NCBI RefSeq assembly: GCF_900105205.1
Contig: NZ_FNSQ01000005.1
Location: 3,100,001 to 3,164,000, forward strand
Direction: 5' to 3'
Length of the DNA: 64,000 nt
Source of the DNA: Microbacterium hydrocarbonoxydans
Lineage (GTDB): Bacteria > Actinomycetota > Actinomycetes > Actinomycetales > Microbacteriaceae
This document shows positions 1 to 64,000 of this stretch, one piece after another (positions within the stretch are counted from its first letter, which is position 1; every line of letters starts with the position of its first letter). Under the pieces are notes generated by a model that did not search any database, was not told where the DNA came from, and worked only from the letters and a program-made list of their open reading frames with translations. The translations under genes and the position numbers were made by a program.

Positions 1-166
1 TGCGGATGGCCTCGCGCACGGGAAGGCGTGAGACGTTGAGCTCCGCGGCGATGTCCCGCTCGACCAATCGGGAGCCCGGCGCGCGACGACCGAGGATGAT
101 GTCGTCGCGCAGAATGCGCGTCACCCTGACCGACTCGAGTTCGCCGGCTGCCCCCACCCCCGCCAT
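1..166 (-). CDS. GntR-family transcriptional regulator, N-terminal part (cut by window edge)
   Basis: Only the first 55 codons are inside the window. Reading leftward from an ATG at 166, the protein begins MAGVGAAGELESVRVTRILR. It continues into a winged-helix motif typical of GntR regulators: a basic 'IILGRRAPGSRLVERDIA' stretch, then 'LNVSRLPVREAIR', the recognition-helix signature in which R-x-P-V-R-E-A is nearly invariant. FCD-type GntR proteins carry an effector-binding helical domain after this point, but that part is off the window, so the subfamily and ligand cannot be judged. A near-palindrome about 40 bases upstream may be its own operator. Confidence 0.85.
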   Translation of the reverse strand, partial: MAGVGAAGELESVRVTRILRDDIILGRRAPGSRLVERDIAAELNVSRLPVREAIR

Positions 167-203
167 ATCGGGATTCTCTCACTCGGGACACCCCACGACA
201 AGT

Positions 204-215
204 TTGGTATCCCAA
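204..215. promoter_or_regulatory. Possible GntR operator (TTGG-tatc-CCAA)
   Basis: The sequence TTGGTATCCCAA has complementary four-base arms around TATC, about 40 bp upstream of the GntR start. FadR/FCD-type GntR repressors often bind short palindromes centred on TNGT...ACNA and commonly repress themselves. Only the symmetry and position support this. Confidence 0.3.
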
Positions 216-270
216 CGGAGCGCATATGTTACGGCCGCGCCCCGGTCGAGCCCGCACGACACGCGCACGA

Positions 271-296
271 TGAGCGGATGCTCCCGCATCCGCTCA
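271..296 (-). terminator. Hairpin downstream of the F420-type reductase gene
   Basis: A perfect 10-bp stem (TGAGCGGATG / CATCCGCTCA) with a 6-base loop lies 18 bp beyond the stop codon of the gene at 315. No clear U-tract follows, as is common in high-GC actinobacteria. Confidence 0.5.
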
Positions 297-314
297 CCGT
301 GTGTGCGGGAAGTG

Positions 315-956
315 TCAGGGCAGGCGATTCGCCTTCGCGAGGTTCGCCGTGAGCTCCTCGGCGTTCTGCTTCACCACGTACGCGGGACGGTCGCGCTCGA
401 CGCGCCACGACTCGCTCAGCGGACCGACGTTCACGGTGTCGAATCCCGCCTCGTCGTAGAAGCGGGTGACGAAGGCCACCGCCTCCGCGTCGTCGCCGGC
501 CGTCGCGAGCGCGCGCCGACCGGGAGTGCCCGCAGGCGTGCCGTCGGTCGTGATGTCGGAGGCGAGGATGTGGTTGAACGCCTTCGCGATCCGCGAGGTC
601 GGCAGCTGCTTCTGGAGCAGCTCGGAGGTCGTGGTCTCGCCCTTGTCGAGCGCCTCGATGTGGCCGTCACGCTCGAAGTAGTAGTTGTTCGTGTCGAGGA
701 CGATCTTCCCCGCCAGCTGCTCGGCGGGCAGCTGGTCGATGGCGCCGAGCGGCACCGTGACGACGACCGCTTCCCCTGCCTCTGCGGCGTCGACGGCGGT
801 GGCCGCCTTCGCCCGCGGGCCGAGCTCTGCCACGAGGTCGGCGAGCGTCTCCGGCCCGCGCGAGTTCGCGATCACGACGTCGTATCCGTTCGCCACCGCG
901 ACGCGCGCGATCTGGCTGCCGATGTGTCCTGCACCGATGATTCCGAGAGTTGTCAT
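315..956 (-). CDS. NAD(P)-binding protein of the F420-dependent NADP reductase family
   Basis: About 213 residues from the ATG at 956; a start seven codons further upstream is also open, but the Rossmann fold begins directly after MTTLGI. The N-terminus has the dinucleotide motif GIIGAGHIGSQIA, followed by a basic 'ANSRGPETL' segment that in this family selects NADPH over NADH. The mid-protein segments 'VVVTVPLGAIDQLP' and 'KIVLDTNNYYFERDG' fit the family's substrate-binding half. Such proteins transfer hydride between NADP and a second substrate (coenzyme F420 in the prototype), but many actinobacterial members have unknown substrates. The gene stands alone with a hairpin downstream. Confidence 0.8.
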   Translation of the reverse strand: MTTLGIIGAGHIGSQIARVAVANGYDVVIANSRGPETLADLVAELGPRAKAATAVDAAEAGEAVVVTVPLGAIDQLPAEQLAGKIVLDTNNYYFERDGHIEALDKGETTTSELLQKQLPTSRIAKAFNHILASDITTDGTPAGTPGRRALATAGDDAEAVAFVTRFYDEAGFDTVNVGPLSESWRVERDRPAYVVKQNAEELTANLAKANRLP

Positions 957-1012
957 GTTGGGGCCAACGTGCACGGCCTGACACTATTCCCGACGTGTCG
1001 CCGCGTGTCCGG

Positions 1013-1951
1013 TCAGATCGAGAGGAGGAAGCGCTCCTCGAGGCGACGGTATCCGAGGCTCTCGTAGAGACGGATCGCCGCGGCGTTGAACCCGAAGACG
1101 TGCAGGCCGATCGACTCGGCCCCGAGACACACGGCCTCGCGCTCGGCCGCCAGCATCATCGCACGCCCATACCCCCGTCGACGGTGCTCCGCGCCGACCT
1201 CGATGTCGAGGACGAAAGCGTGCGGGCGGCCTCCCCGGGTGCGCATGCCGAGCCACAGCACACCCACCTCGACCCCGTCCACCTCCGCCACGAACAGCTC
1301 CTGCCCGGCGGATGCGATGCCGTCGGGGAGTTCTTGCACCATCTGCCGGTGCGACTCGACTGCGGCATCCTCCGGCGAGTACCGGCCGGAGGCGACGAGG
1401 TCGTCGGCGAAGGCCGCCTCCGACGCCGCCGCGAAGCTCGTGAAGCGCTCGGGAGTCATCGGCAGGACAGTGACCTCCGGCGCGGCGTCACGATGCGGCA
1501 CGGGCTCGAGAAGCATCTGGATCGATGCCACCTCGAATCCTCGACCCGCGGCGAACGCCTGCCCCTCGGCGTCCGAGGAGAAGACCGCGATGCTGATCCG
1601 GTCGACCCGATGATCAGCCGCGAAGCTGCGCAGCGCCGCGAGCAGCCCGTCGCGCTGCCCCTCATCCGGTGCGACCGCCCAGGCCAGATCGACCAGGAAC
1701 AGGATGCCGTTGTTCGCCGCGATCCACACCGTGCCGAGCCGGCGGCCGTCATCGTCGATCGTGAGGATCACGGAGGTGGGGGTCTCGAGGCCCTGGGCGA
1801 GCATCTCGCCGAGGAACTGGTCGACGGCGGCATCCGCGTCCTCGCCCACGAGGGATCCGGAGTCGTGCCGGAGGGCGATCAGCCGCGCACGAGTCGTCGC
1901 GAACCAGTCGTCGTATCGGTCGGACGGCAGAGGGGCGAGCTGGACTGTCAT
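1013..1951 (-). CDS. GNAT-family N-acetyltransferase with two tandem GNAT-like domains
   Basis: 312 residues, about twice the size of a single GNAT domain. The C-terminal half has the acetyl-CoA pyrophosphate-binding signature 'HRRRGYGRAMM' and the usual ending 'NAAAIRLYESLGYRRLEE', so it is probably the catalytic copy. The N-terminal half repeats the fold in a weaker form ('WAVAPDEGQRDGLLAALRSF', then 'AEGQAFAAGRGFEVAS') and may be degenerate. Tandem GNAT proteins of this kind include mycothiol synthase and several antibiotic acetyltransferases, but nothing here fixes the substrate. It is transcribed alone between the F420-type reductase and sufU. Confidence 0.8.
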   Translation of the reverse strand: MTVQLAPLPSDRYDDWFATTRARLIALRHDSGSLVGEDADAAVDQFLGEMLAQGLETPTSVILTIDDDGRRLGTVWIAANNGILFLVDLAWAVAPDEGQRDGLLAALRSFAADHRVDRISIAVFSSDAEGQAFAAGRGFEVASIQMLLEPVPHRDAAPEVTVLPMTPERFTSFAAASEAAFADDLVASGRYSPEDAAVESHRQMVQELPDGIASAGQELFVAEVDGVEVGVLWLGMRTRGGRPHAFVLDIEVGAEHRRRGYGRAMMLAAEREAVCLGAESIGLHVFGFNAAAIRLYESLGYRRLEERFLLSI

Positions 1952-2030
1952 GACTCCATCCTCTGCGCTCGAGGACAGGGCGTCGAGTCGACCGAGTGGC
2001 GGCGGGCGTGCGGCGTCACGCCGGCCGCTA

Positions 2031-2465
2031 TCAGGCCTTGTGCAGCGCGTCCTCGACCGCCACCCAGGCGAGCATCGCGCACTTCACCCGCGCGACGTAT
2101 CGCGAGACGCCGCCCAGTGCGGCCACGTCGCCGAGAAGCTCCTCATCCGGCTCGATCTTGCCGCGAGAGCGCATCGCCTCTCGGAAGGCGTCGATGCGGA
2201 TCTGCAGCTCCGGCACCGAGAGCCCCTCGGCGAGCTCGGCGAGGAGCGATGCGGATGCCTGCGAGATGGCGCAGCCGTGCCCCTCCCACGCGATCGCCTC
2301 GATGCTGCCGTCGTCGGCGCGATGCACCTGCAGCGTCACCTCGTCGCCGCACGTCGGATTCACCTGGTGCGACTGCGCGGCGATCTCCTCCCGCAGTCCG
2401 AAGCCGTGCGGAGTGCGGGAATGATCGAGGATGAGCTCCTGGTACAGATTCTGCAGGTCGCTCAT
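2031..2465 (-). CDS. sufU: SufU iron-sulfur cluster assembly scaffold / sulfurtransferase
   Basis: 144 residues. SufU is the zinc-dependent partner that accepts persulfide sulfur from SufS in Gram-positive bacteria. The ligand set is visible: C39 and D41 in NPTCGDEV, C65 in GHGCAIS and C129 in RVKCAMLAW. The insert between the second and third cysteines ('RSRGKIEPDEELLGDVAALGGVSRY' region) separates SufU from IscU. Its ATG overlaps the sufS stop by four bases (ATGA), so the two are translationally coupled. The rest of the suf operon (sufBCD) is not in this window. Confidence 0.95.
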   Translation of the reverse strand: MSDLQNLYQELILDHSRTPHGFGLREEIAAQSHQVNPTCGDEVTLQVHRADDGSIEAIAWEGHGCAISQASASLLAELAEGLSVPELQIRIDAFREAMRSRGKIEPDEELLGDVAALGGVSRYVARVKCAMLAWVAVEDALHKA

Positions 2466-3781
2466 GCGCCCCTCCGGAAGAAGTCGATGGCCGCCTGCAC
2501 CCCGTCGATGACGGCATCGACCTCGGCCTCGGTCGTGTACAGATACGTGCTCGCCCGCGTCGAGGAGATGATCCCCAAACGGCGGTGGAGGGGCTGCGCG
2601 CAGTGGTGTCCCACCCGTACGGCGATTCCCCGATCGTCGAGGAACTGCCCGACATCGTGCGAATGGATACCGGCGACGTCGAAGCTCGCGAGGCCCACCC
2701 GCGGCAGATCGATCCCCGCTCCGAGCACACGCACACCGTCGATGGCAGCGAGGCCGTCGACGAGACGTCGACCGAATGCCGCCTCGTGCGCGGCGATCCG
2801 TGGCATCCCCACGGCCGTGAGATAGTCGATCGCTGCGGCGAGCGCGACGGCCTGGGACACTCGCTGGGTACCCGCCTCGAAGCGCTGCGGCGGCGGCAGG
2901 TACTCGGCCTCGGTGGTGGTGACCGTGGTGATCATCGAGCCACCGGTGAGGAACGGCGGCATGGCTTCGAGCAGTTCGCGCCGTCCGTACAGGGCTCCGA
3001 TGCCGGTCGGACCCAGCATCTTGTGGCCGGACAGCACCGCGAAGTCGACATCGAGAGCACGGACATCCAACGGCAGGTGAGGCGCGGACTGGCACGCGTC
3101 CAGCACCACGAGTGCGCCCACCTCGCGCGCCAGGGACACGACCGTCGAGACCGGGTTGATCACGCCGAGCACGTTGGAGACGTGGGTGACGGCGATGAGC
3201 CTCGTCCGCGGGCCGATGATCTCGGCCGCGACGTCGAGCCGGAGCGCGCCGTCGTCGTCGAGCGGGATGACGCGAAGCGTCGCGCCGGTGCGCGCCGCGA
3301 GCTCCTGCCACGGGATCAGATTCGCGTGGTGCTCCATCTCGGTCGTGACGATCTCGTCGCCCTCTCGGAGCCGGAACCGCTCTGCCGCCGCTCCCCCTCG
3401 ACCGGACGCGGCGTTGGAGATCGAGTACGCGATCAGGTTGAGAGCCTCGGTGGCGTTCGACGTCCAGACGATCTCGCCGTCATCCGCCCCGACGAATCGC
3501 GCGACAGTGGCCCGAGCGTCCTCGAACACCTCGGTCGCCTCCGCGGCCAGGGTGTGCGCTCCCCGATGCACCGCGGCATTGAGGGTGCTGGCGAAATCAC
3601 GTTCCGCGTCGAGCACGGCGAGGGGGCGCTGCGAGGTCGCGCCGGAATCCAGATAGGCGAGCGGATGCCCGTTGACCTGCGTCTGAAGGATCGGGAAGTC
3701 CTCGCGCAGACGCTGGACCTCGGCATCCGTCAACGCGGAGTCACTGCGCGCGGCCTCGTCGGTCCCACCGGAGATGCTCAT
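2462..3781 (-). CDS. sufS: SufS-type cysteine desulfurase (group II)
   Basis: 439 residues, a PLP enzyme that takes sulfur from L-cysteine, leaving alanine, and passes persulfide to SufU. The PLP lysine is K254 in SGHKMLGPTG and the persulfide-forming cysteine is C394 in RVGHHCAQPLHRR. The latter lies in the short active-site loop characteristic of SufS rather than IscS. 'TEMEHHANLIPWQ' and 'LDACQSAPH' are the usual cofactor-contacting segments. It starts 60 bp after the end of the membrane sigma-factor gene and overlaps sufU by 4 bp. Confidence 0.95.
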   Translation of the reverse strand: MSISGGTDEAARSDSALTDAEVQRLREDFPILQTQVNGHPLAYLDSGATSQRPLAVLDAERDFASTLNAAVHRGAHTLAAEATEVFEDARATVARFVGADDGEIVWTSNATEALNLIAYSISNAASGRGGAAAERFRLREGDEIVTTEMEHHANLIPWQELAARTGATLRVIPLDDDGALRLDVAAEIIGPRTRLIAVTHVSNVLGVINPVSTVVSLAREVGALVVLDACQSAPHLPLDVRALDVDFAVLSGHKMLGPTGIGALYGRRELLEAMPPFLTGGSMITTVTTTEAEYLPPPQRFEAGTQRVSQAVALAAAIDYLTAVGMPRIAAHEAAFGRRLVDGLAAIDGVRVLGAGIDLPRVGLASFDVAGIHSHDVGQFLDDRGIAVRVGHHCAQPLHRRLGIISSTRASTYLYTTEAEVDAVIDGVQAAIDFFRRGA

Positions 3782-3841
3782 CCTTCTAGCTTCTCATCCG
3801 AGGAGCTGCTCAGGGTCACCCTGGCCCCGTCCGCGCCGACC

Positions 3842-5608
3842 TCAGGGGACCACCACGATGCGCTGCCGCTCCGCCAGACCGAGAGCTCCTGTGGCCGGGT
3901 CGAGGTAGCGGACCACGACGTCGTGCGAACCGAGCGGCACGTCGAGCAAGCCCACGACCGTGGATCCGGTGGTCAGGAGCGCTTCCGTGGGGGGCGCACC
4001 ATCGATGGCCACGGAGACCGTCGCCCCCTCGATACCCTGGAGCGTCAGCTCGACGTCATCCTCTGCACCATCACCGTCGGCATCGACACGCGAGGTGTTG
4101 GTGCCCGAGTCGACGACGGTCGGCACGGCGAAGTCGAGCGGACCGACGGCATCGCTGTTGGTCTGCGCGCCCGTGGTGGGCGAAGTCTGTCGAGCCGCGA
4201 TCGACATCCCCTGCCGAAGGGTGTCCGGACCGAGACTCACCGAGAACGCGCCGGCCCCGTCCGCCGTCGTGGTCGCGATGACCGCTCCTCCCTCATCGAG
4301 GATGTCGATCTGCGCGCCGGGTGTCGCCGTCCCCGTGATCGCCGGCGGCACCGCGGATGCGTCGGTCACCTCCCACACGACTGTGACGACGCGATCGAGG
4401 GGCTTCGGGATCACCGGATCGGTCGGGCCGGAGGTCGGCGGGATGCTCGGGCGCACCGGAACGGATGGCACGCCGGGTACGGTCAGAAGGTCGGTCAGGA
4501 GATCGCTCGCCGGTGGATCCTCAGTCGCGGGGATCAGTGGCGGTGGGACCGGCGTCGGTTCTGCGACCGGCTGCGGTTCGGCGACCGGCGCAGGCTCCGC
4601 GACAGGTGTGACGATCGGTGAGGGCGATTCGACGACGAGCGCCGACGGCGGGTCTTCGACACCGGGTGCGCCTTGGCCGGCGAGCTGCGCGGCCACGGCG
4701 ACGACTCCCACCGCGAGCGTCCCCACCAGGATCACGCCTCCGACCACGACGCCCCATCGCGCCACCGTTCCGACGGGATCGACTGCTGCGCCCGCCGGTG
4801 CCGGACTCCCCGCCGAGTACGCCGCGGCGGCAGGCCCGCCGAGGAGCACAGGGAGCAGGACGGCCCTGAGCTTGCTCGACGCCTGCGCGACCTCGGCACT
4901 GGCCATGGTGCATCGCCGACAGCCGTCGAGGTGCGCGTCGAAGCGGGCACGATCAGCGCGGGGGACGTGTCGCTTGCGCTCCTGCGCCACGATGCGCTCG
5001 CACGCCCAGCGGCACTCCTCGTCACGACCCGGCTCCTTGATGTGCGCGTGGAGCCACGCGATCTTGAATCCCTCGCGTGCCCGCGCAGCCAGCACCGACA
5101 CGGCATTCGGCGTCATGCCCATGAGCGGAGCGATCTCCCGGGGCTTCATGCCCTCGACCTCGAGGTACCACAGCAGCGTCCGCCACCGCTCGGGAAGGTC
5201 CTTGAACGCGGTGGACAGCAGCGACTTGTCGGAGAGCAGGTCGAGGGAGTCCTCGGAGTCATCGACCGGCAGATCATCGATGTATTCGAGGGGAATGTCC
5301 TTCTGCTTGCCGCCCCACGTCGCCGCAGCGCTGCGCACCGCAGCGAACAGGTAGGGACGGAACGCGTCGGTGGGGCCACCGCCGTTGCGGATGGCGCTGA
5401 ACGTCTTCGCGAATGCCTCGCTGACGAGATCCTCGGGATCGATGGAGTTCGTGATGGCCCGTGCAGCGCGCTTCGCCGCAGGTGCGTGGCGATCCCAGAG
5501 GACCCCGTAGGCGCGACTGTCGCCGGCTCGGGTGGCGAGCACCAGCTCGTCGTCGCTCGCGTCCGGGTCTACCCGGGTGCGAGTGGGGGCATGCGGTGCG
5601 GTAGTCAT
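3842..5608 (-). CDS. Membrane-anchored ECF sigma factor fused to anti-sigma zinc motif and extracellular Ig-like domain (copy 2)
   Basis: 588 residues from the ATG at 5608, chosen because AGGA sits 7 bases upstream. Sigma region 2 is at about residues 20-95 and sigma region 4 at 130-190 ('LPERWRTLLWYLEVEGMKPR', then the helix-turn-helix 'IAPLMGMTPNAVSVLAARAR'). A zinc-binding anti-sigma motif follows: H226, C230 and C233 in AHLDGCRRC. One membrane helix lies at about 286-309. After it come a long Pro/Glu-rich stalk with repeated 'PVAEP' units and a C-terminal bacterial Ig-like domain ('ITGTATPGAQIDILDEGG'). So one polypeptide holds the sigma factor, its probable inhibitor and an outside sensor or wall-spanning domain. 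Activation would seem to need proteolytic release (inference). It is a clear paralogue of the neighbour at 5724-7589. Confidence 0.85.
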   Translation of the reverse strand: MTTAPHAPTRTRVDPDASDDELVLATRAGDSRAYGVLWDRHAPAAKRAARAITNSIDPEDLVSEAFAKTFSAIRNGGGPTDAFRPYLFAAVRSAAATWGGKQKDIPLEYIDDLPVDDSEDSLDLLSDKSLLSTAFKDLPERWRTLLWYLEVEGMKPREIAPLMGMTPNAVSVLAARAREGFKIAWLHAHIKEPGRDEECRWACERIVAQERKRHVPRADRARFDAHLDGCRRCTMASAEVAQASSKLRAVLLPVLLGGPAAAAYSAGSPAPAGAAVDPVGTVARWGVVVGGVILVGTLAVGVVAVAAQLAGQGAPGVEDPPSALVVESPSPIVTPVAEPAPVAEPQPVAEPTPVPPPLIPATEDPPASDLLTDLLTVPGVPSVPVRPSIPPTSGPTDPVIPKPLDRVVTVVWEVTDASAVPPAITGTATPGAQIDILDEGGAVIATTTADGAGAFSVSLGPDTLRQGMSIAARQTSPTTGAQTNSDAVGPLDFAVPTVVDSGTNTSRVDADGDGAEDDVELTLQGIEGATVSVAIDGAPPTEALLTTGSTVVGLLDVPLGSHDVVVRYLDPATGALGLAERQRIVVVP

Positions 5609-5723
5609 GAGACGTCCTGTCGGAAAGGTAGTACTCGGAGCGGGGCCGTATGCATACTTCTTCTGGGGGGCACGGGAAGGACCTGCGGGGTGTGGCATCC
5701 GCACGCCCTCCCCTCTGAGCGGT

Positions 5724-7589
5724 TCATCGGACGTCGCCGATCAGGACGGTGATTCCCGCACGTCCTGTAGCGGGATCGACATACCGGGCGGCGACGCAGG
5801 AGCATCCCGTCTCGACCTCGACGAGTTCCCCGTCACCTCCGGCCAGGGGCACCCGCAGCATCCGCGAGCGTCCCTCCAGGTCCACGACCTCGATCCACGA
5901 TCCGCGCTCTGCGAACAGGTGCGCGCAGTCCGCCGGTCGCTCGGAGCCGTCGCCGGATTCGCCGGCTGTGGTCGCCGACTGCGGGACCGCGAAGGTCAGC
6001 GGACCCATGGTGACGACATTCCACGTCTCCGACGATTCGGGGTCGCTCACTCGGACCCGGACCGTCATGCCGTGATGGAGCAGATCGCCGGAGATATCGA
6101 GCGAGAACGACCCGTCGTCGCCCACAGTGGTCGTGGTCAGCACCACGCCCGCTTCGTCGAGTGCAGAGATGAGCACGCCGGGCCGACCGAAGCCCTCGAT
6201 CAGCGGCGGGACGAAGGCGTCCTGCGAAATGGTCTGCGTCACGCGGAACGCCGGAGGCGTGTCTGCGCTCGGCGGACCGGACTCCGATCCGGGTGAGGGC
6301 ATGGGCGATGGAGAGTGAATCGGCACCGGCGCGGGATCGGGTGTCGGTGGCGGTGCGGGTGCAGGCTCATCCACCGGGATCGGCGACGGTGCGACTGACT
6401 GTATCGCGCGGTGGTCCGAGGAAGCGGGCGGCACCGCGGTCGGCGGACGAGTGCCGATGTCCATCTGCTCCGAGTCGGCCTCCCTCGAGGAATCAGTCGG
6501 GACGGTGTCGGTCGGCGGAGTCGCCTCCGTCGGAACTGCATCGGTCTGAACGACTGGATCCGACGCCTGCGCGCGCGTGGCGGGGGCCGAAGGGCCGTCC
6601 GTGTGCGTGGTCGGAGCGTTGAGGGCGCCCGCGACGAGCACGATGGCCACCGCCACCACGAGCGCGGCTGCCGCCGGGACCGCCACGCCGCTCAGCGGAA
6701 CGGATGCCGAGGCGTGCGCGCTCACGGGTCCGCCCTGGTGCGGGAGCAGCGGGTCGATCGCGGCCGATGCCTGTTCGGGGGCACGGACGTACGCGTCAGC
6801 CGCGGCTCCGCCCAGGACGGCGACAGGCAGAATGGAGCGCAGCCTGTGGGTCACCGTGTCGATCTCCGCGAACACCACCTGGCATCCTCGGCATTCCGCG
6901 AGGTGATCGCGGAAGCGCCTCTCGTCGTCGCCGCTGACCGGGAGATCACGCTGCGACACCAGTCGTCCGCAGAACCAGCGGCACTCCTCCGGCCTCGACG
7001 GGTCGTGGATGTGCGCCGTCAACCACGCCCGTCGGAAGCTCTCCCTCGCGCGATGGGCGAGAGCGGACACCGCATTCGGTGTGATCCCCATGAGCGGTGC
7101 GAGATCCCTCGGCTTCATGCCCTCGACCTCGAGATACCAGAGCAGGGTTCGGTGCCGGGCCGACAGCGTCGAGAAGACTGCAGCGACGCTGGACTGCTCC
7201 GCCATCCTCTCGATCGGGTCGACGACGTCCGGAGCCAGATCCCGTTCCGACAGCACTTCGATCGATACCGTCCTCCCCCGACGGCGCCAACGGACTGCGG
7301 TGTTGCGCAGGACTGCGAAGAGATAGGGACGGAAGACGTCGCGCGGCCCCCCTCCGTTCTTCGTCACGCGGAGTATGGAGGCGAACGCCTCGCTGACGAG
7401 GTCGTCCGGATCGGTGGCCGGCTCGATCGCCTTCGCCGCTCGACGCGCGGCGTCCACGTGACGCTGCCACAGGAGCGCGAAGTCGCCGATGTCCCCCTCG
7501 CGGACGGCTGCGAGGATCTGCTCGTCCGACGGCTCGTCTGGAAGCCCATCGAGGAGCACGTCCGGGTCGTGCGGCGGTGGCGGGCTCAT
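5724..7589 (-). CDS. Membrane-anchored ECF sigma factor fused to anti-sigma zinc motif and extracellular domain (copy 1)
   Basis: About 621 residues from the ATG at 7589, which has AGGTGGGG six bases upstream; in-frame ATGs at 7595 and 7613 are alternatives. The architecture matches its downstream paralogue: sigma-2 at about 25-100, sigma-4 at 140-195 ('LLWYLEVEGMKPRDLAPLMG'), and a zinc motif with H229, C233 and C236 in DHLAECRGC. Then come a membrane helix at about 299-322, a Pro/Thr/Ser-rich stalk and an Ig-like module ('GFGRPGVLISALDEAGVV'). Unlike copy 2, the extracellular end carries extra cysteines (ADCAHLF and TGCSCVA). It lies 262 bp downstream of the pilus-locus genes on the same strand, so control of surface structures is a reasonable but unproven idea. 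Confidence 0.85.
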   Translation of the reverse strand: MSPPPPHDPDVLLDGLPDEPSDEQILAAVREGDIGDFALLWQRHVDAARRAAKAIEPATDPDDLVSEAFASILRVTKNGGGPRDVFRPYLFAVLRNTAVRWRRRGRTVSIEVLSERDLAPDVVDPIERMAEQSSVAAVFSTLSARHRTLLWYLEVEGMKPRDLAPLMGITPNAVSALAHRARESFRRAWLTAHIHDPSRPEECRWFCGRLVSQRDLPVSGDDERRFRDHLAECRGCQVVFAEIDTVTHRLRSILPVAVLGGAAADAYVRAPEQASAAIDPLLPHQGGPVSAHASASVPLSGVAVPAAAALVVAVAIVLVAGALNAPTTHTDGPSAPATRAQASDPVVQTDAVPTEATPPTDTVPTDSSREADSEQMDIGTRPPTAVPPASSDHRAIQSVAPSPIPVDEPAPAPPPTPDPAPVPIHSPSPMPSPGSESGPPSADTPPAFRVTQTISQDAFVPPLIEGFGRPGVLISALDEAGVVLTTTTVGDDGSFSLDISGDLLHHGMTVRVRVSDPESSETWNVVTMGPLTFAVPQSATTAGESGDGSERPADCAHLFAERGSWIEVVDLEGRSRMLRVPLAGGDGELVEVETGCSCVAARYVDPATGRAGITVLIGDVR

Positions 7590-7851
7590 GCGCATCCCCA
7601 CCTGGACGACCATCGCGGAACCGGGCCGCGGCGGCCGGTGGCCGACGGAAGTGGGACGAGGCGTTGGGGGCGCCTCGTCCCATCGACTCTCGTGAGGGTC
7701 GAATCCGCCGGACGGGATTCGGCCGGGGAGGAACGAATCACGTGAAGCGGGGCGCCGGCAGGGTAACCGTCGCGAGGCCTGAGGCCATACTTACAGGACC
7801 CTGACAGCTCCGAATCGTGACGGATCCCGAGGAACTTTCTGCGCACGACGC

Positions 7852-8460
7852 TCACCGGTCGCTCTCCGCCGGCGACCCTACCGGCGCGAGCGCCAGGAAC
7901 CGCATCTTGTTCTCGCCGTAGAAGCAGGTCTGGACCATGAACTCGCCGGACATGCCGACCAGCACCTCGACGTTCGACCACTTGGGCGTGTGACGCTCTT
8001 CGACGACCTCGTACAGCGTGTCGGATCCCGCCACCCTGACGCGCTGCCCGAGCTCCCAGCCGAGGATGATGTCGCCGCCGCAGTTGTTGTGCGCAGCGAA
8101 CAGCGGGGGCACCTCGTCGATCCGATACGTGATCATCTCGGTGAACGTGCCGTCGCAGTGATCGAGCTCGACCATGCCGCCCTCGCCCCCCAGCCGGATC
8201 TCGGGCAGCTCGTCCGGCGCGAGCAGCTGATGCAGCTGCTTCTGCACCGCGACCTTGACGTTCCCGGTGGTCTTGTCGACCAGATCGGGCGCGAACACCG
8301 ACGCGGCCAGGAAGACGGCCCCGAGAGTCACCAGCACGATGCTCGTCAGCAGCAATGCCCGCATCCGCCTACGGACCCGGCGCGAGGAGGGAGGCCCTCC
8401 GTCCGGCTCCGGTTCCCCGTCCTCGATGGCAGCGTGCCTCGTACGGACGTCTGTCGTCAT
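7852..8460 (-). CDS. Small membrane protein with divergent sortase-like domain, coupled to the class C sortase
   Basis: 202 residues from the ATG at 8460, which overlaps the sortase C stop by four bases. An acidic N-terminal tail precedes a basic patch (RRVRRRMR) and one membrane helix (about 35-57). The outer part ends in a segment that reads like a sortase core: 'AAHNNCGGDIILGWELGQRVRV', then 'DTLYEVVEERHTP', then 'FMVQTCFYGENKMRFLALAPV'. The candidate catalytic triad is H124, C179 and R187. The usual T-G-H is replaced by A-A-H, and no lid is seen. It may be a second sortase (housekeeping-like or pilus-anchoring) or an inactive accessory. I do not recognise a named family. Confidence 0.65.
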   Translation of the reverse strand: MTTDVRTRHAAIEDGEPEPDGGPPSSRRVRRRMRALLLTSIVLVTLGAVFLAASVFAPDLVDKTTGNVKVAVQKQLHQLLAPDELPEIRLGGEGGMVELDHCDGTFTEMITYRIDEVPPLFAAHNNCGGDIILGWELGQRVRVAGSDTLYEVVEERHTPKWSNVEVLVGMSGEFMVQTCFYGENKMRFLALAPVGSPAESDR

Positions 8461-9458
8461 GGTGCTGTCGGCCCCTCGACGTGCGTGGCACGGCGTGCCG
8501 CGCCACGTCGACCAGCGCCTGGCCGACCCGCACGTGCTGCGCGAGACGTGCGCGCCCTGCGGGGGGTGAGGATGACGAAGGTGAGCGCGGGAACACCGAT
8601 CACGAGTAGCGCCCACCAGGGGAACCCGGCAGGATCTGTCGTGTCGGCGATCGTGGCGGCACCGGATGCCTCCGCCGGCGCGTCGATGCGCTCGGCCCGC
8701 ACCAGAAGGCGGTGCGTATTGACTCCGGTCGGCGTGCAGGTCACAAGCGTGATGTAGTCCTTGCCCGGCACCTGGCGAAGCGCCTCCGTGTCGTCCGGCA
8801 GCACCGTGATGGTCCGATCGACCTCGTAGTAGAGGTCTTCCCCCAGGGTCGTCACGACGATGATGTCGCCGGACACGAGCTGATCGATGTCATCGAACAG
8901 CGTCGCCTGCACGAAGCCGTTGTGACCTGTCAGCACCGAATGGGTCCCCGCTCCGCCGACGGGCAGTGACGACCCGTAGAGATGTCCGATCCCACGGGAC
9001 AGCGTCTCCTCATCGGTTCCATGGAAGATCGGCAGGTCGACGTGGATCCGAGGGATCCTGACCCGCGACATGGCGTCGGTCCCCTCGAGACGAAGCGTGT
9101 CGAAGTATGCCGAGGCGCCCTCACCGATCGCCGTCTGCTGGCCGTCGGCGCCGAGCGCGTACGGATCACGGAGAGGACCGGTGGGCAGATCCTCGTTGTA
9201 GGCCTCTGCCTCGGCGAGCATCTCCGAGATCGCCTCATCGGGTACCTGCTCGACCGACTGCACGTAGCCGTCGACATCAGTGTCGTGGCTCCAGGCGGAG
9301 AACCAGGACGCGGCCGTCGGATAGACCAGCACCACGACGCCGATGGTCGCGATGAGCATGACGATCGTCTGGCTCCACCCCCAGCGTGCCCGCCGCGCGC
9401 GAACGGTCGACGGACGCGGCGCGGGGGCATCCGATGAGGCGGTGTCGAGGAGGGTCAT
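8457..9458 (-). CDS. Class C (pilin-polymerising) sortase
   Basis: 333 residues from the ATG at 9458. It has an N-terminal membrane helix (about 29-50), the sortase domain and a C-terminal membrane helix (about 281-298) followed by a basic tail, which is the layout of class C sortases. The triad is H179 in TGHNG, C241 in LVTCTPTG and R250 in NTHRLLV. 'RDPY' at about 97-100 matches the DP-aromatic lid that plugs the active site in this class. Such enzymes join pilin subunits by linking the LPxTG threonine of one to the pilin-motif lysine of the next. Both partner proteins lie directly upstream. A strong hairpin separates it from the pilin gene. Confidence 0.93.
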   Translation of the reverse strand: MTLLDTASSDAPAPRPSTVRARRARWGWSQTIVMLIATIGVVVLVYPTAASWFSAWSHDTDVDGYVQSVEQVPDEAISEMLAEAEAYNEDLPTGPLRDPYALGADGQQTAIGEGASAYFDTLRLEGTDAMSRVRIPRIHVDLPIFHGTDEETLSRGIGHLYGSSLPVGGAGTHSVLTGHNGFVQATLFDDIDQLVSGDIIVVTTLGEDLYYEVDRTITVLPDDTEALRQVPGKDYITLVTCTPTGVNTHRLLVRAERIDAPAEASGAATIADTTDPAGFPWWALLVIGVPALTFVILTPRRARTSRAARAGRPGAGRRGAARRATHVEGPTAP

Positions 9459-9493
9459 CAGCGCTTTCAGGTGAGGGAGGTGAAACACGAATG

Positions 9494-9536
9494 GGCCGTG
9501 CGGGGGAAGGAAGCTCTTCACCTCCCCCGCACGGCC
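9494..9536 (-). terminator. Strong hairpin between backbone pilin and sortase genes
   Basis: A perfect 14-bp GC-rich stem (GGCCGTGCGGGGGA / TCCCCCGCACGGCC) encloses a 15-base loop, 11 bases after the pilin stop and 36 bases before the sortase start. Lacking a clear U-tract, it may act as a partial terminator or an mRNA 3' stabiliser that keeps pilin mRNA above sortase mRNA. Confidence 0.6.
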
Positions 9537-9546
9537 GGTCTGCGGC

Positions 9547-11028
9547 TTACGCCTCGATGGCGGCCTTGCGGCGGCTGCGGATCGCGAGCAGGACTGCTCC
9601 ACCGAGCAGCAGTACGCCTCCGGCGATGAACAGCGTCGTGCCGGCACCACCGGTCAGCGGCAGCTTGAATCCGGCGTTGGAGGGCACGTTGACGACCTCG
9701 AGGTCGACACCGACAGCCGTGGTGGCTGCGGTGACGGTGAACTCGATCGGCTCGGCGAGGAGTTCGAACCCGTCGGGAGCCACGATCTCGGCGAGCCAGT
9801 ACGTCTGGTAGCCCGCGTCGCCTGCGGCGACTGCGGCGTTGTTCGCCCAGTCGGAGTAGCGCAGGCCCGAGATGGTGACGGTGCCGTCAGCTGCGACGGC
9901 GAACTCCGTCGCGCCGCCGAGAGCGATCGCGTTGGTGCCGTCCGCGGCATCCTGCTGGGTCGGGTACACCGAGAAGACGGCACCGGTCAGCGGTGCACCG
10001 GCCTTGTCGGTCTTCTCGACCGTGATGTCGCCCCACTTGGTGATGACCTCGGGGGTCACGGTGGGCCCGCCGGGCTCGCCGGGGGTGATGGTGAAGGATC
10101 CGAGGTTCGGGTACAGCACCGCGGTGTTGGCGATCTCGCCGATCTCGTTGACGGCGGCGGTGATGACGACCTGCACCTCGGTGCTGTTGTGGGCGGCGAG
10201 CACTGCGAGGCCGGCGGCCGTGAACTCGACCGTCACTGCGTTGGTGGCCGCGTCGTGCGTGATCGTGTAGTCGGTCGCGGCGAGCGCCGTGCCGTCGGCG
10301 AGGGTCACGGCGGCGCTGACGTAGTCGAGCTTGCTGTCGAGCGTGTCGACCACCTTGTATCCGTCGATGACGGCGACGTTCGGGATGTCGGCGGTGATCG
10401 TGAAGTCGATCTCATCGCCGAGCTTGATGTCGGCCGAGTCCTCGACGGTCTTCGTCGCGGCGGTCAGGGCGTTCTTCGGATAGACGTGCACGTCGTAGAG
10501 CCATGCGTCGTCATTCGCCGGATCCGTGAGCGGCACCGTCACGAGGAACGGCGCGACGCCGGTGGATCCCGCCAGCGGCGAGGTCTCGACCACGAAGTAG
10601 ACGCCGAGGTCGAGGTTCGCCAGAGCGATCTCGCCGTTGGCATCCGTCAACGTCTCGCCACCCACGGCACTGGCCGTGTAGCCGGCCGCGGTGATGTCGG
10701 CGACGCTGTCCGGGTTCAGGTCGGCGAGGTCGCTCGCGTCGATCCAGCCCTGGTTGCCGGTGAGATCGATGGTGTCGACCTTGTAGACCGTGAAGCCGAC
10801 GCCGGCGAGCGGCGGCAGTGCCACGTTCTGCTCGGTACCGTCGTTCGGCAGTCCCGTCGGGGTCTCCGGTGCCTCGTACTTGTGGATCGTCAGCGATCCC
10901 ACGGCGTCGGGGTCGACGAGGTTGGGCGTCGCCGCACTCGCGGGAGCCGCCAGGGTCAGTGCGGCGATACCTGCGACGAGCAGGCCGGCCGCGACGCGGG
11001 AACCGCGTGGGGTGTTCGGAGTGTTCAC
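9547..11028 (-). CDS. Major (backbone) pilin, SpaH/EbpB family, LPLTG-anchored
   Basis: 493 residues with a cleavable signal peptide (LTLAAPASA, cleavage near residue 32). The pilin motif WLYDVHVYPKN (W176 to K185) supplies the lysine that accepts the next subunit. An E-box-like segment 'YWLAEIVAPDGFELL' lies in the last Ig-like domain. The C-terminus has LPLTG at 456-460, a hydrophobic helix and a basic tail (RSRRK). The body is made of Cna/SpaA-type Ig-like domains, which in relatives carry internal Lys-Asn isopeptide bonds. It lies between the large adhesin (68 bp upstream) and the class C sortase that should polymerise it. Confidence 0.94.
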   Translation of the reverse strand: MNTPNTPRGSRVAAGLLVAGIAALTLAAPASAATPNLVDPDAVGSLTIHKYEAPETPTGLPNDGTEQNVALPPLAGVGFTVYKVDTIDLTGNQGWIDASDLADLNPDSVADITAAGYTASAVGGETLTDANGEIALANLDLGVYFVVETSPLAGSTGVAPFLVTVPLTDPANDDAWLYDVHVYPKNALTAATKTVEDSADIKLGDEIDFTITADIPNVAVIDGYKVVDTLDSKLDYVSAAVTLADGTALAATDYTITHDAATNAVTVEFTAAGLAVLAAHNSTEVQVVITAAVNEIGEIANTAVLYPNLGSFTITPGEPGGPTVTPEVITKWGDITVEKTDKAGAPLTGAVFSVYPTQQDAADGTNAIALGGATEFAVAADGTVTISGLRYSDWANNAAVAAGDAGYQTYWLAEIVAPDGFELLAEPIEFTVTAATTAVGVDLEVVNVPSNAGFKLPLTGGAGTTLFIAGGVLLLGGAVLLAIRSRRKAAIEA

Positions 11029-11096
11029 TGTGTCTCTCTCTCGGTGGCCAGGTCGCCCTGGCAGGTGTTCAGCTGGTGGTGGTCGGGTCCTGCAGG

Positions 11097-13673
11097 TCAG
11101 GCCTGCGGGTCGTGGGTCTCGGCGTGAGCGTTGCGGCGGCGGACCCGGAGGGCCAGTCCGCCGGCGATCAGCACGACGAGGGAACCGGCGAGGAGGTAGG
11201 GCAGTGGCCCTGCTCCACCGGTCGTCGGAAGAAGCATCGCCGGCACGTCGCGCACGGTGATGAGCTGCCCGGTGGCGGTGACAGCCTCATCTCCGCCTGC
11301 GGTGATGCTGACCGTGCGATCGGCATTGATGACGAACTGCACGGGAGCAGCCAGCAGGGTGAAGCCGTCTGGTGCCGCCAGCTCGCTCAGCCAGTACGTT
11401 CCGGCCGGGATGCCGTCGATCTGGAACAGCCCGGTCTCGACATCGTCGAGGGTGAAGGGCAGCGCCGTTCCCGGCTCTCCGTTCACGTCCTCGAGGATCG
11501 CGAAGGAGGAGCCGTCCATGCGCACCCACGTGTCGTCGCTCGACTCCCCGATCTTCTCGATCTGCAATGGGATCCGGAACGCTTCGACCGGAGTCGTGGT
11601 GCTGTCGTCGTTGGACCGCACCGGCCCGCCGTCGGGATCTGTGCCGGTCGAGTGGGCCGTGTTCACGACCTCTCCCGCGTCGACATCGGCCTGGGTCAGG
11701 ACGTACGGGGCGTTCGCGACGCAGTGCGCGATCTGGGCCGGGGCGATCGTCGCCGGAGTGCAGGTCACCGTGATGCTGCGCTGCGTGAGCCGGTCGTCGA
11801 CCACGGCGATCCCTGCGACGGTGACGTTGCCGGTGTTGGTGACGTCGAAGGCGTAGAGGAGGTGGTCCCCGAGACCCGTCACGCCGTCCTGATCGACGTC
11901 GACGATCGAGACCGTCTTGTCGAGAAGCAGTGCGGGCGTCCAGACGGCCGGGATGATCTCGTCGTCGGTGTCGGTGACGTTCGGGCCGGTGGCCGGAGTG
12001 CCGGTGGTACGCGCCACGTTCGTCAGCGGTGCGTTGTCGAGGTCGCTCTGCTGCACGACATAGGTCGCCGTGCAGGTGAGCTTCGCCCCGCTCGCGAGCG
12101 TCACCGGAGCCGGCTTGTCGCACACCAGGGTGCTCATGTCCCCGACACCCGAGAACGAGTCCTCGGTGATGGTCACGTTGGTGAGGCTCGTGTTGGCCAC
12201 CGTGTTCGTGAGCGCCTTCGGTGTGGTGTTGGTGGCGACGAACGTGTACGTCGCGATGTCCCCGACGGAGTCGTAGTTCGCGATGTTCGAGGTCTTCACC
12301 AGGTCGATGGACGGCTTGATGAACTCGACCGACGCGTTCTCCGGCGGGTTGAGGTTGGTGGTGACGTTGGCCGGGCCGTTGACGTAGGTGCCGTCGGTGT
12401 TGGACGTGACGTCGACCGTGATCGTGCAGCTGGCCTGCCCGAGGGCGAGATCTCCGCCGGTCACCGCGATCGACGTGCCTCCGGCAACCGTCGTGCGGAC
12501 GAGGGCATTGCCGGTGACCTGCGCGCACGTCCCGCCGATGTTCGGCGTCGGAGCGATCACCAGTCCCGTGGGCAGTGCATCCGTGAACGTCCAGTCGCTC
12601 TTGGCGAGCAGGTCGGTCGTGTTCGTGATGGTGAATGTGAGCTTCGATACCCCACCACGAGTGACGACGGTCGGCGAGAACGACTTGTCCAGGCTCGGGG
12701 TGACATCGAGGAGTCGGATGTTGTCGAACCCGCCGTCGTTGCCGTTCGTGACGCCCGAGGCGTTGTACATCTTGATGCCGAGCGAGCTGCCCGCGTACTG
12801 GAAGGCCGACGTGGCCTGCAGCGACTGCACGTAGGCGGTCATGGTGGTGTTGGTGCCCACCGCGAGCGGACGGTTCACGACGACGGTCTGACGGGTCGGG
12901 CTCGGTCGGCACCCGTTGAGGACACCGCCGACGTTGGTGGCGAGTCCTCCTCCGTCGACCAGCTGGAACTGGTACTGCGGATCGCTCGCCTGCGTCGTGG
13001 TGCTGGCGGGGTTCGCGCAGTTGCCGTACACGGTGTCGACGCTGAAGGTGTAATACCGGTTGGGCGTGACGGGGATCGACGTCGTCGTCTGGAACATCAC
13101 GCCGTTGGTGGGTCCAGAGCCGATGACATCGCAGGTGCCGGTGTTGCCGAGAGCGGTGAGCTGGCATTCGGTGTAGCCGGAGACGATGTGCTCGTTGTCG
13201 CCGCTGCCCGTCACCACACCCATCGCTCTCGCGAGCGTGCGGATGCCGTTGTAGCTCTGCACTCCGGCGACGGTGCTGCACTTGTTGGTCAGCACCGGCG
13301 TGGACGCCCACGCCGGAGCGAGCGAGTTGTTGTAGCTGAGGATGACGCCGTTGCAGCGGTTTCCGTTGATCCACGAGGTGCTGCCGGTGTAGGTCTGTCC
13401 CGCCGCCCCGACGTATTGCGCTGCGCCGTTGGCGGTGGTGTACGACTTCGCGCCCGTGGCGAGGTTGGTCATGCCGTTCTCGAAGTTCTCCGTGAACACC
13501 ACGGTCGGGGCTTCGGTGACCCCAGCGGCCGCCTGGGCGGTCGGGGGTTGGGGCGGCGTGATGCCGAGGGACGTCGCGACGACGACCGCACCCACCGCCA
13601 CGACGATGGCGCGCCACCACGCGGTGACTGCGGTGCGGGGTGTTCTCCCCCGTCGATGTGAGCGAATGCTCAT
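11097..13673 (-). CDS. Large LPTTG-anchored surface protein, probable pilus tip adhesin
   Basis: 858 residues. A basic N-terminus and signal peptide (ending PPTAQAAAG) lead into a roughly 300-residue globular region rich in Asn, Thr and Gly. It has paired cysteines (NRCNGV, TNKCSTV, TECQLT, TCDVIG) and resembles a lectin-like or jelly-roll adhesive head. Two or three DUF11-like Ig repeats follow ('TPSLDKSFSPTVV', 'VTNTGNVTVAGIAVVDD'), then a SpaA/Cna-type domain with 'YWLSELAAPDGFTLL'. LPTTG is at 815-819, before the membrane helix and RVRRR tail. It is the first gene of the pilus cluster and lacks an obvious WxxxVxVYPK lysine motif, which suits a tip subunit. Confidence 0.85.
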   Translation of the reverse strand: MSIRSHRRGRTPRTAVTAWWRAIVVAVGAVVVATSLGITPPQPPTAQAAAGVTEAPTVVFTENFENGMTNLATGAKSYTTANGAAQYVGAAGQTYTGSTSWINGNRCNGVILSYNNSLAPAWASTPVLTNKCSTVAGVQSYNGIRTLARAMGVVTGSGDNEHIVSGYTECQLTALGNTGTCDVIGSGPTNGVMFQTTTSIPVTPNRYYTFSVDTVYGNCANPASTTTQASDPQYQFQLVDGGGLATNVGGVLNGCRPSPTRQTVVVNRPLAVGTNTTMTAYVQSLQATSAFQYAGSSLGIKMYNASGVTNGNDGGFDNIRLLDVTPSLDKSFSPTVVTRGGVSKLTFTITNTTDLLAKSDWTFTDALPTGLVIAPTPNIGGTCAQVTGNALVRTTVAGGTSIAVTGGDLALGQASCTITVDVTSNTDGTYVNGPANVTTNLNPPENASVEFIKPSIDLVKTSNIANYDSVGDIATYTFVATNTTPKALTNTVANTSLTNVTITEDSFSGVGDMSTLVCDKPAPVTLASGAKLTCTATYVVQQSDLDNAPLTNVARTTGTPATGPNVTDTDDEIIPAVWTPALLLDKTVSIVDVDQDGVTGLGDHLLYAFDVTNTGNVTVAGIAVVDDRLTQRSITVTCTPATIAPAQIAHCVANAPYVLTQADVDAGEVVNTAHSTGTDPDGGPVRSNDDSTTTPVEAFRIPLQIEKIGESSDDTWVRMDGSSFAILEDVNGEPGTALPFTLDDVETGLFQIDGIPAGTYWLSELAAPDGFTLLAAPVQFVINADRTVSITAGGDEAVTATGQLITVRDVPAMLLPTTGGAGPLPYLLAGSLVVLIAGGLALRVRRRNAHAETHDPQA

Positions 13674-13880
13674 GTGCGTCCCGATTCCGGCGGTCGGCCG
13701 CCTGCCGTCTCTGGCAAGGCGGCGAAGCGATCGCCTGTCCCCAAATTGCGTCTAGTCCCCAGTGCAAGACAGGTGGCCGAGGCTGCCCGTCATATATCCA
13801 GACTCGAGCGCGGAGGTTTTATGACGGGGCCACCGATATTCCGTTGATCCGATCCGACCGAGGCACCGTAGGCTCGCAGC

Positions 13881-14528
13881 ATGTTCAGCGTCGAGACCCT
13901 CGCCACCTTCGTCGTGGCGGCGTTCGTCATGGTCGTCATCCCCGGGCCGACGGTGCTGTTCACGATCGGCAGGGCGATGGCGCTCGGCAGGATGGGCGGG
14001 TTCCTCAGCATCCTGGGCACTGCGCTCGGTTCGATCGTGCTGGTGGTCGCGGTCGCTCTGGGCGTCGGGACCGTCGTTGCGCAGTCGATCGTGCTCTTCA
14101 CCGTCGTGAAGGTGCTCGGCGCCGGATACCTGGTCTTCCTCGGCATTCAGGCGATCAGGCACCGCAAGGATGCCGCCGCCGCAACGGCAGGCGCGCCGCA
14201 GAAGCGCTCCGGCGCACGTCTTCTCGGTGAGGGATTCGTCGTGGGGGTCACGAATCCCAAGTCGATCGCCTTCTTCCTCGCGATCCTGCCCCAGTTCGTC
14301 GACCTGCACGCAGGCTCGGTGCCGATGCAGCTGTTCGTGCTGGGTGCGATCGTCGTCGCGATCGGTGTCTCGTGCGACGCCGTCTGGGTGCTCCTCGCGA
14401 GCGGTGCCCGCGAGTGGTTCGGTCGCTCACCCCGCCGCCTCGAGGTGATGAGCGCCACCGGCGGCGGGCTGATGATCGGACTCGGAGCGTTCCTGCTCGT
14501 GTGGAGCGAGAAGCCGGCTGCCGCCTGA
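13881..14528 (+). CDS. LysE/RhtB-family amino-acid exporter
   Basis: 215 residues with about six hydrophobic segments. The N-terminal 'VIPGPTVLFTIGRAMALGR' is the family hallmark, and 'NPKSIAFFLAILPQFVD' is the second conserved block. Members export homoserine, threonine, lysine or leucine; the substrate cannot be told from the sequence. It is transcribed away from the pilus locus, with a 207-bp shared upstream region, and converges on the DUF1206 gene with only 11 bp between the stops. Confidence 0.9.
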   Translation: MFSVETLATFVVAAFVMVVIPGPTVLFTIGRAMALGRMGGFLSILGTALGSIVLVVAVALGVGTVVAQSIVLFTVVKVLGAGYLVFLGIQAIRHRKDAAAATAGAPQKRSGARLLGEGFVVGVTNPKSIAFFLAILPQFVDLHAGSVPMQLFVLGAIVVAIGVSCDAVWVLLASGAREWFGRSPRRLEVMSATGGGLMIGLGAFLLVWSEKPAAA

Positions 14529-14539
14529 GAGGCGGCGTC

Positions 14540-15337
14540 TCACATGCGGGCGAAGCGCGCCCGCACGAACGAGAAGACGCCGTAGACGGCGAGGCCGACT
14601 CCGACGAGCCAGAGGATCGCGCGCCCGAGCGGCAGTTCGATGAGGCTGCGCAGCGCGGCATCCAGTCCCGCTGCCTTGTCGGGGTCCTGGGTCCACGCGG
14701 CGACGACGAAGAGCACTCCGGTGACGGCGACCGCCACGCCCTTCGCGATGTACCCGGCGACGCCGAGACCGACGATCGCCGGTCGCGAGACTCCGTCCGG
14801 CACGTCCATGGTCTTCTCGAATCCGCGCGTGAATCCGATCACGATGAAGCCGATACCCACTCCGGCCACGGTGAGACCGAGGATGCTGAGCACGGCCCCG
14901 CCGCCGGGTACCGCGAGCACGACAGCACTCAGGGTCTGCGAGGTCTGCTCCGATTCGACGTGCCCGCCGAAAGCGAAGATCAGCGCGAGTCCGGCGATCA
15001 CGAGGTACGCGGCTGCGATGCCGATCAGCTTGATCCGCATCCCCCACTTGCGGGCCTCCTTGCCCGCAGCGAGCAGTCCGCTCGCGATCTGCCATCCGGC
15101 GAGCGCGATCAGCGCGACCGCGATCACTCCGAGCAGGAGGCCGCCGACGGGCGTCGAGCGGATCTGCTCCATCGCGCCGTCCTGATCGGCATCCCCGCCG
15201 CCGCCCGAGGCGATGGACACTGCGATGGCACCGATGATGATGTGCACGACGCCGACGACCACGAAGCCGGCACGTGCGATGCGTCGGAACGAGTCGGAGC
15301 GCTGGGCCGTGCGCGCGGCGTCCTTGGGGGTACTCAT
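14540..15337 (-). CDS. DUF1206 integral membrane protein
   Basis: 265 residues from the ATG at 15337. It shows three repeats of a two-helix unit, giving six membrane helices, each repeat containing a variant of 'R-x-G-x-x-x-x-G-x-x-x-x-I-x-G' ('IARAGFVVVGVVHIIIGAIA', 'GMRIKLIGIAAAYLVIAGLA', 'GVAGYIAKGVAVAVTGVLF'). That triplication is the DUF1206 signature, common in actinobacteria and of unknown function. It has no operon partners. Confidence 0.85.
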   Translation of the reverse strand: MSTPKDAARTAQRSDSFRRIARAGFVVVGVVHIIIGAIAVSIASGGGGDADQDGAMEQIRSTPVGGLLLGVIAVALIALAGWQIASGLLAAGKEARKWGMRIKLIGIAAAYLVIAGLALIFAFGGHVESEQTSQTLSAVVLAVPGGGAVLSILGLTVAGVGIGFIVIGFTRGFEKTMDVPDGVSRPAIVGLGVAGYIAKGVAVAVTGVLFVVAAWTQDPDKAAGLDAALRSLIELPLGRAILWLVGVGLAVYGVFSFVRARFARM

Positions 15338-15416
15338 CTGTGCAGGATATCGACGGTGAGGATCTTCCTCAGGGGGCTTGCGCGACACGTGGGCCGACGT
15401 CACGGAACTGCGAGAC

Positions 15417-16046
15417 TCAAACGCGTTCGACGGGTTGCCGCAGGATCGTGCGCAGCTTCGACGGATCCACTCTTCGGACGTCACTGAGGTAGATCTCGTG
15501 GTGCAGGCCGGTCATCCGCAGTCCGTTCTCGGGGATGAACTCGTTGTGCAGCCTGTCGAGCACCGGAGCCTCGTCGTCGTACGAACCGACGTGCAGCGTC
15601 TGCACGCACAGGCCCTCGTCGAGGCTCTCGATCCGCACCGTGCGCAGCGACGGAGACGACTGCTTCTTCGCGGCGAGCTTCGCCTCGACAGTGTCGACGG
15701 CCGTCGCGAACATCTCGCTCGTGACGTGGTCGGGGATCAGGATCATGAGCGTCCACAGCCAGGCCGACTTGTCGCGCCGCGAGGTGAAGGACTCCGTGTC
15801 GGGGGCATGCCACAACCCCTCCAGCGGCATCACGACCGTGTCGATGCCGAGTTGCTCCCTGCTCGCGAACTTCAGCGTGTAGGCGATCGGGAAGAGCGCC
15901 GCGACCGCCTCGGTGTACGCAGGCGCAGTGTTCGGGTCGCCGGCGCCGTCGACCATGAGGTACTGCATCGGGGGTACATCGAGCAGTCGGAATTCGCCCC
16001 GCTTCGCCCGATAGGCGTCGAGCGTCTTCTTCGGATCGATCGCCAT
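15417..16046 (-). CDS. GyrI-like small-molecule-binding domain protein
   Basis: 209 residues with GGGAGA seven bases before the ATG. The whole protein reads as one GyrI-like/SOUL-type domain: 'FRLLDVPPMQYLMVDGAGDP' at the start, 'GLWHAPDTESF' in the middle, and 'VGSYDDEAPVLDRLHNEFI' plus 'HHEIYLSDVRRV' near the end, which are conserved in this family. Stand-alone members are thought to bind or hydrolyse small hydrophobic molecules. It lies downstream of an AraC regulator whose C-terminus carries the same fold, suggesting related ligands. Confidence 0.8.
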   Translation of the reverse strand: MAIDPKKTLDAYRAKRGEFRLLDVPPMQYLMVDGAGDPNTAPAYTEAVAALFPIAYTLKFASREQLGIDTVVMPLEGLWHAPDTESFTSRRDKSAWLWTLMILIPDHVTSEMFATAVDTVEAKLAAKKQSSPSLRTVRIESLDEGLCVQTLHVGSYDDEAPVLDRLHNEFIPENGLRMTGLHHEIYLSDVRRVDPSKLRTILRQPVERV

Positions 16047-16118
16047 CGCGTCTCCCTCTCCCGCGCGGACCGCCAGTGGCCCACGGTCCGTCCGGCACAG
16101 TGTGGCACGGACGCCCGA

Positions 16119-16155
16119 CATCGAGTGGCGGCGCGTCTCGCGCCGCCACTCGATG
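16119..16155. terminator. Perfect 17-bp stem hairpin after the AraC-GyrI gene
   Basis: Arms 16119-16135 and 16139-16155 are perfectly complementary (CATCGAGTGGCGGCGCG and its reverse) with a three-base TCT loop. It ends three bases before the regulator's stop codon on the + strand map, so on the minus strand it directly follows that gene. It is a likely intrinsic terminator that insulates the downstream GyrI-like gene. Confidence 0.65.
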
Positions 16156-16158
16156 ACG

Positions 16159-17022
16159 TCACGCCGGTTCGATCGCCAGCCAGAGTTCGCACGACGCGTG
16201 TGCGCCGGTGAACTCGAGATAGCGGACGATCGACGGCCCGGGGCGCAGTCGCCACGGATTGGACGGGAACCATTCGGTCGCCGTCGCCGCCCAGAGGCTC
16301 TGCAGCGTCTCGGGGAACGGACCGGTGGCGGCGAAGACCGCCCATGCCCCCGGCTCCACCCGCAGGACGTCGAGATCCGCCGGCACCGGCGTCGTCGGCC
16401 GCAGCGAGACGCCGTGCAGATAGGTGAGCTCGGTGCCCTCCGGAGCATCAGGCGCGATGTCGGCGGTCACGGCGAGGATGCCGCTCGGCTCGGTGTCGTT
16501 CAGCTCCTTGAGCCTGGAGTGCTCCTGCGGCGCCATCGATGCGATATGGGCCTGGATATGCGGATTCGCTCCCTCATGGATGAGCGGGACTCGTGCGGCA
16601 TGGCCGACGAGGACCAGTTCGGGGGTGGTGGTGATGGTGACGTCCATCGGGATGCTCCCTTCGACGCTCAGGCGGAACCGGAGCGTGGGTTGTGTGCGGA
16701 GAGGACCCCCGTCTCGGCGCGCGTCTGCCGGACCGATGCCGTGCACGGCGCGGAATGCGCGACCGAACGCCTCGACCGAGCCGTACCCGTGACGCACCGC
16801 GACATCCAGGATGTGCGGTGCGCCGGCGGCGAGCTCCGCTCCGGCCAGAGTCATGCGCCGGCGACGGACGTACTCCGACAGCGGCATGCCTGCCAGCGCG
16901 GAGAACATCCGCCGCAGGTGGTACTCGGTCGTGCCGTGCGCACGGGCGAACCCGCCGACGTCGAGGTCCTCCGCTCGGTCGGTCTCGACGAGATCGACCA
17001 GGGCGTTGAGCGTTCCGATCAT
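16159..17022 (-). CDS. AraC-family regulator with C-terminal GyrI-like effector domain
   Basis: 287 residues from the ATG at 17022, chosen for its AAAGGAGG ribosome-binding site. The N-terminal two helix-turn-helix motifs (about 1-105) include 'LDVGGFARAHGTTEYHLRRM' and 'DVAVRHGYGSVEAFGRAFRA'. The remainder (from 'TITTTPELVLVGHAARVPL') is a GyrI-like ligand-binding domain ending 'CELWLAIEP', as in Rob/BmrR-type multidrug sensors. So this is a one-component sensor that probably responds to a hydrophobic compound and may control its neighbour at 15417. Confidence 0.88.
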   Translation of the reverse strand: MIGTLNALVDLVETDRAEDLDVGGFARAHGTTEYHLRRMFSALAGMPLSEYVRRRRMTLAGAELAAGAPHILDVAVRHGYGSVEAFGRAFRAVHGIGPADARRDGGPLRTQPTLRFRLSVEGSIPMDVTITTTPELVLVGHAARVPLIHEGANPHIQAHIASMAPQEHSRLKELNDTEPSGILAVTADIAPDAPEGTELTYLHGVSLRPTTPVPADLDVLRVEPGAWAVFAATGPFPETLQSLWAATATEWFPSNPWRLRPGPSIVRYLEFTGAHASCELWLAIEPA

Positions 17023-17110
17023 GGGATCCTCCTTTCCCGACCATCGTGCCGCCCGCGCGGGGCCGGTCACCCGACTTCTCCGGTCCGTTCCGATCATCCT
17101 CGCGAGAGGA

Positions 17111-18280
17111 TCAGCTCCGCTCCCCCGGATCGGCGAGGAGATCGGCGAAGGCCAGCTCCGCCGCACCGATCAGCAGGCGGTCCGCGCCGAGCGCGGCCTG
17201 GCGGATCTGCAGCCCTTCGGCACTTTCGGACATGGCGAGCTCGGCGACGGCATCCGCGATCTGCACACCGCGCAGCTCCGCGAGAGTGGCGAGGAACCCG
17301 CCGAGGACGATGAGCGCGGGGTTGAGCACGTTCACGGCGTTCGCGAGCGCGCTTGCGAGTACGTGCGACTGCCGGGTGATCTCCTCGGTGACGGTCGACG
17401 ACTCGGCCGCGGACAGTGCGGTGTCGAGCGTCTCGTCGTCCGCAGCCTCCAGGCCCACCGCGTCGAGCAGCAGCCGACGGCTCACCTCCGCCTCCAGCAC
17501 GCCGTCGGCGGTGCGGCGGTCCTCGTCGGCGGAGATGCGCGGCCGGTTCTGGCCGAACTCCCCCGCGTAGCCACCCGCCCCGGCGACCGGCCGCCCGTGG
17601 ATGACGAGACCGCCGCCGATGCCCGACGCCCCGCCGTTCAGGTAGACGATGTCGTCGATGCCACGGCCGGCGCCGTACCGGTGCTCGGCGATGGCTCCGA
17701 GGGTCGCATCGTTGTCGACGACGGTCGGCAGCGAGGTCGCTGTCGCCACGAGCTCGGCCAGCGGCACGTCCGCCCATTCGAGGTGAGGGGCGTTGCGCAC
17801 CACTCCGTCGGAGGAGCGGACGAGCCCCGGCACCGCGATCCCGATCGCTTCGACCCGGGAATCGGCGAGCGGACCGCGTCGCCAGGCGGCGATCCGATCG
17901 ACGATCGTCGCGGCCACGGCGTCGGGCGTGGGCAGCGCCTCGTTCAGCAGGCGCTCTCGGACGAGGATTCCGCGATCGAGCCCGACCGCGGCGAGCTCGA
18001 TCGCATCCACCTCGGGGTTCACCGCGATCGCGACCACGTTGGCCGATGCCGTCACGACGGGAGAAGGGCGACCGACGCGGCCGGGGACGTCCGGCACCCG
18101 CTCGTCGACGAGTCCCCGCTGCACGAGCTCGGCGACGAGGTCGGCGATCGTGGAGCGGTTGAGCCCCGTCCGCTCGGTCAGCGCCGCTCTGGACTGCGCG
18201 CCGTCCTCGTGCACCAGGCGCAGGATGCGGGCGAGATTGTTCGCGCGGGTGCCCGGTGCGGGAGTCGGGGAGGACGGCAT
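17111..18280 (-). CDS. xylR: ROK-family repressor, probable xylose regulator XylR
   Basis: 389 residues. The N-terminal winged helix ('SRAALTERTGLNRSTIADLV', about 28-48) is followed by a ROK sugar-binding domain: 'DNDATLGAIAEHRYGAGRG', then 'GGASGIGGGLVIHGRPVAGAGGYAGEFGQ'. The ExGH zinc/catalytic motif of true ROK kinases is altered to GEFGQ, as in repressors. It is transcribed divergently from xylA across 86 bp containing a GTTGTG/CACAAC palindrome. In actinobacteria and bacilli this arrangement belongs to XylR, which releases DNA when xylose binds. The symbol rests on family and context. Confidence 0.85.
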   Translation of the reverse strand: MPSSPTPAPGTRANNLARILRLVHEDGAQSRAALTERTGLNRSTIADLVAELVQRGLVDERVPDVPGRVGRPSPVVTASANVVAIAVNPEVDAIELAAVGLDRGILVRERLLNEALPTPDAVAATIVDRIAAWRRGPLADSRVEAIGIAVPGLVRSSDGVVRNAPHLEWADVPLAELVATATSLPTVVDNDATLGAIAEHRYGAGRGIDDIVYLNGGASGIGGGLVIHGRPVAGAGGYAGEFGQNRPRISADEDRRTADGVLEAEVSRRLLLDAVGLEAADDETLDTALSAAESSTVTEEITRQSHVLASALANAVNVLNPALIVLGGFLATLAELRGVQIADAVAELAMSESAEGLQIRQAALGADRLLIGAAELAFADLLADPGERS

Positions 18281-18289
18281 CCCTTCACT

Positions 18290-18311
18290 GTAGGGGCTGG
18301 ACGCCCCCTAC
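18290..18311. promoter_or_regulatory. GC-rich inverted repeat in xylR-xylA intergenic region
   Basis: Seven-base arms (GTAGGGG / CCCCTAC) flank an eight-base spacer just upstream of the xylR start. It could be a leader hairpin for xylR or a second protein-binding site. Confidence 0.35.
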
Positions 18312-18323
18312 GTCATGAGATAT

Positions 18324-18338
18324 GTTGTGAAGCACAAC
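18324..18338. promoter_or_regulatory. Candidate XylR operator (GTTGTG-aag-CACAAC)
   Basis: A perfect 6-3-6 palindrome centred between the divergent xylR and xylA genes, 29 bp before the xylA start. ROK repressors typically bind AT-rich palindromes with GTT/AAC arms near the promoter they control, and no better symmetric site is seen in the 86-bp gap. Confidence 0.55.
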
Positions 18339-18366
18339 TTATTCGATGACCTGCACAGGAGCAGCC

Positions 18367-19554
18367 ATGACCACCCCCACCCGTGATGACAAGTTCTCCT
18401 TCGGCCTGTGGACCGTCGGCTACAACGGCGCCGACCCGTTCGGCGGCCCCACGCGCCCGGCGCTCGACGTGGTGCACGCCGTCGAGAAGCTCGCCGAGCT
18501 CGGCGCCTATGGACTCACGTTCCACGACGACGACCTGTTCGCCTTCGGATCGACGGATGCCGAGCGCCAGAGCCAGATCGACCGCCTCAAGGGCGCACTC
18601 GCCGACACGGGTCTCGTGGTACCGATGGTCACGACCAACCTGTTCAGCGCGCCGATCTTCAAGGACGGCGGCTTCACCTCGAACGACCGCGATGTTCGCC
18701 GCTACGCCCTGCGCAAGGTGTTCCGTCAGCTCGACCTCGGAGCCGAGCTCGGCGCCAAGACGTTCGTGATGTGGGGTGGTCGCGAGGGAGCGGAGTACGA
18801 CTCCGCGAAGGACATCCGTCAGGCGCTGGAGCGCTATCGCGAGGCCGTCAACCTGCTCGGCGACTACGTCACCGACAAGGGCTACGACATCCGCTTCGCG
18901 ATCGAGCCGAAGCCGAACGAGCCCCGCGGCGACATCCTGCTGCCGACGCTGGGCCACGCGATCGCCTTCATCGACTCGCTCGAGCGCCCTGAGCTCGTCG
19001 GCGTGAACCCCGAGGTCGGCCACGAGCAGATGGCCGGACTCAACTTCACCGCGGGCATCGCGCAGGCACTGTTCCACGGCAAGCTCTTCCACATCGATCT
19101 CAACGGCCAGCGCGGCATCAAGTACGACCAGGACCTCGTCTTCGGACACGGCGACCTGCACAACGCCTTCTCGCTCGTCGACCTGCTCGAGAACGGCGGC
19201 CCCGGTGGAGTGCCCGCCTACGACGGCCCCCGCCACTTCGACTACAAGCCGAGCCGCACCGAAGACGAGAAGGGCGTGTGGGAGTCGGCCGCAGCGAACA
19301 TGCGCACCTACCTGCTGCTCAAGGAGCGCGCAGCGGCATTCCGCGCCGACCCAGAGGTGCAGGAGGCGCTCGCCGCCGCCCGCGTCGACGAGCTCTCGAC
19401 GCCGACCCTCAACCCCGGAGAGAGCTACGACGACTTCCTCGCCGACCGCTCGGCGTATGAGGACTTCGACGCGAACGCCTACTTCGGCGGCAAGGGCTTC
19501 GGCTTCGTCCGGCTGCAGCAGCTCGCGACCGAGCACCTGCTCGGCGCCCGCTGA
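18367..19554 (+). CDS. xylA: Xylose isomerase
   Basis: 395 residues from the ATG at 18367, preceded by AGGAG. This is the short actinobacterial (class I) enzyme, which converts D-xylose to D-xylulose and uses two divalent metals. The catalytic base H53 lies in 'TFHDDDLF', the metal ligand E180 and K182 in '[12 protein letters not shown]', and the second metal site in '[14 protein letters not shown]' and 'HIDLNGQRG'. It is divergent from xylR, with xylB five bases downstream, forming the usual xylAB pair. Confidence 0.97.
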
Positions 19555-19559
19555 TCGTC

Positions 19560-20845
19560 ATGCCACTGGTTCTCGGGTCGACTCGTCGACCCAGTCGTGC
19601 AAGGTCGTGGTGGTCGACACCGCGACCGGATCCGTCGTCCGCTCGGGCCGGGCGGCGCACCCGGACGGGACGTCCGTCGACCCCGAGGCCTGGTGGCGCG
19701 CCCTCCAGGCGGCGATCGAGGACGCCGGCTCACTCGATGACATCGCCGCCTGGTCGATCGGCGGACAGCAGCACGGACTCGTCGCACTGGACGAGTCCGG
19801 TCGCGTCATCCGCGACGCGCTGCTGTGGAACGACACCCGCTCCGCAGGTGCCGCCCTGGACCTCATCGACGAGTTCGGCGCGGATGCCCTCGCGGAGCGC
19901 ACGGGGCTCGTGCCCGTGGCATCCTTCACCGTCACGAAGCTGCGCTGGCTGCACGATCACGAGCCGGAGAACGCCGCGAGAGTCGCGGCCGTCGCTCTGC
20001 CGCACGACTGGCTCACCTGGCGGCTGCGCGGATTCGGACCGGAGAACCCCGTGCTCGATGAGCTCGTCACCGACCGGTCGGATGCGTCAGGCACCGGGTA
20101 CTGGAATCCGCGGACCGGGGAGTACGACCGCGAGCTGCTGGTGGCCGCCCTCGGACACGACGCCGTGCTGCCTCGTGTACTGGGCCACGACCAAGAGGTG
20201 ACGGATGCCCAGGGTCGACGGGTCGGACCCGGAGCCGGTGACAATGCCGCAGCGGCGTTCGGACTGGGTGCGGCCCCCGGCGACGTCGTCGTGTCGATCG
20301 GGACCTCCGGCACGGTGTGCGCGATCAGCACGGACGCGGTCGGCGACCCGAGCGGGACCGTCGCCGGATTCGCCGACGCCACGGGGAACTTCCTGCCGCT
20401 CGTCGCGACCCTCAACGCCGCTCGCGTGGTCGATGTGACGGCCGCGCTGCTGGGAGTGACGCATTCCGAGTTCAGCGACCTGGCGCTGCAGGCGCAGCCG
20501 GGCGCGGGCGGGCTGACGCTGCTGCCCTACTTCGAGGGCGAGCGGACGCCGAACCTGCCGGATGCCACGGCATCCCTCTCCGGCATGACGCTCGCCTCGA
20601 CGACCAGGGAGAACCTCGCCAGGGCTGCCGTGGAGGGGATGCTGCGCGGGCTCGGCGCGGGCCTCGATGCGCTGCGGGCGCTCGGCATCCCCCTCGGAAG
20701 AGCTCTGCTGATCGGCGGTGGCGCGCAGTCCGAGGCCGTGCGGCGGATCGCACCCGAGGTGCTCGGGCTGTCCGTCGAGGTGCCGGAGCCCGGTGAGTAC
20801 GTCGCGCTCGGCGCCGCACGCCAGGCCGCGGCGCTCGTGGATTGA
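19560..20845 (+). CDS. xylB: Xylulokinase with apparent frameshift at codon 6
   Basis: FGGY-family kinase making xylulose 5-phosphate; about 430 residues if repaired. An ATG five bases after the xylA stop gives MPLVLG and then leaves the frame. The expected continuation '[14 protein letters not shown]' (the phosphate-binding start of XylB) is read from the codon at 19577 in another frame. One G missing from the GGG run at 19575-19577 explains this exactly. The rest is intact: '[13 protein letters not shown]', '[12 protein letters not shown]' (catalytic Asp), '[12 protein letters not shown]' and '[14 protein letters not shown]'. The only in-frame alternative near the start is GTG at 19607, which would lose the N-terminal strand. 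It is either a sequencing error or a recent mutation. Confidence 0.85.
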
Positions 20846-20857
20846 GGAGATCTCCTC

Positions 20858-20894
20858 GTCGGGAGGACGAGTTCGGTGCATCCGTCCTCCCGAC
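20858..20894. terminator. Bidirectional hairpin between xylB and the converging dehydrogenase gene
   Basis: A perfect 12-bp stem (GTCGGGAGGACG / CGTCCTCCCGAC) with a 13-base loop follows the xylB stop. A 14-base palindrome (GAGGAGATCTCCTC, 20844-20857) directly precedes it. The two genes converge here, so the structure probably ends transcription from both sides. Confidence 0.6.
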
Positions 20895-20947
20895 GCAGAG
20901 TTCTCCTCCCGAACGGGTGACGGACCGGCGCGAGGGACCGGATGCCG

Positions 20948-22009
20948 TCAGCCGGCGAGCACCCTGGCGTCGCGCTGCGCGATGATGCTCAGCTCCGCCG
21001 CCGCGAACGCATGTGACTGCGTCATCGCCCGCTCGGTGCGGTCGAGGCAGTCGCGGATCAGCTGCCCGAAGAAGGGGAACCCCGTCTTTCCCTTCGCGTC
21101 GAAGCGGAACTGCCCGTCCTGATCGACGAGCAGCACCTGCCCGCCGCCGTTGTCGGTCGTGATGTCGGTGTACTTGCGCAGCTCGATGTACCCGTCCGTG
21201 CCCAGCAGTATCGTGCGCCCGTCCCCGAACACATCGAGCCCGGCCGGGGTGAACCAGTCCACGCGCACGTAGCCTGTCGCGCCGTTGTCGAGCACGACGT
21301 GCGCGTCGCCGAAGTCCTGCAGTCCCGGCGTCTCGGGATGCGCGTAATTGGCCACGGTGGAGCTGACGATCTCGCCCGACGTGGCGCCCGTGTAGTACAG
21401 CATCTGCTCGAAGTTGTGGCTGCCGATGTCGCAGATGATGCCGCCGTACTGCTGGGGATCATAGAACCAGTCCGGTCGCCCGGAGCCGATCCGGTGCGGA
21501 CCGAACGAGGCGACCTGCAGCACCCGGCCGATCGCCCCCTGATCGATCAGCTGTCCCGCGAGGATCGCCGCCTCCGAGTGCACCCGCTCGCCGTAGTACA
21601 CGGCGAACTTCCGACCGGTGCGGTCGACGGCGTCGCGCGCGGCCGCGAGACCCTCCATCGTCGTGATCGCGGGCTTGTCGGCGAAGAAGTCCTTGCCTGC
21701 CTCGAGCACGCGGACCCCGAGCGGAGCGCGCTGATTCGCGATGGATGCGCTCGCCACCAGCCGCACGTCGGGATCGTCGAGCACCTCGCGCTCGCTCGCG
21801 GCCGCGCGTGCCTGCGGGAATCGCGCGATGAAGTCCGCGACCTTCACAGGATCCGGGTCGAACACCAGTGAGAGAGTGGCGCCGGCCTCGATCAGCTGCT
21901 CGACCATGCCGACGATATGGCCGTGGTCGAGCCCCACGGCGGCGAAGACGAACCCGCCGGGGCCGACGACAGGCTCGGGCAGCGGGTCGAAGGTGTAGTC
22001 GCGGGTCAT
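20948..22009 (-). CDS. Gfo/Idh/MocA-family oxidoreductase (third gene of operon)
   Basis: 353 residues from the ATG at 22009, which overlaps the cupin stop (ATGA). The N-terminal Rossmann region is atypical: 'FVFAAVGLDHGHIVGMVEQL' replaces the common GxGxxA start, with His-Gly-His in the nucleotide loop. The substrate half has 'DFFADKPAITTMEG' (the D-K-P version of the catalytic EKP motif) and 'GGIICDIGSHNFEQMLYYTG', the conserved G-x-x-x-D-x-x-x-H catalytic region. It is probably an NAD(P)-dependent sugar or inositol-type dehydrogenase. It forms a three-gene unit with the cupin and a second family member, under the divergent LacI regulator at 23965. Confidence 0.85.
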   Translation of the reverse strand: MTRDYTFDPLPEPVVGPGGFVFAAVGLDHGHIVGMVEQLIEAGATLSLVFDPDPVKVADFIARFPQARAAASEREVLDDPDVRLVASASIANQRAPLGVRVLEAGKDFFADKPAITTMEGLAAARDAVDRTGRKFAVYYGERVHSEAAILAGQLIDQGAIGRVLQVASFGPHRIGSGRPDWFYDPQQYGGIICDIGSHNFEQMLYYTGATSGEIVSSTVANYAHPETPGLQDFGDAHVVLDNGATGYVRVDWFTPAGLDVFGDGRTILLGTDGYIELRKYTDITTDNGGGQVLLVDQDGQFRFDAKGKTGFPFFGQLIRDCLDRTERAMTQSHAFAAAELSIIAQRDARVLAG

Positions 22010-22734
22010 CGGCCGGTCTCCTCGTCGCTCAGCTCGTAGGTGCGCAGTCGGCCGCACATCCCGAATCCCCGCTCCCCCACCGAGGGTACGGCCTCGTGCA
22101 CGCGGGCGTCTGCGAGGTGGAGGACGGAGCCGGATGCCACGGCCTCAGCGAGCTCGAGAGACCGCTCGGCCTGAGCGAGCGGACGCGCGCGCACGAGGTC
22201 GCCCCACTCCACGGCTCGCTCGCGCACGCGAGCACCGGCGGCACGATGGAAGGCCTCGAGCTGTGCCCGGTCACCGGTGAGAACAGCATCCCGCAGCGTC
22301 TCGAAACCGAAGACCGCCAGGTCACGGCGACGCGATGCGCGCTCGGCCCGGCCGTCCGAGTCGCCGAGATCCGCCGCCGCAGCATAGGCCTCTGCGTCGG
22401 CGACGACGTCGGCGGGGAAGGTCATCACGGCGTCCCCCGCCTCAGGCAGCCCCGCATTGCTCATCAGCACGACCACCTGCAGATCGCCGTGGTTCACGGC
22501 TCTGTGGATCGTGCCGGGCGTGAACCACACGACGCCGCCCGGTGCGAGCGACGTCTCGCGGAACCCGTCGGCGTCGATCGACTGCAGCGCCCCACGGCCG
22601 GAGATCACCACATAGGCCTCGGTCGACACGAGGTGCATGTGCGGGCTCCCGCCGCAGACGCCGTCAGCGGCGGCATCCGCATAGACGTCGAGATGCGACA
22701 GCGACGTGCCGCCGGGGAACGAGGATGCGGTCAT
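22006..22734 (-). CDS. Cupin-domain protein, sugar-related
   Basis: 242 residues. The first 100 form a cupin barrel: 'GSPHMHLVSTEAYVVISGRG' holds the usual G-x5-HxH-x3,4-E-x6-G metal motif in a slightly altered form, and 'PGGVVWFTPGTIHRAVNHGD' is the second motif with its histidine. The C-terminal 130 residues are helical and Arg/Ala-rich, with no recognised domain. Its start overlaps the preceding dehydrogenase gene and its stop overlaps the next one, so all three are made together. It may be a sugar isomerase, lactonase or epimerase-like step between two oxidations. Confidence 0.75.
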   Translation of the reverse strand: MTASSFPGGTSLSHLDVYADAAADGVCGGSPHMHLVSTEAYVVISGRGALQSIDADGFRETSLAPGGVVWFTPGTIHRAVNHGDLQVVVLMSNAGLPEAGDAVMTFPADVVADAEAYAAAADLGDSDGRAERASRRRDLAVFGFETLRDAVLTGDRAQLEAFHRAAGARVRERAVEWGDLVRARPLAQAERSLELAEAVASGSVLHLADARVHEAVPSVGERGFGMCGRLRTYELSDEETGR

Positions 22735-23861
22735 GACGCCGCCTCGATCAGCGACGTGCTCTTCTCGAAGAAGTGCGGGGCGACCGAGACGAGGTGGCCG
22801 GCGCGATAGTAGGGGTCGGATGCCGCAATGGGCAGCGCGACGAACCGCCGCTCGAATCCTGCCTGGTAGATGGCCGTCACCACTTCGACGGCATTCCGGC
22901 CATCCGCCCCATCGGCGATCGGGCGCCGACCCTCCCTCGTCGCAGCCAGCAGATCCCCGATCTGGCCGGCATGCCCGACGTGCGTCAGCGGAGTGCGCCC
23001 CTCGACGAGTGCGCGGATGCGGGAGACGACGTCCTCGTCCCCGCTCTCTTCCGGAAAGCCGTCCGCCCGCGCACGCTCCGCGGAGACCGCGAAAGGCAGC
23101 GACACCCGGGCGTTCGCGCCCTGGATCACGATGCCCTGCTCCTGGCCGTGATGCACGACCGAGCTCGTCAGCTGCGCGAGCCCCCGGTCGTAGCGGAGGA
23201 TCGCGACCGAGAGATCCTCGACCTCGGCGTTGTCATGCTGCGCGTTCGCGAGCATCGCGGTGATCTCGGTCGGACGACCGAGCAGCCACAGCAGCAGATC
23301 GATGTGATGGATCGCGTGGTTGAGCGTGCATCCGCCGCCCTCCTTCTCCCACGTGCCGCGCCACCAGAGGTCGTAGTACGCCAGCCCTCGCCACCAGGCG
23401 GAGTCGACGTCGACGTGCGAGATCGAGCCGAGGAGACCGGAGTCGACGACGTCCTTCAGCGCGGCGAGGTCGTCGCGGAACCGGTTCTGTGCGACGACCG
23501 ACAGGATCCGGCCCGACCGCTCCTGCGCCGCGAGCATCGCATCGCACTCCTCGAGCGAGGGGGCCATCGGCTTCTCCACGAGCACGTCGATGCCGGCATC
23601 GAGCGCCGCGATCGCGAGCGCCGCGTGGGTCGAGGGAGGCGTCGCGATGCTGACGAGGTCGAGGTCGGCCTGCGCGAGCATGTGCAGCGGGTCGTCGAAC
23701 GCGACAGCGCCGACGAGGCCGAGATCGGCCGCCTTCTGCGCGGCTTTGCCCGGAACCACGTCCGCGAGCGCTGTGATCTCACAGTCCTCCGGGAACGCGA
23801 GGTACCCGGCGATGTGGGCGTCGGCTATGCCGCCGGTGCCGATGATCCCGACCTTGCGCAT
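22731..23861 (-). CDS. Gfo/Idh/MocA-family oxidoreductase (first gene of operon)
   Basis: 376 residues with GAGGAG before the ATG at 23861. The Rossmann motif is 'VGIIGTGGIADAHIAGYL', 'DVLVEKPMAPSLEE' carries the catalytic lysine, and 'EKEGGGCTLNHAIHHIDLLLW' is the substrate-binding loop with the conserved Asp and His. Members oxidise a sugar hydroxyl with NAD(P). It is the promoter-proximal gene of the dehydrogenase-cupin-dehydrogenase operon and is divergent from a LacI regulator, with a perfect 8-bp inverted repeat between them. Confidence 0.88.
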   Translation of the reverse strand: MRKVGIIGTGGIADAHIAGYLAFPEDCEITALADVVPGKAAQKAADLGLVGAVAFDDPLHMLAQADLDLVSIATPPSTHAALAIAALDAGIDVLVEKPMAPSLEECDAMLAAQERSGRILSVVAQNRFRDDLAALKDVVDSGLLGSISHVDVDSAWWRGLAYYDLWWRGTWEKEGGGCTLNHAIHHIDLLLWLLGRPTEITAMLANAQHDNAEVEDLSVAILRYDRGLAQLTSSVVHHGQEQGIVIQGANARVSLPFAVSAERARADGFPEESGDEDVVSRIRALVEGRTPLTHVGHAGQIGDLLAATREGRRPIADGADGRNAVEVVTAIYQAGFERRFVALPIAASDPYYRAGHLVSVAPHFFEKSTSLIEAAS

Positions 23862-23888
23862 GCTGCACTCCTCACTGAGTCGAACCGT

Positions 23889-23913
23889 TACTACGTATTA
23901 CTAAGACGTAGTA
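23889..23913. promoter_or_regulatory. Candidate LacI-family operator between divergent genes
   Basis: Perfect eight-base arms TACTACGT / ACGTAGTA are separated by nine bases, inside the 103-bp region between the dehydrogenase operon and the LacI gene. A TATCGATA palindrome follows at 23919-23926. The AT-rich composition stands out from the surroundings and suits a promoter-operator. Confidence 0.55.
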
Positions 23914-23964
23914 GATAGTATCGATACGCGGTCCCGTTCCGTCAAGCCCGAGAGGAGGGATGCC

Positions 23965-24951
23965 GTGGAGAAGCGCCCGACCAGCCACGACGTGGCCCAC
24001 CTCGCAGGGGTCTCGCAGTCGACCGTCTCTTTCGTCTTCACCGGGCGCACCGGCATCTCCGAGGCGACCCGCCAGAGAGTACTCCGCGCCGCGACCGAGC
24101 TGAACTACCGCCCGAACCTCGCCGCCCGCTCGATGCGCACGCAGCGCACCGGGCGTCTGGCGGTCGTGGTGCCGATCGCCACCATGAATCCCCTCACGCT
24201 CCTGTCCGGCGCGGTATCCGCAGCACGCGACGAGGGATACGTCGTCGAGGTCGTCAGTCTTCCCGAGCCGATCGAGGCGCGTGCCGACCGTCTGTCCGAG
24301 GTCGTCGACTCCGGCCAGTACGAGGGAGTGCTCTCCTTCACCCCGGTGCCCGAGGTCGACACGACGCCGACCGCGACCGTCGTGCTCGCCGTCGGCGAGT
24401 TCGACGAGGCGATGCACATGACCGGGGAGTTCACCGACGCGCGCCCGATCGTCGAGATGATCGAGCACCTCGCCACGCTCGGCCATCGCCGCTTCCTGCA
24501 CCTCGCCGGCGACGAGGACTTCCCCTCGGCTCGTGCCAGGCGGGCTGCCTACCTCGACACCGTCGGACGACTCGGGCTCGACTCGCTCGGCGTCGCGGAG
24601 GGCGACTGGAGCGGCACGGCGGGCGAGACAGCGATCGCCGCACTGCCCGATGATGCGCCGCCTCTCGCCGTGATCGCCGCCAACGACGTGATCGCCGCCG
24701 GCGCCATCAGAGCGGCCACTCGCCGAGGATGGCGACTGCCCGGCGATGTCGCCGTGACGGGCTGGGACGACCTGCACCAGAGCGCTTTCCTCGTCCCGTC
24801 GCTCACCAGCGTCGCGCAGGATCGCGAGCGCCTCGGCGCGTACTCGATGCAGCGGCTGATCGCCGCCGTCCGCGGTGGCGACGAACCGGAGCGGCCGACC
24901 GATCTGCTCACCGTCGTCTGGCGTGAGTCGACAGAATCCCCGCAACAGTAA
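23965..24951 (+). CDS. LacI-family transcriptional regulator of the dehydrogenase-cupin operon
   Basis: 328 residues from a GTG start nine bases after AGGAGG; the nearby ATG at 23960 is in another frame. The helix-turn-helix 'TSHDVAHLAGVSQSTVSFVF' and hinge 'NYRPNLAARSMRTQRTGRL' are standard. The periplasmic-binding-like core includes 'GHRRFLHLAGDEDFPSARAR' and 'AVTGWDDLHQSAFLVPSLT'. The recognition helix has S-Q-S-T-V-S-F instead of the commoner V-S-x-x-T-V-S-R, consistent with a non-canonical operator (TACTACGT arms). It is followed after 23 bp by the 2-hydroxyacid dehydrogenase gene. Confidence 0.9.
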   Translation: MEKRPTSHDVAHLAGVSQSTVSFVFTGRTGISEATRQRVLRAATELNYRPNLAARSMRTQRTGRLAVVVPIATMNPLTLLSGAVSAARDEGYVVEVVSLPEPIEARADRLSEVVDSGQYEGVLSFTPVPEVDTTPTATVVLAVGEFDEAMHMTGEFTDARPIVEMIEHLATLGHRRFLHLAGDEDFPSARARRAAYLDTVGRLGLDSLGVAEGDWSGTAGETAIAALPDDAPPLAVIAANDVIAAGAIRAATRRGWRLPGDVAVTGWDDLHQSAFLVPSLTSVAQDRERLGAYSMQRLIAAVRGGDEPERPTDLLTVVWRESTESPQQ

Positions 24952-24974
24952 GAGACCGTGACCTGGAGGCGCGC

Positions 24975-25910
24975 ATGAAGATCCTGATCCCGAACACCAT
25001 CGAGCTCGCCCTGACGGCCGACGTCGAGAGCGTCGTCTACGACATCGACGAGCCGATCCCCGCCGAGCATCGTGACGCGGAGGTTTTGGTCGCCTGGCAC
25101 AACTCCGCGTCGTGGCTGCAGGAGGCCGCCCGCGCTCTGCCCGACCTTCGGCTCGTCCAGGCTCTCGCCTCGGGAGCCGATGTGGTGCTGGGCGCCGGCT
25201 TCGGCGACGACGTGCGCATCTGCTCCGGCCGCTCACTGCACGACGGCCCGGTCGCCGAGCACGCGCTGGCGCTGATCCTGAGCGCGGTGCGACGGCTGGA
25301 TCGGTTGCGCGATGCGCAGCGCGATCATCGCTGGGACGAGGAGTTCATCGACGAGCAGAGCGCACCAGGCACCCGCGCGCAGCACACGCTCGCCGGGGCT
25401 GCGGTCACCATCTGGGGCTTCGGATCCATCGCCGCGACCCTCGCTCCCCTGCTGACGGCGCTCGGCGCCGAGGTGCAGGGCATCGCACGTACCGCGGGAG
25501 AGCGGTCGGGGTTCCCCGTGCACGCCGATGCGGATGCCGCGGCGATCCTCGCCGACACCGATGTCCTCGTGTCGATCCTCCCCGCCACCGACAACACCGC
25601 GGATCTGTTCGACGCGACGGTCTTCGGCGCCCTCAAGCCAGGTGCCGCCTTCGTGAACGTCGGCAGAGGGGCCACCGTCGACGAGCGGGCACTGGTCGAC
25701 GCTCTCGAATCGGGGCAGCTGCGCGCGGCGGCCGTCGACGTCATGAAGTCCGAGCCGCTTCCGGCATCCGACCCGCTCTGGGACGCGCCGAACCTCCTGA
25801 TCACCCCGCACATCGCCGGGAACCGACCGGTCGGCGCCGCGCGACTGGTCGACGACAACGTCAGACGCCTGCTCGCGGGCGAGCCTCTTCTCAATCAGGT
25901 GCGCCCGTAG
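24975..25910 (+). CDS. D-isomer-specific 2-hydroxyacid dehydrogenase
   Basis: 311 residues. The NAD-binding domain in the centre has 'VTIWGFGSIAATLAPLL'. Catalytic residues are the Arg of 'NVGRGATVDERALV', the Glu of 'MKSEPLPASDPLW' and the His of 'ITPHIAGNRP'. The N-terminal catalytic domain is shortened compared with the full-length family (about 330-400 residues). The substrate could be glyoxylate, hydroxypyruvate or a sugar-derived 2-ketoacid. It is probably cotranscribed with the LacI gene upstream. Confidence 0.88.
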   Translation: MKILIPNTIELALTADVESVVYDIDEPIPAEHRDAEVLVAWHNSASWLQEAARALPDLRLVQALASGADVVLGAGFGDDVRICSGRSLHDGPVAEHALALILSAVRRLDRLRDAQRDHRWDEEFIDEQSAPGTRAQHTLAGAAVTIWGFGSIAATLAPLLTALGAEVQGIARTAGERSGFPVHADADAAAILADTDVLVSILPATDNTADLFDATVFGALKPGAAFVNVGRGATVDERALVDALESGQLRAAAVDVMKSEPLPASDPLWDAPNLLITPHIAGNRPVGAARLVDDNVRRLLAGEPLLNQVRP

Positions 25911-25948
25911 GGGTGGACAGCGCGCGCCTACCGGCGCATGCTGATCGC

Positions 25949-26344
25949 ATGACGGCATTCCAGACCACACATGCGTTCAGCGGCTTCAGCGTCGACGACA
26001 TCGACGCCGCCCGCACCTTCTACGGCGACACCCTCGGCATGGACGTCACCACCAACGCCATGGGCTTCCTCGACATCGCACTGCCCGACGGCGGTTCGAT
26101 CCTCGTCTACGCGAAGCCGAACCACACGCCCGCGAGCTTCACGATCCTGAACTTCCCGGTCGATGATGTCGAGGCGGCAGTGGACGACCTCAACGCGCGC
26201 GGAGTCGTGACGAAGATCTACGACGACTCCGAATTCGCCACCGACGAGAAGGGGATCCTGCGGGGAGGCCCTGATCGCGGGCCGGACATCGCCTGGTTCA
26301 CGGACCCTGCCGGGAACGTGCTGGCGGTCCTCGCCGCGGGCTGA
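25949..26344 (+). CDS. VOC (glyoxalase/bleomycin-resistance fold) protein
   Basis: 131 residues forming one vicinal-oxygen-chelate unit: 'FSGFSVDDIDAARTFYGDTL' opens the fold and 'DIAWFTDPAGNVLAVL' closes it. The closing motif F-x-D-P-x-G-N is the family signature. Metal ligands are not fully clear. Such small proteins range from lactoylglutathione lyases to antibiotic-binding proteins. It converges with the epimerase gene at 26378. Confidence 0.85.
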   Translation: MTAFQTTHAFSGFSVDDIDAARTFYGDTLGMDVTTNAMGFLDIALPDGGSILVYAKPNHTPASFTILNFPVDDVEAAVDDLNARGVVTKIYDDSEFATDEKGILRGGPDRGPDIAWFTDPAGNVLAVLAAG

Positions 26345-26377
26345 GCGCCCCTGGTCGCCACGATCGCCTTCGAGCGT

Positions 26378-27352
26378 TCAGGCGAGGAGGCTCTCGAAGA
26401 GCGCGTTGATCTCGGGATCGACGCGCTGCAGCTCGGGATGCGAGTCGTGCCAGTCGATGATCTCTCGCGCCGCGGTGTGCAGGGGGACGACCGGATTGAA
26501 GTCGGGCACGAGGCGGCGGATCTTCGTGTTGTCGAAGACGACCGAGTGCGCCATGTCGCCGGTGAGTTGACCGGCGTGCTGCGGAGCAGCCTCCTCGATC
26601 GAGGCGCTCGTGGCGTAGCGGATCTTCGGCTCGGAGCCTGCGGCGCGTCCGAGGATCGAGTAGATCTCGTTCCAGGTGTAGACGAAGTCGCTCGTGATCT
26701 GGAAGGTGTCGCCGCACGCCAGCGGATTGCCGAGGAGCCCGGCGAAACCCACCGCGAAGTCGTCGGCATGGGTGAGGGTCCACAGCGAGGTGCCGTCGCC
26801 GTGCACGACGATCTCCTGGCCGCGGCGGATGCGATCGATAGCGGTCCATCCGCCGAAGGCCGGGATCGTCCATCTGTCGTACGTGTGCGAAGGGCGCAGC
26901 ACCGTGACGGGGAAGCCGCGATCGCGGTAGGCGGCTGTCAGCAGGTCCTCACAGGCGATCTTGTCGCGGGAGTACTGCCAGTGCGGATTGCGCAACGGCG
27001 TGGATTCGGTGATCGGCAGGCGAGAGACCGGCTTCTGGTAGGCGGATGCCGAGCTGATGAAGACGTACTGCCCGGTGCGTCCTTCGAAGCGGTCGATGTC
27101 GCGCTGCACCTGCTCAGGCGTGAACGCGATCATGTCTGCCACGACATCGAACTCGCGGCCTGCGAGAGCCGCGTCGACGGCCGCATCATCCGAGATGTCG
27201 GCGGTCAGCACTTCGACGCCCTCGGCGGGCGCCCTGCGCGACTGCCCGCGATTCAGGAGCGTCACCTCCATGCCCCGAGACGCGGCGAGCGCACTCGCCG
27301 CTGAGGAGATGATTCCCGTGCCACCGATGAACAACACCTTCGTCGCAGTCAT
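26378..27352 (-). CDS. NAD-dependent epimerase/dehydratase family protein (extended SDR)
   Basis: 324 residues. 'VLFIGGTGIISSAASALAAS' is the extended-SDR nucleotide motif (GGTGxxS variant), and 'QYSRDKIACEDLL' holds the Y-x-x-x-K catalytic pair. 'LRPSHTYDRW' and 'VVHGDGTSLWTLTHADDFAVG' are the usual substrate and domain-closing segments. The GGTGxIS motif with 'RGQ' after the second strand matches a subgroup often annotated as nucleotide-sugar epimerase or isoflavone-reductase-like. The substrate is unknown. It is monocistronic. Confidence 0.82.
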   Translation of the reverse strand: MTATKVLFIGGTGIISSAASALAASRGMEVTLLNRGQSRRAPAEGVEVLTADISDDAAVDAALAGREFDVVADMIAFTPEQVQRDIDRFEGRTGQYVFISSASAYQKPVSRLPITESTPLRNPHWQYSRDKIACEDLLTAAYRDRGFPVTVLRPSHTYDRWTIPAFGGWTAIDRIRRGQEIVVHGDGTSLWTLTHADDFAVGFAGLLGNPLACGDTFQITSDFVYTWNEIYSILGRAAGSEPKIRYATSASIEEAAPQHAGQLTGDMAHSVVFDNTKIRRLVPDFNPVVPLHTAAREIIDWHDSHPELQRVDPEINALFESLLA

Positions 27353-27523
27353 GTCTCGACTCTATCGATCGGGTCCGACACCGGGCGGGGAGCCGCGAGA
27401 GGGGGAGGCTAGCGACCCGTGTCAAGGCCACGGAGGATGTCGCAGGTGCGAGGTAGCCTGGCGCAGAGCCGGCGATCGTCGCATCCACACCCCGCAGTGC
27501 GCGGATACGAGAAGAGGACCAGC

Positions 27524-30124
27524 ATGGACGGGACGCCACCGAAGCTCTCCAGTGCGTCGAACGCGATCGTCGTGACCGGCGCACGCGAGCACAACCTGCG
27601 CGACGTGGACGTCGAGATCCCCCGCGACGCGCTCGTCGCCTTCACGGGCGTCTCAGGGTCGGGAAAGAGCTCCCTCGCCTTCGGCACGCTCTACGCCGAA
27701 GCGCAGCGCCGGTACTTCGAGTCCGTGGCGCCCTACGCGAGGCGGCTGATGAGCCAGGTCGACATCCCGGACGTCGACGCGATCGAAGGGCTGCCCCCGG
27801 CAGTCGCCCTCCCCCAGCAGCGAACGGCCGGCAGCGCACGATCCACCGTGGGCAGCGCCACCTCGATCGGCAATGTCGTGCGCATGCTGTTCTCGCGCGT
27901 CGGCTCGTACCCGCCAGGCGCCGCCCCGTTGTTCGCCGAGGACTTCTCCGCGAACACCGTGCAGGGCGCCTGCCCGAAGTGCCATGGCATCGGACAGGTC
28001 TACGACGTGCCTCTTCACCTCATGGTGCCGGACGACTCGCTCACGATCCGCGACCGCGCGCTCGACGCCTGGCCGCGGGCCTGGCACGGCAAGCAGCTCA
28101 TCGACAGCCTGATCTCGCTGGGGTACGACATCGACATCCCGTGGCGGGAGCTCCCTGAGGAGCAGCGCCGATGGGTGCTCTACACCGAGGAGTCGCCGCA
28201 GGTCCCGGTGTTCACCGACCGCCCTCCGGCCCAGGTGCGAAAAGCCGTGGCCGCAGGAATCGAGCCCTCGTACATGAGCACGTTCGTCGGCGTGCGGCAG
28301 TACGTGCTCAACACGTTCGCCAATTCCAAGAGCGCGAAGATGCGGGAGCGCGCGGCGAGCTTCATGATCAGCGTCCGCTGCCCGATGTGCGAGGGGCGTC
28401 GTCTGAAGCCCGAGGCACTCGCGGTGACGTTCGCCGGTCTCGACATCACCCAGATGGCCGCGTTGCCGCTCGCCGACCTCGCCGCGCTCCTGGAGACGGC
28501 GCTGGCCCCCTCCGACGGCGCGCTCTCGGGCGACGCCGAGAAGGCGCTCGCACCCGAGAAGCAGCTCGCCGCAAGACGGCTCGTGAACGAACTGCGCGAT
28601 CGGGTCTCGCCCATCATCGAACTCGGCCTCGGCTATCTCTCGCTGGATCGGTCGACTCCGACCCTGTCGTCGGGGGAACTGCAGCGCATGCGGCTCGCGA
28701 CCCAGGTGCTCTCGCAGCTGTTCGGCGTCATGTTCGTGCTCGACGAGCCGTCTGCGGGGCTCCATCCCGCCGACGGCGAAGCGCTCGTGCGCATTCTCCG
28801 ATCGCTCAGGGATTCAGGCAACACGGTGTTCTTCGTGGAGCATTCGCTCGACGTGATCCGGCACGCGGACTGGATCGTCGACATCGGTCCCGGCGCGGGA
28901 GCCACCGGGGGCACGATCGTCTACTCCGGTCCGATCGACGGCCTGCGGCACGCGGAGGCCTCGCAGACCCGCCGCTACCTCTTCGCCGAGTCCCTGTCCA
29001 CCGACCCGTCGACGACACCTGTGCGCGCCCCTCGCGTGGCCGACAGCCACCTCGAGCTCGTCGACGTCGCTCGCAACAACCTTCGCAGCGTCTCGCTGTC
29101 GATTCCGCTCGGATGCCTCACCGCCGTCACCGGCGTGTCCGGTTCGGGCAAGTCATCGCTGGTCACTCAGGCCCTGCCGGATCTGCTGCGCAGGAGCCTG
29201 TCGAGCGAGGTCGACAGCGAGACCGTCGAGGCCCCGGCACAGCGCAGCGGCGCGACCGCGGATCCGCTCTTCTCCTCACCGACGTCCGAGACGACCGGGC
29301 ACGCCTCGGGCCCGGCCGGACGCGTGCGTCGTGTGGTTCAGGTCAGCCAGAAGCCGATCGGACGCACCTCACGATCCAATGTGGCGACCTACACGGGGCT
29401 CTTCGATCGCGTCCGCGCACTGTTCGCCGCGACGCCGGAGGCCCGCCGCAGGCGGTACGCCGCGAGCCGCTTCTCCTTCAATCTGCCGAGCGGTCGATGC
29501 CCGACGTGCAAGGGAGAGGGCACGGTCGAGGTCGAGCTGCTCTTCCTCCCCACCGTCCATGCACCGTGCGGCACCTGCGGCGGCACCCGCTACAACCCGG
29601 ACACGCTGGAGATCGAGCTGCACGGGCATACGATCGCCGACGTCCTCGCGATGAGCGTGCACGACGCCCGCACCCTGTTCGCCGACGATGCGGACGTCGC
29701 CCGTCACCTCGACGCGCTGCTCGACGTGGGACTCGGGTATCTTCCGTTGGGACAGTCGGCCACCGAGCTGTCGGGCGGCGAAGCGCAGCGGGTGAAGCTG
29801 GCATCCGAGCTGCGGCGTGCGCAGCACGGCGACACGCTCTATCTGCTCGACGAGCCCACCTCGGGGCTCCATCCGTCCGACACAGATCGGCTGCTCGTCC
29901 ACCTGCAGCATCTGGTCGATGCCGGCAACACCGTCGTGATGGTCGAGCACGACATGCGCGTGGTCGCGCAGGCCGACTGGGTGATCGACATGGGACCGGG
30001 AGCGGGAGACCTCGGGGGCTCGGTCGTGGCCCAGGGGACTCCGCGGGCGGTCGCCTCGGCGAACGGGAGCACGACGTCGTCGTACCTCGCGGCTGCGATC
30101 GCGTCTCGGGACGCCGGAGCCTGA
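27524..30124 (+). CDS. UvrA-like ABC ATPase lacking the UvrB-binding domain (UvrA2/DrrC type)
   Basis: 866 residues from the ATG at 27524 (AGAGGA upstream). It has two ABC ATPase halves, each with Walker A GVSGSGKSS, signature motifs ('TLSSGELQRMRLA' and 'ELSGGEAQRVKLA') and Walker B followed by DEPS/DEPT. Zinc modules are 'CPKCHG' with 'CPMCEG', and 'CPTCKG' with 'CGTCGG'. After the first Walker A the sequence passes from 'LFSRVGSYP' to the first zinc module within about 35 residues, so the UvrB-binding insert of true UvrA (about 115 residues) is absent. Such paralogues (Deinococcus UvrA2, Streptomyces DrrC) protect against DNA-binding drugs or damage rather than act in standard excision repair. 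Confidence 0.9.
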   Translation: MDGTPPKLSSASNAIVVTGAREHNLRDVDVEIPRDALVAFTGVSGSGKSSLAFGTLYAEAQRRYFESVAPYARRLMSQVDIPDVDAIEGLPPAVALPQQRTAGSARSTVGSATSIGNVVRMLFSRVGSYPPGAAPLFAEDFSANTVQGACPKCHGIGQVYDVPLHLMVPDDSLTIRDRALDAWPRAWHGKQLIDSLISLGYDIDIPWRELPEEQRRWVLYTEESPQVPVFTDRPPAQVRKAVAAGIEPSYMSTFVGVRQYVLNTFANSKSAKMRERAASFMISVRCPMCEGRRLKPEALAVTFAGLDITQMAALPLADLAALLETALAPSDGALSGDAEKALAPEKQLAARRLVNELRDRVSPIIELGLGYLSLDRSTPTLSSGELQRMRLATQVLSQLFGVMFVLDEPSAGLHPADGEALVRILRSLRDSGNTVFFVEHSLDVIRHADWIVDIGPGAGATGGTIVYSGPIDGLRHAEASQTRRYLFAESLSTDPSTTPVRAPRVADSHLELVDVARNNLRSVSLSIPLGCLTAVTGVSGSGKSSLVTQALPDLLRRSLSSEVDSETVEAPAQRSGATADPLFSSPTSETTGHASGPAGRVRRVVQVSQKPIGRTSRSNVATYTGLFDRVRALFAATPEARRRRYAASRFSFNLPSGRCPTCKGEGTVEVELLFLPTVHAPCGTCGGTRYNPDTLEIELHGHTIADVLAMSVHDARTLFADDADVARHLDALLDVGLGYLPLGQSATELSGGEAQRVKLASELRRAQHGDTLYLLDEPTSGLHPSDTDRLLVHLQHLVDAGNTVVMVEHDMRVVAQADWVIDMGPGAGDLGGSVVAQGTPRAVASANGSTTSSYLAAAIASRDAGA

Positions 30125-30220
30125 TCGAACGCCCGTGCGAGAGACCACGCGCGAGACGGACGACGATCCCTGGCGCTGGGTCGGCCGCATGAAAACGGCT
30201 TCTGACCGGGACTCTGTTGC

Positions 30221-30308
30221 GGAGACGAGGGGATTTGAACCCCTGGTCCCCGTGAGGGGACTCCACCTTAGCAGGGTGGTGCACTCGGCCGGACTATGCG
30301 ACGTCTCC
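30221..30308 (-). tRNA. tRNA-Ser (anticodon GCU)
   Basis: The reverse strand folds as an 88-base class II tRNA. It has acceptor arms GGAGACG/CGTCTCC, anticodon stem CCACC/GGTGG with loop CTGCTAA (anticodon GCU), a long variable arm (GTCCCC...GGGGAC) and the T-arm GGTTCAAAT. No CCA is encoded. It reads AGC/AGU codons. Confidence 0.96.
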
Positions 30309-30395
30309 AGGCATCCGGACCGTGAAGAACGGATGCACCCTGCAATCATAACGGGTTCGGAGGGCAGCCACGAATCGGCGATCGCTGCGGAGGGA

Positions 30396-31403
30396 TCAGT
30401 CCCGGGCCGCGCTCGACTCCCGCACGACGAGCTCCGGCTGGAACCGCACCCGGCGGTCGTGCTCCACCCCGTCCAGCTGCTTGAGCAGCAGGTCGACGCC
30501 CGTCCACCCGAGCAGTCGCGCCGGCTGACGCACCGAGCTGAGCGGAACGACGGTCGCCGAGGCGAAGTCGATGTCGTCGTAGCCCACCATGGCGATGTCC
30601 TGCGGCACCCGGATGCCCGAGCCGAAGCTGAACGCCTGGAGCAGCCCGACCGCGAGCAGGTCGTTCGCGGCGAAGACCGCATCCGGACGCGACTCCTGCG
30701 GGCGCGCGGCGATCGCCTCACCGGCGGCGCGGCCCTGCAGCACGGTCAGCGCCGACTGCTCGAAGACCTCCAGGGAGGAGTCCGGATGCTGGGCGACCGC
30801 AGCTCTGACTCCTCGCAGACGATCGGCGACCTGCTGCACCGACGACGGCCCGCCGACGAACGCGAGCCGACGCCGACCGCCTGAGAGCAGGTGCTCGGCG
30901 GCGAGTCGTCCTCCCTCGACGTCGTCGACCGAGACCGAGGGCAGCACGCCCTCCTCGACCTCGCGGTCGACGAGGATCACCGGCATCCCTCCGGCGGCGA
31001 AGCGGTGCACGGCGGCGAGGTCGTCCGAGGCCGGGGTGAGCAGCACGCCGTTGACCCGCTGCTCCTGGAACAGCTCGAGGTGGGCGACCTGGCGCTCGTC
31101 GCGCTCGTCGCTGTTGCCGAGCAGCACGGTCATGCCGGCATCCGCGGCTCTGTCCTCCGCGCCGCGCACCACCTCGGCGAAGAACGGGTTGCCGATGTCT
31201 GGAACCACGAGACCGATGCTGCGACTCCGACCCGCGCGCAGCTGCCTGGCCGCATCGTTGCGCACGAAGCCCAGCTCCTGGATCACGCGCTGCACGCGTT
31301 CGACCGTGCGCGCCGACACCCGCTCGGGTTGATTGAGCACGTTCGAGACGGTGCCGACCGAGACGCCGGCCGCGGCAGCGACGTCCTTCACCCCTACCGC
31401 CAT
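30396..31403 (-). CDS. LacI-family regulator, last gene of the sugar ABC transporter cluster
   Basis: 335 residues. The helix-turn-helix 'VKDVAAAAGVSVGTVSNVLN' and hinge 'FVRNDAARQLRAGRSRSIGL' give a typical LacI DNA-binding head. The core includes 'VVPDIGNPFFAEVVRGAEDR', 'GRRRLAFVGG' and 'VGYDDIDFASATVVPLSSVRQPA'. It follows the transporter genes on the same strand by 45 bp, so it probably regulates them through the GAAACGTTTC site upstream of the binding-protein gene. Its DNA-binding head is very similar to that of the rhamnose regulator at 50716, suggesting recent common origin. Confidence 0.92.
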   Translation of the reverse strand: MAVGVKDVAAAAGVSVGTVSNVLNQPERVSARTVERVQRVIQELGFVRNDAARQLRAGRSRSIGLVVPDIGNPFFAEVVRGAEDRAADAGMTVLLGNSDERDERQVAHLELFQEQRVNGVLLTPASDDLAAVHRFAAGGMPVILVDREVEEGVLPSVSVDDVEGGRLAAEHLLSGGRRRLAFVGGPSSVQQVADRLRGVRAAVAQHPDSSLEVFEQSALTVLQGRAAGEAIAARPQESRPDAVFAANDLLAVGLLQAFSFGSGIRVPQDIAMVGYDDIDFASATVVPLSSVRQPARLLGWTGVDLLLKQLDGVEHDRRVRFQPELVVRESSAARD

Positions 31404-31448
31404 GGCGTGCCTCCGTCCGTCCGCGCTCGTGCGCCAACGACTACCTTC

Positions 31449-32117
31449 TCATCCTGCGTGGTGCACTCCGCGCCTACGACGCGCGGGCACGGCGACGACG
31501 GCGAGCGCCGCGCAGCCGATCCCGGCGATGAACAGCGGTGCGAGAGCCCAGGTCACGACGCCCGTGAAGACGGCTGCGGCCGCGAGGTACGCCGCGCCTG
31601 CGGCATCCGCCCGCACGACCGACGGCACGGCGCGGACCGCGCCGATCCAGCCGAGCGCGGGCGACCAGGCGCCGGCCGCGGCGAGCAGGGCGACGGAGAG
31701 GACGAGCAGACCGGCCCAGCCGACCACGGCGATCGCCTGACCGCCGGGGAGGGCACCGGAGCCGGCGACGAGGACGTCGATCGTCAGCACGGCCGCGATC
31801 ACCGCCGCAGGGACGCCGACGACGAGGGACGACAGGATGCCTGCACGCACGTCCTCCCAGAACAGTCCGGCGCGGGAGTCCTCCGCCGCGACGAAGCGAC
31901 GCAGGTGCCGGATGCCCGCGGCGAGGGCGATCGGCAGGGTCACGACGCCGAGCGCGACGACCGTCATCATCAGTCCGATCGTCAGCACCTCGCCGAAGAG
32001 GCCGAACTTCGCGGTCGCTCCGGGATTCACTCCCGGCTCGACGCCCGAGACGGTGGGACCCGCACCGGAGCGCGCCTCGCGCGTGGCTGCCCGCCGCGCT
32101 CGACGCTCCTCGCTCAT
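31449..32117 (-). CDS. DUF624-like (YesL-type) polytopic membrane protein
   Basis: 222 residues. A basic N-terminal tail leads to 'FGLFGEVLTIGLMMTVVALGVVTLPIALAAGIRHLR', which resembles the first helices of YesL/DUF624 proteins, where a short 'LP-x-x-x-A' helix end precedes a cytoplasmic segment. Further helices follow (about five or six in total). DUF624 proteins are regularly encoded beside sugar ABC permeases, as here, but their role is unknown. It starts 11 bp after the second permease stop, hence is cotranscribed. Confidence 0.7.
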   Translation of the reverse strand: MSEERRARRAATREARSGAGPTVSGVEPGVNPGATAKFGLFGEVLTIGLMMTVVALGVVTLPIALAAGIRHLRRFVAAEDSRAGLFWEDVRAGILSSLVVGVPAAVIAAVLTIDVLVAGSGALPGGQAIAVVGWAGLLVLSVALLAAAGAWSPALGWIGAVRAVPSVVRADAAGAAYLAAAAVFTGVVTWALAPLFIAGIGCAALAVVAVPARRRRGVHHAG

Positions 32118-32128
32118 GACGGACACGG

Positions 32129-33070
32129 TCAGCCCTTCAGTCCCTGCGTCGCGACGCCGTCGACGAGGAAGCGCTGGAAGACGACGAAGAACAGCAGCAC
32201 GGGGACGAGTGCGACGAAGGACGCCGTGACCGTGGCGCCGTAATCCGACGACGAGGTCTGGTCGTTGTAGAGCCGCAGCGCGATCGGCAGCGGGTAGTTC
32301 TCGGGGCTCGTGAGGTAGAGCAGCGGGCCGAGGAAGTCGTTCCACGCCCAGATGAACGAGAAGATCGCGCACGTGATCAACGCCGGCTTGATGAGCGGCA
32401 GGATGATCGACCAGAAGATGCGCAGGTGCCCCGCACCGTCGATGCGCGCCGCCTCGTCCATGTCGCGCGGCATCTGACGGATGAACTGTACGAGCAGGAA
32501 GACGAAGAACGCCTCTGTGGCCAGGAACTTCGGCAGGATCAGCGGGATGAACGTGTCGACCCAGCCGAGCTGATTGAAGATGATGTACTGCGGGATGATC
32601 ACGACGTGGAACGGCAGCAGCAGCGTGCCGATCATGGCCGCGAACAGCACGCCGAGTCCCTTGAACTGCACGCGGGCGAACGCGTATGCGGCGAGCGCCG
32701 AAGAGAGCACAGTGCCGACGACGGCCGAGACCGCGAGGATCAGCGAGTTCAGGAAGAAGCGCCACATCGGCACTCCGGCGATGCCCTCCATGACCTTGCT
32801 GTAGTTGTCGAGAGTCGGCGCCTGAGGCAGCAGACCGGGGTTCTGACCGAACTCGGAGTTCGGCTTGAAAGTCGACAGGAACAGCCACAGCAGCGGGTAG
32901 AGCACGACAGCCGTGAGGACCAGGAGACCGATGAACCAGATGACGGTCTGCCACGTCTTGCGCTTGATGCGGCGACGAGGGGCAGGCGGGCCGACCGGGG
33001 TGGTCTGCTGCGCGGCGAAGACCGGGGTCGACGCGGCGCCGGACGTGGTGGCCTGGTTGGACGTGCTCAT
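32129..33070 (-). CDS. Sugar ABC transporter permease (MalG-type, CUT1)
   Basis: 313 residues with six membrane helices after a cytoplasmic N-terminal tail. The EAA loop 'MDEAARIDGAGHLRIFWSIILPLIKPAL' contacts the ATPase. 'LPFHVVIIPQYIIFNQLGWVDT' and 'WAWNDFLGPLLYLT' are hallmarks of MalG-like permeases. Its start overlaps the stop of the first permease (ATGA). No ATPase gene is in the cluster, as is usual for CUT1 systems that share an MsiK-type ATPase encoded elsewhere. Confidence 0.93.
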   Translation of the reverse strand: MSTSNQATTSGAASTPVFAAQQTTPVGPPAPRRRIKRKTWQTVIWFIGLLVLTAVVLYPLLWLFLSTFKPNSEFGQNPGLLPQAPTLDNYSKVMEGIAGVPMWRFFLNSLILAVSAVVGTVLSSALAAYAFARVQFKGLGVLFAAMIGTLLLPFHVVIIPQYIIFNQLGWVDTFIPLILPKFLATEAFFVFLLVQFIRQMPRDMDEAARIDGAGHLRIFWSIILPLIKPALITCAIFSFIWAWNDFLGPLLYLTSPENYPLPIALRLYNDQTSSSDYGATVTASFVALVPVLLFFVVFQRFLVDGVATQGLKG

Positions 33071-34068
33071 TTGTCGTCTCCCGAGTAGTGCACCCACGAC
33101 CTCTGGGTGCGGAAGAGGATGAAGGCGATGATCGCGACGACGACGAGCAGGACCCACGCGATCGCGGCCGCGTAGCCCATCTGTCCGTCGGAGAACCCTC
33201 GCTTGTACAGGTACACCGTGATGAAGTTCGTCATGCCGGCGGGGCCGCCGGTGCCGTTCGAGATGATGTACGCCGAGGCGAACACCTGGAATGCGCCGAT
33301 CAGACCGAGCAGCAGGTTGAAGAACATCACCGGGGAGAGCATCGGGATCGTCACCGCGCGGAACCGACGGTAGGCGTTCGCGCCGTCCATCTCGGCGGCC
33401 TCGTACAGCTCCTTGGGGATCTGCTTGAGACCCGCGAGGAAGATCACCATCGTGGCTCCGAACTGCCAGACGGCGAGCAGGATCATCATGGGGAGCACGA
33501 GGCTCGGGTTGCCGATCCACCCGCCGAGATCGACGCCGAAGATCTGCAGACCGCTGTCGACCGGACCGTCGGAGGAGAACATGGCCCGCCACACGATGGC
33601 GACCGAGACCGAGCCGCCGATGAGCGACGGCGCGTAGAAGGCGGAGCGGAAGAAGCCGGCGCCCTTGTCTCGGTAGTTCAGGAGCATCGCGACAGCGAGG
33701 GCGGCCGCGAGGGTGATCGGCGTGCCGATGAAGACGTAGACGAGCGTGATCTGCGCCGACTGGATGAAGTTCGGGTCGCTCGTGAAGAGGCGGATGTAGT
33801 TGTCCAGCCCGATCCACTTCGGCGGCTGGAAGATGTTGTACTTCGTGAAGGAGAGGTACAGGGAGTAGATCATCGGCACGGCCGTGAGACCGAAGAAGCC
33901 GATGAGCCACGGCGTGAGGAACGCATAGCCGGTCGCTGTCTCTCGCCGCAGACGCGCGCGCTGGCCCGGCCGTGCGAGTTCGTTCTCGGGGCGGCGGCCG
34001 CTGCGCAGCGCGCGCCCCCGACCGGACTTCTTGCCCGTGACGATCGTCCTGGTCGCCGTCGTGCTCAT
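33067..34068 (-). CDS. Sugar ABC transporter permease (MalF-type, CUT1)
   Basis: 333 residues. A basic tail is followed by 'FLTPWLIGFFGLTAVPMIYSLYLSF', the standard first helix of MalF-like permeases. The EAA loop is 'LYEAAEMDGANAYRRFRAVTIPMLSPVM'. With its partner at 32129 it forms the membrane channel for the lipoprotein encoded 67 bp upstream. The pair resembles transporters for plant-derived oligosaccharides, but the ligand is not evident. Confidence 0.93.
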   Translation of the reverse strand: MSTTATRTIVTGKKSGRGRALRSGRRPENELARPGQRARLRRETATGYAFLTPWLIGFFGLTAVPMIYSLYLSFTKYNIFQPPKWIGLDNYIRLFTSDPNFIQSAQITLVYVFIGTPITLAAALAVAMLLNYRDKGAGFFRSAFYAPSLIGGSVSVAIVWRAMFSSDGPVDSGLQIFGVDLGGWIGNPSLVLPMMILLAVWQFGATMVIFLAGLKQIPKELYEAAEMDGANAYRRFRAVTIPMLSPVMFFNLLLGLIGAFQVFASAYIISNGTGGPAGMTNFITVYLYKRGFSDGQMGYAAAIAWVLLVVVAIIAFILFRTQRSWVHYSGDDK

Positions 34069-34135
34069 GACAGCTCCTTCCGAAGTGGATGGGATGCGGT
34101 GGGCCGGGCGGATGCCGCCCGGCCCACCGAGGGGG

Positions 34136-35431
34136 TCACTGGTTGAGGACGACGTCCATCTCGGAGAAGAACTGCGTCACGGCCTCGTCGACCGTCGTGG
34201 TGCCGAAGTTCAGCTCGGTGCCCAGCACACGGAACTTCTCCTCCAGCGTGCCGTAGCCGACGATCGGGACCGGAGGTGCGTCGCCGAGGCGGTCGGCGAT
34301 GGACTCCTCGTAGTCCTTCACGAGCTGGCTCATCGGGTCGAGCTCGGCGGCGTCGAGAGCGGTCTCGGATGCCGGCAGGCCGCGGTTGGTGCCGAAGATC
34401 TCACCGGACTCCGGCGAGTTCACCAGGAAGTTCACCAGGGTGGCCGCAGCCTCCGGGTGGTCCGTCTTGGCGGAGATGGTGTGCAGCATCGAGGGCTTCA
34501 GGTACAGGTCCTTGGCTCCTTCCTCGGTGACGGGCGGGGCCACGAGGCCGAGCTCGGTGTAGCTCTCGCCGAGGTTGGCGAGGTAGCCGGCGCCGAAGTT
34601 GTCCCAGGTCAGCTCGCTGGCGTTCTGCGCGGCGTCGAACGCGGTGAGCGGGGTGAGCTCCTCGACGACCTGCTGCGGCACGACGACACCGTCGCGGATG
34701 TCATCGCCGGACTCCCAGAACTCCTTGAGGCGCTCCTCGTCGAATCCGGGCTTCCCGTCCTCGTCGAACAGGTTCTTGCCCTCGCTGCGCAGCTGCAGCT
34801 CGAAGTTCTGGATGCGACCGGTCCAGTCGGACCCGCCCCAGAACTCGCCGCCGCCGGCCTCGGTGATCTCACCCATCCACTCGTCGTAGTCCTCCCAGTC
34901 GCCGCCGGCGAACTGCTCGACGCCCGCCGACTCGAGCAGCACCGGGTTGGTGAAAACGCCCCACGCGTTCGTGGAGGTGGTGATGCCGTAGGTGGTGTCG
35001 TCGACCACTCCGATGTCGAGGATGTTCTCCGACAGCGGCTCGGTGTCGATGATCGAGCCGAGGTAGGGCTCGAGGTCGAGCAGCAGCCCGTTCTCGGAGT
35101 ACTGGCGCAGGTACGAGTAGTCGAACTGCATCACGTCGGGCAGACCGCCGCCGGCCGCCTCCGTCTGACGCTTCTCCCAGAACTCCGGGAAGCCGAGGAA
35201 CGTGGCGTTCACCGTGATGTTCGGGTACTCCTCGTTGAACGCCTCGATGGCCTGGTTGTACAGGTCCGCACGGACGTCGTTGCCCCAGAACGCGAGGTCG
35301 AGCGTGACCTTCTCGTCGGGGTCGTAGGTGGGCTCACCCTCGGGGCTGCCGCCGCCGGCGCAGCCGGCGAGTACCAGCGCTGCGCTGGTGGCGACGGCCG
35401 CTGCGGCCGCCAGACGCTTCTTGCTGAACAT
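34136..35431 (-). CDS. Sugar ABC transporter substrate-binding lipoprotein (CUT1)
   Basis: 431 residues. A lipobox (ALVLAGCAGG) places the lipidated cysteine at residue 24. The mature protein has the family-1 solute-binding fold: 'VTLDLAFWGNDVRADLYNQAI' at the start, 'LPDVMQFDYSYLRQY' and the late helix 'HPEAAATLVNFLVNSPE'. It is rich in Asp/Glu and aromatic residues, which stack on sugar rings. First gene of the transporter operon; two LacI-type operator sequences lie within 130 bp upstream. Confidence 0.93.
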   Translation of the reverse strand: MFSKKRLAAAAAVATSAALVLAGCAGGGSPEGEPTYDPDEKVTLDLAFWGNDVRADLYNQAIEAFNEEYPNITVNATFLGFPEFWEKRQTEAAGGGLPDVMQFDYSYLRQYSENGLLLDLEPYLGSIIDTEPLSENILDIGVVDDTTYGITTSTNAWGVFTNPVLLESAGVEQFAGGDWEDYDEWMGEITEAGGGEFWGGSDWTGRIQNFELQLRSEGKNLFDEDGKPGFDEERLKEFWESGDDIRDGVVVPQQVVEELTPLTAFDAAQNASELTWDNFGAGYLANLGESYTELGLVAPPVTEEGAKDLYLKPSMLHTISAKTDHPEAAATLVNFLVNSPESGEIFGTNRGLPASETALDAAELDPMSQLVKDYEESIADRLGDAPPVPIVGYGTLEEKFRVLGTELNFGTTTVDEAVTQFFSEMDVVLNQ

Positions 35432-35515
35432 CGTTGTCCTCTCTGGTGAACGTCCTCGTTCGGCAGGGCCGCGGAACGCCTATGTCCATGTGGTGCGGGT
35501 GCGATCTCCACCGTG

Positions 35516-35558
35516 GGGAAAACGCTTACCTGCACGCTAATCCAGATTGAAACGTTTC
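35516..35558. promoter_or_regulatory. Two LacI-type operator sequences upstream of the ABC transporter operon
   Basis: GAAACGTTTC at 35549-35558 is a perfect 10-bp palindrome with the CpG centre typical of LacI-family sites. A second, imperfect copy (GAAAACGCTTAC) is at about 35518-35529. Both are 85-130 bp before the binding-protein start. The likely binder is the LacI protein at 30396. Confidence 0.65.
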
Positions 35559-35592
35559 GCAACCGGCAATTCGGACGCGGGGATTACATCGA

Positions 35593-36726
35593 TTACCGTC
35601 CGGTCTTCGATCCTCTCACGGCAGGGTCGTGTCGCTGTGCTCTCAGGTCGGTGACCGGGCTCTCGAATCCCGCTCGGTGAGTGGGGTGCGTCCCCAGGAG
35701 CGCGGGGGTCACGAGGGCTCCGTCGGCAGCAGCCGAGGCGTAGATCGCGGCCACGATCTCGAGCGACCGAGCGGGAGCATCGGCCGTCGCGGGCAGCGGC
35801 TCCCCGGCCAGCAGAGCGTCGAACACGTCTCGCAGCAACGGCGCGTGGTCGCTGCGCTCCTCCGCATCCGGGAACGCCCATGTGTCCGCCTCTGCCTCGA
35901 ACCCGGGCGCCGGGGTGATCCGCCAGTTCTCGTGGCCGTGCCCGTAGAGATGATCCACCGTGATCGTGGCCTTCTGGGTGTCGATGCGGATCGAGCTGGT
36001 CTCCCGCGGCGACACGGCACTCGTCACGACCTGGGCGACCACGCCCTGATCGAACACGATCGTCGCGGTCGACACGTCCTCGGTCTGGGTCTCGCGATCC
36101 AGTCGCCACAGTCGACCCTGCACCGACGACCAGTCCCCCAGCAGATGAGCGAGGAGGTCGAGCTGATGGATGCCGTGGCCGAGCGTCGTCCCTCCGCCCT
36201 CGGTCTCCCACTTGCCGCGCCACGGCACCGCGAAGTAGTCGGCGTCCCGGAACCACAGGGTCTGGCACACCGCGACCAGCGGCCGACCGAGTGCACCGCT
36301 CTGCAGCAGCTGCCGCACGTGCGCCGCGGCGGTCCCGGTGCGCTGCTGGAAGACGACGGCCAGCCGCCGGTCCGCGGCGTCGGCCGCCGCCCGCATCTCG
36401 TCGAGCTCGTCGAGTGAGGGAGCCGGCGGCTTCTCGACGATCACGTGCGCACCGGCGGCGAACGCGGCGAGGGACTGCTCCCTGTGCGGCGCCGGCGGCG
36501 TGCAGATCAGCACGACGTCGGGATGCTCGGCCGCGAGCATCCCGTCGAGATCGTCGTAGGCGGCGGCGATGCCGTAGGTCTCGGCGAACCCCTGCGCCTT
36601 CTCGCGGCTGAGATCGGCGACGGCGACGAGCTCCGCTCGGGGGTATGCAGCCACCGCGCGGGCGTGCGCATGGGCGACCGCGCCGGTGCCCACGAGGGCT
36701 GCGCGCAGAGTCTTCTGGGATGTCAT
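35593..36726 (-). CDS. Gfo/Idh/MocA-family oxidoreductase
   Basis: 377 residues with GAGGAGG before the ATG. 'AALVGTGAVAHAHARAVAAY' is the nucleotide motif, 'HVIVEKPPAPSLDEL' the catalytic lysine region and 'EGGGTTLGHGIHQLDLLAHLLG' the substrate loop. It is close in layout to the dehydrogenase at 22731. It begins 28 bp after the ABC exporter, so the two are probably cotranscribed, and ends just before the transporter's promoter region. A role in oxidising the sugar imported by that transporter is plausible. Confidence 0.88.
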   Translation of the reverse strand: MTSQKTLRAALVGTGAVAHAHARAVAAYPRAELVAVADLSREKAQGFAETYGIAAAYDDLDGMLAAEHPDVVLICTPPAPHREQSLAAFAAGAHVIVEKPPAPSLDELDEMRAAADAADRRLAVVFQQRTGTAAAHVRQLLQSGALGRPLVAVCQTLWFRDADYFAVPWRGKWETEGGGTTLGHGIHQLDLLAHLLGDWSSVQGRLWRLDRETQTEDVSTATIVFDQGVVAQVVTSAVSPRETSSIRIDTQKATITVDHLYGHGHENWRITPAPGFEAEADTWAFPDAEERSDHAPLLRDVFDALLAGEPLPATADAPARSLEIVAAIYASAAADGALVTPALLGTHPTHRAGFESPVTDLRAQRHDPAVRGSKTGR

Positions 36727-36754
36727 CGGTCCTCCTCAGGACGGTGGGGGTCGG

Positions 36755-38530
36755 TCATGCCCTGCCGTTCTGCACCAGGTGCAGCCGAGCGTATCGCCCG
36801 TCGGCGGCGAGAAGCTCGTCGTGCGAGCCCTGCTCGACGATGCGTCCGCGCTCGAGCACGACGATGCGATCAGCCTGGCGGATCGTCGACAGCCGATGCG
36901 CGACGACCAGGGTCGTGCGCCCGCGCATGAGGCGCTCGAGCGCCTCCTTCACGAGCCCCTCGGATTCGGGGTCCAGAGCGCTGGTCGCCTCGTCGAGGAG
37001 CAGGATCCGCGGATCGCGGACGAGCGCCCTGGCGATGGCCAGTCGCTGACGCTGACCACCCGACAGCCGTGCGCCGCGCTCCCCGACCACGGTGTCCCAC
37101 CCCTGCGGCTGCTCCTGCACGAAGTCCCAGGCGTTCGCCGCGCGCAGCGCCCGCTCGACGCGGTCGGGGGTGAGGTCGGGCATGCCGTAGGCGATGTTGT
37201 CGAAGATCGACCCCTCGAACAGCACGGATTCCTGCGGCACCACCGAGATCGAGCGGCGCACGGTGCGCAGATCGAGGTCCTGCATGTCGTTGCCGTCGAG
37301 CAGGATGCGGCCGCTGGTCGGCCGGACGAAACCGAGCACGAGGTTCAGCAGCGTCGACTTCCCGGATCCGGACGAGCCGACGAAGGCGACCGTCTCGCCC
37401 GGCGCGATGCGCAGGTCGATGTCGATGAGGGCGTCGTCGTCCGCATCCGCATACCGGTGCGTCGCGGACTCGAGCACGATCTCGCCCGAGACAGCCGAGA
37501 CGACACGCTTTCCCGAGTTCTGCTCGATGTCCGGCTCCTGCAGCACCTCGGCGATCGATCGCACCGACTCGATGCCGCGCGCGCCGACCGGGATGAGCAT
37601 GAGCAGTTGGGTGAGACCGCCGGTGAGCAGGGTGAAGTAGCTCGACAGCATCACCACCTCACCGGGTGTGATCGGGAGGAAGCCCGTGAGCGCACAGACG
37701 GCAGCCAGCATCAGGCAGGCGACGCTGAGCAGCTGCATCGCCACCCAGGACACCGACGCGACCCGTCCGTTGAGCAGATCGAGGTCGAGTCCGGCCCTGC
37801 GCACACCGTCCGCACCGCCCGCGACGCGATCGATCGCCGTCTCCTCGAGTCCGTGCGCGCGGGTCACCGGGATCAGCGACGCCATCTCCCCGACCCGAGC
37901 GGAGAGCGTCTCGATCTCGCGCCGGAACACCTCGTTGCGGCGCTGCGACCTCTTGCGCATCCCGTATCGGATGCCGATGGCGATCGGCACGGCGAGGGCG
38001 TAGACCGGAAGGAACTGCGGCACCGTCACGGCCGTCATCCCGAGGGCGCCGAGCATGACCATGGTCGACGACAGCAGCGGATGCGTGACCTGCTGGAGCA
38101 TGAGCTCGACGTTCTCGACGTCACGCACGACCTTGGTCTGCACGATCGACGAGCTCATGCGCGTGTGATAGCCGATAGAGAGGCTCTGCAACCGAGCCGT
38201 CAGGGCGTTGCGCAGATCGGCGCCGAGATCGCGGACGACCGTCATGAAGTTCTTCGTGTAGATGATGTGGTTCGGATAGTTCTGCAGCAACAGCAGCGCG
38301 GCGAGCGCGAACCACCACAGGACCTCGGTGACGTCGCCGTCGCTCGCCACGACGTCGATGATGGCCGCGGTGATGACGGGGAGGAACCAGAGCGGGATCT
38401 CCTTGATGGCGAAGGCGGTGATCGCGAAGGTGAGCCGCCAGGGCCGGCGGCCGACCAGCCGCAGCACCGAGCGCACCGGACGTCGTCGATCGACGAGCCC
38501 GGCGGGATGGGAAAGCGCTTTCTGTGCCAT
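36755..38530 (-). CDS. Half-size type IV ABC exporter (membrane domain plus ATPase)
   Basis: 591 residues. Six membrane helices (about 30-320) are followed by an ABC ATPase with Walker A 'GSSGSGKST', Q-loop 'VVPQESVLFEGSIFDNIAYG', signature 'RLSGGQRQRLAIARALV', Walker B 'ILLLDEATSALD' and switch His 'VVAHRLSTI'. Such proteins work as homodimers or with a partner half; none is next to it. It is unusual that a perfect LacI-type palindrome (GAAAGCGCTTTC) covers its first codons and that a sugar dehydrogenase follows in the same unit, suggesting a role linked to carbohydrate use rather than drug efflux. Confidence 0.9.
   Translation of the reverse strand: MAQKALSHPAGLVDRRRPVRSVLRLVGRRPWRLTFAITAFAIKEIPLWFLPVITAAIIDVVASDGDVTEVLWWFALAALLLLQNYPNHIIYTKNFMTVVRDLGADLRNALTARLQSLSIGYHTRMSSSIVQTKVVRDVENVELMLQQVTHPLLSSTMVMLGALGMTAVTVPQFLPVYALAVPIAIGIRYGMRKRSQRRNEVFRREIETLSARVGEMASLIPVTRAHGLEETAIDRVAGGADGVRRAGLDLDLLNGRVASVSWVAMQLLSVACLMLAAVCALTGFLPITPGEVVMLSSYFTLLTGGLTQLLMLIPVGARGIESVRSIAEVLQEPDIEQNSGKRVVSAVSGEIVLESATHRYADADDDALIDIDLRIAPGETVAFVGSSGSGKSTLLNLVLGFVRPTSGRILLDGNDMQDLDLRTVRRSISVVPQESVLFEGSIFDNIAYGMPDLTPDRVERALRAANAWDFVQEQPQGWDTVVGERGARLSGGQRQRLAIARALVRDPRILLLDEATSALDPESEGLVKEALERLMRGRTTLVVAHRLSTIRQADRIVVLERGRIVEQGSHDELLAADGRYARLHLVQNGRA
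38511..38522. promoter_or_regulatory. LacI-type palindrome at the start of the ABC exporter gene
   Basis: GAAAGCGCTTTC is a perfect 12-bp palindrome with the LacI-family layout. It lies inside codons 3-7 of the exporter, close to its probable promoter and 76-87 bp before the divergent serine-hydrolase gene. Repressor bound here could block both. Confidence 0.5.
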
Positions 38531-38597
38531 GGTCCTATCGTAGAGTCAGCACCGTCGCCGGGGAAGTGCGGCGACGATCCGATCACCGGGAGCGCAC

Positions 38598-39563
38598 ATG
38601 ACCTTCGACGCCGCATTCGACTGGGCCCGCCGCCATGTCAGGGACGGCCGGCTGCCGACCGCCGTCGTCGGCATGGCGACTGCCGAGGGGATCATCGACC
38701 TCGAAGGTTTCGGAGCCGCGACGGATGCCGTGTACCCGCTGTTCTCGATCACCAAGATGCTCACCGGGATCACCGCGGCGAGGGCCATCGAGCGCGGACT
38801 GCTCACACCGAACACCCCGCTCTCCGCCGCGCTGCCCGATTTCGGGGCGGCGCGCGACGACATCGTGCGGCTCTGGCATCTCGCCTCGCACACCTCCGGC
38901 ATCTCCGAGCCGCCGCTCGACACCGCCCTCCCGTTGCGTGACGAGCTGCTCACGCGGGGTCGCGACTTCGCCGCCGGAACCGCCTCGCGCTACTCGACGA
39001 TCGCCTTCGAGGGCATCGCCGCCCTGATCGAGCATGCGACCGGCGTCACGTGGGACGAGGGGACGCTCGACTGGGCCTCGACCGTGGGCGCGATCGGCCT
39101 GACACTCGACACCACGCAGTCGGTGGGCGTTCCGGATGCCGCAGCAGGCGGCCTCGACCTCGATCGGTTCCACGCCACCCGCGCCCCGGGTGCCGGACTG
39201 CTCGGACGTGCCGAAGACCTGCTCCACGTCGGGGCCGAGCTGCTGCGCATCGGAGGCGGGCAGCGAGGCGGCATCCTCTCCCCCGCCGGTCTCGCGATGA
39301 TGCGGCGTCCGCTGACGGGCGACATCCCACGCCTGGACCCGTACCCGGATGAGCGAGGCCAGGACTGGGGCTTCACGTTCAACCTGCGCTCCCGCGCGCC
39401 GGGACTGGTCGATCGCGACCTGTTCGGCCACGGCGGATGGGCGGGAACCGAGTTCTGGGTGCACCCGGAGGCGGGGATCTGCTGGGTGCTGCTCACCAAT
39501 GCGGCGGTGCGCCCTGGGGTCGACGCCGACGAGCTCGACAACGCGGTGGTGGCCGCTCTCTAG
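38598..39563 (+). CDS. Serine hydrolase of the beta-lactamase / penicillin-binding (class C-like) family
   Basis: 321 residues without a signal peptide, so probably cytoplasmic. The S-x-x-K nucleophile motif is S50-I-T-K53 in 'PLFSITKML'. The Y-x-N position is Y132-S-T, and the third motif is 'FGHGGWAGTEFWV' (H-G-G). 'LWHLASHTSG' is the strongly conserved class C-like segment. Cytosolic members are esterases, amidases or peptidases, for example removing acyl groups from sugars. Divergent from the ABC exporter and followed by the rhamnose operon promoter. Confidence 0.88.
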   Translation: MTFDAAFDWARRHVRDGRLPTAVVGMATAEGIIDLEGFGAATDAVYPLFSITKMLTGITAARAIERGLLTPNTPLSAALPDFGAARDDIVRLWHLASHTSGISEPPLDTALPLRDELLTRGRDFAAGTASRYSTIAFEGIAALIEHATGVTWDEGTLDWASTVGAIGLTLDTTQSVGVPDAAAGGLDLDRFHATRAPGAGLLGRAEDLLHVGAELLRIGGGQRGGILSPAGLAMMRRPLTGDIPRLDPYPDERGQDWGFTFNLRSRAPGLVDRDLFGHGGWAGTEFWVHPEAGICWVLLTNAAVRPGVDADELDNAVVAAL

Positions 39564-39608
39564 CCCCCTTCCGTCAGCGCCGTACGGCTCGCCACACGTG
39601 GCGCTCGC

Positions 39609-39637
39609 TTGACAGGTCCATCCGCCGTGTCTAGTGT
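39609..39637 (+). promoter_or_regulatory. Predicted promoter of the rhamnose catabolic operon
   Basis: TTGACA (39609-39614) and TAGTGT (39632-39637) are separated by exactly 17 bases and lie about 50 bp upstream of rhaM. This is a near-consensus vegetative promoter, directly followed by an operator-like palindrome. Confidence 0.65.
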
Positions 39638-39650
39638 TGGACGCAGCGAA

Positions 39651-39662
39651 TGAAACGATTCA
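39651..39662. promoter_or_regulatory. Rhamnose-regulator operator candidate (TGAAACGATTCA)
   Basis: A near-palindrome starting about 14 bases after the -10 box. It differs by one base from the perfect TGAATCGATTCA found before the rhamnose transporter genes at 50614, linking both halves of the rhamnose locus to one LacI regulator. Confidence 0.65.
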
Positions 39663-39684
39663 AACCTCAATGAAGAGAGACCCA

Positions 39685-40077
39685 ATGACCCGCGTCGCGT
39701 TCCAGCTGCAGGTTCGCCCTGAACTGCTCGACGAATACCTCGCCCGTCACTCACCCGTCTGGCCCGAGATGCTCGCCGAGATCGCGGCCGCCGGCCGCCG
39801 CAACTACTCGCTGTTCCTCGGCGAGGGAGGCACGCTGACCGGCTACTACGAGACCGATGACGACGCAGCTGCACAGGCCTACCTCGCCTCCTCCGCAGTT
39901 GCCGCACGCTGGGAGGCCGAGATGGCGCGATTCTTCGTCGATCTCGACGGTCGCCCTGACCAGGCGGCCACCGCACTCACCGAGGTGTTCCACCTCGAAG
40001 ACCAGCTCGCCGACACCGGCGACTCCCCCGCATCAGACATCGACACCCGCACCGACACCGAAGGCAGCGCCTCATGA
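39685..40077 (+). CDS. rhaM: L-rhamnose mutarotase
   Basis: 130 residues from the ATG at 39685, which follows AAGAGAGA; an in-frame ATG at 39670 is possible. Residues 1-105 are the ferredoxin-like mutarotase fold: 'RVAFQLQVRPELLDEYLARH', 'VWPEMLAEIAAAGRRNYSLF' and 'TGYYETDDD'. The His in LARHSPVWPEM and the Tyr/Trp region match RhaM/RhaU, which interconverts alpha- and beta-L-rhamnose. A 25-residue acidic C-terminal extension is extra. First gene of the operon; overlaps rhaI by four bases. Confidence 0.9.
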   Translation: MTRVAFQLQVRPELLDEYLARHSPVWPEMLAEIAAAGRRNYSLFLGEGGTLTGYYETDDDAAAQAYLASSAVAARWEAEMARFFVDLDGRPDQAATALTEVFHLEDQLADTGDSPASDIDTRTDTEGSAS

Positions 40078-41240
40078 GCATCCTCTCGTCCGACAATCTC
40101 GCAGCTCTCGAACAGCAGGGCATCGAGCTCCCCAGCTGGGCGTTCGGCAACTCCGGCACCCGCTTCAAGGTGTTCGGCACGCCGGGCACCCCGCGCGACC
40201 CGTGGGAGAAGATCGCGGATGCCGCGCAGGTCAACAAGTACACGGCACTCGCGCCGTCCGTCGCGCTGCACATCCCGTGGGACCTCGTCGATTCGTTCTC
40301 GGACCTCCGCAAGCACGCCGAGGACCTCGGCGTGACCCTGGGCACCATCAACTCGAACACGTTCCAGGACGACGACTACAAGTTCGGCGCACTGACGCAC
40401 GAGGACGCGGCGATCCGCCAGAAGGCGATCGACCACCACCTCGCCTGCATCGACGTGATGGATGCCACGGGCAGCCGCGACCTCAAGATCTGGCTCGCCG
40501 AAGGATCGAACTACCCGGGACAGGCCGACCTGCGCGGCCGTCAGGATCGCCTCCAGGAATCGCTGCAGCAGATCTACGCCCGCCTCGGCGATGACCAGCG
40601 CCTGGTGCTCGAGTACAAGTTCTTCGAGCCGGCGTTCTATCACACCGATGTTCCGGACTGGGGAACGTCGTACGCCCAGGTCTCGTCCCTCGGCGACAAG
40701 GCGATGGTGTGCCTCGACACGGGCCACCACGCCCCCGGCACCAACATCGAGTTCATCGTCATGCAGCTGCTGCGCCTCGGCAAGCTCGGCTCGTTCGACT
40801 TCAACTCGCGCTTCTACGCCGACGACGACCTGATCGTGGGAGCGGCCGATCCCTTCCAGCTCTTCCGCATCCTGTTCGAGGTCGTCCGTGGCGGTGGCCT
40901 GAACAACCCGGACGTGGCGTTCATGCTCGATCAGTGCCACAACGTCGAGGACAAGATCCCCGGCCAGATCCGCTCGGTGCTCAACGTGCAGGAGATGACG
41001 GCGCGTGCGCTGATCGTCGACCGCGACGCCCTGACCGCCGCACAGAAGTCGGGCGACGTGCTCGCCGCGAACGCCGTCTTCATGGACGCGTTCTACACCG
41101 ATGTGCGCCCCGCTCTCGCCGAATGGCGCGAGTCCCGCGGCCTCGCCGCCGACCCGATGAAGGCTTACGCCGAGTCGGGCTACCAGCAGAAGATCGCCGC
41201 CGACCGCGTCGGTGGCGTGCAGGCCGGCTGGGGCGCCTGA
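40074..41240 (+). CDS. rhaI: L-rhamnose isomerase (RhaI type)
   Basis: 388 residues of the xylose-isomerase-like TIM-barrel type found in Pseudomonas stutzeri and actinobacteria, not the E. coli RhaA type. It converts L-rhamnose to L-rhamnulose with two divalent metals. Metal-ligand regions are 'LVLEYKFFEPAFYH' (Glu), 'MVCLDTGHHAPGTN' (Asp, His), 'SFDFNSRFYADDD' (Asp) and 'AFMLDQCHNVEDK' (Asp). Translationally coupled to rhaM. Confidence 0.95.
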   Translation: MSILSSDNLAALEQQGIELPSWAFGNSGTRFKVFGTPGTPRDPWEKIADAAQVNKYTALAPSVALHIPWDLVDSFSDLRKHAEDLGVTLGTINSNTFQDDDYKFGALTHEDAAIRQKAIDHHLACIDVMDATGSRDLKIWLAEGSNYPGQADLRGRQDRLQESLQQIYARLGDDQRLVLEYKFFEPAFYHTDVPDWGTSYAQVSSLGDKAMVCLDTGHHAPGTNIEFIVMQLLRLGKLGSFDFNSRFYADDDLIVGAADPFQLFRILFEVVRGGGLNNPDVAFMLDQCHNVEDKIPGQIRSVLNVQEMTARALIVDRDALTAAQKSGDVLAANAVFMDAFYTDVRPALAEWRESRGLAADPMKAYAESGYQQKIAADRVGGVQAGWGA

Positions 41241-41316
41241 GCCCGCATCCTGAGCCGTCGGAATGCGGGAGCCGATCCCCGCATCCCGACGCCCCATCGA
41301 CAGAACGGATGACGCC

Positions 41317-42171
41317 GTGAACGACCAGGTGCTCGACGGCCCGCATGGGCCGCTGCGCGTGCGCGTCTATACGCCCTCCGCACCGGCCGGCCCCGGACTC
41401 GTCTGGGTGCACGGTGGAGGGTTCGCCGCCGGCGAGATCGACATGCCGGAGGCCGACTGGGTCGCCGAGCGGTTCGCCGAGCGCGGCATCGCCGTGGTGT
41501 CGGTCGACTACGCCCTGGCTCCCCTCCCTCGCACCCGGGCCGCCGCGGCCGGGGCACCTGAGCGAGCGGGCGTGCACTACCCGGTCGCCTCCGACGAGGT
41601 GGAGTTCGCCTTCCGCTGGGCGGTCGAGTCCGGTCTCGCCCGTGGCCCCTGGTCTCTGGGCGGAGCGAGCGCCGGCGGCAACCTCGCCACCGGTGCGGCA
41701 CTGCGCCTCAGCCACGGTACAGGCCCCGTGCCCGCGCTGGCTGTGCTCGCCTATCCGACCCTGCACGCCGTGCAGGGCGCACCGGATGCGGCACTCCGCG
41801 CGGCTCTCGACTCGGATCCCGATGCCGACGTGTTCGGCCCCGAACCGGTGCGCGGCATGTACGAGAACTACCTCGGGGGGCCGATCGAGGACGCCGACAT
41901 CTACGCCGTGCCCGGCACGGCATCCGTCGCCGAGCTCCGCGGCTTCCCCGCCACGATCATGATCACCGGCGAGGTCGACGAGCTGCGCGTCTCCGGCGAG
42001 GCCTTCGCCGCCGCGCTGCGCGACGCGGGCGTCGACCTCGACATCTCCATCGAACCTGGCACACGCCACGGCCACCTCAATCAGCCCGAACTCGCGGCGG
42101 CGACAGCATCGATCGACCGCTTCGCCGCGCGCATCCTCGCCACTTCTCCCGAGAACAAGGAACAGCCATGA
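41317..42171 (+). CDS. Alpha/beta hydrolase (HSL-type carboxylesterase) inside the rhamnose operon
   Basis: About 284 residues from a GTG at 41317, where family similarity begins ('LDGPHGPLRVRVYTP'). An ATG at 41263 would add 18 unlikely residues. The oxyanion motif 'VWVHGGGFAAGE' and nucleophile elbow 'LGGASAGGNLATGAAL' define the hormone-sensitive-lipase group. The acid is in 'ITGEVDELR' and the His in 'GTRHGHLNQPE'. It lies between rhaI and the aldolase-dehydrogenase gene, overlapping the latter by four bases, so it should act on acylated or lactone forms of rhamnose (inference). Confidence 0.87.
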   Translation: MNDQVLDGPHGPLRVRVYTPSAPAGPGLVWVHGGGFAAGEIDMPEADWVAERFAERGIAVVSVDYALAPLPRTRAAAAGAPERAGVHYPVASDEVEFAFRWAVESGLARGPWSLGGASAGGNLATGAALRLSHGTGPVPALAVLAYPTLHAVQGAPDAALRAALDSDPDADVFGPEPVRGMYENYLGGPIEDADIYAVPGTASVAELRGFPATIMITGEVDELRVSGEAFAAALRDAGVDLDISIEPGTRHGHLNQPELAAATASIDRFAARILATSPENKEQP

Positions 42172-44204
42172 CCAACCCCACCGCCGCCGCCCTCATCGAG
42201 CGGTCGAACCGCCTGGGCGCCGACCCCAAGAACACCAACTACGCCGGTGGCAACACCTCGGCGAAGGGCACGGAGACCGACCCCGTCACGGGTCAGCCCG
42301 TCGAGCTGATGTGGGTCAAGGGATCCGGTGGCGACCTCGGCACGCTGAAGGAGCAGGGTCTCGCCGTGCTGCGCCTCGACCGCATGCGCGCGCTCGTCGA
42401 CGTCTACCCGGGTCTTGACCGCGAAGACGAGATGGTCGCCGCGTTCGACTACTGCCTGCACGGCAAGGGCGGTGCCGCTCCGTCGATCGACACCGCGATG
42501 CACGGCCTCGTCGACGCCGCGCACGTCGACCACCTGCACCCCGACTCGGGTATCGCGATCGCGACCGCGGCCGACGGCGAGGAGCTGACCGCGAAGATCT
42601 TCGGCGACAAGGTCGTGTGGGTTCCGTGGCGTCGCCCCGGCTTCCAGCTCGGACTCGACATCGCCGCGATCAAGGCGAAGAACCCGCAGGCCATCGGCAC
42701 GATCCTCGGAGGCCACGGCATCACCGCCTGGGGTGACACGTCGGAGGAGGCGGAAGCGAACTCCCTCTGGGTCATCGACACTGCGGCCGCCTACATCGAG
42801 GCGAACGGCAAGTCCGATCCGTTCGGCGGCGTCCGTGCCGGCTTCGAGGCGCTTCCCGAGACCGAGCGCCGCGAGCGCGCCGCGGCCCTCGCCGGCACCA
42901 TCCGCGGGATCGCGTCGACCGACAAGCCGATGGTCGGTCACTTCACCGACTCCGACGTCGTCCTCGACTTCCTCGCCTCCGAGCGCGCTCCCGAGCTCGC
43001 GGCGCTCGGCACCAGCTGCCCCGACCACTTCCTGCGCACCAAGGTCAAGCCGCTGATCCTCGACCTGCCTGTCACGGCATCCGCCGACGAGCAGATCGCC
43101 CGCCTGCACGAGCTGCACACCGAGTACCGCGCCGACTACCAGGCCTACTACGACGCGCACGCGACGTCGGACTCCCCCGCGATCCGCGGCGCCGACCCGC
43201 TCATCGTGCTCGTGCCCGGCATCGGGATGTTCTCGTACGGTGCGAACAAGCAGACCGCCCGTGTCGCCGGCGAGTTCTACGTCAACGCGATCAACGTGAT
43301 GCGCGGCGCCGAGGCGCTGTCGACGTACTCCCCCATCTCCGACGCCGAGAAGTTCAACATCGAGTACTGGGCGCTGGAAGAGGCCAAGCTGCAGCGCATG
43401 CCGAAGCCGAAGTCGCACCAGGGGCGCATCGCCTTCGTCACCGGAGCCGCCAGCGGTATCGGCAAGGCCATCGCCACCCGCCTAGCGGCCGAGGGCGCCT
43501 GTGTCGTCATCGCCGACCTCGACCTCGAGAAGGCGCAGGCGGCCGCTGCCGAGCTGGGAAACACCGACGTCGCGATCGGCGTCGCGGCGAACGTCGCCGA
43601 TGCGGATGCCATCCAGGCCGCTCTGAACGACGCCGTGCTGGCGTTCGGCGGCGTCGACCTCGTCGTCAACAACGCCGGGCTCTCGCTGTCGAAGCCGCTG
43701 CTCGAGACCACCGAGAAGGACTGGGATCTGCAGCACGATGTCATGGCCAAGGGCTCGTTCCTCGTGTCGAAGGCCGCAGCCCGTGTGCTGATCGACCAGA
43801 AGCTCGGCGGCGACATCATCTACATCTCGTCGAAGAACTCCGTCTTCGCGGGTCCCAACAACATCGCCTACTCCGCGACCAAGGCCGACCAGGCGCACCA
43901 GGTGCGGCTGCTGGCCGTCGAGCTCGGCGAGTTCGGCATCCGCGTCAACGGCATCAACCCCGACGGCGTCGTGCGCGGCTCTGGCATCTTCGCCTCCGGC
44001 TGGGGCGCGAACCGCGCCGCGACCTACGGCGTCGCCGAAGAGGACCTCGGCCAGTTCTACGCCAACCGCACGATCCTCAAGCGCGAGGTCGTCCCCGAGA
44101 ACGTGGCGGATGCCGTCTACGTGCTGACGGGTCCCGAGCTCAGCCGCACCACGGGCCTGCACATCCCCGTGGACTCCGGCGTCGCTGCGGCGTTCCTGCG
44201 ATGA
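42168..44204 (+). CDS. rhaEW: Bifunctional rhamnulose-1-phosphate aldolase / short-chain alcohol dehydrogenase
   Basis: 678 residues. The N-terminal 420 are a class II aldolase domain ('NYAGGNTSAKGTE', metal ligands in 'VDHLHPDSGIAIA' and 'ILGGHGITAWGD'), which splits L-rhamnulose 1-phosphate to dihydroxyacetone phosphate and L-lactaldehyde. The C-terminal 260 are an SDR: 'IAFVTGAASGIGKAIATRLA', 'LVVNNAG', catalytic 'AYSATKADQ' (Y-x-x-x-K). This half should oxidise or reduce lactaldehyde, to lactate or propanediol. This fusion is the known RhaEW type of Bacillus, Chloroflexus and actinobacteria. Starts within the esterase stop; overlaps rhaB. Confidence 0.93.
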   Translation: MTNPTAAALIERSNRLGADPKNTNYAGGNTSAKGTETDPVTGQPVELMWVKGSGGDLGTLKEQGLAVLRLDRMRALVDVYPGLDREDEMVAAFDYCLHGKGGAAPSIDTAMHGLVDAAHVDHLHPDSGIAIATAADGEELTAKIFGDKVVWVPWRRPGFQLGLDIAAIKAKNPQAIGTILGGHGITAWGDTSEEAEANSLWVIDTAAAYIEANGKSDPFGGVRAGFEALPETERRERAAALAGTIRGIASTDKPMVGHFTDSDVVLDFLASERAPELAALGTSCPDHFLRTKVKPLILDLPVTASADEQIARLHELHTEYRADYQAYYDAHATSDSPAIRGADPLIVLVPGIGMFSYGANKQTARVAGEFYVNAINVMRGAEALSTYSPISDAEKFNIEYWALEEAKLQRMPKPKSHQGRIAFVTGAASGIGKAIATRLAAEGACVVIADLDLEKAQAAAAELGNTDVAIGVAANVADADAIQAALNDAVLAFGGVDLVVNNAGLSLSKPLLETTEKDWDLQHDVMAKGSFLVSKAAARVLIDQKLGGDIIYISSKNSVFAGPNNIAYSATKADQAHQVRLLAVELGEFGIRVNGINPDGVVRGSGIFASGWGANRAATYGVAEEDLGQFYANRTILKREVVPENVADAVYVLTGPELSRTTGLHIPVDSGVAAAFLR

Positions 44205-45598
44205 CGGTCCGGTCCGTCGCCGCCGTCGACCTCGGTGCGACCAGCGGTCGCGTCATGATCGGCCGGATCGGCGACGGCCGGCTCGACCTCGAACTCGTCT
44301 CGCGGTTCCCCAATGGGCCCGTCGAGCGCGAGGACGGCCTGCACTGGGACTTCGGCGCCCTCTACGAGCACGTCGTCGCCGGGCTTGCCGAGGCCGTGCG
44401 CCGAGAGCCGGGCATCGAGAGCATCGGCATCGACTCCTGGGCGGTCGACTACGGCCTGCTCCGAGACGGGGACCTGCTCGCCGAGCCGTTCCACTACCGC
44501 GATGCCCGCACGGCACGCGGGGTCGACGAGGTGCACGCGATCGCCGGGTTCGACGAGCTCTACCGACGCAACGGGCTGCAGTTCCTGCCCTTCAACACGC
44601 TCTACCAGTACCGTGTCGACTCCCGGCTGGCGGATGCGGATGCCGCGTTGCTGATCCCCGATCTCATCGCCTTCCTGCTCACCGGAAGGGCCGTCGCCGA
44701 ACACACGAACGCCTCGACCACCGGACTCCTCGGCGTCGACTCGGGCGAGTGGGACGCCGAGCTGGCGGAGCGCCTCGGCATCCCGTCGCGCATCCTGCCG
44801 ACGCTCGTCGACCCCGGCGAGACGATCGGCACGCTTCGCGCGGATCTGGTCGCACGCATCGGCAAGGACCTGCCCGTGATCGCGGTCGGCTCGCACGACA
44901 CGGCATCCGCTGTCGTCGCCGCTCCCCTGTCGACCCCGCACTCGGCGTACATCTCCTGCGGCACGTGGGGGCTGGTCGGCATCGAGCTGACCGAGCCGGT
45001 GCTGACGGATGCCGCCCGCGACGCGAACTTCACCCACGAGCTCGGTGTCGACCGCCGCTACCGGTTCCTGCACAACGTGACGGGGCTGTGGCTGCTGAGT
45101 GAGACCGTGCGGGCATGGGAGGCGGAGGACGGGTTGGCGATCGACCTGCCGGAGCTGCTCGCCGCGGCATCCGCGGTGACCGGCGACGTGCCGATCTTCG
45201 ACGCGAACGACTCGTCGCTCAGTGCACCGGGAGACATGCCCGCCCGCATCGCGGCGCTGCTCGGTGCGGCTGCGCCGTCGACCCGACCCGGCTTCGCTCG
45301 GTCGATCGTCGAGTCGATCGCGGCCGCGTTCGGGGAGGCGGTGCAGACCGCATCCGATCTGTCCGGGCGGGAGCTCGACAGCATCCATCTGGTCGGAGGC
45401 GGCTCGTTGAACCGTCTGCTCTGCCAGGCCACCGCCGACCGCACCGGGCTCCCCGTACTGGCCGGTCCCGTCGAGGCGACGGCGCTCGGCAACGTGCTGG
45501 TGCAGGCGCGCGCGCTCGGTGCCGCGCCCGCCTCGCTCGAGGAACTGCGCGCGCTCGTCGCCGCGACCCACGAGCCGGAGCTCTTCTCGCCCCGCTGA
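44201..45598 (+). CDS. rhaB: Rhamnulokinase
   Basis: 465 residues of the FGGY sugar kinase family. 'VAAVDLGATSGRVMIGRI' is the phosphate-binding N-terminus. 'GIDSWAVDYGLLR' (with the catalytic Asp region), 'VIAVGSHDTASAVVAAP', 'YISCGTWGLVGIE' and 'IHLVGGGSLNRLLCQATA' are typical of RhaB. It phosphorylates L-rhamnulose at C1 with ATP. Last gene of the five-gene operon, coupled to rhaEW by an ATGA overlap, and followed by a C-rich tract and a long hairpin. Confidence 0.95.
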   Translation: MTVRSVAAVDLGATSGRVMIGRIGDGRLDLELVSRFPNGPVEREDGLHWDFGALYEHVVAGLAEAVRREPGIESIGIDSWAVDYGLLRDGDLLAEPFHYRDARTARGVDEVHAIAGFDELYRRNGLQFLPFNTLYQYRVDSRLADADAALLIPDLIAFLLTGRAVAEHTNASTTGLLGVDSGEWDAELAERLGIPSRILPTLVDPGETIGTLRADLVARIGKDLPVIAVGSHDTASAVVAAPLSTPHSAYISCGTWGLVGIELTEPVLTDAARDANFTHELGVDRRYRFLHNVTGLWLLSETVRAWEAEDGLAIDLPELLAAASAVTGDVPIFDANDSSLSAPGDMPARIAALLGAAAPSTRPGFARSIVESIAAAFGEAVQTASDLSGRELDSIHLVGGGSLNRLLCQATADRTGLPVLAGPVEATALGNVLVQARALGAAPASLEELRALVAATHEPELFSPR

Positions 45599-45600
45599 CC

Positions 45601-45735
45601 TCGGCCTCCCGCCCCCTCTCCCGGGTCTGGCCCCGTCCCGGCCCGCCCTACCCCCTACGGCCCGCCTGCACCCGCCGGCCCGCCTGCACCCGCCGGCCCG
45701 CCTGCACCCGCCGGCCCCGTGCACACCTGCATGCC
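45601..45735 (+). promoter_or_regulatory. C-rich, G-poor tract after rhaB (possible Rho-loading region)
   Basis: The RNA-like strand from the rhaB stop onward is dominated by C with few G or A and little predicted structure. This is the composition described for Rho utilisation sites. It contains three perfect 18-bp tandem units (45661-45714) and ends at a perfect hairpin. A similar tract follows the LacI gene at 51724. Function is inferred from composition only. Confidence 0.35.
45661..45714. repeat. Three perfect tandem copies of an 18-bp unit
   Basis: The unit CCCGCCTGCACCCGCCGG occurs at 45661-45678, 45679-45696 and 45697-45714 without mismatch. It is non-coding, between the rhaB and rhaS stops. 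Copy number is likely variable between strains. Confidence 0.85.
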
Positions 45736-45741
45736 CAGATC

Positions 45742-45783
45742 ACGGATGGATGCCGAGAACACCCTTTCTCGGCATCCATCCGT
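45742..45783. terminator. Perfect 18-bp stem hairpin between converging rhaB and rhaS
   Basis: Arms 45742-45759 (ACGGATGGATGCCGAGAA) and 45766-45783 are perfect complements with a six-base loop. The right arm continues into a second, related GGCATGCATT sequence up to about 45802. It serves as a bidirectional terminator and is a relative of the repeats at 51812-51916. Confidence 0.7.
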
Positions 45784-45862
45784 CGTCTCGGCATGCATTC
45801 GTACCGAAAGACACGAAAAGGGGCGCCGAGGCCGAAGCCCCGACGCCCCTCACGAACCCGAC

Positions 45863-46906
45863 TCAGAAGTCGAAATCGCCGATGTTGTCCGCGTTGAACT
45901 CGAACGGGTCGCCGAGCAGCACGACGCCGTCGGCTCCGACGGTGTACTCGCCCAGGTCACCGGCGTCGAAGGTGTCGCCCTCTTCGCCCGTGATCTCGCC
46001 CTCCACGAGCGCCTTGGCTGCGAAGGCCGCGAGGTAGCCGAGGTCGGCCGGGTTCCACAGTGCGAACGCCGTGACGGTGCCGTCCTCGACGTACTCGCGC
46101 ATCTGGTTCGGGGTGCCGAGACCGGTGATCGCGACCTTGCCCTTGAAGTCGGAGGTCGAGACGTAGCGGGCGGCCGCAGCGATGCCGACCGTGGTGGGCG
46201 AGATGATGCCCTTCAGGTTCGGGTGGCTCTGCAGCAGGGCCGCCGTCTTGTCGAACGAGGTCTGGTCGTCGTCGTCGCCGTAGACGGTCTCGACCAGGGT
46301 GATGTCGGGGTAGTCGCTGGCGATGTACTCCTTCATCAGCTCGATCCACGCGTTCTGGTTTGTCGCGTTGGCCGACGCCGACAGGATGGCGACCTCGCCG
46401 GCTCCGCCGATCTGGTCAGCGATCAGGTCGACCTGCACCTTGGCGATGCCCTCGGAGTCGGCCTGGTTGATGAACAGGTCGCGGCACTCGGGGTTCGTGT
46501 CGGAGTCGAAGGTGACCACCTTGACGCCCGCGTCCCGCGCCTCGTTCAGCGCGTCGCAGATCGCCTTCGGGTCGTTGGCCGAGACGACCAGCGCGCCGAC
46601 GGCCTGCTGCGTCGCGGTGTTGATGTAGCTGACCTGGGCGTCAGGGGTGGCCTCGGCCGGACCGACCTCGGCGAAGGTGCCGCCGAACTCCTCGACGGCC
46701 TTCTTGCCACCCTCGCTGGAGGTGTCGAAGTACGGGTTTCCGAGGTTCTTGGGCAGGAACGTGATGGCGAGGTTGTCGGACCCGCCCTCCCCTTCCGAGC
46801 CCGATCCGCCGGATCCGCCGCTGGTGTCGGCGCAGCCGCTCAGCACGAGCGCTGCGGCCACGGCGACCGCCGCGAAGCCGGCGATCCTCTTACGTGCAAA
46901 CGTCAT
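45863..46906 (-). CDS. rhaS: Rhamnose ABC transporter substrate-binding lipoprotein
   Basis: 347 residues from the ATG at 46906 (AAAGGAAG upstream). The lipobox 'LVLSGCADT' is followed by a Gly/Ser linker and a ribose-binding-type domain: 'LAITFLPKNLGNPYFDTSSE', 'VGALVVSANDPKAICDALN', 'VKVVTFDSDTNPECRDLFI' and 'GLGTPNQMREYVEDGTV'. The CUT2 type and its place after rhaT-rhaP-rhaQ, converging on the rhamnose catabolic operon, match the RhaSTPQ system first described in Rhizobium leguminosarum. Confidence 0.92.
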   Translation of the reverse strand: MTFARKRIAGFAAVAVAAALVLSGCADTSGGSGGSGSEGEGGSDNLAITFLPKNLGNPYFDTSSEGGKKAVEEFGGTFAEVGPAEATPDAQVSYINTATQQAVGALVVSANDPKAICDALNEARDAGVKVVTFDSDTNPECRDLFINQADSEGIAKVQVDLIADQIGGAGEVAILSASANATNQNAWIELMKEYIASDYPDITLVETVYGDDDDQTSFDKTAALLQSHPNLKGIISPTTVGIAAAARYVSTSDFKGKVAITGLGTPNQMREYVEDGTVTAFALWNPADLGYLAAFAAKALVEGEITGEEGDTFDAGDLGEYTVGADGVVLLGDPFEFNADNIGDFDF

Positions 46907-46961
46907 TGTTCTTCCTTTCGTGATGATCACCGCAGGCGGATGCCGGCGATGAGAGGCTGCC

Positions 46962-48011
46962 TCATGGTGCGGGAGAGGCTGCTACGCGGAGCGGCGGACC
47001 GGCCTTCGCACGGACGCGCTGCGCCCAGGCGAGGACGCTGGCTGCGACGACCGAGAAGATCAGCAGCCCGCCGGTGATGATGTTGATGACGTCGGAGGTG
47101 ACCCCGGCGAGACGCAGGCTGCTGCCGAGCACCCCGATGAGGAGCACTGCGGCGACGACGCCGTGCAGGTGCCCGCGCCCGCCGAAGACCGAGACGCCGC
47201 CGAGTACGACGGCCGCGATCACCTGCAGTTCGAGACCTGTGGCGTTGTCGCCTCGGGCGCTGCCGAACCGAAGCGTGTAGAAGATGCCCGCGAATGCTGC
47301 GACGACGCCGGACAGCACGAACAGGATGAACTTCGTCCGTTCGACGTTCACGCCCGAGAATCGCGCGGCATCCTTCGACAGTCCGATCGCGAAGACCCCG
47401 CGGCCGAACGGCGTGAAGTGCAGCAGCACGACGAAGAGCACGAGCAGGATGAGGAACGGGATCACGATGTACGGGATCGTCGTGCCGGCGATCTTCGCCT
47501 TCGCCAGAGCGGTCCACGTCTCGGGGAAGTCGGTCACGGCCGTGGTTCCGAGGAGTCCGACCGCGAGACCGCGGAAGAGAGCGAGCGTGCCGATCGTGAC
47601 GGCGAGCGAGGGCAGTCCGACGATCGTCACGAGGAAGCCGTTGAACGCTCCCCCGACGACGCCGACGAGGAGGGCTGCGAGCGCCGCGACCTCGAACGGC
47701 GCGCCCGATTCGGTGAGCACCCCCGTGACGACGCTCGCGAGACCCACCATGGATCCGACGGAGAGGTCGATCTCGCCGGTGATCATGACCAGGGTCATCG
47801 GCAGTGCGATGAGCAGGATCGGCGAGACATCGAGCAGCAGGTAGTTCGCGGTGATCGGCTGCGCGAACCCGCGGATCGTGACGGCGGCGACGATCGTCAC
47901 CAGCACGAGCAGCGCGATGATCGCGAACTCGCGGTTGATGAAGATGCGCCGCCAGAGCGGACGGTCGTAGTCGCGGATGACGCGGGTCGAGGTCGTCGTC
48001 GTGGTGGTCAT
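46962..48011 (-). CDS. rhaQ: Rhamnose ABC transporter permease (CUT2)
   Basis: 349 residues with about ten membrane helices. 'MTLVMITGEIDLSVGSMVGLASV' is the CUT2 permease signature, and 'NVERTKFILFVLSGVVAAFAGI' and 'VLGGVSVFGGRGHLHG' are the other conserved blocks. Its start overlaps the stop of the first permease (48008-48011). The P/Q naming follows gene order in the Rhizobium system and is a convention only. Confidence 0.9.
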   Translation of the reverse strand: MTTTTTTSTRVIRDYDRPLWRRIFINREFAIIALLVLVTIVAAVTIRGFAQPITANYLLLDVSPILLIALPMTLVMITGEIDLSVGSMVGLASVVTGVLTESGAPFEVAALAALLVGVVGGAFNGFLVTIVGLPSLAVTIGTLALFRGLAVGLLGTTAVTDFPETWTALAKAKIAGTTIPYIVIPFLILLVLFVVLLHFTPFGRGVFAIGLSKDAARFSGVNVERTKFILFVLSGVVAAFAGIFYTLRFGSARGDNATGLELQVIAAVVLGGVSVFGGRGHLHGVVAAVLLIGVLGSSLRLAGVTSDVINIITGGLLIFSVVAASVLAWAQRVRAKAGPPLRVAASPAP

Positions 48012-49039
48012 GATTCGTCCCTCGCCTCGATGAGCTGGCGTCTCTGTCTCACCGCGAGCACGCGGTCGAGCACGATGGCCCCGATGATCAGCACGCCGAC
48101 CACGGCACGCTGCCAGAAGTCCGGAATGCCGAGGATCGGCAGCGCACGGTTGATGGTCATCAGGAGCATGGCGCCGATGGCCGCGCCCCAGACGGTGCCG
48201 ACACCGCCGGTGATCGCGATGCCGCCGATGACGGCTGCTCCGACCGCATCCAGCTCCCAGCCGCTGCCGGCCTGCGAGCTGATCGATCCGTAGCGCGCGG
48301 CATAGAAGACGCCGGCGAGACCGGCGAGTGCCCCGGAGAGGATGAACGCCGAGAGCACCCGGCGGGTGACCTTGAGTCCGTAGAGCTCGGCGGCCGACGG
48401 GTCGGAGCCGATCGCGTAGTACTCGCGACCCCCGCGGGTGTTGCGCAGGTACCAGGCGGCGAGCGCGAGCACGATCACGGCGATGATCGACAGCACAGGG
48501 ATGAACAGCACCTGCTGCGTGCCGAGGCCGAGGAAGTCCTTGGGCATGTCGGAGGCGTTGATGCGGTCGCTGCCGGTCCACAGCACGTTTATGCCGCGGT
48601 AGGCATACAAGGTGCCGAGCGTGATGACCATCGCCGGAACCTTCGCGAAGGCCACCAGAGCGCCGTTCACGAGACCGAGGAAGGCGCCGAGCAGGACGGC
48701 CGCGATCACGACGACCACGATCGGGATGCCGGGGACGTCGACGAACAGGCGTCCGGTGAGGTAGGCAGTGAGGCCCATCACAGAGCCGACCGACAGGTCG
48801 ACGTTGCGCGTGATGATCACGATCGCCTGGCCGACCGCGACCAGCATGAGGATCGACGGCGTGAGCAGCAGGTCGCGCCAGCCGTCGGAGCTGAAGAGGA
48901 AGGCCGGGTTCTTGACAGTCGCGGCGATCACCACGACGACGAGGGCGGCGAGGATGCCGAACTCGCGCGCGCGGCCGATGCCGCCGGGCTTCTTCGCGAT
49001 CGCCGGAGCGGCGGCCGCGGGTGCGGTGGTGGTGCTCAT
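48008..49039 (-). CDS. rhaP: Rhamnose ABC transporter permease (CUT2)
   Basis: 343 residues. '[23 protein letters not shown]' and '[22 protein letters not shown]' mark a ribose/rhamnose-type permease. An Ala/Pro-rich N-terminal tail precedes the first helix. It overlaps both neighbours by four bases (rhaT stop and rhaQ start), so the three membrane-complex proteins are made in step and probably form a heterodimeric channel. Confidence 0.9.
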
Positions 49040-50565
49040 GAGTGCAGCTCCGATGAGTGGGTGGCGGCGAACATGACGTTCTCGCTGGTGGCGTCGTCGC
49101 GGGAGATCTCGGCGGTGATCCGGCCCTCGCGCATCACGAGGACGCGGTCGGCCATGCCCAGCACCTCGGGCAGCTCGGACGAGATCATCAGGATGCCCAT
49201 GCCCTCGCCGGCCAGTTGCGACAGCAGCCGGTGCACCTCGGACTTGGTGCCGACGTCGATGCCGCGGGTCGGCTCGTCGATGATCAGGACGCGTGGGTCG
49301 GTCGCCAGCCACTTGGCCAGCACGACCTTCTGCTGATTGCCTCCGGAGAGAGTGGATGCCACGGTGTCGAGCGCGTGCGTCTTCACCTCCAGGCGCGAGG
49401 CCCACTCCTTCGCGGCGCGGTTCTCGATGCCGTTCGTGATCAGACCCCACTTCGAGAGGCGCCGACGGATGGCGAGCGTGATGTTGCCGCCGACGCTCGC
49501 GTCGATCACGAGGCCCTGCTTGCGGCGGTCCTCGGGCACGAGTGCGAGTCCGCTGCGCATCGCGGCGGTCGGGTTGCGGCGGGCGACGCCTGCGCCGAGC
49601 ATCCGCACCTCTCCCTCGTCGTACGGGTCGACGCCGAAGACGGCGCGGGCGACCTCGCTGCGACCGGCACCGACGAGGCCCGCGAGAGCGACGATCTCGC
49701 CGGCGCGCACGTTGAACGAGATGTCGTGGAAGACGCCGGGCCGGTTCAGTCCGGTGACCTCCAGCAGCGGCTCGCCGACGACGGCCGCCTGCTTCGGGAA
49801 GAGCTCGGTGACGTCGCGTCCGACCATCTGTCGGACGAGGTCGTCGACGGTGGTCTCTGCGATGGGGGTCGTGGCGATATACGCGCCGTCGCGCATGACC
49901 GTGACGGTGTCGCACAGGTCGAAGACCTCGTCGAAGCGGTGCGAGATGAAGAGGATCGCTCGCCCCTCGTCGCGAAGGCTCCGGGCGACCGCGAACAGCC
50001 GATCGACCTCGACGCCGCTGAGTGCCGCGGTCGGCTCGTCCATGATCAGCACGCTGGCGTCGAGCGAGATCGCCTTCGCGATCTCGATGATCTGCTGGTC
50101 GGCGATCGACAGACCTTCGGTGATGCGATCGGGATCGAGCGTCACGCCCAGGCGGCGGAAGATCTGGTCCACCTCGGTGCGCATGGCCTTGCGGTCGATG
50201 CGGCCGAGGACGCCGGTGGGCTGACGTCCCATGAAGATGTTCTCGGTGACCGAGAGATCGGGGAACAGTGTCGGCTCCTGGTAGATGACCGCGATTCCCG
50301 CGGCCTTCGACTGGGCGGTACTGGTGAAGTCGACGTCATCGCCGTGCAGACGGAAGTCTCCGGAGTCGCGCCGATAGAGGCCCGCCATGATCTTGACGAG
50401 CGTCGACTTGCCCGCACCGTTCTCTCCGATGAGGGCGTGGATCGAACCGGGGCGAAGCGTCAGGCTGCCGGAGCGGAGCGCGACGACGGGGCCGAAGGAC
50501 TTCACGACCCGATGCAGCTCGAGCGCGGTGGGGGGAGCGCTGCGGGCGGAGGCTGCGTCTACCAC
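49036..50565 (-). CDS. rhaT: Rhamnose ABC transporter ATP-binding protein (two ABC domains)
   Basis: 509 residues from a GTG at 50565 with GAGAGGAAAG upstream. The first ATPase is canonical: Walker A 'GENGAGKST', signature '[15 protein letters not shown]' and '[12 protein letters not shown]'. The second has the degenerate Walker A 'GLVGAGRSE' but an intact '[16 protein letters not shown]' and '[13 protein letters not shown]', the normal asymmetry in CUT2 sugar importers. Promoter-proximal gene of the importer operon, divergent from the LacI regulator, with a perfect TGAATCGATTCA site between them. Confidence 0.93.
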
Positions 50566-50613
50566 TGGCTTTCCTCTCCGTTGAGGGGGATGATGATCGG
50601 AATGAACTTTACC

Positions 50614-50625
50614 TGAATCGATTCA
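50614..50625. promoter_or_regulatory. Rhamnose-regulator operator (TGAATCGATTCA)
   Basis: A perfect 12-bp palindrome 49 bp before rhaT and 91 bp before the regulator gene. A second half-site (CGTTTCA, 50630-50636) follows. It nearly equals TGAAACGATTCA before rhaM, the strongest sign that one repressor controls uptake and breakdown. Confidence 0.7.
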
Positions 50626-50715
50626 AGCTCGTTTCAGGCTAGTGTATGTGATGCCGGTCTCAGGTCAACCCCCGATGCCGAAGCGTGATCCGCCCGACGA
50701 CGAGAGGACAGCCGA

Positions 50716-51723
50716 ATGCCGATCAGCATCCGCGATGTCGCCGTTCGCGCGGGCGTCTCGGTCGGCACGGTCTCCAACGTCCTGAACCGCCCGGACGAGG
50801 TCTCCAGCGAATCCGTCGAACGCGTGACCCAGGCGATCGAGGAGCTCGGCTACGTGCGCAACGACGCCGCGCGCAAACTCAGAGCAGGGGTCAGCACGAC
50901 CGTCGGATTCGTGGTCCTCGACGGGCAGAACCCCTTCTACAACGACGTGGTCCGCGGTGCCGAGGACGAAGCATCCAGCCATGGGATCGCCATTCTGTAC
51001 GGCAATACCGACGAGGATCCGTCACGGGAGAAGGTCTACCTCGACCTGTTCCGCGAGCAGCAGGTGCGCGGGCTGCTCATCGCCCCGTACGGCGACGTCA
51101 TGACGCAGCTGCGCCGGTTCCGCTCGAGCGGCATCGCGACGGTGCTCGTCGACAGGTTCAGCGCCGACAGCGGCTTCTCGTCGGTCTCGGTCGACAGCGT
51201 CGCCGGGGGACGACTGGCGGTCGAGCATCTGATCGAGGGAGGGCGGCGGCGCATCGCGTTCGTCGGCGGCCCCTTCGACATCCGCCAGGTCACGGATCGC
51301 CTGGCCGGCGCCAGAGCGGCCGCGGAGAATGCGGCCGTGCACATCGAGCTCGAGGTCGTTCCCACCTCGGCGATGACCGTCGAGGAGGGAGTCGCGGCCG
51401 GCGCACGCCTGCTCACGCGCCCGCGACGGGAGTGGCCGGATGCGCTGTTCGCCGCCAACGACCTCCTCGCGCTCGGTCTGCTGCAGTCCCTCGTCTCGGG
51501 AGGGCGCGTCCTCGTGCCGGACGAGATCGCCCTGATCGGGTTCGACGACAACCCGTTCGCGGCAGCGGCGGCGGTGCCGCTGTCATCCATCCGCCAGCCC
51601 AGTCGCATGATCGGCCGCACCGCGCTGCGCATCGTGCTCGAAGAGGCGGCGGACCCGGAGAGCATCCCCCGTCAGACGGTGTTCCCGCCTGAACTCATCG
51701 TCCGTCGCTCGACCAGCGGCTGA
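50716..51723 (+). CDS. LacI-family regulator of the rhamnose regulon (RhaR-like)
   Basis: 335 residues with GAGAGGA before the ATG. The DNA-binding head has 'IRDVAVRAGVSVGTVSNVLN' and the hinge 'YVRNDAARKLRAGVSTTVGF'. The effector domain includes 'GQNPFYNDVVRGAEDEA', 'GRRRIAFVGGPFDIRQVTDR' and 'IGFDDNPFAAAAAVPLSSIRQPS'. It is divergent from rhaTPQS and probably represses that operon and rhaM-rhaB, released by L-rhamnose or a pathway intermediate. LacI-type rhamnose regulators are known in several phyla. Followed by a C-rich tract and repeats. Confidence 0.9.
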   Translation: MPISIRDVAVRAGVSVGTVSNVLNRPDEVSSESVERVTQAIEELGYVRNDAARKLRAGVSTTVGFVVLDGQNPFYNDVVRGAEDEASSHGIAILYGNTDEDPSREKVYLDLFREQQVRGLLIAPYGDVMTQLRRFRSSGIATVLVDRFSADSGFSSVSVDSVAGGRLAVEHLIEGGRRRIAFVGGPFDIRQVTDRLAGARAAAENAAVHIELEVVPTSAMTVEEGVAAGARLLTRPRREWPDALFAANDLLALGLLQSLVSGGRVLVPDEIALIGFDDNPFAAAAAVPLSSIRQPSRMIGRTALRIVLEEAADPESIPRQTVFPPELIVRRSTSG

Positions 51724-51811
51724 CCCCACCCGCCCTCGCCCCCGACCCGCCCCCACCTGGCTCCACCCGGCCACCCGGCCCGGCTCCGCCCACTTGCATG
51801 CCGAAAAGACA

Positions 51812-51916
51812 GATGCATGCCGGAACCGGCGATTCCGGCATGCATCCGTCATCCGAGCATGCATTTGGAAGTCGACCCGGCGATTTCGGCATGCATCCGT
51901 CATCCGAGCATGCATT
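51812..51916. repeat. Palindromic intergenic repeat cluster with two 38-bp direct copies
   Basis: A perfect 14-bp stem (51812-51825 with 51833-51846; GATGCATGCCGGAA) merges into a 38-bp unit at 51828-51865. That unit is repeated at 51879-51916 with a single C-to-T difference (period 51 bp). Each unit holds GCATGCATCC and GCATGCATT elements, related to the hairpin at 45742-45802. The second copy ends on the first base of the next gene's stop codon. Probable bidirectional terminator and possibly a small repeat family. Confidence 0.75.
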
Positions 51917-53007
51917 CAGCAGCGGACGAATGCCTCGGCCTCGGCGTCGGCGCCCGCCTCACCCGTCCCGCCGTACGGCCGCGCGAGCGGCCGCCGCAGC
52001 CCCTCGTAGTCGACCGAGGGCCAGCGGTCATCGACCGTGAGGACCTCCCATCCCTCTGGTGCGAGAAGCATGGTGTCCTCCACCTTGACCCCCGGCGCGG
52101 TCGGGTTCCACGCGAACGCCTGATGCTCGACGATCACGTCGTCGGTGGATGCGGTCGCGCGCGGGTCGCGGCCGGCATAGCCGGTCGGCCCGCCCTGGTG
52201 ATGCCGTCGCCACTCGTCGGCGTCGAAGCCGAACCGCGCGTACGCCGCCGTCCCCGCGGCGAAGGCGTCCGAAAGCCGCGCTCCCGGCACGGACCCATCG
52301 AGGAACGCCCGCTCGACCCCCCACAGCGGCTCGTCGTCGACCGGCTCGCCGATCCATCGCGTCGCGTTCGCGATCAGCCCGTTCTTGCGTCCGCACACGA
52401 CGACCATCACGCGATCACCCAGCACGCCGGCGGTGGGCAGCGGATGCCGGAACCCCTGACGCGCGGCACCGGCGACCAGCACGACGAGCGGATCGATCCC
52501 CCGCGTGACGAGCGCGGCCGACACCTCGGCGGCCACCATCCGTTCGCTCTCTGCGGGGTCCACCACGCCGAGCACGTCCGTCAGCGCCTCCGCCGTCTCC
52601 CGTCCGAGTGCGCGGTAGCGCCCGCGGTCCCCCGGCAGCAATCGGGCGCGAGCAGCCCGCAGCGCGGCAGCGACGTCGGCCTCCGGCACGGCCGCATGCT
52701 CGGCAGCCGCGATAGACGGCGGGGTCCACCACGGCACGCGGATCACCCGCTCGGCGTCCTCCGGCAGCAGCTCCTCCGCGATCAGCCGGTCGGCCTCGTT
52801 GTCGGCGACGAAGAGCGTATCTCCGGCATCCGAGGCCAGCACCGCCAGGACCGGCGGTCCGGCCAGTGAGACGTGGGTGCGCGCGCCGTCGAGGTACCAC
52901 GACACCGCCTCGTGCGAGGTGAGCAGAAGCGGCTCTCCGCCGAGCTCCCGGCGCACACGCGCGACTCTCTCCTGCTTCTCGACGCGATCCTCGGATGCTC
53001 CGGCCAT
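51916..53007 (-). CDS. M24 (pita-bread fold) family protein with degenerate metal site
   Basis: 363 residues from the ATG at 53007 (GAGGAGAGGG upstream). The N-terminal creatinase-like domain ('EPLLLTSHEAVSWYLDGART') and the C-terminal pita-bread domain are both recognisable. In true M24 aminopeptidases the second domain supplies Asp, Asp, His, Glu, Glu as metal ligands. Here the matching positions read Cys (VMVVVCGRKNGL), Asn (IANATRW), His (RRHHQGG), Asn (FAWNPTAPG) and Glu (VKVEDTML). By eye, three of five are lost, so it may be a metal-independent hydrolase like creatinase, or a binding protein. Divergent from the LacI gene at 53091 with an AAAACGTTTT site between. Confidence 0.75.
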   Translation of the reverse strand: MAGASEDRVEKQERVARVRRELGGEPLLLTSHEAVSWYLDGARTHVSLAGPPVLAVLASDAGDTLFVADNEADRLIAEELLPEDAERVIRVPWWTPPSIAAAEHAAVPEADVAAALRAARARLLPGDRGRYRALGRETAEALTDVLGVVDPAESERMVAAEVSAALVTRGIDPLVVLVAGAARQGFRHPLPTAGVLGDRVMVVVCGRKNGLIANATRWIGEPVDDEPLWGVERAFLDGSVPGARLSDAFAAGTAAYARFGFDADEWRRHHQGGPTGYAGRDPRATASTDDVIVEHQAFAWNPTAPGVKVEDTMLLAPEGWEVLTVDDRWPSVDYEGLRRPLARPYGGTGEAGADAEAEAFVRC

Positions 53008-53023
53008 GCGACCCTCTCCTCGC

Positions 53024-53033
53024 AAAACGTTTT
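53024..53033. promoter_or_regulatory. LacI-type operator AAAACGTTTT between divergent genes
   Basis: A perfect 10-bp palindrome with CpG centre lies 17 bp before the M24 gene and 58 bp before the LacI gene. It closely matches the GAAAACGTTTCC site before the 54188 operon. Confidence 0.65.
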
Positions 53034-53090
53034 CTCGTAGTATGACGACAGCCGCGACCGAACGCGGGCGGAGTCGACGGAGGGATGCGG

Positions 53091-54092
53091 ATGGCACGTG
53101 CCGCACGCCCCGGAATCACCGACGTCGCGAAGCTCGCCGGTGTCTCCCTCTCGACCGTGTCGCGGGCCATGAACGGCAACCCGACCGTCGATCCCGCACT
53201 CGCCGAGCGGGTGCGAGCGGCGGCCGCGCAACTCGGCTACACCGCGAGTCCCGTCGCTCGGAGCCTGGTGCTCGGCCGCACCCAGACCGTCGCGGTCGTC
53301 ATCCCGGATCTGGAGAACCCGACGTTCCAGGCGATCCTGCGAGGACTCAGTCGGGCGGCCGCCGCCGACGGCTATCACGTCCTGGTCGCGGATTCGCGGG
53401 AGGACCTGGACGAGGAGCATGCGCTCGCGCGGGCCACGCGGTTGCGCACCGACGGCGTCATCCTGTGCGCGCCGCGCATGTCCGAGGACGAGCTCGCTGA
53501 GGTGCTCCCGGCCCTCTCCCCCGCCGTCGTCGTCAACCGCGGACCGCAGACCGGTACACCCGTCGTCGGTGCCGACTACGAGGCGGGCACGCGGCAGATC
53601 CTCGACCACCTGACCGCTCTCGGACACCGGCGGCTCGTGTACCTCGCGGGCGCGACCCGCAGCGTGACTCACCGCGCGCGACAGGCGGCGATCGCCGCGG
53701 CAGTGCGGGACGGCGACGGGCTCGAGGTCGAGGAGATCACCGCCGGCGTGGATTTCGACAGCGGCACCGCCGTCGCCGACCGGGTGCTCGCCACCGGCGC
53801 CACCGCGGTCATCGCCTACAACGACCTCGTCGCGATGGGACTGCTCTCCGCACTGACGATCCGCCTGATCGACGTGCCGCGGCAACTGTCGATCACGGGA
53901 TTCGACGACATTCCGTTCGCGGCCTACACCTCGCCGCCGCTCACGACGGCTGCGGTCCCGGCGGTCGAGCTCGGCGCGGCCGCCTGGACCGCGATGCACG
54001 CGCAGCTCACGGCCGATGAGCCGACACCGATGCTCACGCTGACCCCGACCCTGGTCGTGCGCGGCAGCACGGCGATCCCGCACAGCGCCTGA
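53091..54092 (+). CDS. LacI-family regulator of the sugar-acid cluster
   Basis: 333 residues from the ATG at 53091, seven bases after GGAGG; the in-frame ATG at 53085 abuts the ribosome site. Head 'ITDVAKLAGVSLSTVSRAMN' and hinge 'YTASPVARSLVLGRTQTVAV' are canonical, as is the recognition-helix S-T-V-S-R that pairs with AAACGTTT operators. The core has 'VVIPDLENPTFQAILRGLSR', 'LGHRRLVYLAGATRSVTHRA' and 'ITGFDDIPFAAYTSPPLTT'. Matching operators before the divergent M24 gene and the downstream dehydrogenase operon suggest it controls both. Confidence 0.92.
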   Translation: MARAARPGITDVAKLAGVSLSTVSRAMNGNPTVDPALAERVRAAAAQLGYTASPVARSLVLGRTQTVAVVIPDLENPTFQAILRGLSRAAAADGYHVLVADSREDLDEEHALARATRLRTDGVILCAPRMSEDELAEVLPALSPAVVVNRGPQTGTPVVGADYEAGTRQILDHLTALGHRRLVYLAGATRSVTHRARQAAIAAAVRDGDGLEVEEITAGVDFDSGTAVADRVLATGATAVIAYNDLVAMGLLSALTIRLIDVPRQLSITGFDDIPFAAYTSPPLTTAAVPAVELGAAAWTAMHAQLTADEPTPMLTLTPTLVVRGSTAIPHSA

Positions 54093-54148
54093 CGGGCACG
54101 CCACCTCCCGCATCCTCTGGCCCGAATCAGCCGCTGTGCTATCGTCAA

Positions 54149-54160
54149 GAAAACGTTTCC
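54149..54160. promoter_or_regulatory. LacI-type operator GAAAACGTTTCC upstream of the sugar-acid operon
   Basis: Core AAACGTTT palindrome 28 bp before the dehydrogenase start, nearly identical to the site at 53024-53033. Likely target of the LacI protein encoded directly upstream. Confidence 0.65.
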
Positions 54161-54187
54161 TGAGTTCGAGATCACCGAAGGATCACG

Positions 54188-55516
54188 ATGACGAAGACCC
54201 GCTACGCCCTGGCCGGTGCCGGGGTCCGCGCGCAGATGTACGTCGAGGCGATCGTGGGCGCGCACCGCGACCGCGCCGAGCTCGTCGCGATCGTGGAACC
54301 GAATCCGGTGCGAGCGGCCTATCACTCCGCCCGTGTCACCGAAGCCGGTGCACCGGCTCCTCGCCTCGCCTCTCCGGCAGAGCTCGAAGACGTCATCCGC
54401 GACGCACGGGTCGACCGCGTCATCATCTGCTCCCGAGACGATCTGCACGCCGAGCTCATCGTGCGCTCGCTCGAGGCCGGCGCCGATGTCGTGGTCGAGA
54501 AGCCACTCACGATCGATGCGGCGAGCGCCGCATCGATCGAGGACGCTGTCGCCCGCACGGGCCGGCAGGTCGTGCTCACCTTCAACTACCGCTACTCCCC
54601 GCGTAACAGCGCTCTGCGCCAGGTGATCCAGGACGGCACGATCGGGGAAGTCACCTCTGTCGACTTCTCCTGGATGCTCGACACGAACCATGGCGCGGAC
54701 TACTTCCGCCGCTGGCATCGGGAGAAGAAGAACTCCGGTGGTCTGCTCGTGCACAAGTCGAGCCATCACTTCGACCTGGTGAACTGGTGGATCCGCTCGC
54801 AGCCGACCCGCGTCTTCGCGTCGGGCGGACTGCGGTTCTACGGTGCGGAGAACGCGGCACGGCGGGGTCTCGGCGAGCGGCCCGCTCGCGGCACTCACGA
54901 CGGCGGCGACCTGTTCGAGCTCGACCTGCGCGCCGACGAGCGGCTGACCGCGCTGTACCTCGACGCCGAGCAGCACGACGGCTACCGGCGCGATCTCGAC
55001 GTCTTCAGTGCGGGCATCACGATCGAGGACAATCTGGCGCTCGTCGTCGACTACGCCTCGGGGGCGACGATGTCGTATTCGCTGAACGCGCATTCACCCT
55101 GGGAGGGGTACCGGGTCGCGGTCAACGGCACCCTCGGCCGGGCCGAGCTCGAGGTCGTCGAACGCGGTGCCGTGCTCGCCGGCGATGGCCTGCATCCGCA
55201 CATCGATCCGAGCCTCTCGGGCGGCGACGGCACGACGACCCTCCGCCCCGAGGGCGAGCGGCTGATCGTGCAGCGGCACTGGGAGGCGGCGTACGAGGTG
55301 CCCATCGACGGCGGCGACAGCGGGCATGGCGGCGGCGACGAGCTGCTGCTCTCGGACGTCTTCATCGGACCGGGTGACGATCCGCTGGCACGTCCGGCGG
55401 ACTGGTCGGACGGCATCCGCTCGATCGCCGTGGGCATCGCCGGCAACCGCTCACTCGAGACCGGGCTGCCGGTGAAGGTCTCGGACCTCGGCATCGCCCT
55501 CCTGGCCGACGGATGA
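54188..55516 (+). CDS. Gfo/Idh/MocA-family oxidoreductase, first gene of sugar-acid operon
   Basis: 442 residues, longer than most of the family, with AAGGA before the ATG. 'RYALAGAGVRAQMYVEAI' is a variant nucleotide motif. 'ADVVVEKPLTIDAASAAS' holds the catalytic lysine, and 'KKNSGGLLVHKSSHHFDLVNWW' the substrate loop with its conserved Lys, His and Asp. A long C-terminal section ('LRPEGERLIVQRHWEAAYEV') is typical of a subgroup linked to pectin- or sialic-acid-type sugars. It should oxidise the incoming sugar or uronate. Overlaps the SDR gene by four bases. Confidence 0.87.
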   Translation: MTKTRYALAGAGVRAQMYVEAIVGAHRDRAELVAIVEPNPVRAAYHSARVTEAGAPAPRLASPAELEDVIRDARVDRVIICSRDDLHAELIVRSLEAGADVVVEKPLTIDAASAASIEDAVARTGRQVVLTFNYRYSPRNSALRQVIQDGTIGEVTSVDFSWMLDTNHGADYFRRWHREKKNSGGLLVHKSSHHFDLVNWWIRSQPTRVFASGGLRFYGAENAARRGLGERPARGTHDGGDLFELDLRADERLTALYLDAEQHDGYRRDLDVFSAGITIEDNLALVVDYASGATMSYSLNAHSPWEGYRVAVNGTLGRAELEVVERGAVLAGDGLHPHIDPSLSGGDGTTTLRPEGERLIVQRHWEAAYEVPIDGGDSGHGGGDELLLSDVFIGPGDDPLARPADWSDGIRSIAVGIAGNRSLETGLPVKVSDLGIALLADG

Positions 55517-56436
55517 GGATCGTCGTCACCGGCGGCTCCGGCAGGCTCGGGCGCACACTCGTGACGGGCCTCGCGGACGCAGGGCACGAGATCGTCTCGC
55601 TCGACCGGCGGCCGACGGAGCACCTCGACCGCGCCGGGGTCACGCAATGCGCTCTCGACCTCGAGGATGCGGATGCCACGGCGTGGACCCTCGCCGACAC
55701 CAGGGCCGACGCGCTGATCCATCTCGCGGCGATCGCCGTGCCGTTCAGCGCCCCCGAGGACGTCATCCTCCGCACGAACGCCGCACTCGCCCAGTCGGTG
55801 CTCGGCGGAGCGGTACGCGCAGGCATCCGCCGCGTGGTCGCCGCATCCAGCCCGACCGTGATCGGCTACGGCGCACCCCGAGGCTGGACTCCCGAGCGCC
55901 TTCCGCTCGATGAGACGTCGCCCGTCGAGCCGTGGAACGCCTACGCGCTGTCGAAGCTGCTGATCGAGCAGGCCGTCGCGATGCTGCGCAGGCAGACCGG
56001 CGACGACGTCCGGTTCGCCTCCTTCCGGCCCTGCTACGTGATCACCCCCGACGAGTGGACAGGCGCCCCCACCCAGCAGGGGCATACGGTGCTTCAGCGC
56101 CTCGACGACCCGGCGCTGTCTGCTCCCGCGCTGTTCAACTATGTCGACGCCCGTGACGTCGCGGGTTTCGCCGACACGCTGCTGCGGGCACTCGACGACA
56201 TCCCCAACGGCGAGGTCTTCTTCGTCGGAGCCGATGACGCACTCGCCCGGCGCCCGCTGAGCGAGCTTCTGCCGCAGTTCCATCCCGGCACGGAGCGGGC
56301 GGCGACGGCCCTCACCTCGACCGCGCCCGCCTTCTCCTCCGCGAAGGCTGCGAGGCTCCTCGGCTGGCGCCCGATGCGGAGCTGGCGCACCGAACTCGCG
56401 ACCGCGCCCGCGCCAGCCACCGCCACCTCCGCCTGA
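55513..56436 (+). CDS. NAD-dependent SDR, possible uronate dehydrogenase-like or epimerase
   Basis: 307 residues. Extended-SDR motif 'IVVTGGSGRLGRTLVTGLAD', then 'LIHLAAIAVPFSAPEDV', catalytic 'NAYALSKLLIEQ' (Y-x-x-x-K) and 'FNYVDARDVAGFADTLLRAL'. Short SDRs of this form include uronate dehydrogenase, which oxidises galacturonate or glucuronate to aldarolactone. The presence of a KdgD-like and an enolase-superfamily enzyme in the same operon favours that reading, but the C-terminal half is closer to generic epimerases. Substrate assignment is tentative. Confidence 0.8.
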   Translation: MRIVVTGGSGRLGRTLVTGLADAGHEIVSLDRRPTEHLDRAGVTQCALDLEDADATAWTLADTRADALIHLAAIAVPFSAPEDVILRTNAALAQSVLGGAVRAGIRRVVAASSPTVIGYGAPRGWTPERLPLDETSPVEPWNAYALSKLLIEQAVAMLRRQTGDDVRFASFRPCYVITPDEWTGAPTQQGHTVLQRLDDPALSAPALFNYVDARDVAGFADTLLRALDDIPNGEVFFVGADDALARRPLSELLPQFHPGTERAATALTSTAPAFSSAKAARLLGWRPMRSWRTELATAPAPATATSA

Positions 56437-56446
56437 AAGGCTCGAC

Positions 56447-57346
56447 ATGGACTTCGACGGCATCCTCTTCTTCCCGGTGACCCCCTTCACGGAGCGGGGC
56501 TCCGTCGACCACGAGCTGCTGGCCGCGCACGTCACGACCGGCGTGGAGGCGGGAGCCGGGGGCGTCTTCCCGGCGTGCGGGACGGGCGAGTTCCATGCCC
56601 TGTCGGCGAACGAGGCCGCCGCCGTCACGCGCACGGCGGTCGCTGCGGTGGCCGGTCGCGTGCCGGTCGTCGCCGGAGCCGGCGGGCCGCTCGGCCACGC
56701 AATGGAGGTCGCCCGTGCCGCAGCGGATGCCGGTGCCGACGCGCTGCTCATCCTGCCGCCCTACCTCGTCGGCGGCACTCAGGAAGGGCTGATCGGCTAC
56801 GTCGAGCAGCTCGCCGCCGCGGCCGACCTCCCCGTGATCGTGTACCACCGCGGCACCGCGCAGTACTCGGTCCCGGCCATGCGACGACTCGCAGCGAACC
56901 CGAGGGTCGTGGGCTTCAAAGACGGCATGGGCGACATCGGCGCCACGCAGTCGATCGTGCGCGCCGTCGCCGAGGAGGGGCGCGCTGACTTCGCGTTCTT
57001 CAACGGTCTGCTCACCGCCGAGCTGACGCAGGGCGCGTATCGGGGCATCGGTGTGCCGCTGTACTCCTCGGCGGCTTTCGCGATGGCCCCCGACCTCGCG
57101 AACGCCTACTACCGTGCCTACGTCGACGGCGACGAGGCCCGACGCCTCGCCCTCCTGGACGGCTTCTACCGCCCGCTCGTCGACCTGCGCGACGAAGCCC
57201 CCGGGTTCGGCGTCTCGCTGATCAAGGCCGGGCTCCGCCTCTCGGGCCTCGCGGTCGGCTCGGTGCGCCCGCCCCTCGTCGGTCCGTCCCCGACGCAGGA
57301 GGCCCGACTGGCCGACATCCTCGCGGCGGGACGCGCGCTGCTGTGA
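56447..57346 (+). CDS. kdgD: 5-dehydro-4-deoxyglucarate dehydratase-like (DapA superfamily)
   Basis: 299 residues of the DapA/NAL TIM-barrel class I aldolase superfamily. The Schiff-base lysine is K158 in VGFKDGMGD and the catalytic tyrosine is Y133 in IVYHRGT. 'ILFFPVTPFTERG' and 'FPACGTGEFHALS' with G-T-G-E-F are specific to KdgD, which converts 5-keto-4-deoxyglucarate to alpha-ketoglutarate semialdehyde and CO2. The context (oxidising enzymes plus enolase-superfamily dehydratase) fits. Overlaps the next gene by four bases (GTGA). Confidence 0.87.
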   Translation: MDFDGILFFPVTPFTERGSVDHELLAAHVTTGVEAGAGGVFPACGTGEFHALSANEAAAVTRTAVAAVAGRVPVVAGAGGPLGHAMEVARAAADAGADALLILPPYLVGGTQEGLIGYVEQLAAAADLPVIVYHRGTAQYSVPAMRRLAANPRVVGFKDGMGDIGATQSIVRAVAEEGRADFAFFNGLLTAELTQGAYRGIGVPLYSSAAFAMAPDLANAYYRAYVDGDEARRLALLDGFYRPLVDLRDEAPGFGVSLIKAGLRLSGLAVGSVRPPLVGPSPTQEARLADILAAGRALL

Positions 57347-58470
57347 CGACCGTCCGCAGCCTCACGACGCGCCTCCAGAGGGTGCCGCTGACGCGCCCAT
57401 GGGGCTCCGACGTGACCTCGGTGGGCGTGGTCGCGACCCATGTCGTGCGCTCGGACGGCACAGAAGGATGGGGCTTCTCCTGGAGTCCGCAGATCGGGGC
57501 GCGCGCGGTGCAGGCGCTCCTCGATCACGACATCGCCCCGACGGCGGTCGGCCGCACGGCGACTCCCGGCATCCTCTGGCGGGACATGTGGGAGCACCTG
57601 CATGAAGCAGGAGGCGGCGGCATCACGACGATCGCGCTCGCAGGGCTCGATCTGGCGCTGTGGGATGCCGAGGCCAGAGCGGCCGGCGTTTCGGTGTCGC
57701 AGCTGCTCGGCCGCCACCGCGAGCGTGTGCGGGCCTACGGATCCGGAGTGAACCTGCACTACTCCCTCGACGACCTGCTCGCCCAGGTGCAGCGCTGGAT
57801 CGACGACGGCTTCGAGGCGGTGAAGATCAAGGTCGGTAAGCCCGATCTCGCCGAGGACGTCGAGCGGGTGAGCGCGGTGCGCGCGCTCCTGGGACCGGAC
57901 CGCGCCCTGATGATCGACGCCAACCAGCGGTGGGACCTCGCAACGGCGACCTCGTCGATCGAGGCACTGTCGGCCTTCGAGCTCGCCTGGATCGAGGAGC
58001 CGCTGCGCGCCGACGACCTCGCGGGGCACGCCGAGCTCGCCCGGCGCATCGAGGTGCCGATCGCCCTCGGCGAGAACCTGCACACGGTGCACCGGTTCGA
58101 CGACTTCCTCAGCGCCGGCGCCGCGCAGATCGTACAGCCCAACATCGTGCGGGTCGGCGGCATCACGCCGTTCCTCCGCATCGCCGAACGGGCGGCGGCG
58201 CACGGTGCAGCCCTGCATCCGCACCTCCTGCCCGAGCTCTCCGGACAGCTGGCGCTGGCGCTGCCGATGACGGGCCACGAGGTCCTCGTGGAGGATGTCG
58301 AGGATGCCGGGTTCGGCGCGCTCGGCGCCCTCGTCGATCCGTCGCCGGTGACCATCGCCCACGGCCAACTCGTCGAGAACCCGCATCGGGGGCTCGGCCT
58401 CCGCTTTGCACCGCTGCTCACCGCTGAATCCGCCCAATCCACCGACGCCATCCGAGAGGACCGATCATGA
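57343..58470 (+). CDS. Enolase-superfamily enzyme (mandelate racemase/muconate lactonizing family)
   Basis: 375 residues from a GTG at 57343. Catalytic elements are K161-x-K163 in AVKIKVGK, metal ligands D192 (LMIDANQRW), E218 (AWIEEPLR) and E244 (ALGENLHT), and a His region 'ALHPHLLPE' (H292/H294). The K-x-K base and lone late His suit sugar-acid dehydratases or lactone cycloisomerases, such as the galactarolactone cycloisomerase of the oxidative galacturonate pathway. The product would feed the KdgD-like enzyme made from the gene just upstream. Confidence 0.87.
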   Translation: MTTVRSLTTRLQRVPLTRPWGSDVTSVGVVATHVVRSDGTEGWGFSWSPQIGARAVQALLDHDIAPTAVGRTATPGILWRDMWEHLHEAGGGGITTIALAGLDLALWDAEARAAGVSVSQLLGRHRERVRAYGSGVNLHYSLDDLLAQVQRWIDDGFEAVKIKVGKPDLAEDVERVSAVRALLGPDRALMIDANQRWDLATATSSIEALSAFELAWIEEPLRADDLAGHAELARRIEVPIALGENLHTVHRFDDFLSAGAAQIVQPNIVRVGGITPFLRIAERAAAHGAALHPHLLPELSGQLALALPMTGHEVLVEDVEDAGFGALGALVDPSPVTIAHGQLVENPHRGLGLRFAPLLTAESAQSTDAIREDRS

Positions 58471-58523
58471 CCGTCGCGCGACTCCCGCATCGCCGGAGCG
58501 GCGTGCTCACGCTTCCCGCCTGA
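58467..58523 (+). other. 18-codon open frame coupled to the operon end (possible gene remnant)
   Basis: An ATG overlapping the preceding stop (ATGA) is followed by 17 more codons (MTVARLPHRRSGVLTLPA) and a TGA, and is preceded by GAGAGGA at good spacing. The start signals look like those of the other operon genes, but the frame ends at once and the GH3 gene converges 25 bp later. It may be the front of a deleted gene or a real micropeptide. Confidence 0.35.
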
Positions 58524-58547
58524 GCGCGCCGTTCCGTCGCCGTCGGC

Positions 58548-60836
58548 TCAGGCCTGCGGCAGCGTGCCCGCGTTCGCACCCGCGAGGAGCTGCTCGACCT
58601 GATCGTGGGTCACCTCGATGCCCGGGAAGCCGATCAGGCGCCCGATCGGGAACGAGGCCATCATCTTCTCCATCGCCTCGTCGTTCGGCATCATCGAGGC
58701 CGCCGAGGAGTCCGCCCCGTTCAGCTCACCCAGGAAGCCCCCAAGGGCGCCGATCACGATGGGCCCTGCGACCGGGTGGGCCATCACGTCGCCGATGGAC
58801 GACTCCATGGTGAGGGGCAGCGACACGACGTCGCCGTCCACATCCACGGTCGACGTCGAGCGGATGTCGCGACTCGACGCCGCGACCTCGACGCGGTACA
58901 CCCCCGGCTCGACGATCCAGCGATCCACGCGCACATCCCAGTAGGCGAGGTCTTCACGGCGCACGACCAGGTCGACGGTGCGTGTCTCGCCCGCGGCCAA
59001 AGCCACCGAGGAGAATGCCTTGAGCTCTCGCGGGGCGCGCTGCACCGCGGAGGCGTGCGCTGCCACATACACCTGCACCACCTCGCGGCCGTCGCGCTCG
59101 CCGGTGTTGGTGACGTCGATGCTGACGACGAGGTCGCCGTCGGCTTCGGACGTGACCGAGGCCCGGCCGTACTCGAAGGTCGTGTACGAGAGTCCGTGCC
59201 CGAACGGGAAGGTGACGTCGAGCCCCTTCGCGTCGTACCAGCGGTAGCCCACGAGCACGCCCTCGCCGTAGCGGACGTGGCCGAACTCGCCGGGGAAGCT
59301 GCCGTACGAGGGGTTGTCCTCCAGGCGCACCGGGATGGTCTCCGTGAGCTTGCCCGAAGGGTTGACTGCGCCGTAGAGGACGTCGGCGACAGCGCCGCCT
59401 CCGGCCTGCCCGAGCAGCCAGGTCTCCACGATCGCCGGCACACGGCCTGCGAACGGCAGCGCCACGACTCCGCCGTTCGAGAGCACGACGACGGTCGCGG
59501 GGTTCGCGTCGATCACGGCATCGAGCAGGGCGAGCTGGTCGGCGGGGAGATCGATGTGCTCGCGGTCGAAGCCTTCCGACTCCTCTGCGGCGGGGAGCCC
59601 GAGCATCACGACCGCGACATCGGCGACGGATGCCACGGCGACCGCCTCGGCACGCAGCTCTTCCTCGGAGCGACCGGATGCGGCGACCGCTCCGCCTTCG
59701 ACGGCGAATCCGGCGGCGTAGGTGACGCGGTCGCCGCCGACGGCGCGCAGTCCATCGAGGGCGTTGTCGACCCTGGTCGGGTTGATCAGGGACGACCCCG
59801 CGCCCTGGAACCGCGGCTCGGTCGCGAAGGCGCCGATCACCGCGATCTTCTGCTCAGGAGCGAGAGGGAGCACCCCGCCCTCGTTCTTGAGCAGCACGAT
59901 CGAACGCCCTGCGGCCTCCCGCGCGAGCGCGTGATGACGGTCGACGTCGAGGGGTCCGGTGACGGCGGGCCGGCGCTCGGCCTTGCGCACGAGGTCGATC
60001 GCCCGCTGCGCGGCGGTGTCGAGCACGCTCTCGGCCAACTCACCCGCCCGCACGGCGGCGACCAGCTGCGCATCCGTCCGCCCGCCCGATGACGGCATCT
60101 CGAGGTCGAGTCCGGCTGCGACGCCCGCGACCCTGTCGTTGACCGCTCCCCAGTCCGAGACGACGAGTCCGTCGAAGCCCCAGTCCTCCCGCAGCACCTG
60201 AGTGAGCAGCCAGGGGTCCTCCGACGCGTAGACGCCGTTTATGCGGTTGTACGAGCACATCACGGTCCACGGCTGCGCGTCCGTGACGACGCGCTCGAAG
60301 CCGCGCAGGTAGATCTCGTGCAGCGGCCGGGGGTCGACATCGGAGCTCGCCCGCATCCGGTCGAACTCCTGGTTGTTCGCGGCGAAGTGCTTGAGCGAGG
60401 AGCCGACACCCTGAGACTGGACTCCGCGCACCGACGCCGCACCGAGCACTCCCGACACGAGGGGATCCTCGGAGAAGTACTCGAAGTTCCGCCCGCACAG
60501 CGGCGAGCGCTTGATGTTGATGCCGGGTCCGAGCACGATGGCCACGTCCTCGATCGCCGCCTCCACCCCGATCGCCGCCCCCACGCGCTCGATGAGCTCG
60601 GGGTCGAAGGACGAGCCGATGCCGACGGCGGGCGGGAAGCAGGTCGCCGGCACGCTGCTCGCGAGCCCGAGGTGGTCGGTGCCTCCGGCCTGCTTGCGAA
60701 GCCCGTGCGGACCGTCCGTCATCATGATCGAGGGGATGCCGGCTCTGTCGACCGCCTTCGTGGTCCAGAAATCGGCCCCGCTCGTGAGCGATGCCTTCTC
60801 TTCGAGAGTGAGGTCGGAGGCCGATGACTCGGTCAT
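58548..60836 (-). CDS. Glycoside hydrolase family 3 (beta-glucosidase/beta-xylosidase type)
   Basis: 762 residues with no signal peptide, so intracellular. The N-terminal TIM-barrel has 'SLKHFAANNQEFDR' (K149, H150 bind substrate) and the nucleophile D228 in 'GLVVSDWGAVND'. The alpha/beta sandwich follows ('IAVIGAFATEPRFQGAGSS', 'VVMLGLPAAEESEGFDREHI' with acid/base candidates), then a fibronectin III-like domain ('FPFGHGLSYTTFEYGRA', 'VQVYVAAHASAVQRAPREL'). It hydrolyses short beta-linked oligosaccharides in the cytoplasm. Divergent from the TetR gene. Confidence 0.93.
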   Translation of the reverse strand: MTESSASDLTLEEKASLTSGADFWTTKAVDRAGIPSIMMTDGPHGLRKQAGGTDHLGLASSVPATCFPPAVGIGSSFDPELIERVGAAIGVEAAIEDVAIVLGPGINIKRSPLCGRNFEYFSEDPLVSGVLGAASVRGVQSQGVGSSLKHFAANNQEFDRMRASSDVDPRPLHEIYLRGFERVVTDAQPWTVMCSYNRINGVYASEDPWLLTQVLREDWGFDGLVVSDWGAVNDRVAGVAAGLDLEMPSSGGRTDAQLVAAVRAGELAESVLDTAAQRAIDLVRKAERRPAVTGPLDVDRHHALAREAAGRSIVLLKNEGGVLPLAPEQKIAVIGAFATEPRFQGAGSSLINPTRVDNALDGLRAVGGDRVTYAAGFAVEGGAVAASGRSEEELRAEAVAVASVADVAVVMLGLPAAEESEGFDREHIDLPADQLALLDAVIDANPATVVVLSNGGVVALPFAGRVPAIVETWLLGQAGGGAVADVLYGAVNPSGKLTETIPVRLEDNPSYGSFPGEFGHVRYGEGVLVGYRWYDAKGLDVTFPFGHGLSYTTFEYGRASVTSEADGDLVVSIDVTNTGERDGREVVQVYVAAHASAVQRAPRELKAFSSVALAAGETRTVDLVVRREDLAYWDVRVDRWIVEPGVYRVEVAASSRDIRSTSTVDVDGDVVSLPLTMESSIGDVMAHPVAGPIVIGALGGFLGELNGADSSAASMMPNDEAMEKMMASFPIGRLIGFPGIEVTHDQVEQLLAGANAGTLPQA

Positions 60837-60844
60837 GGTGTTCC

Positions 60845-60874
60845 TTTCGCAGGCGACAGCGGTGTCTTGCGAAA
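60845..60874. promoter_or_regulatory. Inverted repeat TTTCGCA...TGCGAAA between GH3 and TetR genes
   Basis: Perfect seven-base arms at 60845-60851 and 60868-60874 with a 16-base spacer lie in the 93-bp divergent region. A nearby AACGTT palindrome (60904-60909) is another candidate. Either could be the TetR operator. Confidence 0.4.
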
Positions 60875-60929
60875 ACTATATGCGAGTAGGTATTGGATTT
60901 CAAACGTTGTTCAGGATTACCCTCGGAGC

Positions 60930-61511
60930 ATGGCACGACGAGGTTCATATGCGAAGGGCGTCGCCAGGCGCCAGGAGATCCTCGAGAGCGCACTCGATGT
61001 GATCGGGCGCCGCGGGTACCAGAACGCATCGCTCAAGCAGATCGCCGAGGTCGTCGGCGTCACCCCTGCCGCCCTCCTGCACTACTTCGGCAGCAAGGAG
61101 GAGCTGTTCACCGAGGTGCTGCGCACCCGGGACGAGCACGACCTGATGGCACCGCACCCGGCGGACCCGACCGACGCCAAGGCCGCGTTCGTCGATGTCA
61201 TCCGGCACAACACCGAGGTCCCCGGCATCGTCGAGCTCTTCTCACGGCTCGCCGTCGACGCGGTGGATCCGGAGCATCCGGCGCACCAGTACTTCCTCGA
61301 CCGCAGCGAAAGGCTGCGCGAGAGCATCGCGGACGCCTTCGACCGCGACGACCGGCGTCAGGCGGTGATGGATCCCGCGACCATGGCGCGGGTGATCCAG
61401 GCGGTGTCCGACGGGCTGCAGATCCAGTGGATGATCGATCCCGCCGTCGACATGCCCGGGATCATCGCGGCACTGTTGGACGTGCTCTACCCGCCGAAGT
61501 CGACGGACTGA
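60930..61511 (+). CDS. TetR-family regulator beside the GH3 gene
   Basis: 193 residues from the ATG at 60930. The helix-turn-helix is 'SLKQIAEVVGVTPAALLHYF' followed by 'GSKEELFTEVLRTRDEHD', the standard TetR N-terminus. The C-terminal effector domain ('VIRHNTEVPGIVELFSRLAVDA', 'MARVIQAVSDGLQIQWMIDP') is close to TetR proteins that sit next to beta-glucosidase genes in actinobacteria. It probably represses the divergent glycosidase and itself. Confidence 0.88.
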   Translation: MARRGSYAKGVARRQEILESALDVIGRRGYQNASLKQIAEVVGVTPAALLHYFGSKEELFTEVLRTRDEHDLMAPHPADPTDAKAAFVDVIRHNTEVPGIVELFSRLAVDAVDPEHPAHQYFLDRSERLRESIADAFDRDDRRQAVMDPATMARVIQAVSDGLQIQWMIDPAVDMPGIIAALLDVLYPPKSTD

Positions 61512-61524
61512 CCGGGCCCCGCCC

Positions 61525-62766
61525 TCAGCCGCCGTTGCCGTTCGAGCAGGTCTGCTGCGCCGCCGAGTTGCCCTTGATCGAATCGGGCAGGGCGACGACG
61601 TTGTCCGGGGTGCTCGAGGGAGCGGGGGTCGCCGTGCCACCGGCATCCGCCGGAGCGGGATCGGTCACCACGACGCCGTCGCTGTCGGTGTTCTCGTAGG
61701 TCACCTGCAGCTGTGCGTTGGCGTTGATCGCGTCCCACATCTCCTGAGCGGCGGACTCGTTCGCGACGACCTTGTTCCGGTCCTCCCAGTCATCGACCGT
61801 CGGGTACTGGAGGAACACGATGTCCTCGAACGGGACGGACTTGACGGCGAGAGCGATCTGCACGATCTTCATCGGGTCGGCCAGTGAGTTGCTGGCCTCC
61901 ACGTTGCGCAGACCCGTGTTCGCGAGTTTGAGCATCATCGGTGCGTTCCCGAGCGTGTCGCTGCTGATCAGCTTGCGCACGAGGCTCGACATGTACTGCT
62001 GCTGGTTGCCGATGCGGCCGAGGTCGCTGCCGTCTCCGACACCATGCCGGGTGCGCAGGAACTGGAGGGCCTGCAGGCCCTTCACCGTGTGGGTCCCTGC
62101 CGTCATGTCCAGGCCCGTGTACGAGTCCTTGATGGGCGTGGCAAGGCAGACGTCGACGCCGCCGATGGCGTTCGTGATCTCGATCACGCCGCCGAACGTC
62201 ACCGAGGCCGCGAACTGGATCTCCTGACCCGTGAGCTGCGTGATCGTCTTGGCGACGCAGTTCAGGCCGCCGTCCGTGTAGGCCACGTTCAGGGGCTGCT
62301 TGCTCATCGCGGAATGTACTTCGCCCTTGGCGTCCTCGCACTCCGGGATGCCGAGCATGAGGTCACGGGGAAAGCTGACCACCGTGATCCGGCGGGGCTC
62401 CTGCGACACGTGCACGAGCAGGTTGACGTCGTTGAGGGTGCCCTCGGAGTCGCTGCCGGTGCAGCGATCGCCGAAGTAGTCCTTGTACGCCTCTTCACAG
62501 GTGTCGACGCCGGTCAGCAGGAGGTTGAAGCCCTCCTTGTACTCGCCGATGTTCGGCGGGAGCTCCGCCTCCCCGTCCAGCTCGACGGCGTTCGCCGTCA
62601 CCGTGGTGGAGAGGTCGTAGAACACGTACGCACCCACACCGAGACCGCTCACGAGAACCACGGCGAGGCCGATGGCGATGAACTTCAGGAGCTGGTTGAC
62701 GGGCCCTGGAGTGCGCAGCTGACCGTGGCGCGCGATGGTGCGGCGGCGTCGCGTGTGGGGACTCAC
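61525..62766 (-). CDS. LytR-CpsA-Psr (LCP) family cell-wall ligase
   Basis: 413 residues from a GTG at 62766. A short cytoplasmic tail, one membrane helix (about 26-50) and an extracellular LCP domain are visible. Conserved parts are 'GFNLLLTGVDTCEE', 'DVNLLVHVSQEPRRITVVSFPRD' (Arg and Asp contacting the pyrophosphate-lipid carrier), 'GGVIEITNAIGGVDVCL' and 'GLQALQFLRTRHGVGDGSDLGRIGNQQQYM'. LCP enzymes attach wall polymers (teichoic acid or polysaccharide) to peptidoglycan. The Asp/Cys-rich insert after the first block and the Thr/Pro-rich C-terminal tail are extra. Confidence 0.92.
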   Translation of the reverse strand: MSPHTRRRRTIARHGQLRTPGPVNQLLKFIAIGLAVVLVSGLGVGAYVFYDLSTTVTANAVELDGEAELPPNIGEYKEGFNLLLTGVDTCEEAYKDYFGDRCTGSDSEGTLNDVNLLVHVSQEPRRITVVSFPRDLMLGIPECEDAKGEVHSAMSKQPLNVAYTDGGLNCVAKTITQLTGQEIQFAASVTFGGVIEITNAIGGVDVCLATPIKDSYTGLDMTAGTHTVKGLQALQFLRTRHGVGDGSDLGRIGNQQQYMSSLVRKLISSDTLGNAPMMLKLANTGLRNVEASNSLADPMKIVQIALAVKSVPFEDIVFLQYPTVDDWEDRNKVVANESAAQEMWDAINANAQLQVTYENTDSDGVVVTDPAPADAGGTATPAPSSTPDNVVALPDSIKGNSAAQQTCSNGNGG

Positions 62767-62820
62767 TCGGGGCCTTTCGATTCAGCGTGCGGTGCGGGGG
62801 GTCACCGTGCCCTGTACAGC

Positions 62821-62904
62821 GGAGGGTGTGGGATTCGAACCCACGAGACATCTCTGCCCACTGGTTTTCAAGACCAGCTCCATCGGCCGCTCGGACAACC
62901 CTCC
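62821..62904 (-). tRNA. tRNA-Ser (anticodon UGA)
   Basis: The reverse strand folds as a class II tRNA of 84 bases: acceptor GGAGGGT/ACCCTCC, anticodon stem CTGGT/ACCAG with loop CTTGAAA (anticodon UGA), a long variable arm and GGTTCGAAT in the T-arm. No CCA encoded. Lies between the LCP and HAD genes, near serS. Confidence 0.96.
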
Positions 62905-62946
62905 CGACAGACGAATCTGCCGACAAGCCGTGAGTCTAGCCGAGAA

Positions 62947-63768
62947 CTATTCTCCCGCGCTGACCTGGGCGGGTGCTGGAAGCGTGTCCAGGGCGGTCGC
63001 GAGACCGCCGTCCTTCACGTCGCCGGTCACCTCTCCGGCGGCCTGCTTCACCTCGATCGGCGCCTGCCCCATCGCCACGGCACGTCCGTCGAGCCCGAGC
63101 GCCCACCCGAACATGCCGATGTCGTTGCGTCCGTCGCCCGCGACCAGCACTTCGCCGCGCTCGAAGCCGAGCTCGGTGCGCACCCGCTCGAGTGCCGTGC
63201 CCTTGTCCACGCCCTGAGGCGCGATGTCGAGCCACGCCGTCCAGCCGATCGCGTACGAGACCTCGTTGAGGCCCGCATCCGCGACGAGGCGATGGAAGTC
63301 CTCCTCGTCATGCCCCGGCGACACGACGACGACGCGCGAGACCGGCTCTGCGACGAGCTCCTCGAAACCGACCTGCCGCCCGCCGTCGAGAGTCCAGTCG
63401 TCGAGGTGCTGGGTGTAGAGCCGCTGCCCCGAGCCGAGTTCGACCATGTACCGCGCATCAGGCAGACGCTCACGCAGCAACGCGAGCACAGGCGAGGGGT
63501 CGAAGGTCTCGATGTGCCACCTCTCCCACTCGTCGCCCACGCGGCGCATGGTCACGGCGCCGTTCGAGCACACCACGAACTGCGGCGTCAGGCCGAGCTC
63601 GTCGACATAGCGCTCGGTCGCCATCCAGCTGCGACCGGTGGCGATCGTGACCTCGTGCCCCGCATCCCGCAGGCGTGCGACGGCCTCAGGCACCCCGGGG
63701 CTCATCGACTCGTCCTGCAGCAGGATCGTGCCGTCGACGTCGAGCCCGACGAGCCAGCGAGACGTCAT
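62947..63768 (-). CDS. HAD-superfamily hydrolase (Cof/IIB type)
   Basis: 273 residues from the ATG at 63768, which overlaps the serS stop (ATGA). Motif I is '[13 protein letters not shown]' (D-x-D-G-T), motif II is in '[20 protein letters not shown]' and '[11 protein letters not shown]', the motif III lysine in '[11 protein letters not shown]' and motif IV '[17 protein letters not shown]'. The cap between motifs II and III is the IIB type. Such enzymes dephosphorylate sugar phosphates or similar metabolites. Translationally coupled to serS. Confidence 0.92.
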
Positions 63769-64000
63769 GCCGTGGGCTCCAGGATCTCGAGCCCGCCGAG
63801 GTAGGGCCGCAGCACCTCGGGCACCCGCACCGAGCCGTCCGCCTGCTGATGGGTCTCGAGCAGCGCCACGATCCACCGGGTGGTCGCCAGCGTGCCGTTG
63901 AGGGTCGCGACGGGCTGCGTCTTGGCCGTCTGTCCATCCTGTGCCTGCGGCCGGTGGCGGATGTCGAGTCGACGCGCCTGGTACGTGGTGCAGTTCGAGG
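63765..64000 (-). CDS. serS: Seryl-tRNA synthetase, C-terminal part (cut by window edge)
   Basis: The last 77 codons are inside the window. They read '[17 protein letters not shown]', the class II motif region with the serine-specific N-C-T-x-Y-Q-A-R-R, then '[19 protein letters not shown]' (motif 3 with its invariant Arg) and the ending '[19 protein letters not shown]'. The enzyme charges serine onto tRNA-Ser, one gene for which (UGA) is 0.86 kb downstream. The stop overlaps the HAD gene start. Confidence 0.96.

Follow-up and report, generated by a model that had tools for sequence, protein, structure and literature searches.

Two adjacent genes in the 64-kb window (the whole stretch of DNA analysed), SIG1 and SIG2, encode paralogous sigma factors, each fused in one chain to a zinc anti-sigma segment, a membrane helix and an Ig-like exterior. 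We propose, with a probability of about 0.7, that both are membrane-held, autoregulated ECF sigma factors that would be freed by proteolysis on an envelope signal and would then drive pili and other surface genes. A candidate promoter element, CGTCAYR-N16-RTCYBK, lies upstream of SIG2 and of the neighboring pilus operon, and this motif suggests a regulatory tie from the sigma factors, its putative readers, to the operon. The element is new here; the fused-sigma design is already known.

Architecture of SIG1 and SIG2

According to the first-pass annotation, each gene starts with sigma regions 2 and 4, followed by a zinc motif and a single membrane helix, and ends in a Pro-rich stalk that carries an Ig-like exterior; this layout was borne out by Pfam, alignment, hydropathy and AlphaFold2 (Table 1). 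Both proteins contain regions 2 and 4 and lack regions 1 and 3, as ECF sigma factors do, both score above the TIGR02937 cut-off, and in a fold search SIG1 resembled sigma-E/AlgU. Alternative in-frame starts for SIG2 are possible at 7595 and 7613.

Table 1. Features of the fused sigma factors, the pilus operon and the candidate promoter elements (window positions).
Feature	Position	Strand	Details
SIG1	3842-5608	-	588 aa, ATG start; paralogue with SIG2 architecture
SIG1 Big_6 domain	4187..4342	-	aa 423-474; PF17936, 32.1 bits vs cut-off 27.6
SIG1 membrane helix	4676..4756	-	~aa 285-311; hydropathy
SIG1 zinc anti-sigma motif	4910..5014	-	C199...H226-x3-C230-x2-C233
SIG1 sigma region 4	5072..5215	-	aa 132-179; PF08281 Sigma70_r4_2, 28.2 bits vs cut-off 25.7
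SIG1 sigma region 2	5324..5500	-	aa 37-95; Pfam PF04542 Sigma70_r2, 24.8 bits vs cut-off 24
SIG2	5724-7589	-	621 aa; fused ECF sigma/zinc anti-sigma/TM/Pro-rich stalk/Ig-like
SIG2 Big_6-like domain	6033..6200	-	aa 464-519; PF17936, 20.0 bits, below cut-off, E 8e-4
SIG2 membrane helix	6624..6695	-	~aa 299-322; hydropathy
SIG2 zinc anti-sigma motif	6882..6983	-	C-x25-H-x3-C-x2-C, aa 203-236
SIG2 sigma region 4	7041..7178	-	aa 138-183; PF08281 Sigma70_r4_2, 24.2 bits, 1.5 below cut-off
SIG2 sigma region 2	7272..7472	-	aa 40-106; PF04542 Sigma70_r2, 25.3 bits, above cut-off
Element upstream of SIG2	7794..7822	-	CGTCAC-N17-GTCCTG
Divergent sortase-like membrane protein, 202 aa	7852..8460	-	
Class C (pilin) sortase	8457..9380	-	NF033745, 248.9 bits; start codon uncertain
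Pilin 2	9547..11028	-	SpaH/EbpB-family major pilin; NF033902, 387.7 bits
Pilin 1	11097..13673	-	large surface protein with SpaA domains; orthologues show LPTTG-type anchor
Element upstream of pilus operon	13798..13826	-	CGTCAT-N17-GTCTGG

Zinc-binding anti-sigma (ZAS) domains are defined by the motif H/C-x~25-H-x3-C-x2-C. Both proteins carry it, and its ligands (C199, H226, C230 and C233 in SIG1 numbering) are invariant in 88 of 88 aligned sequences, comprising SIG1, SIG2 and 86 of the 120 relatives listed; the invariant residues of this alignment fall mostly within the sigma and zinc parts. The zf-HC2 scores of SIG1 (17.8) and SIG2 (18.9) are under the cut-off of 22.2, while two further fused-sigma copies in the same genome exceed it (31.9 and 28.7). 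The AlphaFold2 model of SIG1 has confident helices to about aa 250, and the fold-search rows shown, which mainly cover aa 16-191 and 403-588, do not include a hit confined to the zinc segment.

A single strongly hydrophobic stretch is present in each protein, with best 19-residue Kyte-Doolittle means of 2.69 (SIG1) and 2.86 (SIG2), and is followed by a Pro-rich linker. Two membrane helices, which would place the Ig domains inside, were considered and judged unlikely, all windows with a mean above 1.6 sitting in one stretch per protein; SIG1 has a second, weaker hydrophobic stretch at about aa 247-268 (mean up to 1.47). Beta domains occupy aa 409-588 of the SIG1 model, with low confidence over the membrane and stalk stretch, and the second of them, without a Pfam match, follows Big_6 and reaches the C-terminus (AlphaFold2, VIA-align).

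The reading as one chain would fail if an internal start made the outer part a separate protein, one of the refuting cases named at first pass. We judged this unlikely: of 486 relatives found, 120 were listed, and 115 of these have at least 467 aa, in a search that admits only 0.55-1.75 times the query length and to which sigma-only proteins are thus invisible; six-frame genome searches likewise give long open frames. The SIG1 and SIG2 paralogues are real and conserved. The tandem adjacency seen here varies, the two being separated in several relatives by a small operon or by a gene for a regulator.

Pilus loci and a candidate promoter element

SIG2 and SIG1 are situated downstream of a class C sortase pilus operon on the same strand. 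Matches to Gram_pos_anchor, NF033745 and NF033902 are all above cut-off, and the operon is therefore of SpaH/EbpB type, with a class C sortase and an LPXTG-anchored major pilin. Among 149 congeneric genomes a fused-sigma gene lies within 10 kb of 9 of the 52 class C sortase loci; at the other 43 none was found within about 10 kb, a few of the stretches searched being shorter. The first-pass annotation had asked whether the architecture always stands beside pilus genes. The link is real for these nine loci, and arose in three sigma lineages, each just downstream of a different pilus operon, but as a general rule it is rejected: fused sigmas and pilus loci, among those examined, are mostly not neighbors, and another copy in the same genome resides within an N-acetylglucosamine locus (GH20, amidohydrolase, glucosamine isomerase, ROK). 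Copies of this type are present in 10 of 22 loci that were read.

In all four discovery genomes CCGTCA-N18-GTCYKG precedes both pilin 1 and SIG2, and in hold-out genomes the element stands in the same place before pilin 1 (5/6) and SIG2 (4/5); the SIG2 genes of two further strains, L187 and L188, also carry it. Upstream of 56 fused-sigma genes the pattern CGTSAY-N17-GTCYBK is present at spacing 18 for 30 of the genes, at each of 16 other spacings for zero to two, and on the opposite strand for 2. When the first base was left free, all 57 of the sites at spacing 18 still had C there. Across 80 loci from named genomes, mostly Microbacteriaceae, there were 83 sites at 18 nt (72 intergenic) versus 3-13 (0-5 intergenic) at 12 other spacings, and these sites are not independent events because the species are related. 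The element is also present, in four of four genomes, at a second pilus operon that is only distantly related and is accompanied by a fused sigma from another branch; the pattern was loosened after the second pilus type was seen.

The element also follows the presence of fused sigmas. It occurs at seven of eight pilus loci with an adjacent fused sigma versus 2 of 43 that lack one (script-level; p 2.4e-6 by Fisher's test), totals 49 in 39 genomes with a fused sigma versus 16 in 41 without (p 1e-5), and is found in 24 of the former genomes versus 13 of the latter (p 0.013). In the genome studied here 28 matches were found versus 5 for the reversed pattern, and the 10 that fall inside predicted genes are taken as chance; the window alone holds two matches at spacing 18, three at 17 and three at 19.

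A strict element is lacking upstream of 26 of 56 fused-sigma genes in one set, among them all seven SIG1 genes, and of 44 of 73 in another. Two genes of SIG1 type (L185, L188) have a strict match 439-460 nt upstream. One genome (G282) retains SIG2 at a pilus locus of the window type, yet strict elements are absent there from both the pilin and the SIG2 upstream regions; weaker forms are a loose one some 670 nt ahead of the pilin and, 83 nt ahead of SIG2, one with a spacing of 19 nt. A third pilus type in G282 has the element before the sigma and none before the pilin operon. The element of the N-acetylglucosamine-locus copy reads CGTGA at the same spacing.

Proposed mechanism and competing readings

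In the mechanism that we propose, SIG1 and SIG2 act as one-component ECF sigma factors tethered to the membrane, much as ECF48, ECF52 and ECF53 do. As long as the cell is at rest, each zinc anti-sigma segment would mask regions 2 and 4 of its own chain, and the anatomy suggests that the membrane helix and Pro-rich stalk carry the Ig-like domains into the wall or past it. As in known cases, an envelope or pilus-related signal would trigger proteolysis and free the sigma part, perhaps by a site-1 cut and then the genome's sole M50 site-2 protease or PrsW; the protease search proposed at first pass returned one M50 and one PrsW match genome-wide. The earlier argument that a sigma tied to its own inhibitor needs a release step, probably proteolytic, fits the sequence and agrees with what has been published on ECF48, ECF52 and ECF53. 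The freed sigma may then read CGTCAYR-N16-RTCYBK, the copy before SIG2 conferring positive autoregulation, with SIG1 probably co-transcribed. Since the element precedes both SIG2 and the pilus operon, signal and surface structure would be coupled in this model.

The element could instead be read by another sigma, for example of ECF41 type, with both the pili and the fused-sigma genes under its control, while SIG1 and SIG2 target others. The ECF41 promoter, TGTCACA-N16-CGTC with a spacer of 16 +/- 1, has the same GTCA and CGTC cores (PMC3426412), and a gene near one own-genome site (L149) is ECF41-like by eye. However, TGTCACA...CGTC at GTCA-to-GTC spacings of 16-22 is found in 0 of 136 sigma-upstream regions, the first base of the element is C throughout, and the element tracks fused-sigma genes at one spacing across several genera and sigma lineages, its frequency being roughly threefold higher in genomes with such genes than in those without. 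ECF sigmas are also usually autoregulated, and we regard a foreign reader as improbable. That the fusion is an evolutionary accident, the sigma part being inactive or constitutive and the protein mainly a surface protein, might be suggested by one relative (G124) whose SIG2 is shortened to 334 aa; the concentration of invariant residues in the sigma and zinc parts and the predominance of long forms among the 120 listed relatives, from a length-limited search, make it very improbable indeed.

A different question is what the exteriors sense. The genes that adjoin the N-acetylglucosamine-locus copy, and the finding of elements before genes other than fused sigmas and pili, would agree with a signal unrelated to pili, such as wall amino sugars, the pilus operon being one of many outputs. 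Given that sigmas of three separate lineages have each come to stand immediately downstream of a different pilus operon, we hold this to be unlikely, if worth serious consideration.

Across the Microbacteriaceae, self-inhibited membrane sigmas may constitute a system devoted to programming the cell surface, and we put this forward tentatively, at somewhat under even odds. Each such sigma would sense its own envelope or appendage state via its exterior, and one promoter class, CGTCAYR-N16-RTCYBK, would serve the sigmas themselves, sortase pili and further surface proteins with anchors. In several genera it would also serve a structured RNA, probably non-coding, encoded directly behind the sigma gene; in six loci, Rfam at gathering thresholds yielded three FMN riboswitches and nothing else. 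The element is a concrete, testable candidate promoter, with a candidate regulon, for the fused sigmas of a whole bacterial family, and it opens a way to ask, in a genus from the environment, how a sigma fused to its inhibitor is released.

Comparison with known systems

In search listings from the open-licence literature, no case appeared in which a sigma factor held at the membrane controls sortase pili. The first-pass annotation knew of actinobacterial ECF proteins with fused C-terminal domains and did not recognize the arrangement of two adjacent long-stalked paralogues beside a pilus locus; the architecture itself has precedents: ECF48, ECF52 and ECF53 are described as fused sigma groups of this design, with SCO4117 as the studied case (PMC8999054, PMC5826349). 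By description ECF53 and ECF48 are, like SIG1 and SIG2, actinobacterial, with a C-terminal zinc finger and one or two TM helices, and are expected to be activated by proteolysis (PMC8999054). In IutY of Pseudomonas putida (ECF243) a sigma is likewise fused with a membrane anti-sigma, and processing by Prc and RseP is described as shown (PMC8999054); it differs in serving xenosiderophore iron-starvation signaling, in other bacteria and with another outer part. The ECF41 sigma has a cytoplasmic extension and is described without a membrane part, and its promoter resembles our element in the GTCA-type -35 and CGTC -10 (PMC3426412), whereas the element has CGTCAY, not TGTCACA, and a fixed spacing one base under the ECF41 center.

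There is a likeness in layout to ECF52, in which an actinobacterial ECF sigma, zinc finger, transmembrane region, Pro-rich extension and carbohydrate-binding domain form one chain, and for whose member SCO4117 of Streptomyces coelicolor autoregulation and protease release are proposed (PMC5826349). SCO4117 governs development and antibiotics, and its proposed motif, CSGYN-17bp-SRHA, is unlike the element here (PMC5826349). SIG1 and SIG2 share the zinc finger, TM and long Pro-rich extension; at the C-terminus, where the exterior described for ECF52 is a carbohydrate-binding module, Pfam finds no carbohydrate-binding family in either protein and finds the Ig-like Big_6 instead.

Anatomy and surroundings of the fused sigma factors

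SIG2 and SIG1, the paralogous fused sigma genes of the window, each occupy a single frame, and the single-polypeptide architecture proposed in the first-pass annotation, with sigma regions 2 and 4, a zinc anti-sigma motif, one transmembrane helix, a proline-rich stalk and an Ig-like exterior, was borne out in both. Pfam matches to the sigma and Ig domains of SIG1 exceed the cut-off; region 4 and Big_6 of SIG2 fall below it, as does the zinc finger in both proteins, and the zinc ligands are invariant in 88/88 aligned sequences. In an AlphaFold2 model, made for SIG1 only, the sigma and zinc parts are confident helices and the C-terminus consists of beta domains, the membrane and stalk stretch being uncertain. 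Structural comparison of SIG1 showed that residues ~15-191 resemble sigma-E/AlgU-type ECFs and residues 403-588 Ig-like domains, including those of bacterial adhesins. In the relative G124, SIG2 stops after 334 aa, and since its match to SIG2 reaches only aa 338 it keeps the sigma, zinc and membrane parts without the exterior; the promoter-like element before this truncated gene is intact.

The pilus operon lies upstream of SIG2 on the same strand and encodes two pilins, one large with SpaA domains (pilin 1) and one a SpaH/EbpB major pilin, together with a class C sortase and a divergent, sortase-like protein of 202 aa. Its end is ~260 bases from the SIG2 start, SIG2 and SIG1 are ~115 bases apart, and downstream of SIG1 are what we take to be sufS- and sufU-like genes. 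The 202-aa protein has no Pfam match, and its named relatives among the search matches are all from Microbacterium. Its predicted structure is a membrane-anchored sortase fold, His124 and Cys179 are invariant and Arg187 nearly so, and we predict that it is a divergent accessory sortase of the operon.

Coordinates of features in the window and at related loci
Feature	Position	Strand	Remark
SIG2	5724-7589	-	fused sigma, single frame
SIG1	3842-5608	-	fused sigma, single frame
202-aa protein	7852-8460	-	last gene of pilus operon
Truncated G124 SIG2	L040:8391-9395
Amino-sugar locus with fused sigma	L006:4295-14591		sigma of 733 aa
Second element after sigma	L245:11614
Second element after sigma	L209:11466
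Second element after sigma	L223:11626
Second element after sigma	L264:11637
Second element after sigma, nine more	L210, L212, L220, L221, L227, L242, L253, L258, L259
Five-element cluster, own genome	C5:377862-387274		L007, L150-L154
Element cluster, G282	L180:13390-15150		3' of SIG2
Element facing surface-protein gene	L197:9824		LAPTG
Element facing surface-protein gene	L229:9823		LAPTG
Element facing surface-protein gene	L214:9787		LAHTG
Element facing surface-protein gene	L250:9890		IPLTG

A promoter-like element shared by sigma and pilus genes

Alignment of upstream regions from four genomes revealed one dyad that recurs before pilin 1 and before SIG2, with 18 bases between CGTCA and RTC. 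The form CCGTCA-N18-GTCYKG is present at both in 4/4 genomes and at one other place, L077, among 103 loci. The dyad was also seen at the second pilus operon (4/4 genomes), after which the pattern was widened; the tests below followed that step. Among hold-out genomes the strict element precedes the pilin operon in five of six (G281, G241, G283, G186 and G121, with G282 the miss) and SIG2 in four of five, G282 again being the miss and G121, where SIG2 is absent, standing outside the count; the SIG2 sites had already been noticed before that test. A post hoc search of G282 found a loose form ~670 nt before the pilin and a 19-base form 83 nt before SIG2. The element also precedes SIG2 at L187 and L188.

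CGTSAY-N17-GTCYBK occurs at spacing 18 upstream of 30/56 fused-sigma genes, a set that takes in the four discovery genomes, with 0-2 matches at each of 16 other spacings and 2 on the opposite strand. A wider set comprised 80 loci, all from named genomes: mainly Microbacteriaceae, together with one Xylanimonas and a few MAGs whose names reach only higher ranks. Judged by length, at least 8 of the 80 are contigs already seen, and one of these, L186 of G143, had served to find the dyad. In this set spacing 18 accounted for 83 sites (72 intergenic) and each of 12 other spacings for 3-13 (0-5 intergenic). The 73 callable sigma genes of these loci carry it upstream at spacing 18 in 29 cases; the opposite strand gave 12 and other spacings 0-2. 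When the first base was left free it was C at 57/57 sites, and the ECF41-type TGTCACA...CGTC was found in none of 136 upstream regions.

At 51 pilus-operon starts the strict element is present in 7/8 with a fused sigma nearby vs 2/43 without (L059 and L077; Fisher p 2.4e-6), two of the 43 having too short an upstream sequence. At the one miss, L100, it precedes the pilin and not the script's first gene; with L100 and G121 counted in, the figures are 9/9 vs 2/43 (p 1.5e-8), and both loci of G282, found later and outside the table, would count as misses. A looser form matches 13/51 starts at spacing 18 and 0-2 elsewhere. A narrow form gave 49 matches in 39 genomes with a fused sigma, hand-picked from those with matches, vs 16 in 41 without (no match in 31, only weak ones in 10), in raw counts not scaled to genome size (p 1e-5; 9e-5 with five known self-promoters removed); the reversed pattern gave 5 over all 80, and by genome the figures are 24/39 vs 13/41 (p 0.013).

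Several points count against the proposed regulation through the element. Its strict form is absent upstream of 26/56 and 44/73 fused-sigma genes, including all seven SIG1 genes of the 56-gene set, whose transcription would have to start at the SIG2 promoter or at a different one; at the third pilus type, in G282, it precedes the sigma and not the pilin operon; and kinship of the species inflates the counts. The window alone shows no enrichment (2 sites at spacing 18, 3 at 17, 3 at 19), and the case for the element therefore rests on position and conservation.

Other fused sigmas and further element sites

The M. hydrocarbonoxydans genome holds two further fused sigmas, at L007 and L006. The former is directly 3' of a second pilus operon with a class C sortase, which shares just 37-41% identity with that of the window. 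The latter, without a recognised outer domain, is flanked by GH20/amidohydrolase and glucosamine-isomerase/ROK genes in an N-acetylglucosamine utilisation locus, a type of context counted in 10 of 22 loci read; it is possibly a wall- or chitin-sugar sensor.

SIG2 has matches at E <= 1e-3 in 118 of 149 congeneric genomes, some merely ordinary ECFs; class C sortases were matched 52 times at E <= 1e-25, in 43 of the genomes. The idea that fused sigmas always lie beside pilus genes held in part: one lies within 10 kb at 9/52 class C sortase loci, five of the window's type (own, G143, G127, G124, G121) and four of the second type (own, G116, G087, G020), and the amino-sugar context speaks against "always". 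A second search, covering 295 genomes, added G281, G241, G283, G186 and G282, which were picked via the sigma and therefore give no measure of linkage. In G282 SIG2 accompanies a pilus locus of the window's type, and a sigma of yet another branch accompanies a third type. In a 41-row tree, pilus-linked sigmas fall in three places, the long branch of second-type sigmas making their joins possibly false, and SIG1 and SIG2 are sister clades predating these species.

Thirteen loci, from other genera or from MAGs, carry a second element just 3' of the sigma gene, and our script called no gene close behind it. Behind the element come hairpins, in some loci very stable (shuffle z to -9.7) and in three with z near 0; the four loci with genes listed have a convergent sdhB-like gene, and the four scanned gave no Rfam match at this place. 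A sigma-dependent small RNA is a candidate product of these sites. Around the second pilus locus of the M. hydrocarbonoxydans genome lies a cluster of five elements, one preceding a possible 112-aa membrane protein and others preceding structured stretches without clear ORFs; G282 has a similar cluster. Elements at L197, L229, L214 and L250 point towards divergently transcribed genes whose products are surface proteins ending in sortase-type signals (~870 nt away at L197 and L229, 158 nt at L214), hinting that the regulon includes non-pilus surface proteins.

Proposed working and known systems

Beyond the anatomy, the conservation and the places of the element, which are observations, we envisage that the zinc segment would inhibit the sigma in cis, that the Ig domains would face outward and that proteolysis would release the sigma, which may then activate its own gene together with the pilus. 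Candidate proteases for the anticipated release step were found in the M. hydrocarbonoxydans genome, with one M50 and one PrsW match.

The pilus link and shared element were absent from the literature searched; the main ECF classification may list Ig-like or pilus contexts. According to the excerpt of PMC8999054, IutY is the fused case characterised by experiment, processed by Prc and RseP, and ECF48, ECF52 and ECF53 are expected to behave likewise. The architecture had already been described: in the excerpt of PMC5826349, the ECF52 protein SCO4117 combines sigma, zinc finger, transmembrane, proline-rich and carbohydrate-binding parts.
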